Shown: positions 1-33,105 of the stretch, piece after piece
Position numbering within the stretch: position 1 is the first letter of the stretch
Layout: the number at the start of each line of letters is the position of its first letter
Origin: a bacterium
GTDB taxonomy: Bacteria > CAIJMQ01
Length of the DNA stretch: 33,105 nt
Direction of reading: 5' to 3'
Assembly: GCA_023135785.1 (NCBI GenBank)
Contig: JAGLSL010000040.1
Location: 1-33,105, forward strand
Position numbers and translations under genes: made by a program
The notes under the pieces: generated by a model
Told to the model about the DNA's origin: nothing
What the model saw: only the letters and a program-made list of their open reading frames with translations
The model's database searches: none

Positions 1-63
1 ATAGAAATACTTTGTAGACAAACAATATATTTCAATGTATTTCCACTTATTTCAATCTATTTC
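1..63. repeat. Phased GAAATA/TATTTC inverted repeat, copy 1 (left arm cut by window edge)
   Basis: One GAAATA word remains of the left arm (position 4). The right arm has TATTTC at 28, 38, 48 and 58, an exact 10-bp spacing. The centre (11-27) contains TTTGTAGACAAACAA, itself a short inverted repeat. The right arm ends 28 nt before the tRNA-Leu gene. It is one of six related copies in the window; the others are near 3303, 7223, 15006, 17846 and 28459. Confidence 0.75.
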
Positions 64-91
64 TATTTTTGGTATTTGATTTTGGTAATAT

Positions 92-178
92 GCCGAGGTG
101 GCGGAATTGGCAGACGCGCATGGTTCAGGTCCATGTTCCCTAACGGGATTGGGGGTTCAACTCCCCCCTTCGGCACCA
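92..178 (+). tRNA. tRNA-Leu (anticodon CAG)
   Basis: This is a class II tRNA with a long variable arm. The acceptor stem GCCGAGG pairs with CTTCGGC, allowing one G-U pair. The anticodon stem CATGG/CCATG (119-123 and 131-135) closes the loop TTCAGGT with anticodon CAG at 126-128. The variable arm holds TTCCC...GGGATT, the T loop is GGTTCAACTCC-like, and CCA is encoded at 176-178. No sigma-70 promoter is obvious just upstream, where the phased repeat sits. Confidence 0.96.
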
Positions 179-249
179 TTTCAGACCAAAGACCCAGAAT
201 TAAGGGGAAAGTTTGTAAACTTTATGGACTTGTAAAATAAACGCTTAAA

Positions 250-339
250 ATGGATAAACAGTTAATAGAGAATAATAATCTTTGGCACTATACGACTCTA
301 GAAGGATTAATGGGGATATTGAAATCTCAGCGTCTTTAG
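250..339 (+). pseudogene. Truncated N-terminus of a DUF2971-type protein
   Basis: A 29-codon frame from ATG 250 to TAG 337 contains LWHYTTLEGLMGILKSQRL. This strongly resembles the opening of DUF2971-family proteins, which typically start with a Y/W-HYT-S/T-L-x-GL-x-x-IL-x-S pattern and run to 200 or more residues. Only the first ~29 residues remain. The frame stops inside GTCTTTAGTCTG, which has GTC words 7 nt apart (332, 339), matched upstream by GAC words at 184 and 191. I infer a gene broken by a rearrangement at a heptad-type repeat. The family call rests on recognition of this short motif; no ribosome binding site is visible. Confidence 0.45.
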
Positions 340-345
340 TCTGTC

Positions 346-1935
346 TTATCTCTCTTCCTGGTCTTTAAGTAGTTTATATTCTATTGCATCAACTACTGCT
401 TCCCAAGAGGCTTCTATTATATTGGTAGAAACTCCGACTGTAGCCCATGTTCTTTTATGGTCGCGGAATTGTATAAGAACTCTGGTTTTAGCTGCGGTTC
501 CTTCTTCTGGATTAATTATTCTCACCTTATAATCTATTAATTCAAAGTCTACTAAAGATGAATAGGATCCAATCAGAGCTTTCTTTAACGCATTTGTCAG
601 CGCATCAACAGGACCGTCGCCTAAAGAAGCGGTATGTTTTTCTTGTCCGTCTACTTTGGCTCTGATTGTTGCTTTTGAAGAAAGTTTGTTTTTTTTGAGG
701 TAAACATGAACATCATATCCTTCCACATGGAAGAATTTTTTATATTTGGCAAAATTTCTTTTTATTAAAAGTTCAAAAGAAGCTTCCGCCGCTTCAAAAT
801 GGTATCCTGCGTATTCCAATTCTTTTATCTTATTTAATAAACTGATTATTTTAGGATCTTTTTCATCTAAATTGATTCCCATTTCTTTGGCTTTAAGAAA
901 AATAGTGGATTTTCCCGAAAGTTCCGAAGCCAGTATTTTTCTTTTATTGCCTACGAGAACAGGATTTATATGTTCAAATGTAACCGTGTTTTTCTTTACC
1001 GCGTCTACATGCATACCGCCTTTATGCGCGAAAGCATTTTCTCCGACAAAAGGCTGGTTATTCATCGGGATTAAATTAGCAATTTCGTCAATATAAAGAG
1101 AAAGCTCGGTTAATTTTGCCAGGTTTTCATCAGTTAAGCATTTGATTCCCATTTTAAGCTGTAGATTTGGGATGATTGTAATAAGGTCTGCATTTCCGCA
1201 TCTTTCACCCAATCCATTTATGGTTCCCTGAATATGAGTTATGCCGTTTTCTACGGCTATTATTGAATTTGCCACTGCCATTCCGTTGTCGTTGTGAGTA
1301 TGAATTCCCACCTCACATTTTATTACTTCCTTGACTTTTTTTGTTATTGAAACGATTTGAGAGGGTAGAGCACCACCGTTTGTATCGCATAAAACGACGC
1401 AGTCTGCTCCGCCTTTTACTGCGGCTTTTAAAGTTTTTAAGGCATAAGAGGAACTATTTTTGAATCCGTCAAAGAAATGCTCTGCATCATAGATAACTTC
1501 TTTATTGTGTTTTTTGAAGAATCGGACAGATTCTTCTATCATCTTCAGGTTTTCTTCTTCCGTTGTTTTTAAAACGTCCGTTATATGTAGTTTCCAGCTT
1601 TTACCGAATATTGTTACTACCGGAGTTTGTGATTCCAAAGACCTTCTAAGCGAAACATCTTCTTCTGCTTTTGTATTTGCTCTTCTAGTAGAAGTGAAAG
1701 CTGCTATTTTGCTTTTGCCAAGATTTAGGTTTTGTACTTCTTTGAAAAAACTTATATCTTTGGGGTTAGAACCCGGCCAACCGCCTTCAATGTAATGGAT
1801 GCCTATTTCGGAAAGTTTTTTTGCTATCTTTAATTTATCTTCCAAAGAGAAAGATATCCCTTTTGATTGGGCTCCGTCTCTTAAGGTAGTATCATATATT
1901 TTCACCCCGTTAGAAAATTTCTTTGGGCTTAGCAT
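346..1935 (-). CDS. cimA: Citramalate synthase
   Basis: The 529-residue product condenses pyruvate and acetyl-CoA to (R)-citramalate, the first step of the threonine-independent route to 2-oxobutyrate and isoleucine. It has the HMGL-like catalytic barrel with the signature YDTTLRDGAQ near residue 14, the HYIEGGWPGSNPKD segment typical of this CimA subgroup, metal-binding HTHNDNG, and a C-terminal LeuA-type dimer domain. Length matches the family. The ATG start is preceded by AAAGGA with 8-nt spacing. It lies 122 nt downstream of lysC on the same strand, an arrangement I recall from Geobacter-type genomes. The start codon and ribosome binding site sit in the loop of a 14-bp inverted repeat (1904-1992), which suggests leader control. 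2-isopropylmalate synthase and homocitrate synthase are less likely given the N-terminal signature. Confidence 0.93.
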   Translation of the reverse strand: MLSPKKFSNGVKIYDTTLRDGAQSKGISFSLEDKLKIAKKLSEIGIHYIEGGWPGSNPKDISFFKEVQNLNLGKSKIAAFTSTRRANTKAEEDVSLRRSLESQTPVVTIFGKSWKLHITDVLKTTEEENLKMIEESVRFFKKHNKEVIYDAEHFFDGFKNSSSYALKTLKAAVKGGADCVVLCDTNGGALPSQIVSITKKVKEVIKCEVGIHTHNDNGMAVANSIIAVENGITHIQGTINGLGERCGNADLITIIPNLQLKMGIKCLTDENLAKLTELSLYIDEIANLIPMNNQPFVGENAFAHKGGMHVDAVKKNTVTFEHINPVLVGNKRKILASELSGKSTIFLKAKEMGINLDEKDPKIISLLNKIKELEYAGYHFEAAEASFELLIKRNFAKYKKFFHVEGYDVHVYLKKNKLSSKATIRAKVDGQEKHTASLGDGPVDALTNALKKALIGSYSSLVDFELIDYKVRIINPEEGTAAKTRVLIQFRDHKRTWATVGVSTNIIEASWEAVVDAIEYKLLKDQEER

Positions 1936-1992
1936 AATTTTATTCCTTTTTGAGGCAATAAACTCCGTCTCGTTTTGATTTTCTAACGGGGT
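1904..1992 (-). promoter_or_regulatory. Inverted repeat enclosing the cimA start (ACCCCGTTAGAAAA...TTTTCTAACGGGGT)
   Basis: ACCCCGTTAGAAAA (1904-1917, inside cimA) and TTTTCTAACGGGGT (1979-1992, in the leader) are perfect 14-nt reverse complements. In the minus-strand mRNA they would form a stem whose 61-nt loop holds the Shine-Dalgarno AAAGGA and the ATG. Upstream on the minus strand, TTGAAC and TAAAGT with 15-nt spacing form a weak candidate promoter that would start the RNA about at the ACCCCG. The same motif occurs at 13355-13459. Confidence 0.6.
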
Positions 1993-2057
1993 TCACTTTA
2001 TTCATAATAATATAGGTTCAATAAATTTTAATTTTAAATGTTAGACCCGATATTTTA

Positions 2058-3272
2058 TCATTTTCCCAATTCAAATTCTTCATGCAGGACTTTTATAGCT
2101 TTGTCACATAGTTTTCTTCTTATCGCGCAGGAAATTCTTATCTCAGAGGTTGTAATCATCTCTATGTTTATATTTGCTCTTGCTAATGCTTCAAACATTT
2201 TTCCTGCAATGCCTGAATTAGTTTTCATCCCAACTCCCACGACCGCTATTTTGCCGATGTCTGAATCGCTTGAAACTTTTTCTGCTTTAAGATGTTCTCT
2301 TGCTCTCTCCATCACTTCTAACGTTTGAGCAAGCGATTCTTCGTTTACAGTAAAAGATATATCGCTTTTACCTTGATGATCGGAAGATTGAATAATCATA
2401 TCGACGTTAATTTTTTCTTTGCCTATTTTCCCGAAAATATAAGCGGCTATTCCGGGTTTATTGGGAACATTATGAATGGTAACTCTTGCTTCGTTTTTAG
2501 CGATTACCACACCTCTTACAAAAACTTTTTCCATTGACTCGCATTCTTCCATTATTATCGTCCCCTCCTTTTTATTAAAACTTGAACGAACGTGAAGCTT
2601 GAGTTTGTATTTACTTGCCAGTTCTATTGACCTTGATTGCATTACTTGAGCGCCGCTTGATGCTATTTCGAGCATTTCTTCGTAAGAAATTATTTTTATT
2701 TTTTTCGCATTTTTAACAACTCTTGGGTCTGAAGTATATATACCCTCAACATCGGTAAATATTTCGCATATATCTGCTTTTAACGCTATTGCCAAAGCGG
2801 TTGCTGTAGCATCTGAGCCGCCTCTTCCCAGTGTAGTTATTTCGTCACAGTCGTCTTTTCCTTGAAAACCCGCTACAATGACTATATTACCTTTTTGTAA
2901 TTCCTTCTTAATTCTTTCGGTTTTAACTTTCCTGATTGAAGCGCGTGTGTGCGCGCTGTCGGTCATAATTCCTATTTGCGGACCTGTAAGAGAAATTGCT
3001 TTTTCTTTTAAATTATCTATGGCCATTGCCATAAGAGAACTTGAAACTATTTCTCCTGTTGAAAGCAACATATCCATTTCTCTGTGTGGCGGATTGCGAT
3101 GCATTTTCTTTGCCATAGAAATCAAATCATCAGTAGTATCTCCGCTTGCGGATACTACAACGACTATACTGTTGTTTTTTTGTTTGTCCTCTACTATTCT
3201 TTTGGCTATTTTTTTTATATGTTCAGGTGTTGCCAGAGAAGAACCACCGAATTTTTTCACTATCAATGCCAT
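2058..3272 (-). CDS. lysC: Aspartate kinase
   Basis: This 404-residue cytosolic enzyme phosphorylates aspartate, the entry step to lysine, threonine and methionine. The N-terminus has VKKFGGSSL (the family KFGGTS lysine motif), followed by VVVVSASGDTTDDL and the GFQGKDDCDEITTLGRGGSDATA block of the amino acid kinase fold. The C-terminal ~150 residues hold two ACT repeats (around residues 265-335 and 340-400), so feedback inhibition by lysine and/or threonine is expected. Length is normal for the monofunctional enzyme. The ATG is preceded by TTGGAG at 5-nt spacing. It lies between the mutase-like gene and cimA, all on the minus strand; phased repeat copy 2 is 31 nt upstream of its start. Confidence 0.95.
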   Translation of the reverse strand: MALIVKKFGGSSLATPEHIKKIAKRIVEDKQKNNSIVVVVSASGDTTDDLISMAKKMHRNPPHREMDMLLSTGEIVSSSLMAMAIDNLKEKAISLTGPQIGIMTDSAHTRASIRKVKTERIKKELQKGNIVIVAGFQGKDDCDEITTLGRGGSDATATALAIALKADICEIFTDVEGIYTSDPRVVKNAKKIKIISYEEMLEIASSGAQVMQSRSIELASKYKLKLHVRSSFNKKEGTIIMEECESMEKVFVRGVVIAKNEARVTIHNVPNKPGIAAYIFGKIGKEKINVDMIIQSSDHQGKSDISFTVNEESLAQTLEVMERAREHLKAEKVSSDSDIGKIAVVGVGMKTNSGIAGKMFEALARANINIEMITTSEIRISCAIRRKLCDKAIKVLHEEFELGK

Positions 3273-3302
3273 GTTTTCTCCAATAAATCAAATATTAACA
3301 TT

Positions 3303-3384
3303 GAAATACAATAGAAATATATCAAAATAAATTGTCTTTCTGCTACATATTTCTACTATATTTCCACATATATCCATGTATATC
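3303..3384. repeat. Phased GAAATA/TATTTC inverted repeat, copy 2
   Basis: GAAATA words are at 3303 and 3314. The facing words are TATTTC at 3348 and 3359 and TATATC at 3369 and 3379, so spacings are 11, 10 and 10. It fills most of the 123-nt gap between the mutase-like gene and lysC. Relative to lysC it is in the promoter/leader zone. Confidence 0.75.
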
Positions 3385-3395
3385 TTTTAGATTTT

Positions 3396-4586
3396 TTATC
3401 TTAAAAAGTATCTCATTAATTTATAACCTTCTTCAAAATATAAAGAAGAAGCAGGGATGGTTATTTCATCATAAGAAACACAGCCATTTCTTTTGTCTCC
3501 CCATATTACGAAGGGAACTGCTTCATCTGTATGCGTTTTTAACATTACGGGAGTTGCGTGGTCGCATCCTACGAAAATCTTATATTCATCTTTACTTTTT
3601 AAAACATATTTTAGTATCTCTCCCACAATTTTTTTATCAAATAATTCGATGGCTTTAATCTTTAAATTTACATTTCCTAAATGTCCTGCTTCGTCGGGAG
3701 CTTCCAAATGGACTAAAACAAAATCTTTGGTTTTTATAGCTTTAATAGCTGCATTTACTTTTCCGCGATAATTTGTATCCAGAAATCCTGTAGCTCTTTT
3801 TACAAATATGCTTTCCATACCGATAGCTTTTCCTATGCCTTTTACAATATCTACTGCCGATATAACCGCGCCTTTTTTACCATATTCCTTATAAAAAGAT
3901 GGTAGGGTAGGTTTCTCACCTTCTCCCCATAACCATATCATGTTTGCCGGATTTTCTTTTCTTTTTTGTCTTTTTATATTTACAGGATGGTCTTTCAATA
4001 ATTCGTAAGACTTTTGCATTATTCTTCTTAATATTGCGGAACTTTTACCTTTGGGTAAAATATCGGTTAAAGGAGTCCCTGTTACATCATGAGGAGGTCG
4101 GGTTTCTAAATTATCTAATAATATACCTGAATTTTTTCGCGCTACCATAATATTACGGTAAGACAACCCGGCATAAAAAGAAAATTGGTTGTTTCCCAGC
4201 TTTTGCTGCAATACTTCTATTAAAATTTTTGCTTCTTTTGACGAGATATGACCGCCGGAATAATCAATTAATTTATTATCTAAAACGGTAACAAAATTAC
4301 ATCTAAAAGCAATTTCTTTTGTTTTTAGATTTATGCCAAGATTAAGAGCTTCAAGCGGACCTCTGCCTGTATAAAATTTTTTAGGGTTGTATCCCAAAAG
4401 AGACATTGTTGCTACGTCGCTACCCTTTGGTAGTTCGGGCTGCAGGGTCTTTACCATCCCGCATTCTCCTTCTTTGGCGAGTTTATCCATGTTAGGAGTT
4501 TTTGCCAATTGAAGCGGTGTTTTACGGCCCCTGTTTGCAATTTTCCTATCAGCCATACCATCGCCAATAAGCATTATGTATTTCAT
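3396..4586 (-). CDS. Phosphoglycerate-mutase-like protein, probable non-canonical homoserine kinase
   Basis: The 396-residue product belongs to the archaeal-type cofactor-independent phosphoglycerate mutase branch of the alkaline phosphatase superfamily. Visible features are metal-binding IGDGMAD (Asp9), the nucleophile region GSDVATMSLLGYNP (Ser56), HLEAPDEAGHLGN and VGCDHATPV...HTDEAVP near the end. A subgroup of this family has been proposed to act as homoserine kinase (TIGR02535) where the GHMP-type ThrB is missing. That fits here: aspartate kinase, homoserine dehydrogenase and threonine synthase are neighbours and no ThrB is seen. I chose ATG 4586, where the family's MKYIxLIGDGMAD start lies. 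An in-frame TTG at 4625 overlapping the previous stop would add 13 unconserved residues. True glycolytic mutase activity (ApgM) is the alternative. Confidence 0.85.
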   Translation of the reverse strand: MKYIMLIGDGMADRKIANRGRKTPLQLAKTPNMDKLAKEGECGMVKTLQPELPKGSDVATMSLLGYNPKKFYTGRGPLEALNLGINLKTKEIAFRCNFVTVLDNKLIDYSGGHISSKEAKILIEVLQQKLGNNQFSFYAGLSYRNIMVARKNSGILLDNLETRPPHDVTGTPLTDILPKGKSSAILRRIMQKSYELLKDHPVNIKRQKRKENPANMIWLWGEGEKPTLPSFYKEYGKKGAVISAVDIVKGIGKAIGMESIFVKRATGFLDTNYRGKVNAAIKAIKTKDFVLVHLEAPDEAGHLGNVNLKIKAIELFDKKIVGEILKYVLKSKDEYKIFVGCDHATPVMLKTHTDEAVPFVIWGDKRNGCVSYDEITIPASSLYFEEGYKLMRYFLR

Positions 4587-4621
4587 TTTTCTATACTTGT
4601 TAGTTGATACCTTCGTATTTT

Positions 4622-5536
4622 TCAAAAAGCGATATCATACGTTAGGAATGGATTTGATGTTGTCCCATATATTTTATAATCGATTTCCAAAACCCCTTTG
4701 CTCATTACTTTTTTTATAAGAGATTTAATGCGCTGGTTTTCTGTTTCACATGATAATTCAGATACCAAGAATTTTAATTTAGAATCTATATTCTGTTCGT
4801 ATATCTCGCCGTCCCCGGTAATATTCAGTTTTCCTTTAATGTCTACTGCTAAAACATCTTTTAAATAAAGAGAAAGAAGCTGTTCTCTTACTTTCTCTGG
4901 TAAAAATTTCTCTTCTAAAGTATTTAACATCTCAAGAGGTATATCTTTTGCAAGAACCTGATAGGCAAGACGTTTTTTCCAATCATCGAAATCAAAATCT
5001 CCTTTCATTTCCACAAAAGAAGAGTTAGACGATGCCTTAATTGAAAATGTTGTTTTTTTGTTTGCCCCCATATTTTTTAATGAGCAGGACACATTGACGT
5101 TTGAAACATTTTCACCGTTAGAACGACCGATTTTTAAAATTAAATTTTTTATTTCTATTTCATCTATAGAGAAAGAGTTTTTTGCCATAGCCGGAAAGGA
5201 AAACGGAATAAAATTTTCGAGCGTTAGCTCTGCTTTGATTATATGTATTCCTTTGATGCTTCTATCAGATAGGAAATCCGAAATTTTAAAAGTAATATAC
5301 CCTCTTTTAATCTTGAAAACATTATCTTTCTGTTTGAGAGTTAAATTTTTAAAATTGATATTTCCTGCCAAAAGATTTACATTGCACTTGAAATCTGAAA
5401 TTTCTATGCCGTATTCCCCTGCCCAATTCTTTATTGTCTGCTTTATTTTAGAGGATAGTGAAATCTGGACAACTGCAAGCGTTATAATTGTCAGTAGAAC
5501 TATTATTGTTGTTATGAAATAAAAACGTTTTTTCAT
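4622..5536 (-). CDS. Membrane-anchored AsmA/DUF748-like protein
   Basis: I do not recognise a specific gene. The 304-residue product has a basic N-terminus and one hydrophobic segment (about residues 5-27, [17 protein letters not shown]), then a long polar, beta-rich region. Phrases such as [18 protein letters not shown] followed by [17 protein letters not shown] resemble the repeats of AsmA/TamB/DUF748 envelope proteins, which are anchored in the inner membrane and face the periplasm. It is much shorter than full AsmA. Its start overlaps the thrC stop by 4 nt and its stop lies 35 nt before the mutase-like gene, so it is co-transcribed with threonine genes. An envelope role would fit the lpxD-bearing organism but is inferred. 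Confidence 0.6.
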
Positions 5537-6588
5537 TTAACACCTATTATGTCCAGCATTTTCCCTATGTCATCTTTTGACAAGACAGTTGGTTTGGGCG
5601 ATTCTTGAACCGCTCTGTCAGGGTCTTTAAGTCCGCATCCTGTTAGTATACATACGATAAGAGAGTCTTTTAGTTGCAGAAGGTTTTTTTCTTTTGCTTT
5701 TATAAGACCTGCAACCGAAGCGCAAGAGGCCGGTTCCGCAAATATGCCTTCTTGGTCTGCAAGAAGATGATATGCGTTTAAAATTTCTTTATCAGACACT
5801 GCATTTATAAAGCCGTCGGAAGATGAGGCAGCATCTTCTGCTTCTTTCCATCTTGCAGGGTTTCCTATCCTGATTGCCGTTGCAATTGTTTCAGGTTTTT
5901 TTATTACCATTTTATTTACAATCGGAGCGGAGCCTTCTGCCTGCCATCCTATCATTTGGGGTAGAGAGTCTATCTTTCCTCTATCTTTATATTCTTTATA
6001 TCCCATCCAATAAGCGGTTATATTGCCGGCGTTTCCCACAGGTATAAAATGAAAATCCGGTGCTTTCTTGAGTTGGTCGCATATTTCAAAAGCGCCTGTT
6101 TTCTGTCCCTGCAAACGATATGGATTTAGGGAATTTACTAATGTTACAGGATGCGATGAAGTGATTTTTACAACCAATTCCAATGCATCATCAAAATTTC
6201 CTTTGATAGCGATGACCTTTGCGCCGTGCATAAGTGCTTGAGAAAGTTTGCCAAGTGCAATCATTCCATCAGGTATTAAAACCGTACATTTTATTCCCGC
6301 CCTTGCGGCATAAGCCGCAGCTGAAGCTGAAGTGTTGCCTGTAGATGCGCACATTACAGAAGTAGACCCTTCTTCTATTGCTTTTGAGATAGCCAGTGTC
6401 ATACCTCTATCTTTAAAAGAACCTGTAGGGTTTGCACCCTCATATTTTAAATATACTTTAGCTCCGATTATTTTTGATAATGTTTTAGCAAATATAAGTG
6501 GAGTATTGCCCTCGTTGAGTGTTATTATGGGTGTATCTTTTCCGACCGGAAGAAACTCTTTATATTTATTAATTATTCCCTGCCACAT
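5533..6588 (-). CDS. thrC: Threonine synthase
   Basis: The 351-residue PLP enzyme converts O-phosphohomoserine to threonine. It is the shorter Thermus/Bacillus-type enzyme. LNEGNTPL (residues 24-31) is the family opening, and [12 protein letters not shown] carries the Schiff-base lysine (Lys59). [19 protein letters not shown] is the phosphate/substrate loop, and the PLP-phosphate region [13 protein letters not shown] follows. The C-terminal [13 protein letters not shown] is also typical. The ATG lies inside the last 20 nt of the PAP2 gene, and its end overlaps the next gene by 4 nt, so translation is probably coupled. Context with hom, lysC and the mutase-like gene supports the assignment. 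Confidence 0.95.
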
Positions 6589-7150
6589 TTTCTTCTCTTT
6601 TCGTATTCAAAGGTTCGCAAAATTCTTTATTTAATAACCAATTATACCAGACGATAAATTTACCCGATAGATAACCGATTATTCCACCTGCTATTATATC
6701 CATTGGGAAATGTGCTCCTACATATATTCTTGAGTATCCGACTATAAATGCCCACAGATAAAATAATTTCCAATTTTTTTTGTATTCTTTGGCAAGGATT
6801 ACTGCAGTTGAGAAACAAAGTTGTGTATGTCCCGAAGGAAAAGAGCCCATCTTCAGTGGTTCTCCTAAAAAGTGCGCATCTGGAAAAATGGCTAGTGGTC
6901 TTGAAGCATCTATACCCAGTTTCAAAAGATGGACAACAATTCCCCCGCCTATCCCGGCTAATAGAACAGATAAAAATACCCGCAACATTTTTTTTCTGTC
7001 AAAAATAGCTAAAGCAATAAGAATAAAAGTTGTCAAAACCAATCCGTTTCCCGTATGTGTTAGAAGAAGCATTAATTTATCAGTCAAAGGAAAATTATAT
7101 TGGTTGAGAAAAAGAAAAAGATTATGATTTAAGTTTATTAGAATATCCAT
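6569..7150 (-). CDS. PAP2-family membrane phosphatase
   Basis: This 193-residue multi-pass membrane protein carries the three acid phosphatase motifs of the PAP2 superfamily: KLGIDASRP (KxxxxxxRP), FPSGHT (PSGH) and [12 protein letters not shown] (SRxxxxxHxxxD). Hydrophobic stretches surround them (for example [21 protein letters not shown], preceded by a polar N-terminus). Such enzymes dephosphorylate lipid phosphates, most often undecaprenyl pyrophosphate or lipid A, on the outer face of the inner membrane. The true substrate is not readable from sequence. It shares an operon with thrC, overlapping it by 20 nt. A second, different PAP2 gene is at 13473-14072. Confidence 0.88.
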
Positions 7151-7222
7151 ATTTCCTCACTCCGTTCGGTCAGAAATCAGATGTCAGAATACAGAAAAAC
7201 ACATAATGAAAAAAATATAATA

Positions 7223-7297
7223 GATATACGTAGAAATATGATAGAAATACATTGTAGCGAAGCAATATATTTTAATTGCATTTCAATATTTTATTTC
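7223..7297. repeat. Phased GAAATA/TATTTC inverted repeat, copy 3
   Basis: The left arm has GATATA at 7223 and GAAATA at 7233 and 7244. The right arm is degenerate: TATTTT at 7268, CATTTC at 7279, TATTTC at 7292. The centre pairs CATTG with CAAT around TAGCGAAG. It lies 72 nt upstream of the PAP2 start. Confidence 0.65.
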
Positions 7298-7320
7298 TAT
7301 CTTTTTTTTTCTGTCCTCTG

Positions 7321-7398
7321 CGCCCAAAGCTGTTAATAAAATAAATTCAACTCTTTGGGCGTCCCCCCTGTTAGTTTTCAAAAGGAAAACTAGGGGGG
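7321..7398. repeat. Two adjacent hairpins (9-bp and about 14-bp stems)
   Basis: CGCCCAAAG (7321-7329) pairs perfectly with CTTTGGGCG (7353-7361). Two nucleotides on, CCCCCC-TGT-TAGTTTTC (7363-7379) pairs with GAAAACTA-GGGGGG (7385-7398), leaving TGT bulged. They follow the hom stop codon in minus-strand transcripts. No T-run follows either stem on the minus strand, so a simple intrinsic terminator is not supported; transcript end protection or a repeat element is possible. Confidence 0.7.
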
Positions 7399-7437
7399 AT
7401 ATACTTCTTCTGTCGTCTGTTCTCTGTCTTCTGTGTA

Positions 7438-8727
7438 TCATTTTTCCACTCTTATTCTAACAGTATTTCCTTTGACGGCAGGTAATTTGTCTATTTTTTT
7501 GATTGCCGTGCTTATGTTTTTTTCTGTTGCCTCGTGAGTCATCATTACTATTGGAACCGCTTCAGCTTTATTTCTTTCTTTTTGGAATACAGAAGCAATG
7601 CTTATCTTATACTCTGCGAGAATATTAGCTATCTTGGCAAGAACGCCTGGTTTATCAATCGCCATCATTCGCAAATAATAAGAACTTTTTAGTTGTTGCA
7701 GGGGAATAACCTTATATGATTTTTCATAGGATGCAATGGGAGGAATCCTCATGCAAGTTTTAGATTTAAAATTTCTTGCTATATCAATAACATCGCTCAA
7801 AATGGCGGATGCAGTAGGCATTTGTCCTGCTCCTTTTCCGTAAAAGAGCATTTCTCCGGTTGCATTACCTTCAATATATACTGCGTTATATTCGTCTTTT
7901 ACAGTAGCTAGTGGATGTTTTGTATCTATTAAAGCTGGGTGCACTCTGAATTGAAAGTTGCCATTATTTTCTTTCGCTATTGCTAGTAATTTTATGACAT
8001 AACCAAACTCTTTGGCGAATTTTAAATCCATAGGAGTAAGCAAGGAAATACCTTCTGTATATATGTTGCTTAAAGTCAAAGGTATGTTGAAAATTAGGCT
8101 TCCCAAGATGGCGAGTTTGTGAGCCGCATCTGTTCCCTCAATATCTAATGATGGGTTCTTTTCTGCGACACCTTTTTTTTGTGCGTCTATAAGCGCTTGT
8201 TTAAAAGTGAATCCCTCTTCCATTCTGCTTAAAATATAATTGGCAGTTCCGTTAATTATTCCAGCCATGTAGTTTATGCGATTAGCAAGCATTCCTTCCC
8301 TTATTATTTTTATTATCGGTATCCCTCCGCAAACGCTTGCTCCAAAATATATATCCTGCTTGTTGTCTAAAGCGGTTTTTAGAATTTCCCTGCCTTCTTC
8401 GGCAAGAAGCGCTTTGTTTGCAGTGACTACAGCTTTGCCTTTTTTAAGAGATTGGATAATATATTCTTTGGCGGGATGTATTCCCCCCATAAGTTCCAAA
8501 ACTATTTGTATTTTAGGGTCGTTGATAACTTCTTCTGCATTTTTGGTGAATGTCTTTCTGTCTATTTTTGTGCCTCTATTTTTTTTGACATCTATATCTG
8601 CGATTTTTTTTATATGAATTTCCATCCCTATTCTTTTCTTAATCAGGGTAAAATTCTTTTTTAAAAGTTTGACTGTGCCGTTTCCGATATTCCCGAATCC
8701 TATGATTCCTACATATATTTTCTTCAT
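7438..8727 (-). CDS. hom: Homoserine dehydrogenase
   Basis: The 429-residue enzyme reduces aspartate semialdehyde to homoserine with NAD(P)H. The N-terminal nucleotide-binding fold starts with VGIIGFGNIGNGTV (Gly10-x-Gly12-x-x-Gly15). VVTANKALLA and the substrate/dimer region GIINGTANYILSRM follow, then the DIEGTDAAHKLAIL block characteristic of the family. The C-terminal ~75 residues (YYLRMMAIDKPGVLAKIANI onward) form an ACT domain, suggesting threonine feedback inhibition. Length matches the Bacillus/Corynebacterium-type monofunctional enzyme. It ends the tsaE-ispA-hom run, 1 nt from the ispA stop, and is separated from the PAP2-thrC operon by a repeat-filled gap. Confidence 0.96.
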   Translation of the reverse strand: MKKIYVGIIGFGNIGNGTVKLLKKNFTLIKKRIGMEIHIKKIADIDVKKNRGTKIDRKTFTKNAEEVINDPKIQIVLELMGGIHPAKEYIIQSLKKGKAVVTANKALLAEEGREILKTALDNKQDIYFGASVCGGIPIIKIIREGMLANRINYMAGIINGTANYILSRMEEGFTFKQALIDAQKKGVAEKNPSLDIEGTDAAHKLAILGSLIFNIPLTLSNIYTEGISLLTPMDLKFAKEFGYVIKLLAIAKENNGNFQFRVHPALIDTKHPLATVKDEYNAVYIEGNATGEMLFYGKGAGQMPTASAILSDVIDIARNFKSKTCMRIPPIASYEKSYKVIPLQQLKSSYYLRMMAIDKPGVLAKIANILAEYKISIASVFQKERNKAEAVPIVMMTHEATEKNISTAIKKIDKLPAVKGNTVRIRVEK

Positions 8728-8728
8728 T

Positions 8729-9580
8729 TTAGTTTTTTCTTTCTAAACACCAATCAGCTATATGATTTAGTATTTTAGCATTTCCCCCGAAAATCTTTAG
8801 GGCATTTTTAGATTTTTTTATTGCCTTTTTTGCTTCTTTCTCTGCATCTTTAAGCCCAAGCAGGGTTACATAGTTTTCCTCTTTGCTTTTTGCTTCTTTT
8901 GCCTCTATTACATCATCCATAATTTGAAAGCCAAGTCCGAGATTTCTCCCGTAACAGGATAAAGCCATAAGTTCTCTTTTATTTGACTTGGCGACTATGC
9001 CTCCTATTTTAACGGAAGCTTCTATTAAAGAGGCGGTTTTACCTATATATATATTTTTTAGTTGCGCTATGTTTAATTTTTCACTTTTAGCTATATCTTT
9101 TGCTTGTCCTCCGACAACCCCTTTTATCCCTAAAAAATAAGAAATTTCTTTAATAACATTTACTTTTGTCTTGTCGGGAAGTTTTGAATTTATGATAACC
9201 TCATAACCTAAATTAAACAAAGCATCTCCCGCTAGCAGAGCTATTGGTTCCCCTACAATTTTATGCAATGTGAGTTTGCCTCGTCTGTAATCGTCGTTGT
9301 CCATACAGGGCAAGTCGTCATGGACAAGCGTAAAAGCGTGAAACAATTCGATAGAGGAAGCAATGGTCAATATATTGTTATTTTCAGGCAGAAACATTTC
9401 ATGTGTTGCCATGCATAAAATCGGCCTGAATCTTTTTCCGCCGGATAATACGCTGTAGTATACGGCTTTTGAGAGGGCATCTTTATTTTTGGCAGGTAAC
9501 AATTTTTTAAGCGCAACGTTTACCTTTTTCCGCTTTTTTTCTATATAATTTTTCAAATCCGAAGAAATTAGAGGTATCAT
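8729..9580 (-). CDS. ispA: Polyprenyl (farnesyl/geranylgeranyl) diphosphate synthase
   Basis: The 283-residue product is an all-alpha trans-isoprenyl diphosphate synthase that condenses IPP with allylic diphosphates to C15 or C20 chains. GGKRFRP (residues 47-53) is the IPP-binding motif. The first aspartate-rich motif is DDLPCMD (88-94), with the two-residue insertion typical of bacterial FPP synthases. GQAKD follows, then a second motif DDVIE (222-226), where most family members end in Asp. I chose ATG 9580. A longer TTG start at 9616 would overlap the tsaE end and add 12 unconserved residues. It lies between tsaE and hom in an apparent operon. Product chain length cannot be fixed from sequence. 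Confidence 0.9.
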   Translation of the reverse strand: MIPLISSDLKNYIEKKRKKVNVALKKLLPAKNKDALSKAVYYSVLSGGKRFRPILCMATHEMFLPENNNILTIASSIELFHAFTLVHDDLPCMDNDDYRRGKLTLHKIVGEPIALLAGDALFNLGYEVIINSKLPDKTKVNVIKEISYFLGIKGVVGGQAKDIAKSEKLNIAQLKNIYIGKTASLIEASVKIGGIVAKSNKRELMALSCYGRNLGLGFQIMDDVIEAKEAKSKEENYVTLLGLKDAEKEAKKAIKKSKNALKIFGGNAKILNHIADWCLERKN

Positions 9581-9599
9581 AAAAAACTTGTCTCTTATT

Positions 9600-10067
9600 T
9601 TACATGTTATCTGCAAAAGATTTCAGTAATTTCCCGTATTTACCTTTTGCCTCAATGGTTATTTTTCTTGCGTTTTCTGCAGGTAAAAAATCAAGGTTTA
9701 TATGCAGCCATTCTCTTGCGGGAATCTTGTGCATTTTTTCAATCCATTCTATTATACATACGCCTTCGCCGAAAAGATACTCTTCATAACCTAAGTCGGC
9801 TATTTCTTTTGTATTTAAACGATATAAATCCATGTGGTAAACCGGAAATTTCCCTTCGTATTGGTGCGCTAAGACAAAAGAAGGGCTTCTAACATACTGT
9901 TTACTGTCTACTCCTAAACCGCGAGCAATGCCTTGTATCATAGTGGTTTTACCGGCACCCAAATTGCCTGTTAAACCCAAAATATCACCTTTATTTAAAA
10001 CCTTGCCTATCTTTTCGCCGATATTTCTGGTTTGTGACGAGGAATGTGATATTAAGCTAATTTGCAT
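9600..10067 (-). CDS. tsaE: tRNA threonylcarbamoyladenosine biosynthesis ATPase TsaE
   Basis: The 155-residue ATPase works with TsaB and TsaD to transfer threonylcarbamoyl to A37 of ANN-decoding tRNAs. The Walker A motif is GNLGAGKT (residues 34-41, Lys40). PSFVLAHQYEG, HMDLYRL and LGYEEYLFGEGVCIIEW follow, the typical TsaE order. Length is normal. No tsaB or tsaD is in the window. It is the first gene after a 264-nt hairpin-rich gap and is followed 19 nt later by ispA. Confidence 0.95.
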   Translation of the reverse strand: MQISLISHSSSQTRNIGEKIGKVLNKGDILGLTGNLGAGKTTMIQGIARGLGVDSKQYVRSPSFVLAHQYEGKFPVYHMDLYRLNTKEIADLGYEEYLFGEGVCIIEWIEKMHKIPAREWLHINLDFLPAENARKITIEAKGKYGKLLKSFADNM

Positions 10068-10088
10068 ATATTTTTATTTTCTTAATGT

Positions 10089-10109
10089 AAAAATTAAATA
10101 TCAAATATC
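10089..10109. repeat. 20-nt dispersed repeat, matching 28643-28662 in reverse complement
   Basis: AAAAATTAAATATCAAATAT (10089-10108) is the exact reverse complement of 28643-28662. AAA words are spaced 7 nt apart (10089, 10096, 10103). A facing TTG-phased stretch with 7-nt steps (10305, 10312, 10319) lies at the other end of the same gap, before the thiL stop, so this may be another heptad-type inverted repeat with a degenerate right arm. Confidence 0.45.
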
Positions 10110-10111
10110 AC

Positions 10112-10217
10112 CCCTAGAAATTCAGAGAATTTCAGGCCACTAGGAATGCAGAGCATTCCAGGGATTTAGTCCCTTTCTAGGGAGACCAAGTCCTCGCAAT
10201 TTTAAAAATTGCAGAGG
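10112..10217. repeat. Cloverleaf-like hairpin cluster
   Basis: CCCTA (10112-10116) pairs with TAGGG (10178-10182) and encloses three hairpins: GAAATTC-AGA-GAATTTC (10117-10133), GGAATGC-AGA-GCATTCC (10143-10159) and GGGA-TTTAG-TCCC (10161-10173). A fourth hairpin follows with GCAATT (10196-10201) and AATTGC (10207-10212), extended by CCTC/GAGG. The first two hairpins are related 23-nt units whose differences are paired substitutions. An alternative 9-bp closing stem CCCTAGAAA/TTTCTAGGG competes with the first hairpin. It lies between thiL and tsaE; strand of action is unknown. Confidence 0.7.
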
Positions 10218-10331
10218 GAAATTACATATTAAAGTTAAAGTTTAAAATTTTTTATAATTCTTGAAATCTTGAAATTTTTGAGTTTTGATTTATCGTTTTA
10301 CTTTTTGCACTTTGATTTTTGCATTAATCTG

Positions 10332-11339
10332 TTAGGATTTTCCAAAATGGTTATATCCTTTCGGAATTATTTCCTGATTGTTTGAAAAAATTTTCGGTTT
10401 ACCCTCTTGCCTATCAGGATTTGGCGGGCAGGTTATAATTTCCCCGACTATGGTCAAAATAGTCCCATTTACTCTGGAAGGCAATCTTTTTGCTTCTTTT
10501 TTAGATAAAGTGAACAAAAGTTCATAATCTTCTCCTCCGTATAAAGCAAAATCTAAGACCTTATCTTTGGCGAAATCTTTTAGAGCGGAAGAAACAGGTA
10601 TTTTTGATATATCTATAGATGCCGATACTTTACTTTCCTCAAGAATATGAAATAAGTCTTGAGTAAAGCCGTCTGATATATCTATCATTGAATTTAGTTT
10701 TACTTTGGATATAATTTTTCTTATCTCGTTGATCCGGGGAATAGGTCTTAAATGTCTTTTGTAAAGTACTGGATTTTTTCCGGATTTTTTTAGAATTTCC
10801 ATTCCTGCTTTAGAATCACCCAAAGTGCCGGTAACGATGATTAAATCCCCGATTTGGGCGCCAGAACGTTTTACAAACTTGTCCTTCTTTACTTCTCCAA
10901 TTATTGCTATATCAACAACTGTTGAAGAAACGCCTCGTGCAATATTTCCCCCTACTAATGATAAAGGATATTCTTTTATGAATTCTTTAAAGCCCTTATA
11001 TAGTTCATCTACCCATTTTTCGTTGATTTTTTTATTTAATACAAGTGATATAGTTGCATATTTAGGTGTTCCTCCCATCGCCGCAATATCACTTATATTT
11101 ATAGCCAATGCTTTCCAGCCCAAGTCTTGCGGTTTGGCATAATCTAATGAAAAATGAACGTTTTCAACTAAACAATCGCAGGTAAACAAGAGATATTTAT
11201 TCCCGGACACTTTTAAAACGGCTGTATCGTCGCCGGGACCTACTATTACCTTATCTTGTTTCCTGCCCGCTATCTTATGGGCGGGTTCCCTTATTGCCTG
11301 TCTAATTCTATTGATTAAAGCAAATTCATTTTTTATCAT
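10332..11339 (-). CDS. thiL: Thiamine-monophosphate kinase
   Basis: The product (335 residues from the chosen start) phosphorylates thiamine phosphate to thiamine pyrophosphate. It shows the PurM/ThiL fold signatures: GPGDDTAVL near the N-terminus (ATP/metal binding), CDCLVENVHF, ALAINISDIAAMGGTP, IVTGTLGDSKAGMEIL, and MIDISDGFTQDL with GGEDYELLF near the end. I chose ATG 11339 (MIKNEFALINRI, like the usual ThiL opening, with AGAAG 5 nt upstream). ATG 11363 lies only 2 nt past a TATAAT box, so it would be upstream of the RNA start. It is transcribed divergently from the adenosine-specific kinase gene. No other thiamine gene is present. Confidence 0.92.
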   Translation of the reverse strand: MIKNEFALINRIRQAIREPAHKIAGRKQDKVIVGPGDDTAVLKVSGNKYLLFTCDCLVENVHFSLDYAKPQDLGWKALAINISDIAAMGGTPKYATISLVLNKKINEKWVDELYKGFKEFIKEYPLSLVGGNIARGVSSTVVDIAIIGEVKKDKFVKRSGAQIGDLIIVTGTLGDSKAGMEILKKSGKNPVLYKRHLRPIPRINEIRKIISKVKLNSMIDISDGFTQDLFHILEESKVSASIDISKIPVSSALKDFAKDKVLDFALYGGEDYELLFTLSKKEAKRLPSRVNGTILTIVGEIITCPPNPDRQEGKPKIFSNNQEIIPKGYNHFGKS

Positions 11340-11365
11340 CTGAACTTCTATTGATTTAAGCATGA

Positions 11366-11392
11366 ATTATACACTATAGTAGGTGTTGTTAA
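11366..11392 (-). promoter_or_regulatory. Candidate thiL promoter
   Basis: On the minus strand TTAACA (11392-11387) and TATAAT (11371-11366) are separated by 15 nt. The predicted RNA start near 11358 excludes the ATG at 11363 and supports thiL translation from 11339. Confidence 0.45.
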
Positions 11393-11434
11393 AATTCTTT
11401 GTGTAATGATAAAATTACATATATAAATGGAGGG
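11386..11434 (+). promoter_or_regulatory. Candidate promoter and strong RBS of the adenosine-specific kinase gene
   Basis: TTGTTA (11386-11391) and TAAAAT (11410-11415) are spaced 18 nt apart. GGAGGG (11429-11434) lies 5 nt before ATG 11440 and is one of the best Shine-Dalgarno sequences in the window. The promoter overlaps the divergent thiL promoter. Confidence 0.45.
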
Positions 11435-11439
11435 AATTT

Positions 11440-11925
11440 ATGGAACTTAAAGTTGTGAAAATTGAAGGGATACCCGAAGGTGCAAATATAATTCTGGGGC
11501 AGGCGCATTTTATAAAATCGGTTGAGGATATTTATGAGGCGATTGTGAATATAAACCCGTCTATAAAATTTGGGGTTGCGTTTTGCGAAGCATCAGGCGA
11601 GTGTCTTATTAGAGTTGAAGGTAATGATGAACAGTTGAAAGAGATAGCTTCCAAAAATGCTTTAAAAATTGGCGCAGGTCATTGTTTTATAATAGTTATG
11701 AAGGAAGGATTTCCGATAAATATATTAAATTCATTAAAAAATATTTCCGAAGTATGTTCGATATATTGCGCAACTGCCAATTCTGTGGAAGTAATCTTAG
11801 CCCAGACCCAGCAGGGTAGGGGAGTTATGGGGGTAATAGACGGTTCTTCTCCTAATGGTATTGAGGGTGAAGCAGGAATTAAATCCAGAAAGGAATTGTT
11901 AAGAAAAATCGGATACAAAAGGTGA
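11440..11925 (+). CDS. Adenosine-specific kinase family protein (PF04008)
   Basis: The 161-residue product matches the family annotated as adenosine-specific kinase, known from archaea and some bacteria. Characteristic segments are ANIILGQAHFIKSVEDIYEA, IKFGVAFCEASGECLIRVEGND, GAGHCFIIVMKEGFPINILN, CATANSVEVILAQT and GRGVMGVIDGSSP near the C-terminus. Length is the usual ~160. The in vivo function of the family is poorly known. The start is well fixed by GGAGGG. Four nucleotides separate it from the MEMO-family gene, so the two are co-transcribed. Confidence 0.85.
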   Translation: MELKVVKIEGIPEGANIILGQAHFIKSVEDIYEAIVNINPSIKFGVAFCEASGECLIRVEGNDEQLKEIASKNALKIGAGHCFIIVMKEGFPINILNSLKNISEVCSIYCATANSVEVILAQTQQGRGVMGVIDGSSPNGIEGEAGIKSRKELLRKIGYKR

Positions 11926-11929
11926 AGTC

Positions 11930-12733
11930 ATGATTAGAAAACCTGTTGTTGCAGGTCAGTTTTATCCTGCAAATCCCGAAGAGTTAAAAAAGCAGATTGA
12001 AGGATTTATTCAAAAAGAAGCAAAGAAACAAGATGTTTTAGGTGTAATTTCTCCTCATGCAGGATATATGTTTTCTGGTTCTGTTGCAGGTGCCGTATAT
12101 TCCAGAATCCAAATTCCGGACAAGGTAATTATCTTGTGTCCAAATCATACGGGTAGAGGCGCGCCTTTTTCAATAGTTACCGAAGGAAGTTGGACAACAC
12201 CGTTAGGTGAAATAAAAATTGCTTCAACACTCGGGGAAAAAATACTTGCCAATTCCAAAGAACTTGAAGAAGATGCTTCTGCTCATACATTTGAACATTC
12301 AATAGAAGTTCAACTTCCGTTTTTGCAATATTTTAATCCTAAAATTTCTTTTATTCCCATATGTCTTTCTTCCGGCGACTATTCTTCTTATGAAGACATT
12401 GCCTTGGCAATAAGTAATGCTATAAAAGATGCAGGAGAGAAAATATTAATAATAGCTTCTTCGGATATGACGCATTATGAATCTCATGATGTAGTTAATG
12501 AGAAAGACAGGCAAGCAATTGATGCGATTTTGGAGTTGGACGAGAAACTTTTATTAAAAAGGATAGAAGAATTTAATATATCAATGTGTGGCTATATTCC
12601 CACAACTGTTATGTTGATTGCATGTAAAAAATTAGGCGCTAAAACTGCCGAACTTGTAAAATATCAAACTTCAGGAGATGTTACCAGGGATTATGCCGAA
12701 GTAGTTGGATATGCTGGGATGACGGTAAAGTAA
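11930..12733 (+). CDS. amrB: MEMO1-family protein (AmmeMemoRadiSam system protein B)
   Basis: The 267-residue product has the MEMO/extradiol-dioxygenase-like fold: RKPVVAGQFYPANP at the N-terminus, SPHAGYMFSGSVAGAVY with His43, FEHSIEVQLPFLQ, ASSDMTHYE and a C-terminal GYAGM. In many prokaryotes it is encoded with AMMECR1 and a radical SAM protein, but neither is next to it here. Its start is preceded by AGGTGA overlapping the previous stop. The 3' end is unusual: the last 24 coding nt and the sequence just after the stop are repeated 66 bp downstream, in frame, after a perfect hairpin. Confidence 0.9.
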   Translation: MIRKPVVAGQFYPANPEELKKQIEGFIQKEAKKQDVLGVISPHAGYMFSGSVAGAVYSRIQIPDKVIILCPNHTGRGAPFSIVTEGSWTTPLGEIKIASTLGEKILANSKELEEDASAHTFEHSIEVQLPFLQYFNPKISFIPICLSSGDYSSYEDIALAISNAIKDAGEKILIIASSDMTHYESHDVVNEKDRQAIDAILELDEKLLLKRIEEFNISMCGYIPTTVMLIACKKLGAKTAELVKYQTSGDVTRDYAEVVGYAGMTVK

Positions 12734-12802
12734 CCGGGGTAGCGACTCATTCCCACCTCCGAGGTGGGAATGGGATACGCGGGGATGATTGTAAAGTAAC
12801 CG
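12707..12802 (+). repeat. In-frame duplication of the amrB 3' end around a perfect hairpin
   Basis: 12707-12736 and 12773-12802 are related 30-nt segments (26 of 30 identical by eye). Both encode GYAGM-T/I-VK followed by TAA, and both continue with CCG. They are 66 nt apart, so they share a frame. Directly before the second copy is a perfect inverted repeat CATTCCCACCTC-C-GAGGTGGGAATG (12748-12772). The hairpin sits between the convergent amrB and pilZ genes and could also act as a transcription end signal, though it lacks a T-run. Confidence 0.8.
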
Positions 12803-12810
12803 ATTACAAA

Positions 12811-13263
12811 TTATTTCTCTATCATTTCTTTTAATTCCAGTTCAGTAAGCATATTCAATAGATGCGTGAACTCTTTATCGTCATCCAGTTTCAGGAAAGA
12901 AACTCCAGTAAGATATATCGGAGCTAAAACCTTTTTTTTCTGCCAGACAACTTCTGCCAAAGCAGTAAAAGGTTCGCTTTTTATCGGGGTAAAAATCTTT
13001 ATCATCAATTTGGTGCGGTTCTCAAAGGGCTCTTTTGTTGCAAAACATATTCCGCCGATTGATATGTCACGCGCTATTGATAGTTCTTGGCCTTTTTCTA
13101 TAAATAAAATACTTCCTTGATTGGTATCTGCTTTTGAGATTTCTTCACCTTTTTTATAGCGAATAAAAAACGGGAAATCAAACCTTGGATATTTTCTTCT
13201 ATCAGGACCTTGAAACGATTTTGACATCTTGGAACTTTTATCAGCAGTATGGTATTTTTTCAT
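12811..13263 (-). CDS. PilZ-domain protein
   Basis: The 150-residue protein consists mainly of one PilZ domain, a c-di-GMP receptor module. GPDRRKYPRFDFPFFIRY supplies the RxxxR motif (R-R-K-Y-P-R) and DISIGGICFATKEPF supplies the D/NxSxxG motif, so ligand binding is plausible. A conserved beta segment TALAEVVWQKK follows. ATG 13263 is preferred over ATG 13272 because AAAGGA is 9 nt from the former and directly abuts the latter. It converges on amrB and is read from a promoter region shared with the divergent PAP2 gene. Partners controlled by it are not evident. Confidence 0.85.
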   Translation of the reverse strand: MKKYHTADKSSKMSKSFQGPDRRKYPRFDFPFFIRYKKGEEISKADTNQGSILFIEKGQELSIARDISIGGICFATKEPFENRTKLMIKIFTPIKSEPFTALAEVVWQKKKVLAPIYLTGVSFLKLDDDKEFTHLLNMLTELELKEMIEK

Positions 13264-13323
13264 ATTTTTCATTCCTTTCGACTATATACTACTATATTTT
13301 TAAAAATTAATAAATCCAATTAT

Positions 13324-13352
13324 TTGAACATAAAGCGCGCAAAAAGTATAAT
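13324..13352 (+). promoter_or_regulatory. Sigma-70-type promoter of the second PAP2 gene
   Basis: TTGAAC (13324-13329) and TATAAT (13347-13352) are separated by 17 nt. The expected RNA start falls at about 13358-13360, within ACCCCGTTAGAG. Confidence 0.65.
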
Positions 13353-13354
13353 TT

Positions 13355-13461
13355 ACCCCGTTAGAGATAAAGAGAATATGTTTGGTTATTTTTTAGGGGT
13401 AGTGAAAAAATATTATTTGCTATACGACTTTGATTTGGCGGGCGGGGCTCTAATGGGGTGA
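13355..13461 (+). promoter_or_regulatory. Leader inverted repeat ACCCCGTTAGAG...CTCTAATGGGGT with short upstream frame
   Basis: ACCCCGTTAGAG (13355-13366) and CTCTAATGGGGT (13448-13459) are complementary over 12 positions with one G-U pair. The 5' arm lies at the predicted transcription start; the 3' arm ends just before the Shine-Dalgarno GAGAGG (13462-13467) of the PAP2 gene. Between them is a 27-codon frame from ATG 13378 to TGA 13459-13461. The same arms occur at the cimA start (1904-1992). Confidence 0.55.
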
Positions 13462-13472
13462 GAGAGGCATAA

Positions 13473-14072
13473 ATGATTAATACATTGATAGCGTTAGATA
13501 AAAAAATCTTTATTTTTATCCAGGAATCTATGCACACGGGGTTCTTTGATTTTTGGATGCCTATAATTACAGATTTCGATTATTGGAAAATTCCAATAGT
13601 GTTATTTCTATTGGCTTTGGCTATTTGGGGAGGTAAAAAAGGGAGAATAGTTGCAGGACTTGTTCTAATAGTTTTTATCCTTGCCAACCAGATAAATTCG
13701 GAGGTGATAAAGCCTATATTTTCTCGGGCAAGGCCTTATATGTTTTTTTCACATATATCACCGCTTGTGGAATCTTCCCCCAGATATTCTTTCCCTTCAA
13801 CTCATGCAAGTAATATATTCGCAACTATGTTGCTAATTTCGTTTTATTATAGAAAATTCTTGTTATTGAACTTATTCATAGCTTTCATGGTAAGTTTTTC
13901 TCGGGTATATGTCGGTGTCCATTATCCTTCGGATATTGTTGCCGGGGCTATTCTAGGAACAGCTTGTGCTATTGTTGTTGTTGGAATAGAAAGACTTATC
14001 AATAAAAAAATTCCCACTATTCAGTTATTACCTATTGAAAAGACAGATAAAATTAAGACTGATAAAGAGTAA
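13473..14072 (+). CDS. PAP2-family membrane phosphatase (second copy)
   Basis: The 199-residue multi-pass protein has the PAP2 motifs KPIFSRARP (KxxxxxxRP), FPSTHAS (PSTH, a common variant of PSGH) and SRVYVGVHYPSD (SRxxxxxHxxxD). Hydrophobic segments include VLFLLALAIW, AGLVLIVFILA and GAILGTACAIVVVG. A basic, threonine-rich tail follows. Lipid-linked pyrophosphate or lipid A phosphate is the likely substrate class. It is distinct from the PAP2 protein at 6569-7150 outside the motifs. It is read from the promoter at 13324 with the leader inverted repeat described above. Confidence 0.88.
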   Translation: MINTLIALDKKIFIFIQESMHTGFFDFWMPIITDFDYWKIPIVLFLLALAIWGGKKGRIVAGLVLIVFILANQINSEVIKPIFSRARPYMFFSHISPLVESSPRYSFPSTHASNIFATMLLISFYYRKFLLLNLFIAFMVSFSRVYVGVHYPSDIVAGAILGTACAIVVVGIERLINKKIPTIQLLPIEKTDKIKTDKE

Positions 14073-14124
14073 AACTTTTAATCTTCTTTAAGTAAATTTT
14101 ACAAAACTAATCCGAAATTTATTT

Positions 14125-14565
14125 ATGAGCTTTCACATAGAAACACCTTGGTATGTTGACGGATTGCATTTTCAGTGTCAACAATGCGGAAATTGTTGTT
14201 GCGGGCCGGAAGAGGGTTATGTTTGGTTAATGCAGGAAGAAGTTGACCTTATAGCTGATATGCTTAAAATTTCCAGGGAACAAATGTTGCAAACATATTG
14301 TCGGCAAATAGAAGCTAAGATAAGTCTTATTGAACGGCATGATAATAAAGACTGTGTGTTTCTGCGCAATCAAAACGGTTGCAAAAACTGCCTAATTTAC
14401 AATGTTCGTCCCAGTCAATGTCGCAAATGGCCATTTTGGTTTAGCAGTCTTAATTCAAAGAACGCTTGGGAAAAAGCGGCGGAAAAGTGTCCTGGGATGA
14501 ATAAAGGCCGTTTGTATAGTTTTGAAGAAATTAGCAAGATACTCGGGTTAGATTCTCTTCTATGA
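14125..14565 (+). CDS. YkgJ-family cysteine cluster (putative metal-chelating) protein
   Basis: The 146-residue product has the cysteine array of the YkgJ/CxxCxxCC family (putative zinc- or iron-chelating domain): CQQCGNCCCG at residues 18-27, then CVFLRNQNGCKNCLIYNVRPSQCRKWPFW. The intervening GYVWLMQEEVDLIADML is also typical, as is the RPxQCRxWPFW closing pattern. Function is unknown; metal binding is inferred from the cysteines. It starts 52 nt after the PAP2 gene and is followed 43 nt later by queD. No Shine-Dalgarno is seen before the ATG. Confidence 0.85.
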   Translation: MSFHIETPWYVDGLHFQCQQCGNCCCGPEEGYVWLMQEEVDLIADMLKISREQMLQTYCRQIEAKISLIERHDNKDCVFLRNQNGCKNCLIYNVRPSQCRKWPFWFSSLNSKNAWEKAAEKCPGMNKGRLYSFEEISKILGLDSLL

Positions 14566-14608
14566 AATAACATTGAATGGATGTATAATATCTCGTGGGA
14601 GAAAAAAA

Positions 14609-14989
14609 ATGCATGAAATCTGGATAAAAACGAGTTTTTCGGCTGCTCATCGTTTGCGGGGTTATGACGGGAAATGTGAAAATATGCATGGGCATAACTG
14701 GATGGTAGAAGTATTTATTACTTGCAAAAAGCTAAACAAAATGGGGTTAGGGATAGACTTTCTTGAAGTAAAGAGAAAGCTCGCCGAGGTTGTGGGGAAA
14801 CTTGACCATAAGGATTTAAGTAACTTCTTTTTGGTTCCTTTTTTCAAGGATAAAAACCCTTCCGCAGAAAATATTGCATATTTTATATATCACGAATTGA
14901 AAAGTAAAATAAATAGTTCCGGAATAAAACTTTCCAAAGTTATGGTTAAAGAAAGCGAACATAGCGGAGTAAGTTATTTTGAAAGATAA
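14609..14989 (+). CDS. queD: 6-carboxytetrahydropterin synthase
   Basis: The 126-residue enzyme converts dihydroneopterin triphosphate to 6-carboxy-tetrahydropterin in queuosine synthesis. FSAAHRLRGYDGKCENMHGHNW carries the catalytic Cys and the three zinc-binding His residues in the order seen in QueD. GLGIDFLEVKRKL, LDHKDLSN and KVMVKESEHSGVSY complete the family pattern. ATG 14609 is chosen because GGGAG lies 7 nt upstream; an in-frame ATG at 14573 would add 12 unrelated residues. It is followed by phased repeat copy 4 and queE. A eukaryotic-type pyruvoyl tetrahydropterin synthase is less likely given the queE and queF neighbours. Confidence 0.93.
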   Translation: MHEIWIKTSFSAAHRLRGYDGKCENMHGHNWMVEVFITCKKLNKMGLGIDFLEVKRKLAEVVGKLDHKDLSNFFLVPFFKDKNPSAENIAYFIYHELKSKINSSGIKLSKVMVKESEHSGVSYFER

Positions 14990-15005
14990 ATCTTTCAAAA
15001 TAATA

Positions 15006-15097
15006 GAAATACAGTGGATATGCATAGAAATACGGTAGATATATGTAGTAAAAAAACAATGTATTTCAATTTATTTCTATTTATTTCAATCTATTTC
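15006..15097. repeat. Phased GAAATA/TATTTC inverted repeat, copy 4 (best preserved)
   Basis: The left arm has GAAATA 15006, GATATG 15017, GAAATA 15027, GATATA 15038 (spacings 11, 10, 11). The right arm has TATTTC at 15062, 15072, 15082 and 15092 (10, 10, 10). It ends 22 nt before queE and directly abuts the queE -10 box. Confidence 0.85.
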
Positions 15098-15099
15098 CG

Positions 15100-15105
15100 T
15101 ATAAT
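15100..15105 (+). promoter_or_regulatory. Candidate -10 box of queE
   Basis: TATAAT lies 14 nt before ATG 15120, so an RNA start near 15112 would leave a leader of about 8 nt. No Shine-Dalgarno is present. There is no good -35; the phased repeat occupies that position. Confidence 0.45.
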
Positions 15106-15119
15106 TTTTGTTTATATTC

Positions 15120-15749
15120 ATGCAATCCAACATAAACATTTCAGAAATCTTCTATTCAATACTTGGTGAATCCACATATCAAGGATTACCTTGCGCGTTT
15201 ATAAGAGTCGCGGGGTGTAATTTAAGGTGTTCTTACTGCGATACTGTTTATGCCCAAAAAGGTGGGAAAGAAAATACCGTTGAAAAAATCTTGTCTGTTA
15301 TATCAAAATATCCCACTAAACATGTGGAAATAACAGGTGGTGAACCGCTTTTGCAGGAAAGAATTTACAAATTAATCCGCGAACTAATCAAGAAAAAATA
15401 TCAGGTTCTTGTAGAGACAAACGGAAGTGTAGATATTGGCAAATTGCCAGCAAAAGCAATAGTCATAATGGATATAAAATGTCCTTCAAGTAAAATGCAC
15501 AACAAAATGAACTGGGAAAATATGAAAAAATTAAAAGTTCAAGATGAAATAAAATTCGTACTTTCAGATTTAAAAGATTATATCTGGGCTAAAAAGGTAA
15601 TTAAAAAGTATAATCTTTCAGATAAAAATATTTTACTTTCGCCCGTCTTTAACAAGCTTTCCCCAAAAGTATTAAGCAAATGGATTCTCAAAGACGGGCT
15701 AAACGCGCGAATTCATCTGCAATTGCATAAGATAATAGGGGTGGGGTGA
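15120..15749 (+). CDS. queE: 7-carboxy-7-deazaguanine synthase
   Basis: The 209-residue radical SAM enzyme forms 7-carboxy-7-deazaguanine from the QueD product. YSILGESTYQGLPCAFIRVAGC is the QueE N-terminal signature. CNLRCSYCD gives the Cx3Cx2C iron-sulfur cluster cysteines (Cys33, Cys37, Cys40). HVEITGGEPLLQ binds SAM, VETNGS and MDIKCPSSKM bind substrate. ATG 15120 is preferred; a TTG at 15108 would add four residues. Length is typical of the compact QueE type. Upstream is phased repeat copy 4; downstream is the SHOCT protein. Confidence 0.94.
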   Translation: MQSNINISEIFYSILGESTYQGLPCAFIRVAGCNLRCSYCDTVYAQKGGKENTVEKILSVISKYPTKHVEITGGEPLLQERIYKLIRELIKKKYQVLVETNGSVDIGKLPAKAIVIMDIKCPSSKMHNKMNWENMKKLKVQDEIKFVLSDLKDYIWAKKVIKKYNLSDKNILLSPVFNKLSPKVLSKWILKDGLNARIHLQLHKIIGVG

Positions 15750-15780
15750 ATTAAATGGGAAACAAGACGAAAATACAATT

Positions 15781-15975
15781 ATGTTTAATACAGGTCAACA
15801 ATCCTCTTTCGGAAAAGTGAAAGAAGCCATTGAGAAGAAAATAGCTTTGGCGGAAAAGAGTGAGACTAAACCATCTAACCTTGATGAGTTGGAAAAATTA
15901 GCAGGATTGAGGGAAAAAGGGATTATTACCGAGGGAGAATTTAATGCTAAGAAAAGACAGATTCTTGGCATCTAA
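15781..15975 (+). CDS. Small SHOCT-domain protein
   Basis: The 64-residue frame ends with LDELEKLAGLREKGIITEGEFNAKKRQILGI-like sequence (residues ~34-64), the short C-terminal SHOCT module: two short helices with the pattern L-x-x-L-x-x-G-x-I-T-x-E-E-F-x-x-K-K-x-x-L-L. The N-terminal half is polar and unrecognised. SHOCT segments usually end larger proteins; here it is nearly the whole protein. Function is unknown. It sits 31 nt after queE. No strong ribosome binding site is visible, but the domain match supports a real gene. Confidence 0.7.
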   Translation: MFNTGQQSSFGKVKEAIEKKIALAEKSETKPSNLDELEKLAGLREKGIITEGEFNAKKRQILGI

Positions 15976-16004
15976 AAAGAAAATTGACTTGACTGTGCCT
16001 AACA

Positions 16005-16054
16005 GCGGATAAAAGGCTTTGCCCAAATTGCCTTCAGCAACTTCTTTTATCCGC
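16005..16054. repeat. 11-bp inverted repeat in the gap before the carbonic-anhydrase-like gene
   Basis: GCGGATAAAAG (16005-16015) and CTTTTATCCGC (16044-16054) are perfect reverse complements with a 28-nt loop. It lies 33 nt before ATG 16088 and 29 nt after the SHOCT stop. There is no T-run, so a leader structure is as likely as a terminator. Confidence 0.6.
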
Positions 16055-16087
16055 AAATCATTAAGTGAAATTGAGAAATAAATAAAG

Positions 16088-16471
16088 ATGAATGATATGA
16101 AATTCGCAACTGCAATCAACTGCGTAGATGGAAGAACTCAGATACCTGTAATTGAATGGATGAAAAAGGAATATGGAGTAGATTATGTGGATATGATTAC
16201 AGAGCCTGGAGTAAACAAGCTATTAGCAGAGAATATAGACACCATTACAATAGAGTCAATTAGAAGGAAAATTACAGTTTCAATAAATAAACACAATTCA
16301 AAAATTATTGCGATAATAGGGCATTATGATTGTGTTGGCAATCCTGTGGGAAAAAATACGCAATTAAAACAAATATTATCTGCCATAGAAACAGTTCAAC
16401 CGTGGGATTTGGGTGTTCAGGTAATAGGTATATGGCTTGATGAGAATTGGCAGGTGTATAAGGTTAAATGA
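16088..16471 (+). CDS. Carbonic-anhydrase-like protein
   Basis: The 127-residue protein has the zinc-site pattern of beta-type carbonic anhydrases in miniature: AINCVDGRTQIPV (Cys, Asp, Arg) and IIGHYDCVGNPVGK (His-x-x-Cys). It is about half the length of a classical beta enzyme and best fits a small family of carbonic-anhydrase-related proteins (I recall it as Pro_CA_2). Activity is unproven. ATG 16088 is used; ATG 16097 (MKFATAINCVDGR) is a close alternative. It lies between the SHOCT gene and queF, 24 nt before queF, so co-transcription with the queuosine genes is likely. Confidence 0.7.
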   Translation: MNDMKFATAINCVDGRTQIPVIEWMKKEYGVDYVDMITEPGVNKLLAENIDTITIESIRRKITVSINKHNSKIIAIIGHYDCVGNPVGKNTQLKQILSAIETVQPWDLGVQVIGIWLDENWQVYKVK

Positions 16472-16495
16472 TTGGTGATTTTCTTGTAGTAAAAA

Positions 16496-16927
16496 ATGGA
16501 AAATGTTAAGATAAAACTGATGAATAAAGACAGAATAAAAGGGCTGAAACTGCTTGGTGAGAAGAAGATTAAATTTCCCCTTTCTCCCGAAGAGGCACAG
16601 CTTGAAGTATTTGATAATGCTTATCCCAAAAGGGATTATTGGATAGAGTTTGTTTGTCCGGAGTTCACATCTATATGCCCTGTAACAAGCCAGCCGGATT
16701 TTGGTAAAATAACCATCCAGTATGTTCCCGATAAAAAGTGTATAGAATCAAAATCTTTAAAGTTTTTTATGTTTTCGTTTCGTAACTGTGGCAGTTTTGC
16801 GGAAGATATTGTTAATAGAATATTGGAAAAAGTAGTTAAGGCAGCTAAACCGAGAAAAGCAAAGGTTGTAGGAGAATTTGTCGCAAGAGGCGGAATAGCT
16901 ATAAAAATTGAAGCGGAATACCCTTGA
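16496..16927 (+). CDS. queF: NADPH-dependent 7-cyano-7-deazaguanine reductase
   Basis: The 143-residue enzyme reduces preQ0 to preQ1. It is the short unimodular type. TSICPVTSQPDFG contains the nucleophile Cys61 and the proton donor Asp68. ESKSLKFF is the QueF motif involved in NADPH binding, followed by SFRNCGSFAED and GEFVARGGIAI. In other family members the segment after FRN reads approximately H/E-G-x-F-H-E; here the second His, which contacts substrate, is replaced by Ala102, while Glu103 is kept. It closes the queD-queE-queF group; queC and a GTP cyclohydrolase are not in the window. Confidence 0.9.
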   Translation: MENVKIKLMNKDRIKGLKLLGEKKIKFPLSPEEAQLEVFDNAYPKRDYWIEFVCPEFTSICPVTSQPDFGKITIQYVPDKKCIESKSLKFFMFSFRNCGSFAEDIVNRILEKVVKAAKPRKAKVVGEFVARGGIAIKIEAEYP

Positions 16928-16949
16928 AAAAGGAGCAAAGAAAGAATTT

Positions 16950-17077
16950 CCAATACCCAATTTCTAATTTCTATTGAATATCTAACTTATAAATTTCAAA
17001 ATGATAGAATATGAGAAAATATTTGGGGACATTGGACATTTCATTAGGAATTGGATATTAGTAATTAGGAATTTATT
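16950..17077. repeat. Heptad-phased inverted repeat (CCAATTT / ATTAGGA words)
   Basis: The left arm is read as consecutive heptamers CCAATAC, CCAATTT, CTAATTT, CTATTGA, ATATCTA from 16950 to 16984. The right arm is ATTAGGA, ATTGGAT, ATTAGTA, ATTAGGA, ATTTATT from 17043 to 17077. The arms are imperfect reverse complements that keep 7-nt phase across a 58-nt centre. The right arm ends 2 nt before the deaminase start, and its last AGGA (17067-17070) is the only Shine-Dalgarno-like sequence there. Confidence 0.75.
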
Positions 17078-17079
17078 TT

Positions 17080-17601
17080 ATGATAAAAAGACCTGATTGG
17101 GACGAATATTTTTTGAATATTGCAAAAGCGGTTTCAAGGAGAGGCACTTGTATTAGGAGAAGATTCGGCGCAGTAATTGTAAAGGATAATGTTGCGCTGA
17201 GCAACGGGTATGTTGGATCTCCCAGGAATACCCCAAACTGTATAGATATAGGTTATTGTTTGAGAGATAAGTTAAACATTCCTTCCGGACTTCTCTATGA
17301 ACTCTGCAGAAGCATCCACGCGGAAGAAAACTCTATTATAAATGCCGCTCGAAACGGAATATCTGTAGTTGGGGCAAAACTTTATTTGTTTGGAGAAGAT
17401 ATTGTAACCAGCAAGATATATCCTGTGCCTCCATGCTGGAGATGCAAAAAGGCTATAATTAACGCTGGAATAGTTGAAGTCTATGTTAAAGAAGAAAAAG
17501 GTATTAAGTTGTATAAAGTTAGCAAGTGGATAAAAGAAATGAAGAAAGACCCCGATTTTTACCTCAAAGACCAGTATCAGCGAATAAAGAAATTGTCTTA
17601 G
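17080..17601 (+). CDS. dCMP deaminase / ComEB-type cytidine deaminase family protein
   Basis: The 173-residue product has the zinc-dependent deaminase fold. RPDWDEYFLNIAKAVSRRGTC is the usual opening of deoxycytidylate deaminase-like proteins, and NGYVGSPRN matches their substrate loop. The zinc site is IHAEENSI (His80, Glu82) with PPCWRCKKAI (Cys119, Cys122). Deamination of dCMP to dUMP for dTTP supply is the likely role. It lies upstream of the ribonucleotide reductase genes but has its own leader formed by a heptad repeat, and a strong promoter separates it from nrdR. Confidence 0.85.
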   Translation: MIKRPDWDEYFLNIAKAVSRRGTCIRRRFGAVIVKDNVALSNGYVGSPRNTPNCIDIGYCLRDKLNIPSGLLYELCRSIHAEENSIINAARNGISVVGAKLYLFGEDIVTSKIYPVPPCWRCKKAIINAGIVEVYVKEEKGIKLYKVSKWIKEMKKDPDFYLKDQYQRIKKLS

Positions 17602-17723
17602 AATTTTATTGATTACAGAGATTATAAACCACGAGATTACACAGATTAAAGGCGCATAAGCAAAGCGAATATCAAATTAAAATAACCCCTGAAATTTTTC
17701 TCCACAAAAACTTCAAGAAGCTA

Positions 17724-17777
17724 TTGACAACACTACCTATTGGGCTATAATGTCCTTGTGAATACAACATATACTGT
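17724..17777 (+). promoter_or_regulatory. Strong promoter with NrdR-box-like sequences before nrdR-nrdD
   Basis: TTGACA (17724-17729) and TATAAT (17746-17751) are perfect consensus boxes with 16-nt spacing. ACACTACCTATTGG (17730-17743), in the spacer, and ACAACATATACTGT (17764-17777), past the expected RNA start near 17758, resemble the ACACWATATATTGTG-type NrdR box. They are 34 bp apart start to start. NrdR repression of its own operon is inferred. The gap 17602-17960 also holds ATTACA/GATTA simple repeats (17630-17648) and phased repeat copy 5; nothing else is evident. Confidence 0.6.
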
Positions 17778-17845
17778 TCGTGAGAACATTAAAGTTTCCC
17801 CTTGCCTTATGGAACAGACGTGCAAATTGCCGATTAATAACGGTA

Positions 17846-17938
17846 GAAATACGGTGGATATACAATGGATATATATGGAAATACATAGTCGATGGACAAT
17901 TTATTTCAACATATTTCTATTTATTTCTATTGTATTTC
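17846..17938. repeat. Phased GAAATA/TATTTC inverted repeat, copy 5
   Basis: The left arm has GAAATA 17846, GATATA 17857, GATATA 17868, GAAATA 17878 (spacings 11, 11, 10). The right arm has TATTTC at 17902, 17912, 17922, 17933 (10, 10, 11). It lies between the promoter at 17724 and nrdR, so it should be transcribed in the 5' leader; it ends 22 nt before the nrdR ATG. Confidence 0.85.
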
Positions 17939-17960
17939 AAATGTGTGTTTTAATTTAATT

Positions 17961-18428
17961 ATGAAGTGTCCTTATTGTAGTGATGTGGCAAATAAAGTGA
18001 TTGATTCCCGTCTTGCTGGTAATTCTTTGTCTATAAGACGCAGGAGGAAATGTCTTAAATGCAGTAGGCGTTTTACAACCTATGAGAGAATCGAAAGTGT
18101 CCCTTTTATGGTTATTAAAAAAGACGGAAGAAGAGAACCATTCAAAAGAGAAAAATTATTGAGCGGACTAATTAGGTCGTGCGAAAAAAGGCCGGTTAGC
18201 ATTGCGGATATCGAAAATTTGGTTGACGAAATAGAAAAGGAGGTGAAGGAAAAGTTTTACGATGAAGTCTCGTCGGGAAAAATAGGAGAAATGGTGATGC
18301 GCAGTTTGAGGAAAATGGATGATATCGCTTATGTAAGATTTGCGTCCGTTTATAGACAGTTCACCGACGTAGATGATTTTTTAAAAGAGGTTAAACAATT
18401 TTCTCACACCAAAAGAGGGGGGAAATAA
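17961..18428 (+). CDS. nrdR: Transcriptional repressor NrdR
   Basis: The 155-residue regulator represses ribonucleotide reductase genes in response to dATP/ATP. The N-terminal zinc ribbon is MKCPYC...KCLKC (Cys3, Cys6, Cys31, Cys34), with the conserved VIDSR and IRRRRKC region that contacts DNA. RRFTTYER leads into the ATP-cone (about residues 49-139: VIKKDGRREPFKREKL onward). ATG 17961 is the family start; a longer upstream start would add residues read through the repeat. No Shine-Dalgarno is seen. It is 2 nt from nrdD, so the two form an operon that NrdR probably controls. Confidence 0.97.
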   Translation: MKCPYCSDVANKVIDSRLAGNSLSIRRRRKCLKCSRRFTTYERIESVPFMVIKKDGRREPFKREKLLSGLIRSCEKRPVSIADIENLVDEIEKEVKEKFYDEVSSGKIGEMVMRSLRKMDDIAYVRFASVYRQFTDVDDFLKEVKQFSHTKRGGK

Positions 18429-18430
18429 GT

Positions 18431-20848
18431 ATGGAGAAATTGATGGATAAACAACAAACTAAGCAGTCCACAATAGAAAAAGTGAGAAAAAGAGATGGGA
18501 GGATTGTTTCTTTCGACAAATCCAAGATTGCAGATGCAATATTTAGGGCTGCTGAATCTGTTGGTGGTGAAGACAGGTTTTTAGCCGACCAGTTGGCAGA
18601 AGTAGTAGAGTTCTATATTGGTAAAAAAGGCGTAGATGTTCCTGAGATAGAAGAGATTCAAGATGCAGTCGAAAAAGCCCTTATTGAGACAGGACATGCT
18701 AAAACAGCAAAAACATTCATACTTTATAGAGATTGGCGAAAAAGAGTAAGGAATACTATGAAAGTTAGTAAGCGGACAAAATCTGCTAATATTTCGTCCA
18801 CGGATTTTGCTTTGATGGTATCAACCAGTCAAATGGCTGATATTCTTCCATGGGATAAGAAAAAAATCAGTGATGCACTAATAAAGGAATGCGATATTTC
18901 CCCTTCCATTGCAAGCTCAATTGCTTCAAGTGTTGAAGAGAAAATTATGCGCAGCGAACTTAAAAATATTTCGACTATTCTAATAAGAGAAATGGTTGAC
19001 AATGAACTTTTAGTAAGAGGATACAGCAAGCATCTCAAACGGGAAAAACTGTTGGGGATGTCAATGTTCAATCTTGAAAACATAGTTTTTTCTAAATCCA
19101 ATGAAAATTCTAATATTGCCGCTAATAATCCCGAAGCGGTAAATTTGGAAATTGCAGAAAATACTTTAAAGCAATATTCCTTGGAAAAACTTTTTTCTAC
19201 TGAAGTTTCCCAAGCTCATTTAAAAGGCATTATCCATATTCATGATTTAGGTTATCCTATTAGAGTTTACTGCTCTTCTCATTCCATTGAATACATAAAA
19301 AAATACGGTCTTGAATTAAATAATCTTGACACTTCTTCTTTCCCTGCTTCTCATGCACGCACATTGACCGGACATTTGAACACTTTTCTTGCTTCCATGC
19401 AGGCTTATTATGCAGGCGCTTTGGGGGTTGGATACATAAATATTCTTTATGCTCCTTATCTTGTAGGCATGAGCGATAAACAGCTCAAACAAGAGGCGCA
19501 GTATTTAATATTTTCATGCTCACAGAATGCTTTTTCAAGAGGTGGACAGACATTATTTTTAGATTTTAATCTTCATACCGGTGTCCCGAGTTATCTTGCA
19601 GATGTTCCTGCTATTGGTCCGGGAGGCAAATATACAGGGAAAACATACAAAGACTACGAAAAAGAAACACAAAGATTTTGCAAAGCGTTGATGGATGTGT
19701 GGAGAGAAGGGGATTGCTATGGACACGTGTTTGCTTTTCCTAAGATGGATTTACATATAAATAAAGACACTTTCAGTGACCCGGCGCAAAATGAACTTTT
19801 TGAATATGCTTGTCAGGTTGCGTCCGAAAACGGCTCGCCTTATTTTGTTTTTGACAGAGACGAAGTAACTCTTTCCCAATGTTGTCGTTTAAGAACCGTA
19901 GTGGAAGACCAATATGTGATAAAACATCCCGAGAGTATGAGATTTTGCGGGTTCCAGAATGTCACGATTAATCTTCCGCAGGCTTCTTATCGCGCCGGAA
20001 AAGGCAATTTTGAAGGGCTGTTGGAAGAAATAGAAAAGGCAATAAAGCTGGCAATGAAAGCTCATATTCAGAAGAAGAAATTTATTTCAGAATTGATGTC
20101 TGAGTCATCTATGCCTTTATGGCAGATAGGCAAGACTGTGAAAGATAATAGGCCTTATGTAGATTTGGAAAAATCAACTTATATTATCGGACTAATTGGG
20201 CTTAACGAATGCGTTCAGCACTTGACGGGAAAAGAACTTCACGAAGATGACGAAGTGTATAAAGTAGGTCTTAAAATTATCGCGTGGATGAATTTAAAAG
20301 CCAAAGAGATGGGAAAGGAACATAACCTAAAGGTTGCTTTGGAAGAATCTCCGGCGGAATCGGCGGCAAGGCGACTTGCAAGAATTGATTTGCGAGAATT
20401 TCCTGTTTCAAAAGAAGTAATAAAGGGGGATATAGAGAAAGAGGAATACTATTATACAAATGCTATTCATTTCAGAGCTGACGCTCCGATTTCACTTGTG
20501 GAAAGAATAGAAAAACAAAGTCGTTTTCATCCCTTGATTGAGTCTGGGGCTATACTTCATGCTTTCGTAGGCGAACAAAAACCGTCAAAAGAAAGTGTTA
20601 TGAATCTTATAGACAAAACGTTCCATAATACTCAAGCTGCCCAGATTGCTATTTCTCCCGAATTTACCATGTGTAATAATTGTCATCGTTCGACAAGGGG
20701 ATTGAAAGATTCCTGCAGTTATTGCGAAAGTTCGGATGTATATGGAGTCACTCGTATCGTCGGCTATTTTTCTCGCGTAAATAATTGGAATAAATCTAAG
20801 ATAGGAGAACTAAAAGATAGGAAAAAAGGCAATTACAGGATAGGATAA
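18431..20848 (+). CDS. nrdD: Anaerobic (class III) ribonucleoside-triphosphate reductase
   Basis: The 805-residue glycyl radical enzyme reduces ribonucleotides to deoxyribonucleotides without oxygen. An N-terminal ATP-cone (about residues 16-110, VRKRDGRIVSFDKSKIADAI) gives allosteric control. The catalytic barrel follows, with SQCCRLRT and FCGFQNVTINLPQ in the active-site region. The C-terminal zinc site has CxxC pairs at 748/751 and 762/765, then TRIVGYF with the radical glycine Gly778. AGGGGGGA before the ATG is a strong ribosome binding site. The activase NrdG is not adjacent; a small redoxin gene is. Length is slightly above the common ~700, as expected with an ATP-cone. Confidence 0.97.
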   Translation: MEKLMDKQQTKQSTIEKVRKRDGRIVSFDKSKIADAIFRAAESVGGEDRFLADQLAEVVEFYIGKKGVDVPEIEEIQDAVEKALIETGHAKTAKTFILYRDWRKRVRNTMKVSKRTKSANISSTDFALMVSTSQMADILPWDKKKISDALIKECDISPSIASSIASSVEEKIMRSELKNISTILIREMVDNELLVRGYSKHLKREKLLGMSMFNLENIVFSKSNENSNIAANNPEAVNLEIAENTLKQYSLEKLFSTEVSQAHLKGIIHIHDLGYPIRVYCSSHSIEYIKKYGLELNNLDTSSFPASHARTLTGHLNTFLASMQAYYAGALGVGYINILYAPYLVGMSDKQLKQEAQYLIFSCSQNAFSRGGQTLFLDFNLHTGVPSYLADVPAIGPGGKYTGKTYKDYEKETQRFCKALMDVWREGDCYGHVFAFPKMDLHINKDTFSDPAQNELFEYACQVASENGSPYFVFDRDEVTLSQCCRLRTVVEDQYVIKHPESMRFCGFQNVTINLPQASYRAGKGNFEGLLEEIEKAIKLAMKAHIQKKKFISELMSESSMPLWQIGKTVKDNRPYVDLEKSTYIIGLIGLNECVQHLTGKELHEDDEVYKVGLKIIAWMNLKAKEMGKEHNLKVALEESPAESAARRLARIDLREFPVSKEVIKGDIEKEEYYYTNAIHFRADAPISLVERIEKQSRFHPLIESGAILHAFVGEQKPSKESVMNLIDKTFHNTQAAQIAISPEFTMCNNCHRSTRGLKDSCSYCESSDVYGVTRIVGYFSRVNNWNKSKIGELKDRKKGNYRIG

Positions 20849-20849
20849 G

Positions 20850-21035
20850 AATTCCGTCTGCTTGCTCCGATGTTACGTCGGAGAGGGCAGGTCTCCGGGT
20901 ACAGTTTTACAACGGGAATCGGAGGGTTGGAACAAAACTAATAAACCCCGAAGGAAATTCCGTCTTTTTGCTTGCGGGCAGGATTGTCGGGAGTCGTTGC
21001 AATTTGCTATGGGACGAGGCATTATTCCAACGGGG
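20850..21035 (+). other. Structured, partly duplicated leader before the redoxin gene
   Basis: The 209-nt gap between nrdD and the redoxin is more GC-rich than its surroundings. AATTCCGTCT occurs at 20850 and 20956, each followed by GCTTGC and later GGGCAGG, so the gap looks like two diverged tandem units of about 106 nt. CTCCGA (20865-20870) pairs with TCGGAG (20878-20883). TTGGAA (20927) and CCCCG (20946) are each complementary to part of TTCCAACGGGG (21025-21035) but cannot both pair in one nested fold. AACCCCG...CGGGGTAA echoes the cimA and PAP2 leader arms. No known riboswitch was recognised. Confidence 0.4.
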
Positions 21036-21057
21036 TAAACATACAAAGGAGAAACAA

Positions 21058-21291
21058 ATGGATATCAAATTATTTTTACGAAACGATGGTTGTCCAAAAT
21101 GTGAAGAATTAAAAAGTGAACTCGGAGAACATCTTCAAAAAATTCCTGTATTTTTTGTGGATACTTTGGATGGACTGACAGAAGCCGCATATAACAATGT
21201 TTTGACTACTCCCACATTGATTCACGAAGGAAATCATGTGATGGAATTGGAAGAAATAAAGAAAATAGTCGGCGAAGAAACAGACGACTAA
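21058..21291 (+). CDS. Small glutaredoxin/NrdH-like redoxin
   Basis: The 77-residue product has a thioredoxin-fold start with the redox motif CPKC (RNDGCPKCEELK, residues 9-20) and the cis-proline turn TTPTLIHEG. It is the size of NrdH or mini-glutaredoxins. Its position after nrdD suggests it reduces the reductase; thiol-dependent class III enzymes are known, whereas the E. coli type uses formate. ATG 21058 is preceded by AAAGGAG with 6-nt spacing; an upstream start would read through the structured leader. A terminator follows at 21326. Confidence 0.8.
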   Translation: MDIKLFLRNDGCPKCEELKSELGEHLQKIPVFFVDTLDGLTEAAYNNVLTTPTLIHEGNHVMELEEIKKIVGEETDD

Positions 21292-21325
21292 TTGTTTTTA
21301 ATTTAATAAGATTTTGAAGTTTTCT

Positions 21326-21368
21326 GCCCCGTAATAATGTTTGTTATTATTACGGGGCTTACTTTTTT
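21326..21368 (+). terminator. Rho-independent terminator after the redoxin gene
   Basis: GCCCCGTAATAAT (21326-21338) and ATTATTACGGGGC (21346-21358) form a perfect 13-bp stem with a 7-nt loop, followed by TTACTTTTTT. The gene on the other strand (cca) ends at its edge, so it may also end that transcript, although no T-run follows on the minus strand. Confidence 0.92.
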
Positions 21369-22711
21369 GTATTTTCAAGAAATTTGGAAGCAGACTGGAA
21401 ATAAATCTCTTTGTCTGCGTCTTGAGGCAGGCGTCCTTCTATTATCTCGTTCATTACGAAGTCCTTAATTTTTCCTATCATTGGCCCTGCAGAAAGATTG
21501 AACTGTTTCATAATGTCGTCTCCGGAAATGGGACATTTTAATTCTTTTATGGATTTTAAATCTTTAATTCTTTCTCCCAACTCATCAAGTATCTTGATTT
21601 TTTCTCTTACCTTTTCTTTTCTGTACGAAGTTATATCGCAACGAGATAACATAAGAACTTTATCAAGTCGATGTCCCATATCTTTTATAAATCTTCGCAC
21701 GGCGGAATCTGTCCATTTCCGTGTATAAAGGTTGGCACGCATATGTTTTGCTATTAAAAACGATATATCTTCTTTAAGTTCCTTTGGAAACTTCAGACGT
21801 GAGAGGATAGAGTAAGCCATCTTTGAGCCTAGTTCCTCGTGTCTGTAAAAATGAATCTCGTTTTTTTCTACTGCTTTTACATACGGTTTTGCAATATCGT
21901 GTAATAATGTTGCCCATCTCAAAGTTTCGTCTTTGGGCGTATTTTCAACTACTTTTAAAGTATGTAGCCATACATCTTTATGGTGATGGTCGCTTTCTTG
22001 ATGTAGGTTTTTTAACGGATACAATTCCGGTATGAAAAAATTCAAAATCTTTGCGTTCATCATATCTGTTAATGCTTTTATGACAAACTCTCCGAGTAAG
22101 AGTTTATTCATTTCTGCTCGAATTCTCTCTTCGGAAATATACATTATTCTAAACGCATTTTTTTCGATTGATTTATAGGTCGCGTTTTCTATTTTGAACC
22201 CTAGTTGGGATTGAAAACGAAACGCTCTTAAAATTCTTAAAGGGTCATCCTGAAAAGATTCATCCGGATGAGAAGGCGTACGTATTATTTTTTCCGAAAG
22301 ATCTTTGGCTCCGTTATATATATCTATGATTTTTCCCTCGGGAGAGATTGCAAGCGTATTAATGGTAAAATCCCTTCGTTTAAGATCTTCCTCAAAATTT
22401 GTGCCGAATTCTACTGCAGGTTTTCTATTTCGGGGACGATATGTTTCTTTTTTTCTGTAAGTTGTTATATGTAGCTCTTTGCCATCGATGATAGCTCCAA
22501 CAGTGCCAAAAGCTATCCCCACGGGAAAGTTTTTAATCTTATTCTTATTCAGTATTTCTCTTGTCTTTTGTGGTGGGAAAGAAGTGGCAAAATCAAAATC
22601 TGTTAATTCTTTATTCAGAAGCATATCTCTAACAGAACCGCCTACGAGAAAAATTTCCCCTTTTTCTTTTTTGAATATCTCGTATATTTTTTTGAATATA
22701 CCCATTTCCAT
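21359..22711 (-). CDS. cca: CCA tRNA nucleotidyltransferase / poly(A) polymerase family, with HD domain
   Basis: The 450-residue product adds or repairs tRNA 3' CCA ends, or has a related nucleotidyltransferase role. The N-terminal class II head has LVGGSVRDMLLNKELTDFDFAT (the GGxVRD and DxD metal site), then RRDFTINTLAI and DDPLRILRAFRF. An HD domain follows with HDIAKP preceded by HHHKDVWLHTLKV, then a C-terminal RNA-binding part. I chose ATG 22711. A TTG at 22720 lies within a TATAAT box, and ATG 22705 is also possible. Since the only tRNA in the window already encodes CCA, a repair role is plausible. Whether it is an A-adding or CCA-adding type cannot be told by eye. Confidence 0.88.
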   Translation of the reverse strand: MEMGIFKKIYEIFKKEKGEIFLVGGSVRDMLLNKELTDFDFATSFPPQKTREILNKNKIKNFPVGIAFGTVGAIIDGKELHITTYRKKETYRPRNRKPAVEFGTNFEEDLKRRDFTINTLAISPEGKIIDIYNGAKDLSEKIIRTPSHPDESFQDDPLRILRAFRFQSQLGFKIENATYKSIEKNAFRIMYISEERIRAEMNKLLLGEFVIKALTDMMNAKILNFFIPELYPLKNLHQESDHHHKDVWLHTLKVVENTPKDETLRWATLLHDIAKPYVKAVEKNEIHFYRHEELGSKMAYSILSRLKFPKELKEDISFLIAKHMRANLYTRKWTDSAVRRFIKDMGHRLDKVLMLSRCDITSYRKEKVREKIKILDELGERIKDLKSIKELKCPISGDDIMKQFNLSAGPMIGKIKDFVMNEIIEGRLPQDADKEIYFQSASKFLENTKK

Positions 22712-22719
22712 AATGGGCA

Positions 22720-22751
22720 ATTATAGCACAGCTTATAGATTGTGGTATAAT
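22720..22751. promoter_or_regulatory. Overlapping divergent promoter elements (cca and sensor kinase)
   Basis: On the minus strand TATAAT occupies 22725-22720, 8 nt before cca ATG 22711. On the plus strand TGGTATAAT (22743-22751) is an extended -10 box for the kinase gene. The two -10 boxes are 20 bp apart, so simultaneous polymerase binding should be hindered. Neither has a convincing -35. Confidence 0.5.
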
Positions 22752-22765
22752 GACTACACCTTTTG

Positions 22766-22838
22766 GACAGAAGACTATAGACCAAAGACCATAGACTAAA
22801 AAAAGGTCTTTAGTCTTCGGTCTTCAGTCTTTGGTCTT
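22766..22838. repeat. Heptad-phased inverted repeat (GAC / GTC words), 5 + 5 units
   Basis: GAC occurs at 22766, 22773, 22780, 22787 and 22794. GTC occurs at 22806, 22813, 22820, 22827 and 22834. Both arms are exactly 7-nt periodic and face each other across a short A-rich loop. The unit is roughly AGACCAA on the left and GTCTTTG on the right. It lies in the predicted 5' leader of the sensor kinase and ends 8 nt before its ATG. Confidence 0.85.
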
Positions 22839-22846
22839 ATATTAAT

Positions 22847-24523
22847 ATGAGAATCTTTAAATCCAGATTACAAAAAAAACTTATACTTTCTTTTCTTGCC
22901 GTTGGTATAGCTCCAATGGTTATATCGATTTTTATGACTACTCAAATTATGTCCAGGCGCGTGGAAGAAGACATTAAAAACACCATATATGACGCTTATA
23001 ATTTAGCGGAAGAGGAAATCACCCAATTACAAGAAATGGCTTTTGAAAGCAATGAACATTACTTGAATCAACCCGAATTCTTTAAAAATACAAAAAAAGC
23101 TTTCTTGGAAATTAAAACATGGGAGGAACAACCCTATTTGCCTATCGCAGAAAATGTTTTCCTTTATAAAGGTCCTCATGCAAAAGAAGGGAAATTGTTT
23201 ATAGAGGTAGGAGTGGGGCAATTAAAGACTTTAATGGCTGGAGTAGTATCGCCCATAAAGGATGAAAACGAAAATGTTATCGGCGGATTGGGAACAGTAT
23301 ATCCCCTAGGTCAGAGATTCGAGCAGAATATAACTCGTCTTACAGGAGTTGCAGTGCGAATTTTTGCAATGGTTTCATCGGAAGAAGAAGAGAAAGAGAT
23401 TAGAGATGTAAAATTCTCCCCAAAAGCCGAAGAAGAAATTTTCCAGAAACACGAAACATATTATGACCAGGGAGCAACATTAAAAGGTAAACCGTATGCT
23501 GCTTTATGTAAACCCTTTATGGGAGAAGACAAAATTTTGGGGCTTATGCTTATAGGTATTCCAAAAACTTATGCTTTCCAAACGGTTCTTAAGGAATATC
23601 TTCCTTTTTTCTTGGGTATATGGATATTAGTAGCCGGAGCCTTGGGATATATCATAACTCGTGGAATAACAAACCCGATAAGCAAATTCATCAAGGGAGC
23701 AAATGCTATTGCATCCGGCGACTTGAACCAACACATTATTCTTAATTCCAAAGATGAAATCGGTAGTTTGGCGTTGGCATTTAACAATATGGCAGCAGAA
23801 CTTAAAAAAATGCAGAAGATGCAGGAAGAACTTAGAAAACTTGATAGGTTGTCTGCTTTGGGGCAACTGACGGCTGAAGTTGCGCATGAGGTTAAAAATC
23901 CGCTGGGCATAATAAAAAACTCCGCGCAAATTTTGGAAAGCAGCCCTTTAGATGAAATAAAAAGAAAGGAAATCGTAAACTTTATCATAGAAGAAGCCGA
24001 ACGTATAAATAAAGTTGTTGATAATTTCCTGCAATTTGCAAAATCGCCAAAAACAAGAAAACAAAAGACTAACATAATTGAAGTATTAAATAGAACTGTT
24101 CAGCTTGTTAGCGACACCTTGGTAAAAAATGATATCGAAGTTATTAAAGAGTATAAAGACTCTGTTCCGTTGATTCGTACTGACCAATCTCAATTGCAGC
24201 AGCTTTTCTTAAATTTAACATTAAATGCAATAGAAGCAATGCCTGAAGGAGGCAGGTTGAAAATTTTAACTCAACTTGAATTCGAAAAAACACTTGGACA
24301 TACAAAAGAGCAGTGGATAAAAATTGTTTTTTCAGATACAGGTCGCGGGGTATCTGCCAAACTGAAAAAGAAAATTTTTGAACCTTTTTATACAACGCGC
24401 AAACATGGGACAGGATTGGGTCTATCGATTTCTCGGAAAATTGTGGAAAATCATGGAGGAAAAATTACTTTGGAATCTGAAGTTGGAAAAGGTTCCAGCT
24501 TTAAAATATTACTCCCTGTATAA
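22847..24523 (+). CDS. Membrane sensor histidine kinase (Cache-HAMP-HisKA-HATPase)
   Basis: The 558-residue kinase has a first membrane helix (about 10-31), an extracytoplasmic sensor region (about 35-245) resembling single Cache domains (GVVSPIKDENENVIGGLGTVYPL), a second helix (251-271) and a HAMP domain (about 272-325). The HisKA domain has AEVAHEVKNPLG with phospho-acceptor His347. The HATPase domain has the N box NLTLNAIEAM, DTGRG and GTGLGLSIS. It resembles NtrB/ZraS-type partners of sigma-54 activators, and such an activator follows 12 nt after its stop. The signal is unknown; small carboxylates are common Cache ligands. Confidence 0.93.
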   Translation: MRIFKSRLQKKLILSFLAVGIAPMVISIFMTTQIMSRRVEEDIKNTIYDAYNLAEEEITQLQEMAFESNEHYLNQPEFFKNTKKAFLEIKTWEEQPYLPIAENVFLYKGPHAKEGKLFIEVGVGQLKTLMAGVVSPIKDENENVIGGLGTVYPLGQRFEQNITRLTGVAVRIFAMVSSEEEEKEIRDVKFSPKAEEEIFQKHETYYDQGATLKGKPYAALCKPFMGEDKILGLMLIGIPKTYAFQTVLKEYLPFFLGIWILVAGALGYIITRGITNPISKFIKGANAIASGDLNQHIILNSKDEIGSLALAFNNMAAELKKMQKMQEELRKLDRLSALGQLTAEVAHEVKNPLGIIKNSAQILESSPLDEIKRKEIVNFIIEEAERINKVVDNFLQFAKSPKTRKQKTNIIEVLNRTVQLVSDTLVKNDIEVIKEYKDSVPLIRTDQSQLQQLFLNLTLNAIEAMPEGGRLKILTQLEFEKTLGHTKEQWIKIVFSDTGRGVSAKLKKKIFEPFYTTRKHGTGLGLSISRKIVENHGGKITLESEVGKGSSFKILLPV

Positions 24524-24535
24524 AATTTATAAGCT

Positions 24536-25975
24536 ATGAAAAAGAAAATTTTAATTGTAGAAAACGAGGCAAGACAAGCTAAATTGTGGATGACAAAACT
24601 TGAGGGTGAAGGTTATAAGGTGTCTTGGGCTGAAAACGGGAAAGTAGCGTGCGATAAGATATTAAAAGAAAATTATCAGCTTATTCTTACAGATATAAGA
24701 ATGCCGCAAATGGATGGATTAGAGCTTCTTGACTGGATAAGGGGGAAAGATACCGAAATTCCCGTGATTATAATTACAGCATTTGCGGATGTGGATTCTG
24801 CGGTAAGAGCTATGAAAAGAGGCGCTTATGATTATGTTAAAAAACCCATGGATTTGGAGGAATTGACGCAGATTATCGGTAAAGTTTTTAGAATGAAAAT
24901 ATTGGAAGAAGAAAATGTATATCTTAAAAAAGAATTATCGCGCAAATCAGGAATGTTGGTTGTAGGGGAAAGCTATGAATTTAAAAAAGTTATGGACCTT
25001 ATTGCAAGGGTGGCAAAGACAAAATCCACGGTCTTGATTACAGGAGAAACCGGAACGGGCAAGGAACTTGTAGCTAATGCTATTCATTATAATTCGCCCA
25101 GAAAAAATGCGCCTTTAATAGTGGTAAATTGCGCGGCATTACCTGAAAACTTATTGGAATCGGAATTTTTTGGACATGTTAAGGGCGCTTTTACGGGTGC
25201 TTATGAAGATAAAAAAGGGAAATTTGCAGTGGCCAATTCTGGAACGCTTTTTTTGGACGAGATTGGGGCTATACCGATTAATCTTCAATCCAAGCTTTTA
25301 AGAGCAATCGAGAACCAGCAATTTGAACCGGTGGGTAGCACAAAGACTGTTTTTTGTGATGTTAGGATTATAGCGGCTACTAATGTCGATTTAAAAAAAG
25401 CCATAGAAAAAAATGAATTTAGAGAAGACCTCTATTATCGACTTAACGTTTTCCCAATTTATCTGCCTGCGTTAAGACAAAGAGTGAAGGATATCCCCTA
25501 TCTTGTTGAACATTTTATTAAGATGTATAACATTGAATTGAAAAAAGAAATCAAAGATATTCAAGAACAGGTGCTAGATATTTTGACAGCTTATTCTTGG
25601 CCTGGCAATGTGCGAGAGCTTGAAAATATTATAGAAAGAGCAATGGTTCTTTGTGAAAAAGATATTTTGACAACTGACCTTTTCAAGATGTTGGAAAATA
25701 AAAATCTTGAGTCAAGAAGCTCTCTTTTAGACGTAAAATCTTCGGAAGAATTTTTTGTATATCAAAACGAACAAAGCTATTCCGAATCGAAAAGAAAATT
25801 TCTTTCGGCATTTGATGAAAAATTTATATTAAAAATTCTAAAAAAAGCAAAAGGCAATATTACAAAAGCCTCCCATATTTCCGGCATAGACAGAAAAAAT
25901 CTATATCGGAAAATAAAAAGTCTAAAAATAAATCCGAAAACATTTAAGGAAGTAGCAAATAGAGAAGAAAACTAA
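24536..25975 (+). CDS. Sigma-54-dependent response regulator (NtrC/ZraR type)
   Basis: The 479-residue regulator has three parts. The receiver domain carries LTDIRMPQMDG with Asp53. The AAA+ domain has Walker A GETGTGKE (170-177), the sigma-54 contact loop GAFTGA (217-222), Walker B TLFLDEIG and the GNVRELEN sensor II region. A C-terminal Fis-type helix-turn-helix is ITKASHISGIDRKNLYRKIK. It is the partner of the kinase encoded just upstream. A GAFTGA loop means targets should have sigma-54 promoters; none was convincingly found in the window. An AT-rich terminator overlaps its stop codon. Confidence 0.95.
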   Translation: MKKKILIVENEARQAKLWMTKLEGEGYKVSWAENGKVACDKILKENYQLILTDIRMPQMDGLELLDWIRGKDTEIPVIIITAFADVDSAVRAMKRGAYDYVKKPMDLEELTQIIGKVFRMKILEEENVYLKKELSRKSGMLVVGESYEFKKVMDLIARVAKTKSTVLITGETGTGKELVANAIHYNSPRKNAPLIVVNCAALPENLLESEFFGHVKGAFTGAYEDKKGKFAVANSGTLFLDEIGAIPINLQSKLLRAIENQQFEPVGSTKTVFCDVRIIAATNVDLKKAIEKNEFREDLYYRLNVFPIYLPALRQRVKDIPYLVEHFIKMYNIELKKEIKDIQEQVLDILTAYSWPGNVRELENIIERAMVLCEKDILTTDLFKMLENKNLESRSSLLDVKSSEEFFVYQNEQSYSESKRKFLSAFDEKFILKILKKAKGNITKASHISGIDRKNLYRKIKSLKINPKTFKEVANREEN

Positions 25976-25994
25976 TCTTTTCTTCTGCTTTTTT
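25963..25994 (+). terminator. AT-rich terminator overlapping the response regulator stop
   Basis: AGAAGAAAA (25963-25971) pairs with TTTTCTTCT (25978-25986), loop CTAATC, followed by GC and six T. The stem contains the last codons and the stop codon lies at the loop edge. It is weak (3 G-C pairs) but has the right layout. Confidence 0.55.
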
Positions 25995-26247
25995 GTAGCG
26001 TGGTGTGGGGTTAAAACACTACTATTGTTGTGGTAGCAATACTACATTTAGGCTTAATCTTTATATTGGTGTTGAGAAGAAAAAAAAAGAAAAACAAGCT
26101 TGCCTGGTGTGCTTAACAACATATATGTTAGTGTTGGCATGCAATTTGTATGCTAATATAGTATGTGCGAGCATTCCGGGCAGAGTGTTCTTTCCCCTTT
26201 CCTTCTTCTCTCTGCCCGGTCTCCACTAAAAATTTAAGGTATAAAAA
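25995..26247 (+). other. Non-coding gap/leader before lpxD with palindromes and a hairpin
   Basis: AACATATATGTT (26118-26129) is a perfect 12-bp palindrome of operator size. CCGGGCAGAG (26176-26185) and CTCTGCCCGG (26210-26219) form a 10-bp stem with a pyrimidine-rich 24-nt loop, ending 28 nt before the lpxD ATG. A 28-codon frame from GTG 26030 to TAA 26114 would encode one hydrophobic stretch followed by KKKK; it lacks a ribosome binding site and I do not call it a gene. Confidence 0.5.
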
Positions 26248-27273
26248 ATGAGAAAGACTCTTAGGGAACTTACAGCAATAGTAGGCGGAGAAATAATAGG
26301 CGATCCTTTGGTTCTGATAAAAGGTGTGGCTCCTCTTGAGGAAGCAAAAGAAGGAGATATAACCTTTTTCGCAAATTCTAAGTTATCTCAATTTTTGCAT
26401 AAGACCAGAGCGTCTGCCGTGATAGTAGATTCTAAGACGCCGGGAAACGGAAAACCCTTAATTAGAATAGATAATCCTTACGCAGCTTTTAGTAAGATTA
26501 TGGAATTATGGGTGCAAAATAAAACCTACTGCTTGGGAATTCATCCCACTGCTGTTTTGGGAGAAAATGTGAAATTAGGAGAAAATGTTTCGATTGGAGC
26601 TTATGCGGTTATAGACGACCGAGTAGAAATAGGAGACGGGACGATAATTCGGCCTCATACGTGTATAGGAGAGAACAGTAAAATCGGAGAGAATTGTCAT
26701 ATTTTTCCTCAAGTTACAATCGCCGAAAAAGTGGAACTTGCAGACAATGTTGTAATTCATTCAGGTACAGTGATAGGTTCCGACGGATTTGGTTTTATAG
26801 GAGAAAACGGAACTTATCGTAAGATTCCTCAAATTGGTAAAGTAATCATAGGCAACAATGTCCAAATAGGCGCAAATGTAACTATTGATAGGGCTACTTT
26901 TGGAAAGACATGGATAAAAGACGGAACAAAAATAGATAATTTGGTTCAAATAGCTCACAATGTGGAAATTGGAAAAAACTGTATAATCGTAGGTCAAGTC
27001 GGTATATGCGGTTCTGTTAAAATAGGAGATGGCGTAATTTTGGCGGGTCAAGTGGGTATAGTGGACCATTTATCAATAGGAGATGGAGCCAAAGTTGCGG
27101 CTAAATCCGTAGTAACAAAGAGCGTTGCTTCAGGCAAATTTGTATCAGGATATCCCGCAAGAGACCATAACGAAGAAAGAAGAATTAAGGCTTCGGTTGC
27201 ACGTCTTCCTTCTCTCTATAAGAAGGTTAAAGAGCTTTCAAAAAAACTGGAAAAGTACGAAAGAAAATCATAA
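26248..27273 (+). CDS. lpxD: UDP-3-O-acylglucosamine N-acyltransferase
   Basis: The 341-residue acyltransferase adds the second hydroxyacyl chain in lipid A synthesis. The N-terminal uridine-binding domain (about 1-100) includes VAPLEEAKEGDITFFANSK and DNPYAAF. A left-handed beta helix of hexapeptide repeats (IGENSKIGENC, VKIGDGV and similar) spans about 100-290. The catalytic histidine is in VQIAHNVEIG (His237), and GSDGFGF is the family substrate loop. A C-terminal helical tail follows. Length matches E. coli LpxD. It stands alone here, not in the usual bamA-skp-lpxD-fabZ cluster. It is the best evidence for an outer membrane with LPS or lipid A. Confidence 0.96.
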   Translation: MRKTLRELTAIVGGEIIGDPLVLIKGVAPLEEAKEGDITFFANSKLSQFLHKTRASAVIVDSKTPGNGKPLIRIDNPYAAFSKIMELWVQNKTYCLGIHPTAVLGENVKLGENVSIGAYAVIDDRVEIGDGTIIRPHTCIGENSKIGENCHIFPQVTIAEKVELADNVVIHSGTVIGSDGFGFIGENGTYRKIPQIGKVIIGNNVQIGANVTIDRATFGKTWIKDGTKIDNLVQIAHNVEIGKNCIIVGQVGICGSVKIGDGVILAGQVGIVDHLSIGDGAKVAAKSVVTKSVASGKFVSGYPARDHNEERRIKASVARLPSLYKKVKELSKKLEKYERKS

Positions 27274-27375
27274 TACTCTTCATTTCCCCCCGCATTTTTT
27301 AACACCACTGGTATTCTAATAATAGCTCCTATGGCTTATATAGAAACGTAAAATACAGAATTTTTTGTAATAAGA

Positions 27376-27403
27376 TTGACAAGATAAGTTACCTTCCTAT
27401 ACA
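27376..27403 (+). promoter_or_regulatory. Promoter of the isocitrate dehydrogenase gene, probably leaderless
   Basis: TTGACA (27376-27381) and TATACA (27398-27403) are spaced 16 nt. The -10 box ends 12 nt before ATG 27416, so RNA should start near 27410, leaving about 6 nt of leader. No Shine-Dalgarno is present. Confidence 0.65.
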
Positions 27404-27415
27404 ATTACCTGCGTT

Positions 27416-28447
27416 ATGCAATATAAAATCACATTAATTGAAGGTGACGGGATAGGTCCGTCCATAGTTCAAGCTGCAGTAAGAGTAATTGAATCTACAG
27501 GCGTTGAAATTCAATGGGATAAACAATATGCCGGCGAGGATGTTATGGTTCAAACAGGCACGCCTTTGCCTGAAGAAACTTTAGATTCCATAAGGAGGAA
27601 CAGGGTAGGATTCAAGGGTCCCTTAACTACACCTGTAGGCAAGGGTTTTCGTTCTGTAAACGTCCAAATAAGACAAATATTGAAACTCTATGCCAACTTA
27701 AGGCCTGCGCTTTCTTTTGCAGGAGTCCCAGGAGCTTATGAAGATATTGATTTGGTAATAGTAAGAGAAAATACAGAAGGACTTTATTGCGGCGTGGATT
27801 ACTGGATAGACGAAGACCAATCCGCAGGTATTTCGGCGAATATTATAACCAGAAAAGCTTCAGAAAGAATTGTCAGATTTGCTTTTGAATATGCAAAAGA
27901 TAAAGGCAGAAAGAAAGTTACTGCTATTCATAAGGCTAATATTTTAAAATGTTCTTCAGGGCTTTTCCTTAGAGTAGCATCTGAGGTTGCAAAAGATTAT
28001 CCTGAAATAGAATTTGAAGATAGAATCGTTGATAACATGGCTATGCAACTGGTTAAAAGACCCCAAGAATATGATGTTTTAGTAACGACTAATCTTTTTG
28101 GAGATATATTATCTGATTTATGCGCCGGACTAGTAGGAGGCCTTGGGCTTGCACCTTCGGGTAATATAGGCGATGGTATAGCTGTATTTGAACCTGTTCA
28201 CGGTTCGGCACCCAAATATAGGGGGAAAAACAAAGCAAATCCTTGCTCAACTATTCTTTCAGGCGCTTTGATGCTTGATTATCTGGGAGAAAAAGAAGCT
28301 TCCCAAAAAATATTTAAAGCGGTTGCCAGCGTCATTAAAAAAGGCGAAAATGTTACATACGATTTAAAACAAGATAGAAACGATGCCTCGGCTGTGGGGA
28401 CTCAAGAGATTGCTGACGCAATTGTGAAAGAAATCAGGAGAATTTAA
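27416..28447 (+). CDS. NAD-type isocitrate dehydrogenase (isocitrate/isopropylmalate dehydrogenase family)
   Basis: The 343-residue beta-decarboxylating dehydrogenase probably oxidises isocitrate to 2-oxoglutarate. It has LIEGDGIGP at the N-terminus, the substrate segment [21 protein letters not shown] with Ser-x-Asn as in isocitrate dehydrogenases, [13 protein letters not shown], the catalytic AIHKANILK lysine, [12 protein letters not shown] and [18 protein letters not shown]. The missing RPExxLL helix argues against 3-isopropylmalate dehydrogenase. [15 protein letters not shown] suggests NAD rather than NADP preference, but this is inference. Homoisocitrate dehydrogenase is an alternative. 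It is a single gene with its own promoter and no visible partner of the citrate cycle nearby. Confidence 0.88.
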
Positions 28448-28458
28448 ATTGCAAGACG

Positions 28459-28629
28459 GAAATACGGTGGAAATACAATGGATATACAGTAGAAATACGT
28501 TGTTGGGGATTTGGAATTGAAAAATTACACACTACAAAACAAGGCAAAAAACTAAGAATAATGACAATGTATCTCAATATATTTCCATTTTATTTCGACT
28601 TATATCAAGATGTTGTTTCTATTTATTTC
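28459..28629. repeat. Phased GAAATA/TATTTC inverted repeat, copy 6 (long centre)
   Basis: The left arm has GAAATA 28459 and 28470, GATATA 28481, GAAATA 28492 (11, 11, 11). The right arm has TATCTC 28570, TATTTC 28580 and 28591, TATATC 28601, TGTTTC 28614, TATTTC 28624. The arms are separated by about 70 nt, longer than in other copies, as if something had been inserted in the centre. It lies 46 nt upstream of purA. Confidence 0.75.
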
Positions 28630-28642
28630 TATCCAATTTTTA

Positions 28643-29985
<1,343 letters not shown>

Positions 29986-30158
29986 TTCGAATTCATACTT
30001 TCTATTCTCTCAATTGTAATTATCTAACCTATTAACAAGCTTTATAAGATGTCTTTTTTTTAAATCAGACTGAGGTATAATAAACGCGTAAAATAGGTAA
30101 CGGCTATTTTAAAGAGGTTATAGAGGCAATAGTTAATGCGTTATTATAGTCCGAAAAA

Positions 30159-31991
30159 TTGAAAAGAGAACTTGGTTTATTAGAAATTTTTTGTATTGCT
30201 TCAGGGGCAATGATCAGTTCCGGACTTTTTATTCTCCCTGGGCTTGCTTATGCTCAAGCCGGTCCGGCAGTAATTATCTCATATCTTCTTGCCGGGTTTA
30301 TTTCTTTAGCTGGAATGTTAAGTATTGCGGAAATGACAACTGCAATGCCTAAAGCCGGAGGAGATTGTTTTACCATCATCCGCAGTATGGGACCTGCCAT
30401 AGGAACCGTTGCAGGGCTACTTAGCTGGTTTTCTCTTTCTATGAAAAGCGCTTTTGCTCTTATTGGGATGTCTGTATTTACAATGATGATAGTGTCTGTA
30501 GATATCCATATAATAGCGGTATCATTTTGTTTTATTTTCTTGATTATCAATATAATCGGTATTAAAGAAGCAGCGAAAACCCAAGTAGGGCTGGTTATAG
30601 GATTATTAATACTTATGCTTTTTTATATAGTTAGAGGAATGCCGTCAGTAGAAATTGCGCGGTTTACTCCATTTGCTACTCATGGTTTACGGGGAGTTTT
30701 TTCAACTGCAGGTTTTGTTTTTGTCTCTTACGCAGGTCTTCTCAAGATTGCAAGTGTAGCCGAAGAAATAAGAAATCCAGGTCGCAATATTCCTTTAGGG
30801 ATGATACTCTCGCTGATTGTAGTAGTTGTTTTTTATCTTCTCATGATTTTTATTACTGTGGGAGTATTAAATCCTTTAAAGCTTAGCCAATCTCTTACTC
30901 CAATTTCTGATGCAGCAGAAGTATTTATGGGAACAGGTGGGAAAATTGCTTTAGCTATTGCGGCTATTTTCGCATTTCTTTCTACGGCTAATGCCGGAAT
31001 TATGACTGCGGCAAGATCTCTTGTCCCTTTAAGTAGAGACGGATTATTCCCCGGCATTTTCGGAAATCTTAATCGCAGGTTCGAAACTCCGCAAAATGCT
31101 TTATTCCTTACTGGCTTTTTTATTGTTCTGTCTTTTTCTCTGAAGTTAGAAATTCTTATAGGGGCGGCTTCAATTACTCTTATTCTTACTAATTTACTCG
31201 CGTGCTTTTCAATTATCATCTTAAGAGAAAGTAAGATCCAGAACTATCGACCAAGGTTTCGAGCTCCTCTATATCCGTGGCTTCAGATTTTTGGAATTTT
31301 GACATTAGGGTTTCTTATATTCGAAATGGGTAAAATAGCTCTTATCATAACTTTCTTGCTTATTATCGGAGGCTTTTTGACATACTGGCTTTATGGAAGG
31401 GTTCGTGGTTACAGAGAGTATGCCTTACTGCATCTGATAGGAAGAATTACGGCCAAGGAGCTGACGAGTCGTTCTCTTGAACAAGAATTAAAAGAAATTA
31501 TACAGGAAAGAGATAATATTATCAGCGATAGATTTGACGCTATAATTGAAAACAGCATTATTCTTGATATAGATAAAGCATTGTCATTAGAAGAATTTTT
31601 CAAACTTGTTGCGGACACTATGGCGGATAAACTTCAAATGGAGTCTACAGTTCTTTTTGATTTGCTGATGAGGCGGGAAAAAGAAGGTAGTACCGCAATA
31701 ATGCCTACGTTGGCAATCCCGCATATTGTTATTGAAGGCGAAAAGCATTTTGCTGTTCTTCTTGTACGATGTCGTAAAGGGATTATGTTTTCGCAGAATA
31801 TTGCTCCCAATGTCCACACTGTTTTTGTTCTTGTGGGAACAAAAGACGAAAGACAGTTTCATCTCGTTTCTTTGGCGGCTATATCACAGATTATAAAGGA
31901 ACACGATTTTGAAAAGAGATGGTTGGAAGCTAAAAATCAAGAAGACCTTAGGGATATTGTTCTTTTAGGAAAAAGGCGGCGGGCGGAATAA
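30159..31991 (+). CDS. APC-family amino acid permease fused to a PTS EIIA (type 2) domain
   Basis: Residues 1 to about 412 form an APC-type transporter with about 12 membrane helices. The first holds GAMISSGLFILPG, matching the APC substrate motif GxxIGSGIF, and EEIRNPGRNIP matches the conserved cytoplasmic loop. Residues about 420-460 are a polar, partly helical linker. From about 465 the sequence resembles PTS EIIA of the mannitol/nitrogen type, with STAIMPTLAIPH giving the phosphorylatable His522. The EIIA part probably regulates uptake rather than phosphorylating substrate. The start is a TTG; a stop codon lies just upstream in frame. A lone TATAAT at 30076-30081 and a 7-bp hairpin (30090-30110) are in the leader. 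No HPr or enzyme I gene is nearby. Confidence 0.88.
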   Translation: MKRELGLLEIFCIASGAMISSGLFILPGLAYAQAGPAVIISYLLAGFISLAGMLSIAEMTTAMPKAGGDCFTIIRSMGPAIGTVAGLLSWFSLSMKSAFALIGMSVFTMMIVSVDIHIIAVSFCFIFLIINIIGIKEAAKTQVGLVIGLLILMLFYIVRGMPSVEIARFTPFATHGLRGVFSTAGFVFVSYAGLLKIASVAEEIRNPGRNIPLGMILSLIVVVVFYLLMIFITVGVLNPLKLSQSLTPISDAAEVFMGTGGKIALAIAAIFAFLSTANAGIMTAARSLVPLSRDGLFPGIFGNLNRRFETPQNALFLTGFFIVLSFSLKLEILIGAASITLILTNLLACFSIIILRESKIQNYRPRFRAPLYPWLQIFGILTLGFLIFEMGKIALIITFLLIIGGFLTYWLYGRVRGYREYALLHLIGRITAKELTSRSLEQELKEIIQERDNIISDRFDAIIENSIILDIDKALSLEEFFKLVADTMADKLQMESTVLFDLLMRREKEGSTAIMPTLAIPHIVIEGEKHFAVLLVRCRKGIMFSQNIAPNVHTVFVLVGTKDERQFHLVSLAAISQIIKEHDFEKRWLEAKNQEDLRDIVLLGKRRRAE

Positions 31992-32101
31992 TTGTTAAAA
32001 CAGTTTTGGTCTTCTTATATTGTCAAACTGCTATTAAATCACTCCGTATTTTTGAAAATTTATCCCCTATGTAATACGGTTAAAAAAGGCAAATAAATTT
32101 A

Positions 32102-32130
32102 TTGATGTAATAAGGCATATGAGGTAAGAT
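32102..32130 (+). promoter_or_regulatory. Candidate promoter of the terminal transporter gene, probably leaderless
   Basis: TTGATG (32102-32107) and TAAGAT (32125-32130) are spaced 17 nt. The -10 box ends 11 nt before ATG 32142, leaving about 5 nt of leader, and no Shine-Dalgarno lies in between. Confidence 0.5.
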
Positions 32131-32141
32131 AATCAAAAATT

Positions 32142-33105
32142 ATGAAAGTATTAATTCTATCGCTTTTCTTTGCCGCATATCTTGGAATATTGTTCAAAAG
32201 AGAATGGGGGTTGTTCTTTGTCTATGGCGCTGTTTCTATTCTCCTGTTAAGCGGAGCTATTTTCCCGCAGCAAATTCCATCTTTCATTAATTGGAATGTC
32301 CTGGGTATATTTCTGGGCACGACAATCCTTTCATACCTTTTTATTTTTTCCGGAATTCCATCTTTTTGGATAGAACATATAATAAAAAAAGGATTTTCCT
32401 TACCTGTGTGTTACCTGCTGATATGCGTTTTTACAGGGCTTATTTCCACGTTTATGGAAAACGTGGCTACAATCTTATTGATGGCGCCTATAGCCTTTGA
32501 ATTCTCTAGAAAATTCAAATTAAATCCTGTGCCTTTGTTTATCGGCATGGCGATTTCGAGCAATCTTCAAGGATGCGCCACTATGGTAGGAGATAGTCCC
32601 AGCATAATCATGGCTTTGGAAACAGGCATGAATTTCAACGATTTCTTTTGGTTAAACGGTAGACTAGGCATATTCTTTTCTGTTCAAATAGGGGCAATTC
32701 TTGGTTATATAGTTTTATATCTTTTTTTCAGAAAAATAAACACTCCAATTAAAAAAGATTCGTTAAAAACAAAAAAAGTAAAAAGCTGGTTTCCTCTTCA
32801 TCTTTTGGGGCTATTTATGATAAGTTTTGCTTTGGGTTCTTTTTTCCTTGCAGGAGAATTCAAATTTTACCCTGCTTTTTTAGCTCTTGGATGGGGCATG
32901 GTCGGTATCGTTTGGCAGTTGATTTTTCATCGTGAAAAAATATCTTTTAAAAAAGATATCGATTGGGCAAGTTTCTTTCTTTTAGCGGGAATATTTATAC
33001 TGGTAGGAAGTTTGAATAGCGCTGGTATCATAGGGGATTTTTCAAATAAATTAGCGCAATTTGGTTCACATCCTTTTGGTCTTTATAACGTAATTGTCTG
33101 GGTTT
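32142..33105 (+). CDS. ArsB/NhaD/citrate-type ion transporter (3' end outside window)
   Basis: The open frame runs 321 codons to the window edge without a stop. The product is highly hydrophobic from residue 3 onward, with about 8-9 predicted membrane spans so far. FTGLISTFMENVATILLMAP and GMAISSNLQGCATMVGDSPS match the re-entrant, ion-binding loops (ENVAT...P and SSNLxGxATxxGD) of the ion transporter superfamily containing ArsB, NhaD and CitMHS permeases. Sodium/proton exchange or dicarboxylate transport is likely; the sequence does not say which. The C-terminal part is missing only because the window ends. Confidence 0.82.
   Translation, partial: MKVLILSLFFAAYLGILFKREWGLFFVYGAVSILLLSGAIFPQQIPSFINWNVLGIFLGTTILSYLFIFSGIPSFWIEHIIKKGFSLPVCYLLICVFTGLISTFMENVATILLMAPIAFEFSRKFKLNPVPLFIGMAISSNLQGCATMVGDSPSIIMALETGMNFNDFFWLNGRLGIFFSVQIGAILGYIVLYLFFRKINTPIKKDSLKTKKVKSWFPLHLLGLFMISFALGSFFLAGEFKFYPAFLALGWGMVGIVWQLIFHREKISFKKDIDWASFFLLAGIFILVGSLNSAGIIGDFSNKLAQFGSHPFGLYNVIVWV

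What the first reader, a model, noticed from the sequence alone, without database searches (positions are those of the whole stretch)
15006..15097. Six-copy inverted repeat whose arms are phased at one DNA helical turn
Copies at 1-63, 3303-3384, 7223-7297, 15006-15097, 17846-17938 and 28459-28629 share one design. The left arm has up to four GAAATA or GATATA words at 10-11 bp steps; the right arm has up to four TATTTC (or TATATC) words at 10-11 bp steps. The average is near 10.5 bp, the B-DNA helical repeat. Letters between the words vary freely. This puts each short AT word on the same DNA face, as expected for intrinsically curved DNA or for a protein that polymerises along one face (nucleoid protein, partition or silencing factor). 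A mobile palindrome would not need such phasing.
Basis: seen in the sequence. Interest (0 to 1): 0.78.

Follow-up and report, generated by a model that had tools for sequence, protein, structure and literature searches.

The report
Dispersed hairpins from IVP-gene mobile elements
These repeats look like small, recently moving hairpin elements, stripped-down relatives of elements that carry a little-understood bacterial gene (the '23S rRNA intervening sequence protein'), and they suggest that this gene family marks a widespread but overlooked kind of mobile DNA.

Summary
In detail: all six copies exist, about 60 occur in this 1.34-Mb Ratteibacteria-type genome, and word spacing is 10-11 bp. The hairpins behave as a mobile-element family. 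A sister genome carries the same arms with a PF05635 gene (23S rRNA intervening-sequence protein, IVP) between them, and the 71-nt loop of window copy 28459 resembles both ends of that element, as an internal deletion would (moderate support). Only 2 of 15 copies tested are shared with the sister species. Across bacteria about 70% of IVP genes sit inside inverted arms of short direct repeats, against 5% of control genes. The unit is usually 7 bp (range 6-12) and its length follows the IVP tree, so 10-11 bp is a lineage-specific repeat length, not a B-DNA requirement. Between codirectional genes the hairpins lie on the genes' strand 48:5, as 23S IVSs do. No reverse transcriptase was found, the Y1 transposases do not carry this hairpin, and no target duplication or G-U strand bias was seen; how they move is unknown. 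IVSs in 23S rRNA were known; dispersed, transcript-oriented IVP elements and ORF-less derivatives appear undescribed in the papers searched.

The parts
1..63 (+). hairpin copy, left arm cut by the contig end; upstream of tRNA-Leu (92-178)
3303..3384 (-). hairpin copy between two minus-strand genes (aspartate kinase and phosphoglycerate mutase families)
   Evidence: absent at the orthologous site in G001
7223..7297 (+). hairpin copy nested between heptamer-type arms
   Evidence: absent in G001
7171..7203 (.). left heptamer-type arm enclosing the 7223 copy
   Evidence: read
7404..7437 (.). right heptamer-type arm enclosing the 7223 copy
   Evidence: read
15006..15097 (+). focal copy, 4+4 units, between queD-like and queE-like genes; 7+7 units at the same site in G001, 4+4 with changed inner units in G002
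17846..17938 (+). hairpin copy between a deaminase-like gene and nrdR; absent in G001 and G002
28459..28606 (+). long-loop copy, absent in G001 and G002; a further TATTTC word pair follows to about 28629
28499..28569 (+). 71-nt loop resembling the two ends of the IVP-gene element of G001 (putative internal-deletion relic)

Best explanation
The repeats are ORF-less members of a mobile hairpin-element family whose gene-bearing form encodes a PF05635 protein (IVP, the four-helix-bundle protein known from 23S rRNA intervening sequences) between the same arms. Shown: the IVP gene lies between GAAATA/TATTTC arms in a same-genus genome; IVP genes across bacteria generally sit between inverted arms of short direct repeats; arm-unit length follows the IVP tree; copies come and go between sister species; copies in operon-like gaps lie on the strand of the flanking genes. 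Supported but less firmly: long-loop copies arose by internal deletion of the IVP gene, and short-loop copies by further shortening. Inferred: the elements insert into, or survive only in, transcribed spacers in sense orientation; the arms act as a folded hairpin (in RNA, or in the displaced single strand during transcription); the IVP oligomer binds the repeated units and supports mobility in cis or in trans; the stem may be cut by RNase III as in 23S IVSs. The chemistry of insertion is unknown.
For: G001 (L166 1406-1900): four left words, an IVP ORF (Pfam 68.5 bits, cut-off 33.8; TIGR02436 70.1 bits, cut-off 24), then right words. In about nine further pattern loci, mostly Bacteroidota by record title, an IVP ORF lies between or beside the arms. 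Of 111 IVP genes, 80 exceed the 95% point of swapped flanks, and 72% have an inverted-repeat score over 25 against 5% of 118 control ORFs (p=6e-28). In genomes not chosen by the repeat: 15 of 21 in relatives and 14 of 20 distinct genes domain-wide (one gene listed twice; null 2.5%). 69 of 80 have periodic arms; period class needs 12 changes on the IVP tree against 22.6 shuffled (0 of 200), the 10-11 class 2 changes (0 of 500). 11 of 13 long-loop copies share one loop; the window loop matches the element's 5' end (69 of 5000 shuffles as good) and 3' end (195 of 5000), and the gene's inner part less well. 2 of 15 sites shared with G001; 28459, 17846, L243, L251 absent in both relatives. Orientation 35:2, 8:2, 5:1 in three genomes; same result with orientation from loop alone (24:5), spacing alone (31:5) or word type alone (37:5). 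Coxiella's 23S IVS has the same plan: stem, S23p ORF, variable heptamers (PMC4990558).
Against: No IVP gene with 11-bp arms is in the window's own draft assembly; its four IVP genes have other or no clear arms. No clean target duplication or fixed ends. The loop homology is only moderately significant when each end is taken alone, and the consensus long loop matches the 3' end no better than shuffles. G-U against A-C mismatches are about equal on IVP arms (190:176) and hairpins (165:143), and the two strands fold equally well (p=0.37), so there is no sign of selection on an RNA stem. Below 60% protein identity the unit sequence does not follow protein similarity (Spearman -0.06), so unit recognition by IVP is not shown. 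Four elements with 10-11-bp arms around an IVP gene split 2:2 in orientation.
Confidence: 0.72

Rival explanations
1. Curved or phased DNA sites bound by a nucleoid, partition or silencing protein that polymerises along one DNA face.
For: Spacing 10-11 bp, mean 10.61 and 10.23; phased A-tract vector 7.3 against 5.9 shuffled.
Against: Relatives of the same design use mostly 7-bp units; half of the left words are GATATA; copies are gained and lost between sister species; they have an orientation tied to genes and share arms with a gene-bearing element.
Confidence: 0.06
2. Domesticated mRNA hairpins: host-used processing or stability elements in operon spacers, with sense orientation kept by selection.
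For: Codirectional gaps, 48:5 sense orientation, median 38 nt after a stop and 44 nt before the next start; unit number changed in step in both arms at 15006 (4+4 against 7+7).
Against: Little conservation of position between species; no G-U strand bias; different hairpins or other sequence at the same sites in relatives. Not exclusive with a mobile origin.
Confidence: 0.13
3. REPIN-like elements moved by a RAYT/Y1 transposase.
For: Four Y1_Tnp genes in the window's genome and two in G002.
Against: G001 has the hairpins but no Y1_Tnp match; surroundings of the four genes lack the hairpin except two left words about 1.2 kb away in L373, and L375 is flanked by a different palindrome, CCCACCTCCGAGGTGGG.
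Confidence: 0.05
4. Tandem-repeat expansion by slippage plus hairpin repair, with no mobile element; IVP genes merely tolerate such sites.
For: Unit number varies; heptamer tracts occur widely (PMC4692102).
Against: Copies sit at many unrelated loci with a shared loop and shared asymmetry; IVP genes lie between the arms far more often than controls.
Confidence: 0.04

Closest known systems
23S rRNA intervening sequences (IVS) with an S23p/IVP ORF (Coxiella, Leptospira)
   Same: Complementary ends forming a long stem; PF05635 ORF in the loop in the gene-bearing form; sense orientation to the host transcript; short direct repeats of variable number at the arm (Coxiella GACAGAT); ORF-less short forms known (e.g. 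Salmonella, from general knowledge); a mobile origin had been proposed (PMC4990558).
   Different: Dispersed in intergenic gaps, many copies per genome; 10-11-bp units here; RNase III excision untested; no insertion in the 23S gene of G001.
MITEs
   Same: Short, ORF-less, dispersed, apparently internal deletions of a gene-bearing element.
   Different: No transposase in the gene-bearing form, no target duplication found, arms are direct-repeat arrays.
REPIN/RAYT elements
   Same: Small dispersed hairpins in intergenic DNA.
   Different: Not associated with the Y1 transposases present.
GGGAATC and GGGGATT heptamer repeats of Xanthomonas and Nostoc (PMC4692102)
   Same: Heptamer tracts; in Xanthomonas 70-75 inverted pairs per genome.
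   Different: No link to IVP genes was reported there; whether they are IVP elements was not tested here.

Membership tests
23S rRNA intervening sequence (IVS) | PF05635/S23p ORF inside the element (ORF-bearing class) | tested here: met
   L166, 68.5 bits against cut-off 33.8; window copies lack the ORF
23S rRNA intervening sequence (IVS) | complementary ends able to form a stem | tested here: met
23S rRNA intervening sequence (IVS) | located inside a 23S (or 16S) rRNA gene | tested here: not met
   copies are intergenic; 23S of G001 spans 2977 nt for 2925 model positions, leaving no room for an IVS
23S rRNA intervening sequence (IVS) | sense orientation to the host transcript | tested here: met
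   48:5, p=7e-10; transcription inferred from gene order
23S rRNA intervening sequence (IVS) | excised from RNA by RNase III | not testable with these tools
   needs RNA data
MITE | ORF-less derivative of a gene-bearing element with the same ends | tested here: inconclusive
   same arms shown; loop homology moderate (p about 0.014 and 0.04)
MITE | target-site duplication | tested here: not met
   none visible at empty sites, though flanks are AT-rich and diverged
REPIN/RAYT | Y1 transposase gene flanked by the same repeat | tested here: not met
Retroelement (DGR/Avd or group II intron type) | reverse transcriptase in the genome | tested here: not met
   no PF00078 match in G000, G001, G002; drafts are incomplete
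Phased curved-DNA site | A-tracts in phase with the helix | tested here: inconclusive
   modest excess, 7.3 against 5.9

The most novel reading that the evidence does not exclude
PF05635 (IVP/S23p) genes define a bacteria-wide class of mobile hairpin elements, of which 23S IVSs are a special case. They carry no transposase or reverse transcriptase, have ends made of short direct-repeat arrays whose unit length is a lineage trait of the IVP protein, insert in sense orientation into transcribed spacers and shed ORF-less hairpins that amplify in trans.
Probability: 0.4. Interest if true: 0.9.

Novelty: new variant of a known kind. Interest (0 to 1): 0.74.

Why it matters
What IVP/S23p proteins and intervening sequences do, and whether they move, has been open for about three decades. 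This genome shows about 60 ORF-less relatives outside rRNA, with empty sites in sister species and a strong transcriptional orientation, and IVP genes from many lineages share the same repeat-armed hairpin setting. That gives IVP a testable substrate (its own repeat arms) and a testable behaviour (gain of hairpins in transcribed spacers). It may also explain some of the unexplained heptamer tandem repeats of bacterial genomes.

Tried and rejected
RNA stem under selection: rejected as unsupported, since G-U and A-C counts are near equal and fold energies of the two strands do not differ, although the best single copies suggested it. Reverse-transcriptase mobility from the host: no RVT_1 match. 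RAYT mobility. Insertion generally into the loops of other hairpins: only 6 of 55 copies above the 95% null point, expected 2.75; a few clear nested cases. Unit-sequence coevolution with IVP: not seen below 60% protein identity; only unit length clusters on the tree. IVP-gene co-orientation with neighbours (61:6) is uninformative because ordinary middle genes give 35:4. Viral contigs: no exact match. Rfam: only the tRNA. One pasted query lost its tail (4039 of 4800 nt), so sites L257 and L260 were not tested.

Full report
What is there. The window (33,105 bases, 36% GC) is contig 40 of a 1.34-Mb draft genome. All six reported copies are real. A covariance model of 13 copies finds them all, about 60 places in the genome, fewer in the two sister species and none in the four other genomes of the phylum that were searched.

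Anatomy. A copy is two arms of about four units (range one to eight words) around a loop. Left units read GAWATA-C-R-R-T-R at 10-11 bp (mean 10.61); right units TATTTC plus 4-5 bases (mean 10.23); shuffles give almost none. The arms are not mirror images in detail: the left uses GAAATA and GATATA equally, the right mostly TATTTC. The typical short loop is GTAGT-N-GACAAT. About a dozen long-loop copies exist, and 11 of 13 share a loop of about 70 nt.

The gene-bearing form. The same-genus genome G001 has an element with GAAATA arms, then a 125-aa PF05635 protein, then TATTTC arms. The loop of window copy 28459 aligns to the 5' end of that element (GTTGTT through the start of the ORF, differences nearly all transitions) and to its 3' end (CAAAAAA...AGAATAATRACAA). 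By block shuffling, matches as good occur in 69 and 195 of 5000 trials. I read this as an internal deletion; taken alone it is moderate evidence, and the consensus of the other long loops matches the 5' end but not the 3' end beyond chance.

Unbiased tests. A pattern scan of public genomes found the 11-bp unit mainly in Bacteroidota, and also in Omnitrophota, Elusimicrobia, Ratteibacteria and others (the scan stopped at its limit). Reversing the question, of 111 IVP genes 72% lie between inverted arms against 5% of control ORFs in the same stretches. Because many of those genomes were picked by the repeat, I repeated it on genomes that were not: 15 of 21 IVP genes in relatives and 15 of 21 domain-wide, one of which is the same gene listed twice, so 14 of 20. 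Most arms are direct repeats, usually of 7 bp and also 6, 8, 9, 10, 11, 12. Period class is strongly clustered on the IVP tree; the 10-11 class needs two changes and most of its members fall in one fully supported clade that includes G001 and elements from genomes carrying Bacteroidota names. Unit sequence itself is shared only among close relatives.

Turnover. The window aligns colinearly to G001 at 76-98% identity by segment, mostly above 90%. The 15006 hairpin is present in all three species but with 4+4, 7+7 and 4+4 units, the inner units differing. Copies at 3303, 7223, 17846 and 28459 are missing in G001; 17846 and 28459 also in G002. Ten further sites were compared by joining flanks for a search and then aligning: only L246 is shared. 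At L251 and L243 the hairpin is missing in both relatives, so gain in this lineage is likely. At L243, G002 holds a heptamer hairpin and the window's genome holds that heptamer hairpin with the 11-bp hairpin inside; at L030, G001 holds a heptamer hairpin where the window's genome has 11-bp hairpins. No clean target duplication was seen, though flanks are AT-rich and diverged.

Orientation. In gaps between codirectional genes the hairpin lies on the genes' strand in 35 of 37 cases, 8 of 10 in G001 and 5 of 6 in G002. Because strand-biased mutation might create this after insertion, I assigned orientation from the loop alone, from spacing alone and from word type alone: 24:5, 31:5 and 37:5. Genes were called by a simple longest-ORF rule, and transcription itself was not measured. 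Either insertion is transcription-oriented or antisense copies are removed.

What was not found. No reverse transcriptase in the three genomes; Y1 transposases in two of them, without this hairpin at their flanks beyond one two-word fragment; no bias to G-U over A-C mismatches and no fold-energy difference; no match in viral contigs; no room for an IVS in the 23S gene of G001.

Known context. Coxiella's 23S IVS is a stem with an S23p ORF and a variable number of GACAGAT heptamers, is cut by RNase III, is in sense orientation, and had been proposed to derive from a mobile element (PMC4990558). Avd of diversity-generating retroelements resembles PF05635 proteins (PMC10053308). Heptamer tracts, many in inverted pairs, are described in Xanthomonas without a link to S23p (PMC4692102). 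Searches of the held library found no description of dispersed IVP elements; the library is incomplete and several searches were broad.

Verdict. The pattern is real; its helical reading is not the main story. The hairpins most likely belong to an IVS-like mobile family tied to IVP genes. Membership as an IVS proper fails on location in rRNA, so it is filed as a new variant. The insertion mechanism and the role of the protein remain open.

Noticed in passing
window 22767-22839: A heptamer-armed hairpin (AGACTATAGACCAAAGACCATAGACT / GGTCTTTAGTCTTCGGTCTTCAGTC) of the kind that encloses 7-bp-type IVP genes elsewhere; absent at the orthologous site in G001.
   Followed up: partly
window 7171-7437: An 11-bp hairpin and a GCCCAAAG...CTTTGGGC palindrome nested between heptamer-type arms; several other genome copies also sit beside CAGAAGACAG-type tracts.
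   Followed up: partly
L375 (G000:C39): A Y1 transposase gene flanked by CCCACCTCCGAGGTGGG palindromes, probably a separate REP/RAYT pair.
   Followed up: no
L018, L019, L244, L245, L247, L266: A recurrent GTAGTTGCCGATTTATCGGCAACTAC-like palindrome next to many hairpin copies.
   Followed up: no
G014 contigs C2, C3, C7, C12, C13: Many partial PF05635 matches occur as divergent pairs of ORFs about 100 aa long, a few hundred bases apart; this arrangement is unexplained.
   Followed up: no
L008, L265, L268: GC-rich CCCGCCTG...GCGGGC palindromes lie inside or beside some hairpin arms.
   Followed up: no
L050, L070, L081, L100 (Paludibacteraceae/Bacteroidales): Long GATATACGATA / GATACACGATA 11-bp arrays with no opposite arm in the part read; relation to IVP elements untested.
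   Followed up: no

Follow-up and report, generated by a model that had tools for sequence, protein, structure and literature searches.

The window, meaning the whole 33,105-nucleotide stretch analysed here, is contig 40 of a genome (G000) of 1,338,180 bases in 104 contigs that is 96% complete. A CCA-adding enzyme encoded in the window shares 96% identity with one from a Candidatus Omnitrophota MAG (Modern_marine.mb.319), and G000 is a relative of Candidatus Omnitrophota MAGs. Between the gene for this enzyme and a histidine kinase gene lies a foldback element built of 7-nt units (heptads), in which a left arm of five GAC-YRAA heptads (22766-22800, forward strand) faces a right arm carrying five units of the GAC word on the opposite strand (22803-22842). 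A TATAAT can be read upstream of the element at 22746-22751, which the promoter scan did not report.

To assess facing arms, we looked for one triplet recurring in exact 7-nt steps opposite a run of its complement, and compared the length of the longest such run with that in 2000 Markov-shuffled versions of the intergenic region concerned. The run of five in 22721-22846 was reached by 0 of 2000 shuffles. Runs of four, likewise reached by none of 2000 shuffles, were found in 7151-7437, where four CAGA heptads (7169-7198, forward strand) face four TCTG heptads (7405-7437, reverse strand), and in 16928-17079, where YAATTTC heptads (16944-16977, forward) face ATTRGGA heptads (17043-17077, reverse). 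These three are the clear cases of an earlier, sequence-only reading of the window (at 22766, 7171 and 16950), and the sequences agree with its description. Its three weaker cases had mixed outcomes. For 10068-10331, an arm of AAATATC heptads (10082-10115, forward) and a partner of TTTTGAT-type heptads read from the sequence (about 10280-10327, reverse) were tested jointly and gave a run of three that 17 of 2000 shuffles reached. In 28448-28675 the run of two was reached by 1056 of 2000 shuffles, leaving a lone, unstranded period-7 array at 28630-28674 with no facing arm above chance, and the two units at 184/332 (249 of 2000 shuffles) were not above chance. Overall, four of the six cases hold up, that at 10068-10331 moderately so, whereas the other two fail as facing arms.

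The same reading had proposed a lag-7 autocorrelation scan of intergenic DNA, a search for facing complementary arms elsewhere in the genome, and a comparison of the same loci in a close relative. Using simple longest-ORF gene calls, we sampled 576,744 of the 1,338,180 bases of G000 (356 intergenic regions of at least 40 nt, 60,290 bases in total) and 615,000 of about 1.5 million bases of a close relative, G001. Intergenic autocorrelation in G000 gave z = 12.3 at lag 7, 9.1 at lag 14 and 8.6 at lag 21; the corresponding values in G001 (394,435-base sample) were 13.7, 7.3 and 2.9. Lag 2 was the sole other prominent lag in the range 2-36 (z = 8.6 in G000 and 4.4 in G001). Period-7 arrays occupied 83 of the 356 G000 regions and numbered 112, compared with 2-10 in ten shuffles and with 3-9 at each of the control lags 5, 6, 8, 9, 12 and 13. 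Where two arms shared a region (n = 53), the inverted relation beat the direct one in 43 pairs, and 33 pairs exceeded the 95th percentile of unrelated arms when inverted compared to 6 when direct. This confirms that exact period-7 arrays in inverted layout are real and general, and more extensive than first noted.

To describe the words themselves, 214 arms were clustered without any preset word. Six clusters of 18-33 arms, with the words TTTnAWT, nRWTTAC, YAATTnC, TWWACTA, TWWRGTC and nRWCAGA, held 146 of the 214. The idea of a different word at each locus is thus correct within the window and fails genome-wide, while that of a shared architecture with several words, rather than one sequence family, is borne out by six word clusters in one inverted period-7 layout. 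The cluster profiles show 3-4 conserved anchor positions per family (1.2-1.9 bits), with others at about 0-0.6 bits; in the GTAA/TTAC profile a kept position reaches 1.85 bits and a near-free one 0.02. Anchors that are invariant in pattern-found arms are circular, the patterns having demanded them. Nor is a mismatch-phase test of the anchors (t = 17) taken as proof, as one substitution yields two mismatches of the same phase and makes the null too lenient; the word-free profiles take its place. Arms mostly have 4-5 units (range 3-8).

Hand-written patterns for five families were the basis of the family, polarity, unit-similarity and arm-partner tests. By these patterns, 40 elements in G000 and G001 pointed inward and 0 outward. 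In IMG/VR stretches searched with the same patterns, GTAA elements were 10 inward and 2 outward and GAC elements 4 inward and 4 outward; every outward GAC hit and a single inward one were classed as genic. Since both polarities of GAC and GTAA occur in IMG/VR contigs, polarity is a property of the lineage, not of the word. Loops at different loci were more similar than Markov shuffles in the GAC, GTAA and YAAT families, and three GTAA loci at distant places of a single G001 contig had a loop of 27-30 nt in common. The pattern AGTTGTTTTT..ATTA..AATTAC occurred at a single place over three genomes; a looser local search recovered these three GTAA loci amid many A/T-rich background hits.

The anchors bear on the possibility that a protein contacting DNA every 7 bp binds the arrays, with selection holding anchors and spacing; the omega (ParB) ribbon-helix-helix (RHH) protein of plasmid pSM19035 and IHF/HU would be models. 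Because each word family keeps a fixed sequence anchor, a spacing-reading factor would read sequence too. In the excerpts available of PMC9499535, omega acts on 7-10 heptads and needs at least four contiguous ones, direct or inverted, and its parS heptads adjoin one another, each 7-bp unit having an invariant core flanked by free ends. The 3-4 kept positions per family, seen in arms found without a preset word, and the 4-5 units per arm are consistent with such a reader, which would be a new spacing-reading DNA binder. However, a dozen words would demand many proteins, and slots switch word between close relatives (see below). The omega system described in those excerpts has six sites on one plasmid with its own RHH protein, whereas no such protein could be linked to the arrays here. 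G000 has three weak RHH_1 matches and the array-rich genome G005 has none, and counts for RHH_1, one Pfam family, do not track arrays over seven genomes. We therefore consider a heptad-reading protein unlikely.

We also compared array positions with gene orientation. Arrays were found at 7 of 43 convergent, 58 of 233 tandem and 8 of 45 divergent junctions in G000, and at 5 of 21, 29 of 144 and 7 of 35 in G001, so neither sample shows a preference for any junction type. The median distance from array to stop codon was 5.5 nt, compared with 29.5 nt to the start codon. Proximity to stop codons would fit a role at the RNA level, in which hairpins end, process or stabilise intergenic transcripts and the word turns over freely because only pairing matters. 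The DNA at 22760-22842 does fold well beyond shuffles (z = -5.8 on the forward and -7.4 on the reverse strand), but 16944-17077 does not (z = -0.8), facing positions pair below chance rather than co-varying, and convergent junctions are not enriched. There is no terminator-like site within 22600-23000, the arrays lack the features of intrinsic terminators (stem plus T run, convergent enrichment), and an Rfam search of the window matched tRNA only. An RNA function is accordingly very unlikely.

Three more specific roles were rejected. Inward-read heptads bearing stop codons might close all six frames, but CAG arms close an average of 0.25 frames, compared with 0.81 when read outward; GTAA arms do close three frames on entry in 26 of 26 cases. 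Hairpins bridging a distant Shine-Dalgarno sequence to the start codon are not supported either: Shine-Dalgarno-like words were present in 19 of 79 cases between element and start and in 5 of 79 just before the element, compared to 115 of 325 array-free genes. Selection for RNA stems is contradicted by facing positions that show no co-variation and match less often than permuted ones.

The comparison with G001 used 70 comparable intergenic regions of at least 40 nt. Collinear blocks of the two genomes are mostly 90-98% identical (range 88-98). The mean aligned fraction was 26% for the 15 array-bearing regions and 83% for the 55 array-free regions (Mann-Whitney, 1.4e-5). Arrays were present at 15 of these regions in G000, 13 in G001 and 9 in both (Fisher, 3.8e-5), yet the word cluster was the same in only two of those nine; closer reading revealed homologous arrays at a few further loci, for example C34:18183 and C34:9740. 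Families also differ in abundance, with 23 YAAT arms in G000 and 1 in G001 compared to 2 and 27 GTAA arms (Fisher, 1e-11). The 22766 element is missing from the same G001 junction, which measures 23 nt instead of 82 nt, and further collinear junctions were full in one genome and empty or short in the other (93 vs 6, 268 vs -3, 107 vs 5 and 248 vs 19 nt). The 287 nt of 7151-7437 are replaced in G001 by 56 nt with another word. At the collinear junctions no target-site duplication was found for heptad-array insertions, the flanks being replaced or without duplication. The proposed same-locus comparison thus shows both word change and presence against absence. It should also be noted that a CAGA array at 16841-16943 of G000 contig 34 enters the 3' end of a reading frame, and the gene tail therefore differs from that in G001.

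Five further genomes of the phylum (G002-G006) were sampled at 30-80 kb each. G005 is array-rich (14 arrays in 2.7 kb of intergenic DNA, z = 8.8), three arrays were found in the G004 sample, and the lag-7 scan detected none in the samples of G002, G003 and G006, with the pattern search adding one in G002. Arrays are therefore patchy within the phylum, with many in G000, G001 and G005 and some in G004.

In IMG/VR contigs picked for GAC or GTAA words, additional words and facing arms occur as well, across a broad span of G+C content. In a group of phage contigs with tail genes, arrays occupy 122 of 152 intergenic regions at 19 overlapping loci; the loci are mostly 99-100% identical where they overlap, so these counts and those that follow are not independent. 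The phage elements are 118 inward and 0 outward (42 distinct), and their loops contain AAAGGC in 55, its complement GCCTTT in 39 and another sequence in 24. Facing positions in this set are not under-matched (174 of 408 matches compared to 169 ± 5.0 permuted), while neighbouring units resemble each other a little more than after permutation (689 matches compared to 671 ± 10.3, P = 0.043). On the IMG/VR phage contigs L213, L158, L167 and L208 a heptad foldback element lies at most gene junctions; between relatives of 75% identity, one of the compared junctions may be empty or carry a different palindromic element (TGTAGGGGCGGG type). In a cultured phage whose tail protein is related (35% identical), the tail genes follow each other almost without gaps, and there are no arrays. 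Speculatively, the junction elements could be recombination seams between phage modules. The phage element matches plasmids of Microcystis, Mycetohabitans, Pantoea and Annamia. Three of these sequences (L221, L222 and L223), from plasmids of Mycetohabitans, Microcystis and Pantoea, carry arrays of the phage word CAGTRAT, which are direct rather than facing. A plasmid search with the array DNA of the window element gave no match.

We then compared units within and between arms. Neighbouring units within arms of the G000 and G001 families matched 346 times, compared to 351 ± 6.4 after permutation. Facing free positions matched in 192 of 428 cases, below the permuted 212 ± 6.6 (P low 0.001), an effect that comes mainly from GTAA. 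Over five families, arms were no more similar to their own partner than to arms of other elements (combined z = -1.5). The fraction of units in common was 0.03 within the same element and 0.24 between different elements for CAG, and 0.08 and 0.25 for GTAA; these two families were significant, while YAAT showed the opposite tendency (P = 0.11). The under-matched facing units, together with own-partner similarity that is not raised, argue that neither locus-by-locus copying between the two arms nor selection for paired stems shaped the elements. From locus to locus within a family the units stand in different orders, which counts against plain copying of elements, as this would conserve order.

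These measurements bear most directly on growth of the arrays in place, by polymerase slippage in 7-nt steps with template switching between arms, which the sequence-only reading had offered as one of two possible origins, next to a factor that reads spacing. The available text of PMC4679880 cites Mrazek 2007 for the proposal of a 7-nt polymerase contact, and describes heptanucleotides as more frequent than any other long simple repeat in most bacteria. The orthologous arrays at C34:18183 differ between G000 and G001 by exactly one 7-nt unit, and this true gain or loss indicates that unit slippage does occur; at C34:9740 the CAGA array counts 4+4 units in G000 but 1+1 in its G001 counterpart, and the weak neighbour similarity in the phage set points the same way. 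However, in Omnitrophota neighbour similarity is absent, facing units are under-matched and arms are not copies of each other. Furthermore, the fixed 40:0 polarity, the patchy presence among relatives and the far greater conservation of anchors than of spacers all stand against local growth. As the origin of each locus, slippage with template switching is not upheld by these counts, and we judge it rather improbable.

Inverted hairpin elements in gene junctions are also a feature of REP/REPIN-like elements, which a Y1 transposase (RAYT or IS200/IS605) could have moved, and four Y1_Tnp genes are present in G000. To our knowledge, REPs are not built of heptads. Because array-rich G001 has 0 Y1_Tnp matches and G002 has two with few arrays (none in its 80-kb sample by scan, one by pattern), Y1 transposases are disfavoured as the mover, and we regard a REP/REPIN-like origin as extremely improbable. 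The mover search covered the Y1_Tnp and RVT_1 families; copying by a reverse transcriptase or telomerase-like enzyme was rejected, there being no RVT_1 match in G000.

The best account, with roughly even chances of being right in our judgement, is that the arrays are small dispersed foldback elements of degenerate heptads that spread between gene junctions. It builds on direct observations of period, inversion, polarity, anchors, family differences between genomes, turnover and one 7-nt unit indel. Dispersal is favoured because polarity is 40:0 in five families although both polarities exist in IMG/VR contigs, because the YAAT and GTAA families expanded differently in the two genomes, and because loops recur across loci and an arm is at least as similar to arms elsewhere in the genome as to the one that it faces. 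It is also favoured by presence and absence at collinear junctions, patchy occurrence in the phylum, the lack of a junction-orientation preference, and phage contigs whose inward-only elements share the AAAGGC/GCCTTT loop. Several observations count against it: array insertions showed no target-site duplication, Y1 transposases do not track the arrays and G000 has no reverse transcriptase match, unit order varies within families, the shared long loop is limited to 3 of 13 GTAA elements, and in the phage set facing units are not under-matched and neighbours are slightly alike.

On the dispersal account, an element would span about 70-150 bp, with two facing arms around a short, often A/T-rich centre. 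Each arm would mostly comprise 4-5 degenerate heptads, a heptad being a fixed anchor of 3-4 nt plus 3-4 free positions. Several word families per genome, each with its own polarity, would have multiplied separately in each lineage and settled at gene junctions, mostly just 3' of the stop codon. Copies would spread from locus to locus, and turnover would be so fast that a slot often carries a different word in a relative whose genes are about 95% identical. Arm units may be gained, lost and exchanged in 7-nt steps, and perfect stems may be selected against or lost, leaving mismatched facing free positions. The elements are probably neutral or selfish. If they do spread, they would be a main force on the intergenic DNA of array-rich lineages.

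More tentatively, the arrays may belong to a widespread bacterial and phage foldback class written in heptads, in which anchors are conserved while free positions are held different between the two arms, and the stem would therefore open once per seven bases. A large set of words would follow one grammar, burst within a genome and replace each other at junctions, with intergenic DNA largely rewritten while genes stay about 95% identical, and one seven-counting process or protein might lie behind all of them.

Known eukaryotic relatives in form are the foldback transposons FB and Galileo of Drosophila, which have long inverted arms of short tandem repeats and a variable centre; they are much longer and have target-site duplications and a transposase. 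As in MITEs and foldback elements, the arms here are inverted and the many dispersed copies appear to share descent, judging by the 40:0 polarity and the loops common to part of the copies.

Among bacterial systems, direct heptamer arrays are already known (PMC4679880, PMC4692102), and the nearest precedent is the set of paired sites in Geobacter metallireducens (PMC2700814); the following comparisons draw on excerpts of these papers. Among its putative global regulator sites, the G. metallireducens genome paper includes multi-copy pairs, one member on each strand, that consist of five heptanucleotides in tandem. Its class 3 sites, with about five heptads each, resemble the facing arms of 4-5 units found here; its classes 1 and 2 have units that are not 7 nt, and the paired sites lie at varying distances from each other. 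The Geobacter consensus MTYCTGA (reverse complement TCAGRAK) is near the CAGA family nRWCAGA and does not overlap the other families. There, one heptad class of 16 sequences, unique to the species, was proposed as putative IHF/HU sites (PMC2700814), whereas here a genome has many words, families expand in particular lineages, shared slots change word, and phages carry the design too.

The LSSR (Mrazek 2007) and Calothrix STRR (Mazel 1990) repeats, as described in parts of PMC4679880 and PMC4692102, are likewise intergenic, have an exact 7-nt unit and are patchy over bacteria. They run in direct tandem, mostly with a single near-perfect word, and recent slippage would make neighbours most alike; the units described here are degenerate and lie in facing arms of fixed polarity, and neighbours are no more alike than permuted units. 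The intergenic TAACTGA heptamers of Beggiatoaceae occur in 169 direct sets and 1 inverted, nearly always with one word and mostly just upstream of start codons, and 7-nt-step indels are reported between two Cyanothece strains (available text of PMC4679880). The GGGNATC heptamers of Xanthomonas and Nostoc are also intergenic and prefer four units, but are direct repeats that form G-quadruplexes, unlike facing arms (PMC4692102, in the portion available). In the PMC papers that our search covered, we found no account of a heptad class with many words, fixed polarity and fast turnover. The reason why bacteria favour heptanucleotides among long repeats has been an open question since at least 2007, according to the available text of PMC4679880, and the G000/G001 pair makes it testable: facing units, one polarity per family, anchors, avoidance of arm-to-arm identity and word change at slots are not given by plain slippage.

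Other repeat classes lie near the heptad elements. One has a period of 10-11 nt, with GAAATACRGTRGATA-type units facing CAATATATTT-type units, and occurs in the window at 23-63, 7213-7310, 15003-15097, 17840-17938 and 28458-28620; the G000 sample contains 30 arrays at lag 10 and 24 at lag 11. At C40:3273 this class fills a slot that is occupied in G001 by a GTAA heptad element. GC-rich hairpins of the CCCCGTTAG...CTAACGGGG type were found at 20947-21035 of the window and on G001 contig 10 near 3774 and 87188. They are missing from the other genome and flanked by direct duplications of 5-6 nt (TAAAC, GGTAAA, GTAAA), and are ordinary MITE-like insertions. In two places of the window heptad arms surround other hairpins, as if the elements had inserted into each other: those at 7169-7437 enclose the period-10 class and a CCCCCC...GGGGGG hairpin, and those at 10082-10327 enclose a CCCCTAGAAATTCAGAGAATTTC element. 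Similarly, at 1975-2242 of G000 contig 16 an element of the form TGTCATTGCGAG...GCAATC, a motif that we take to be a common repeat in several phyla, lies within heptad arms.
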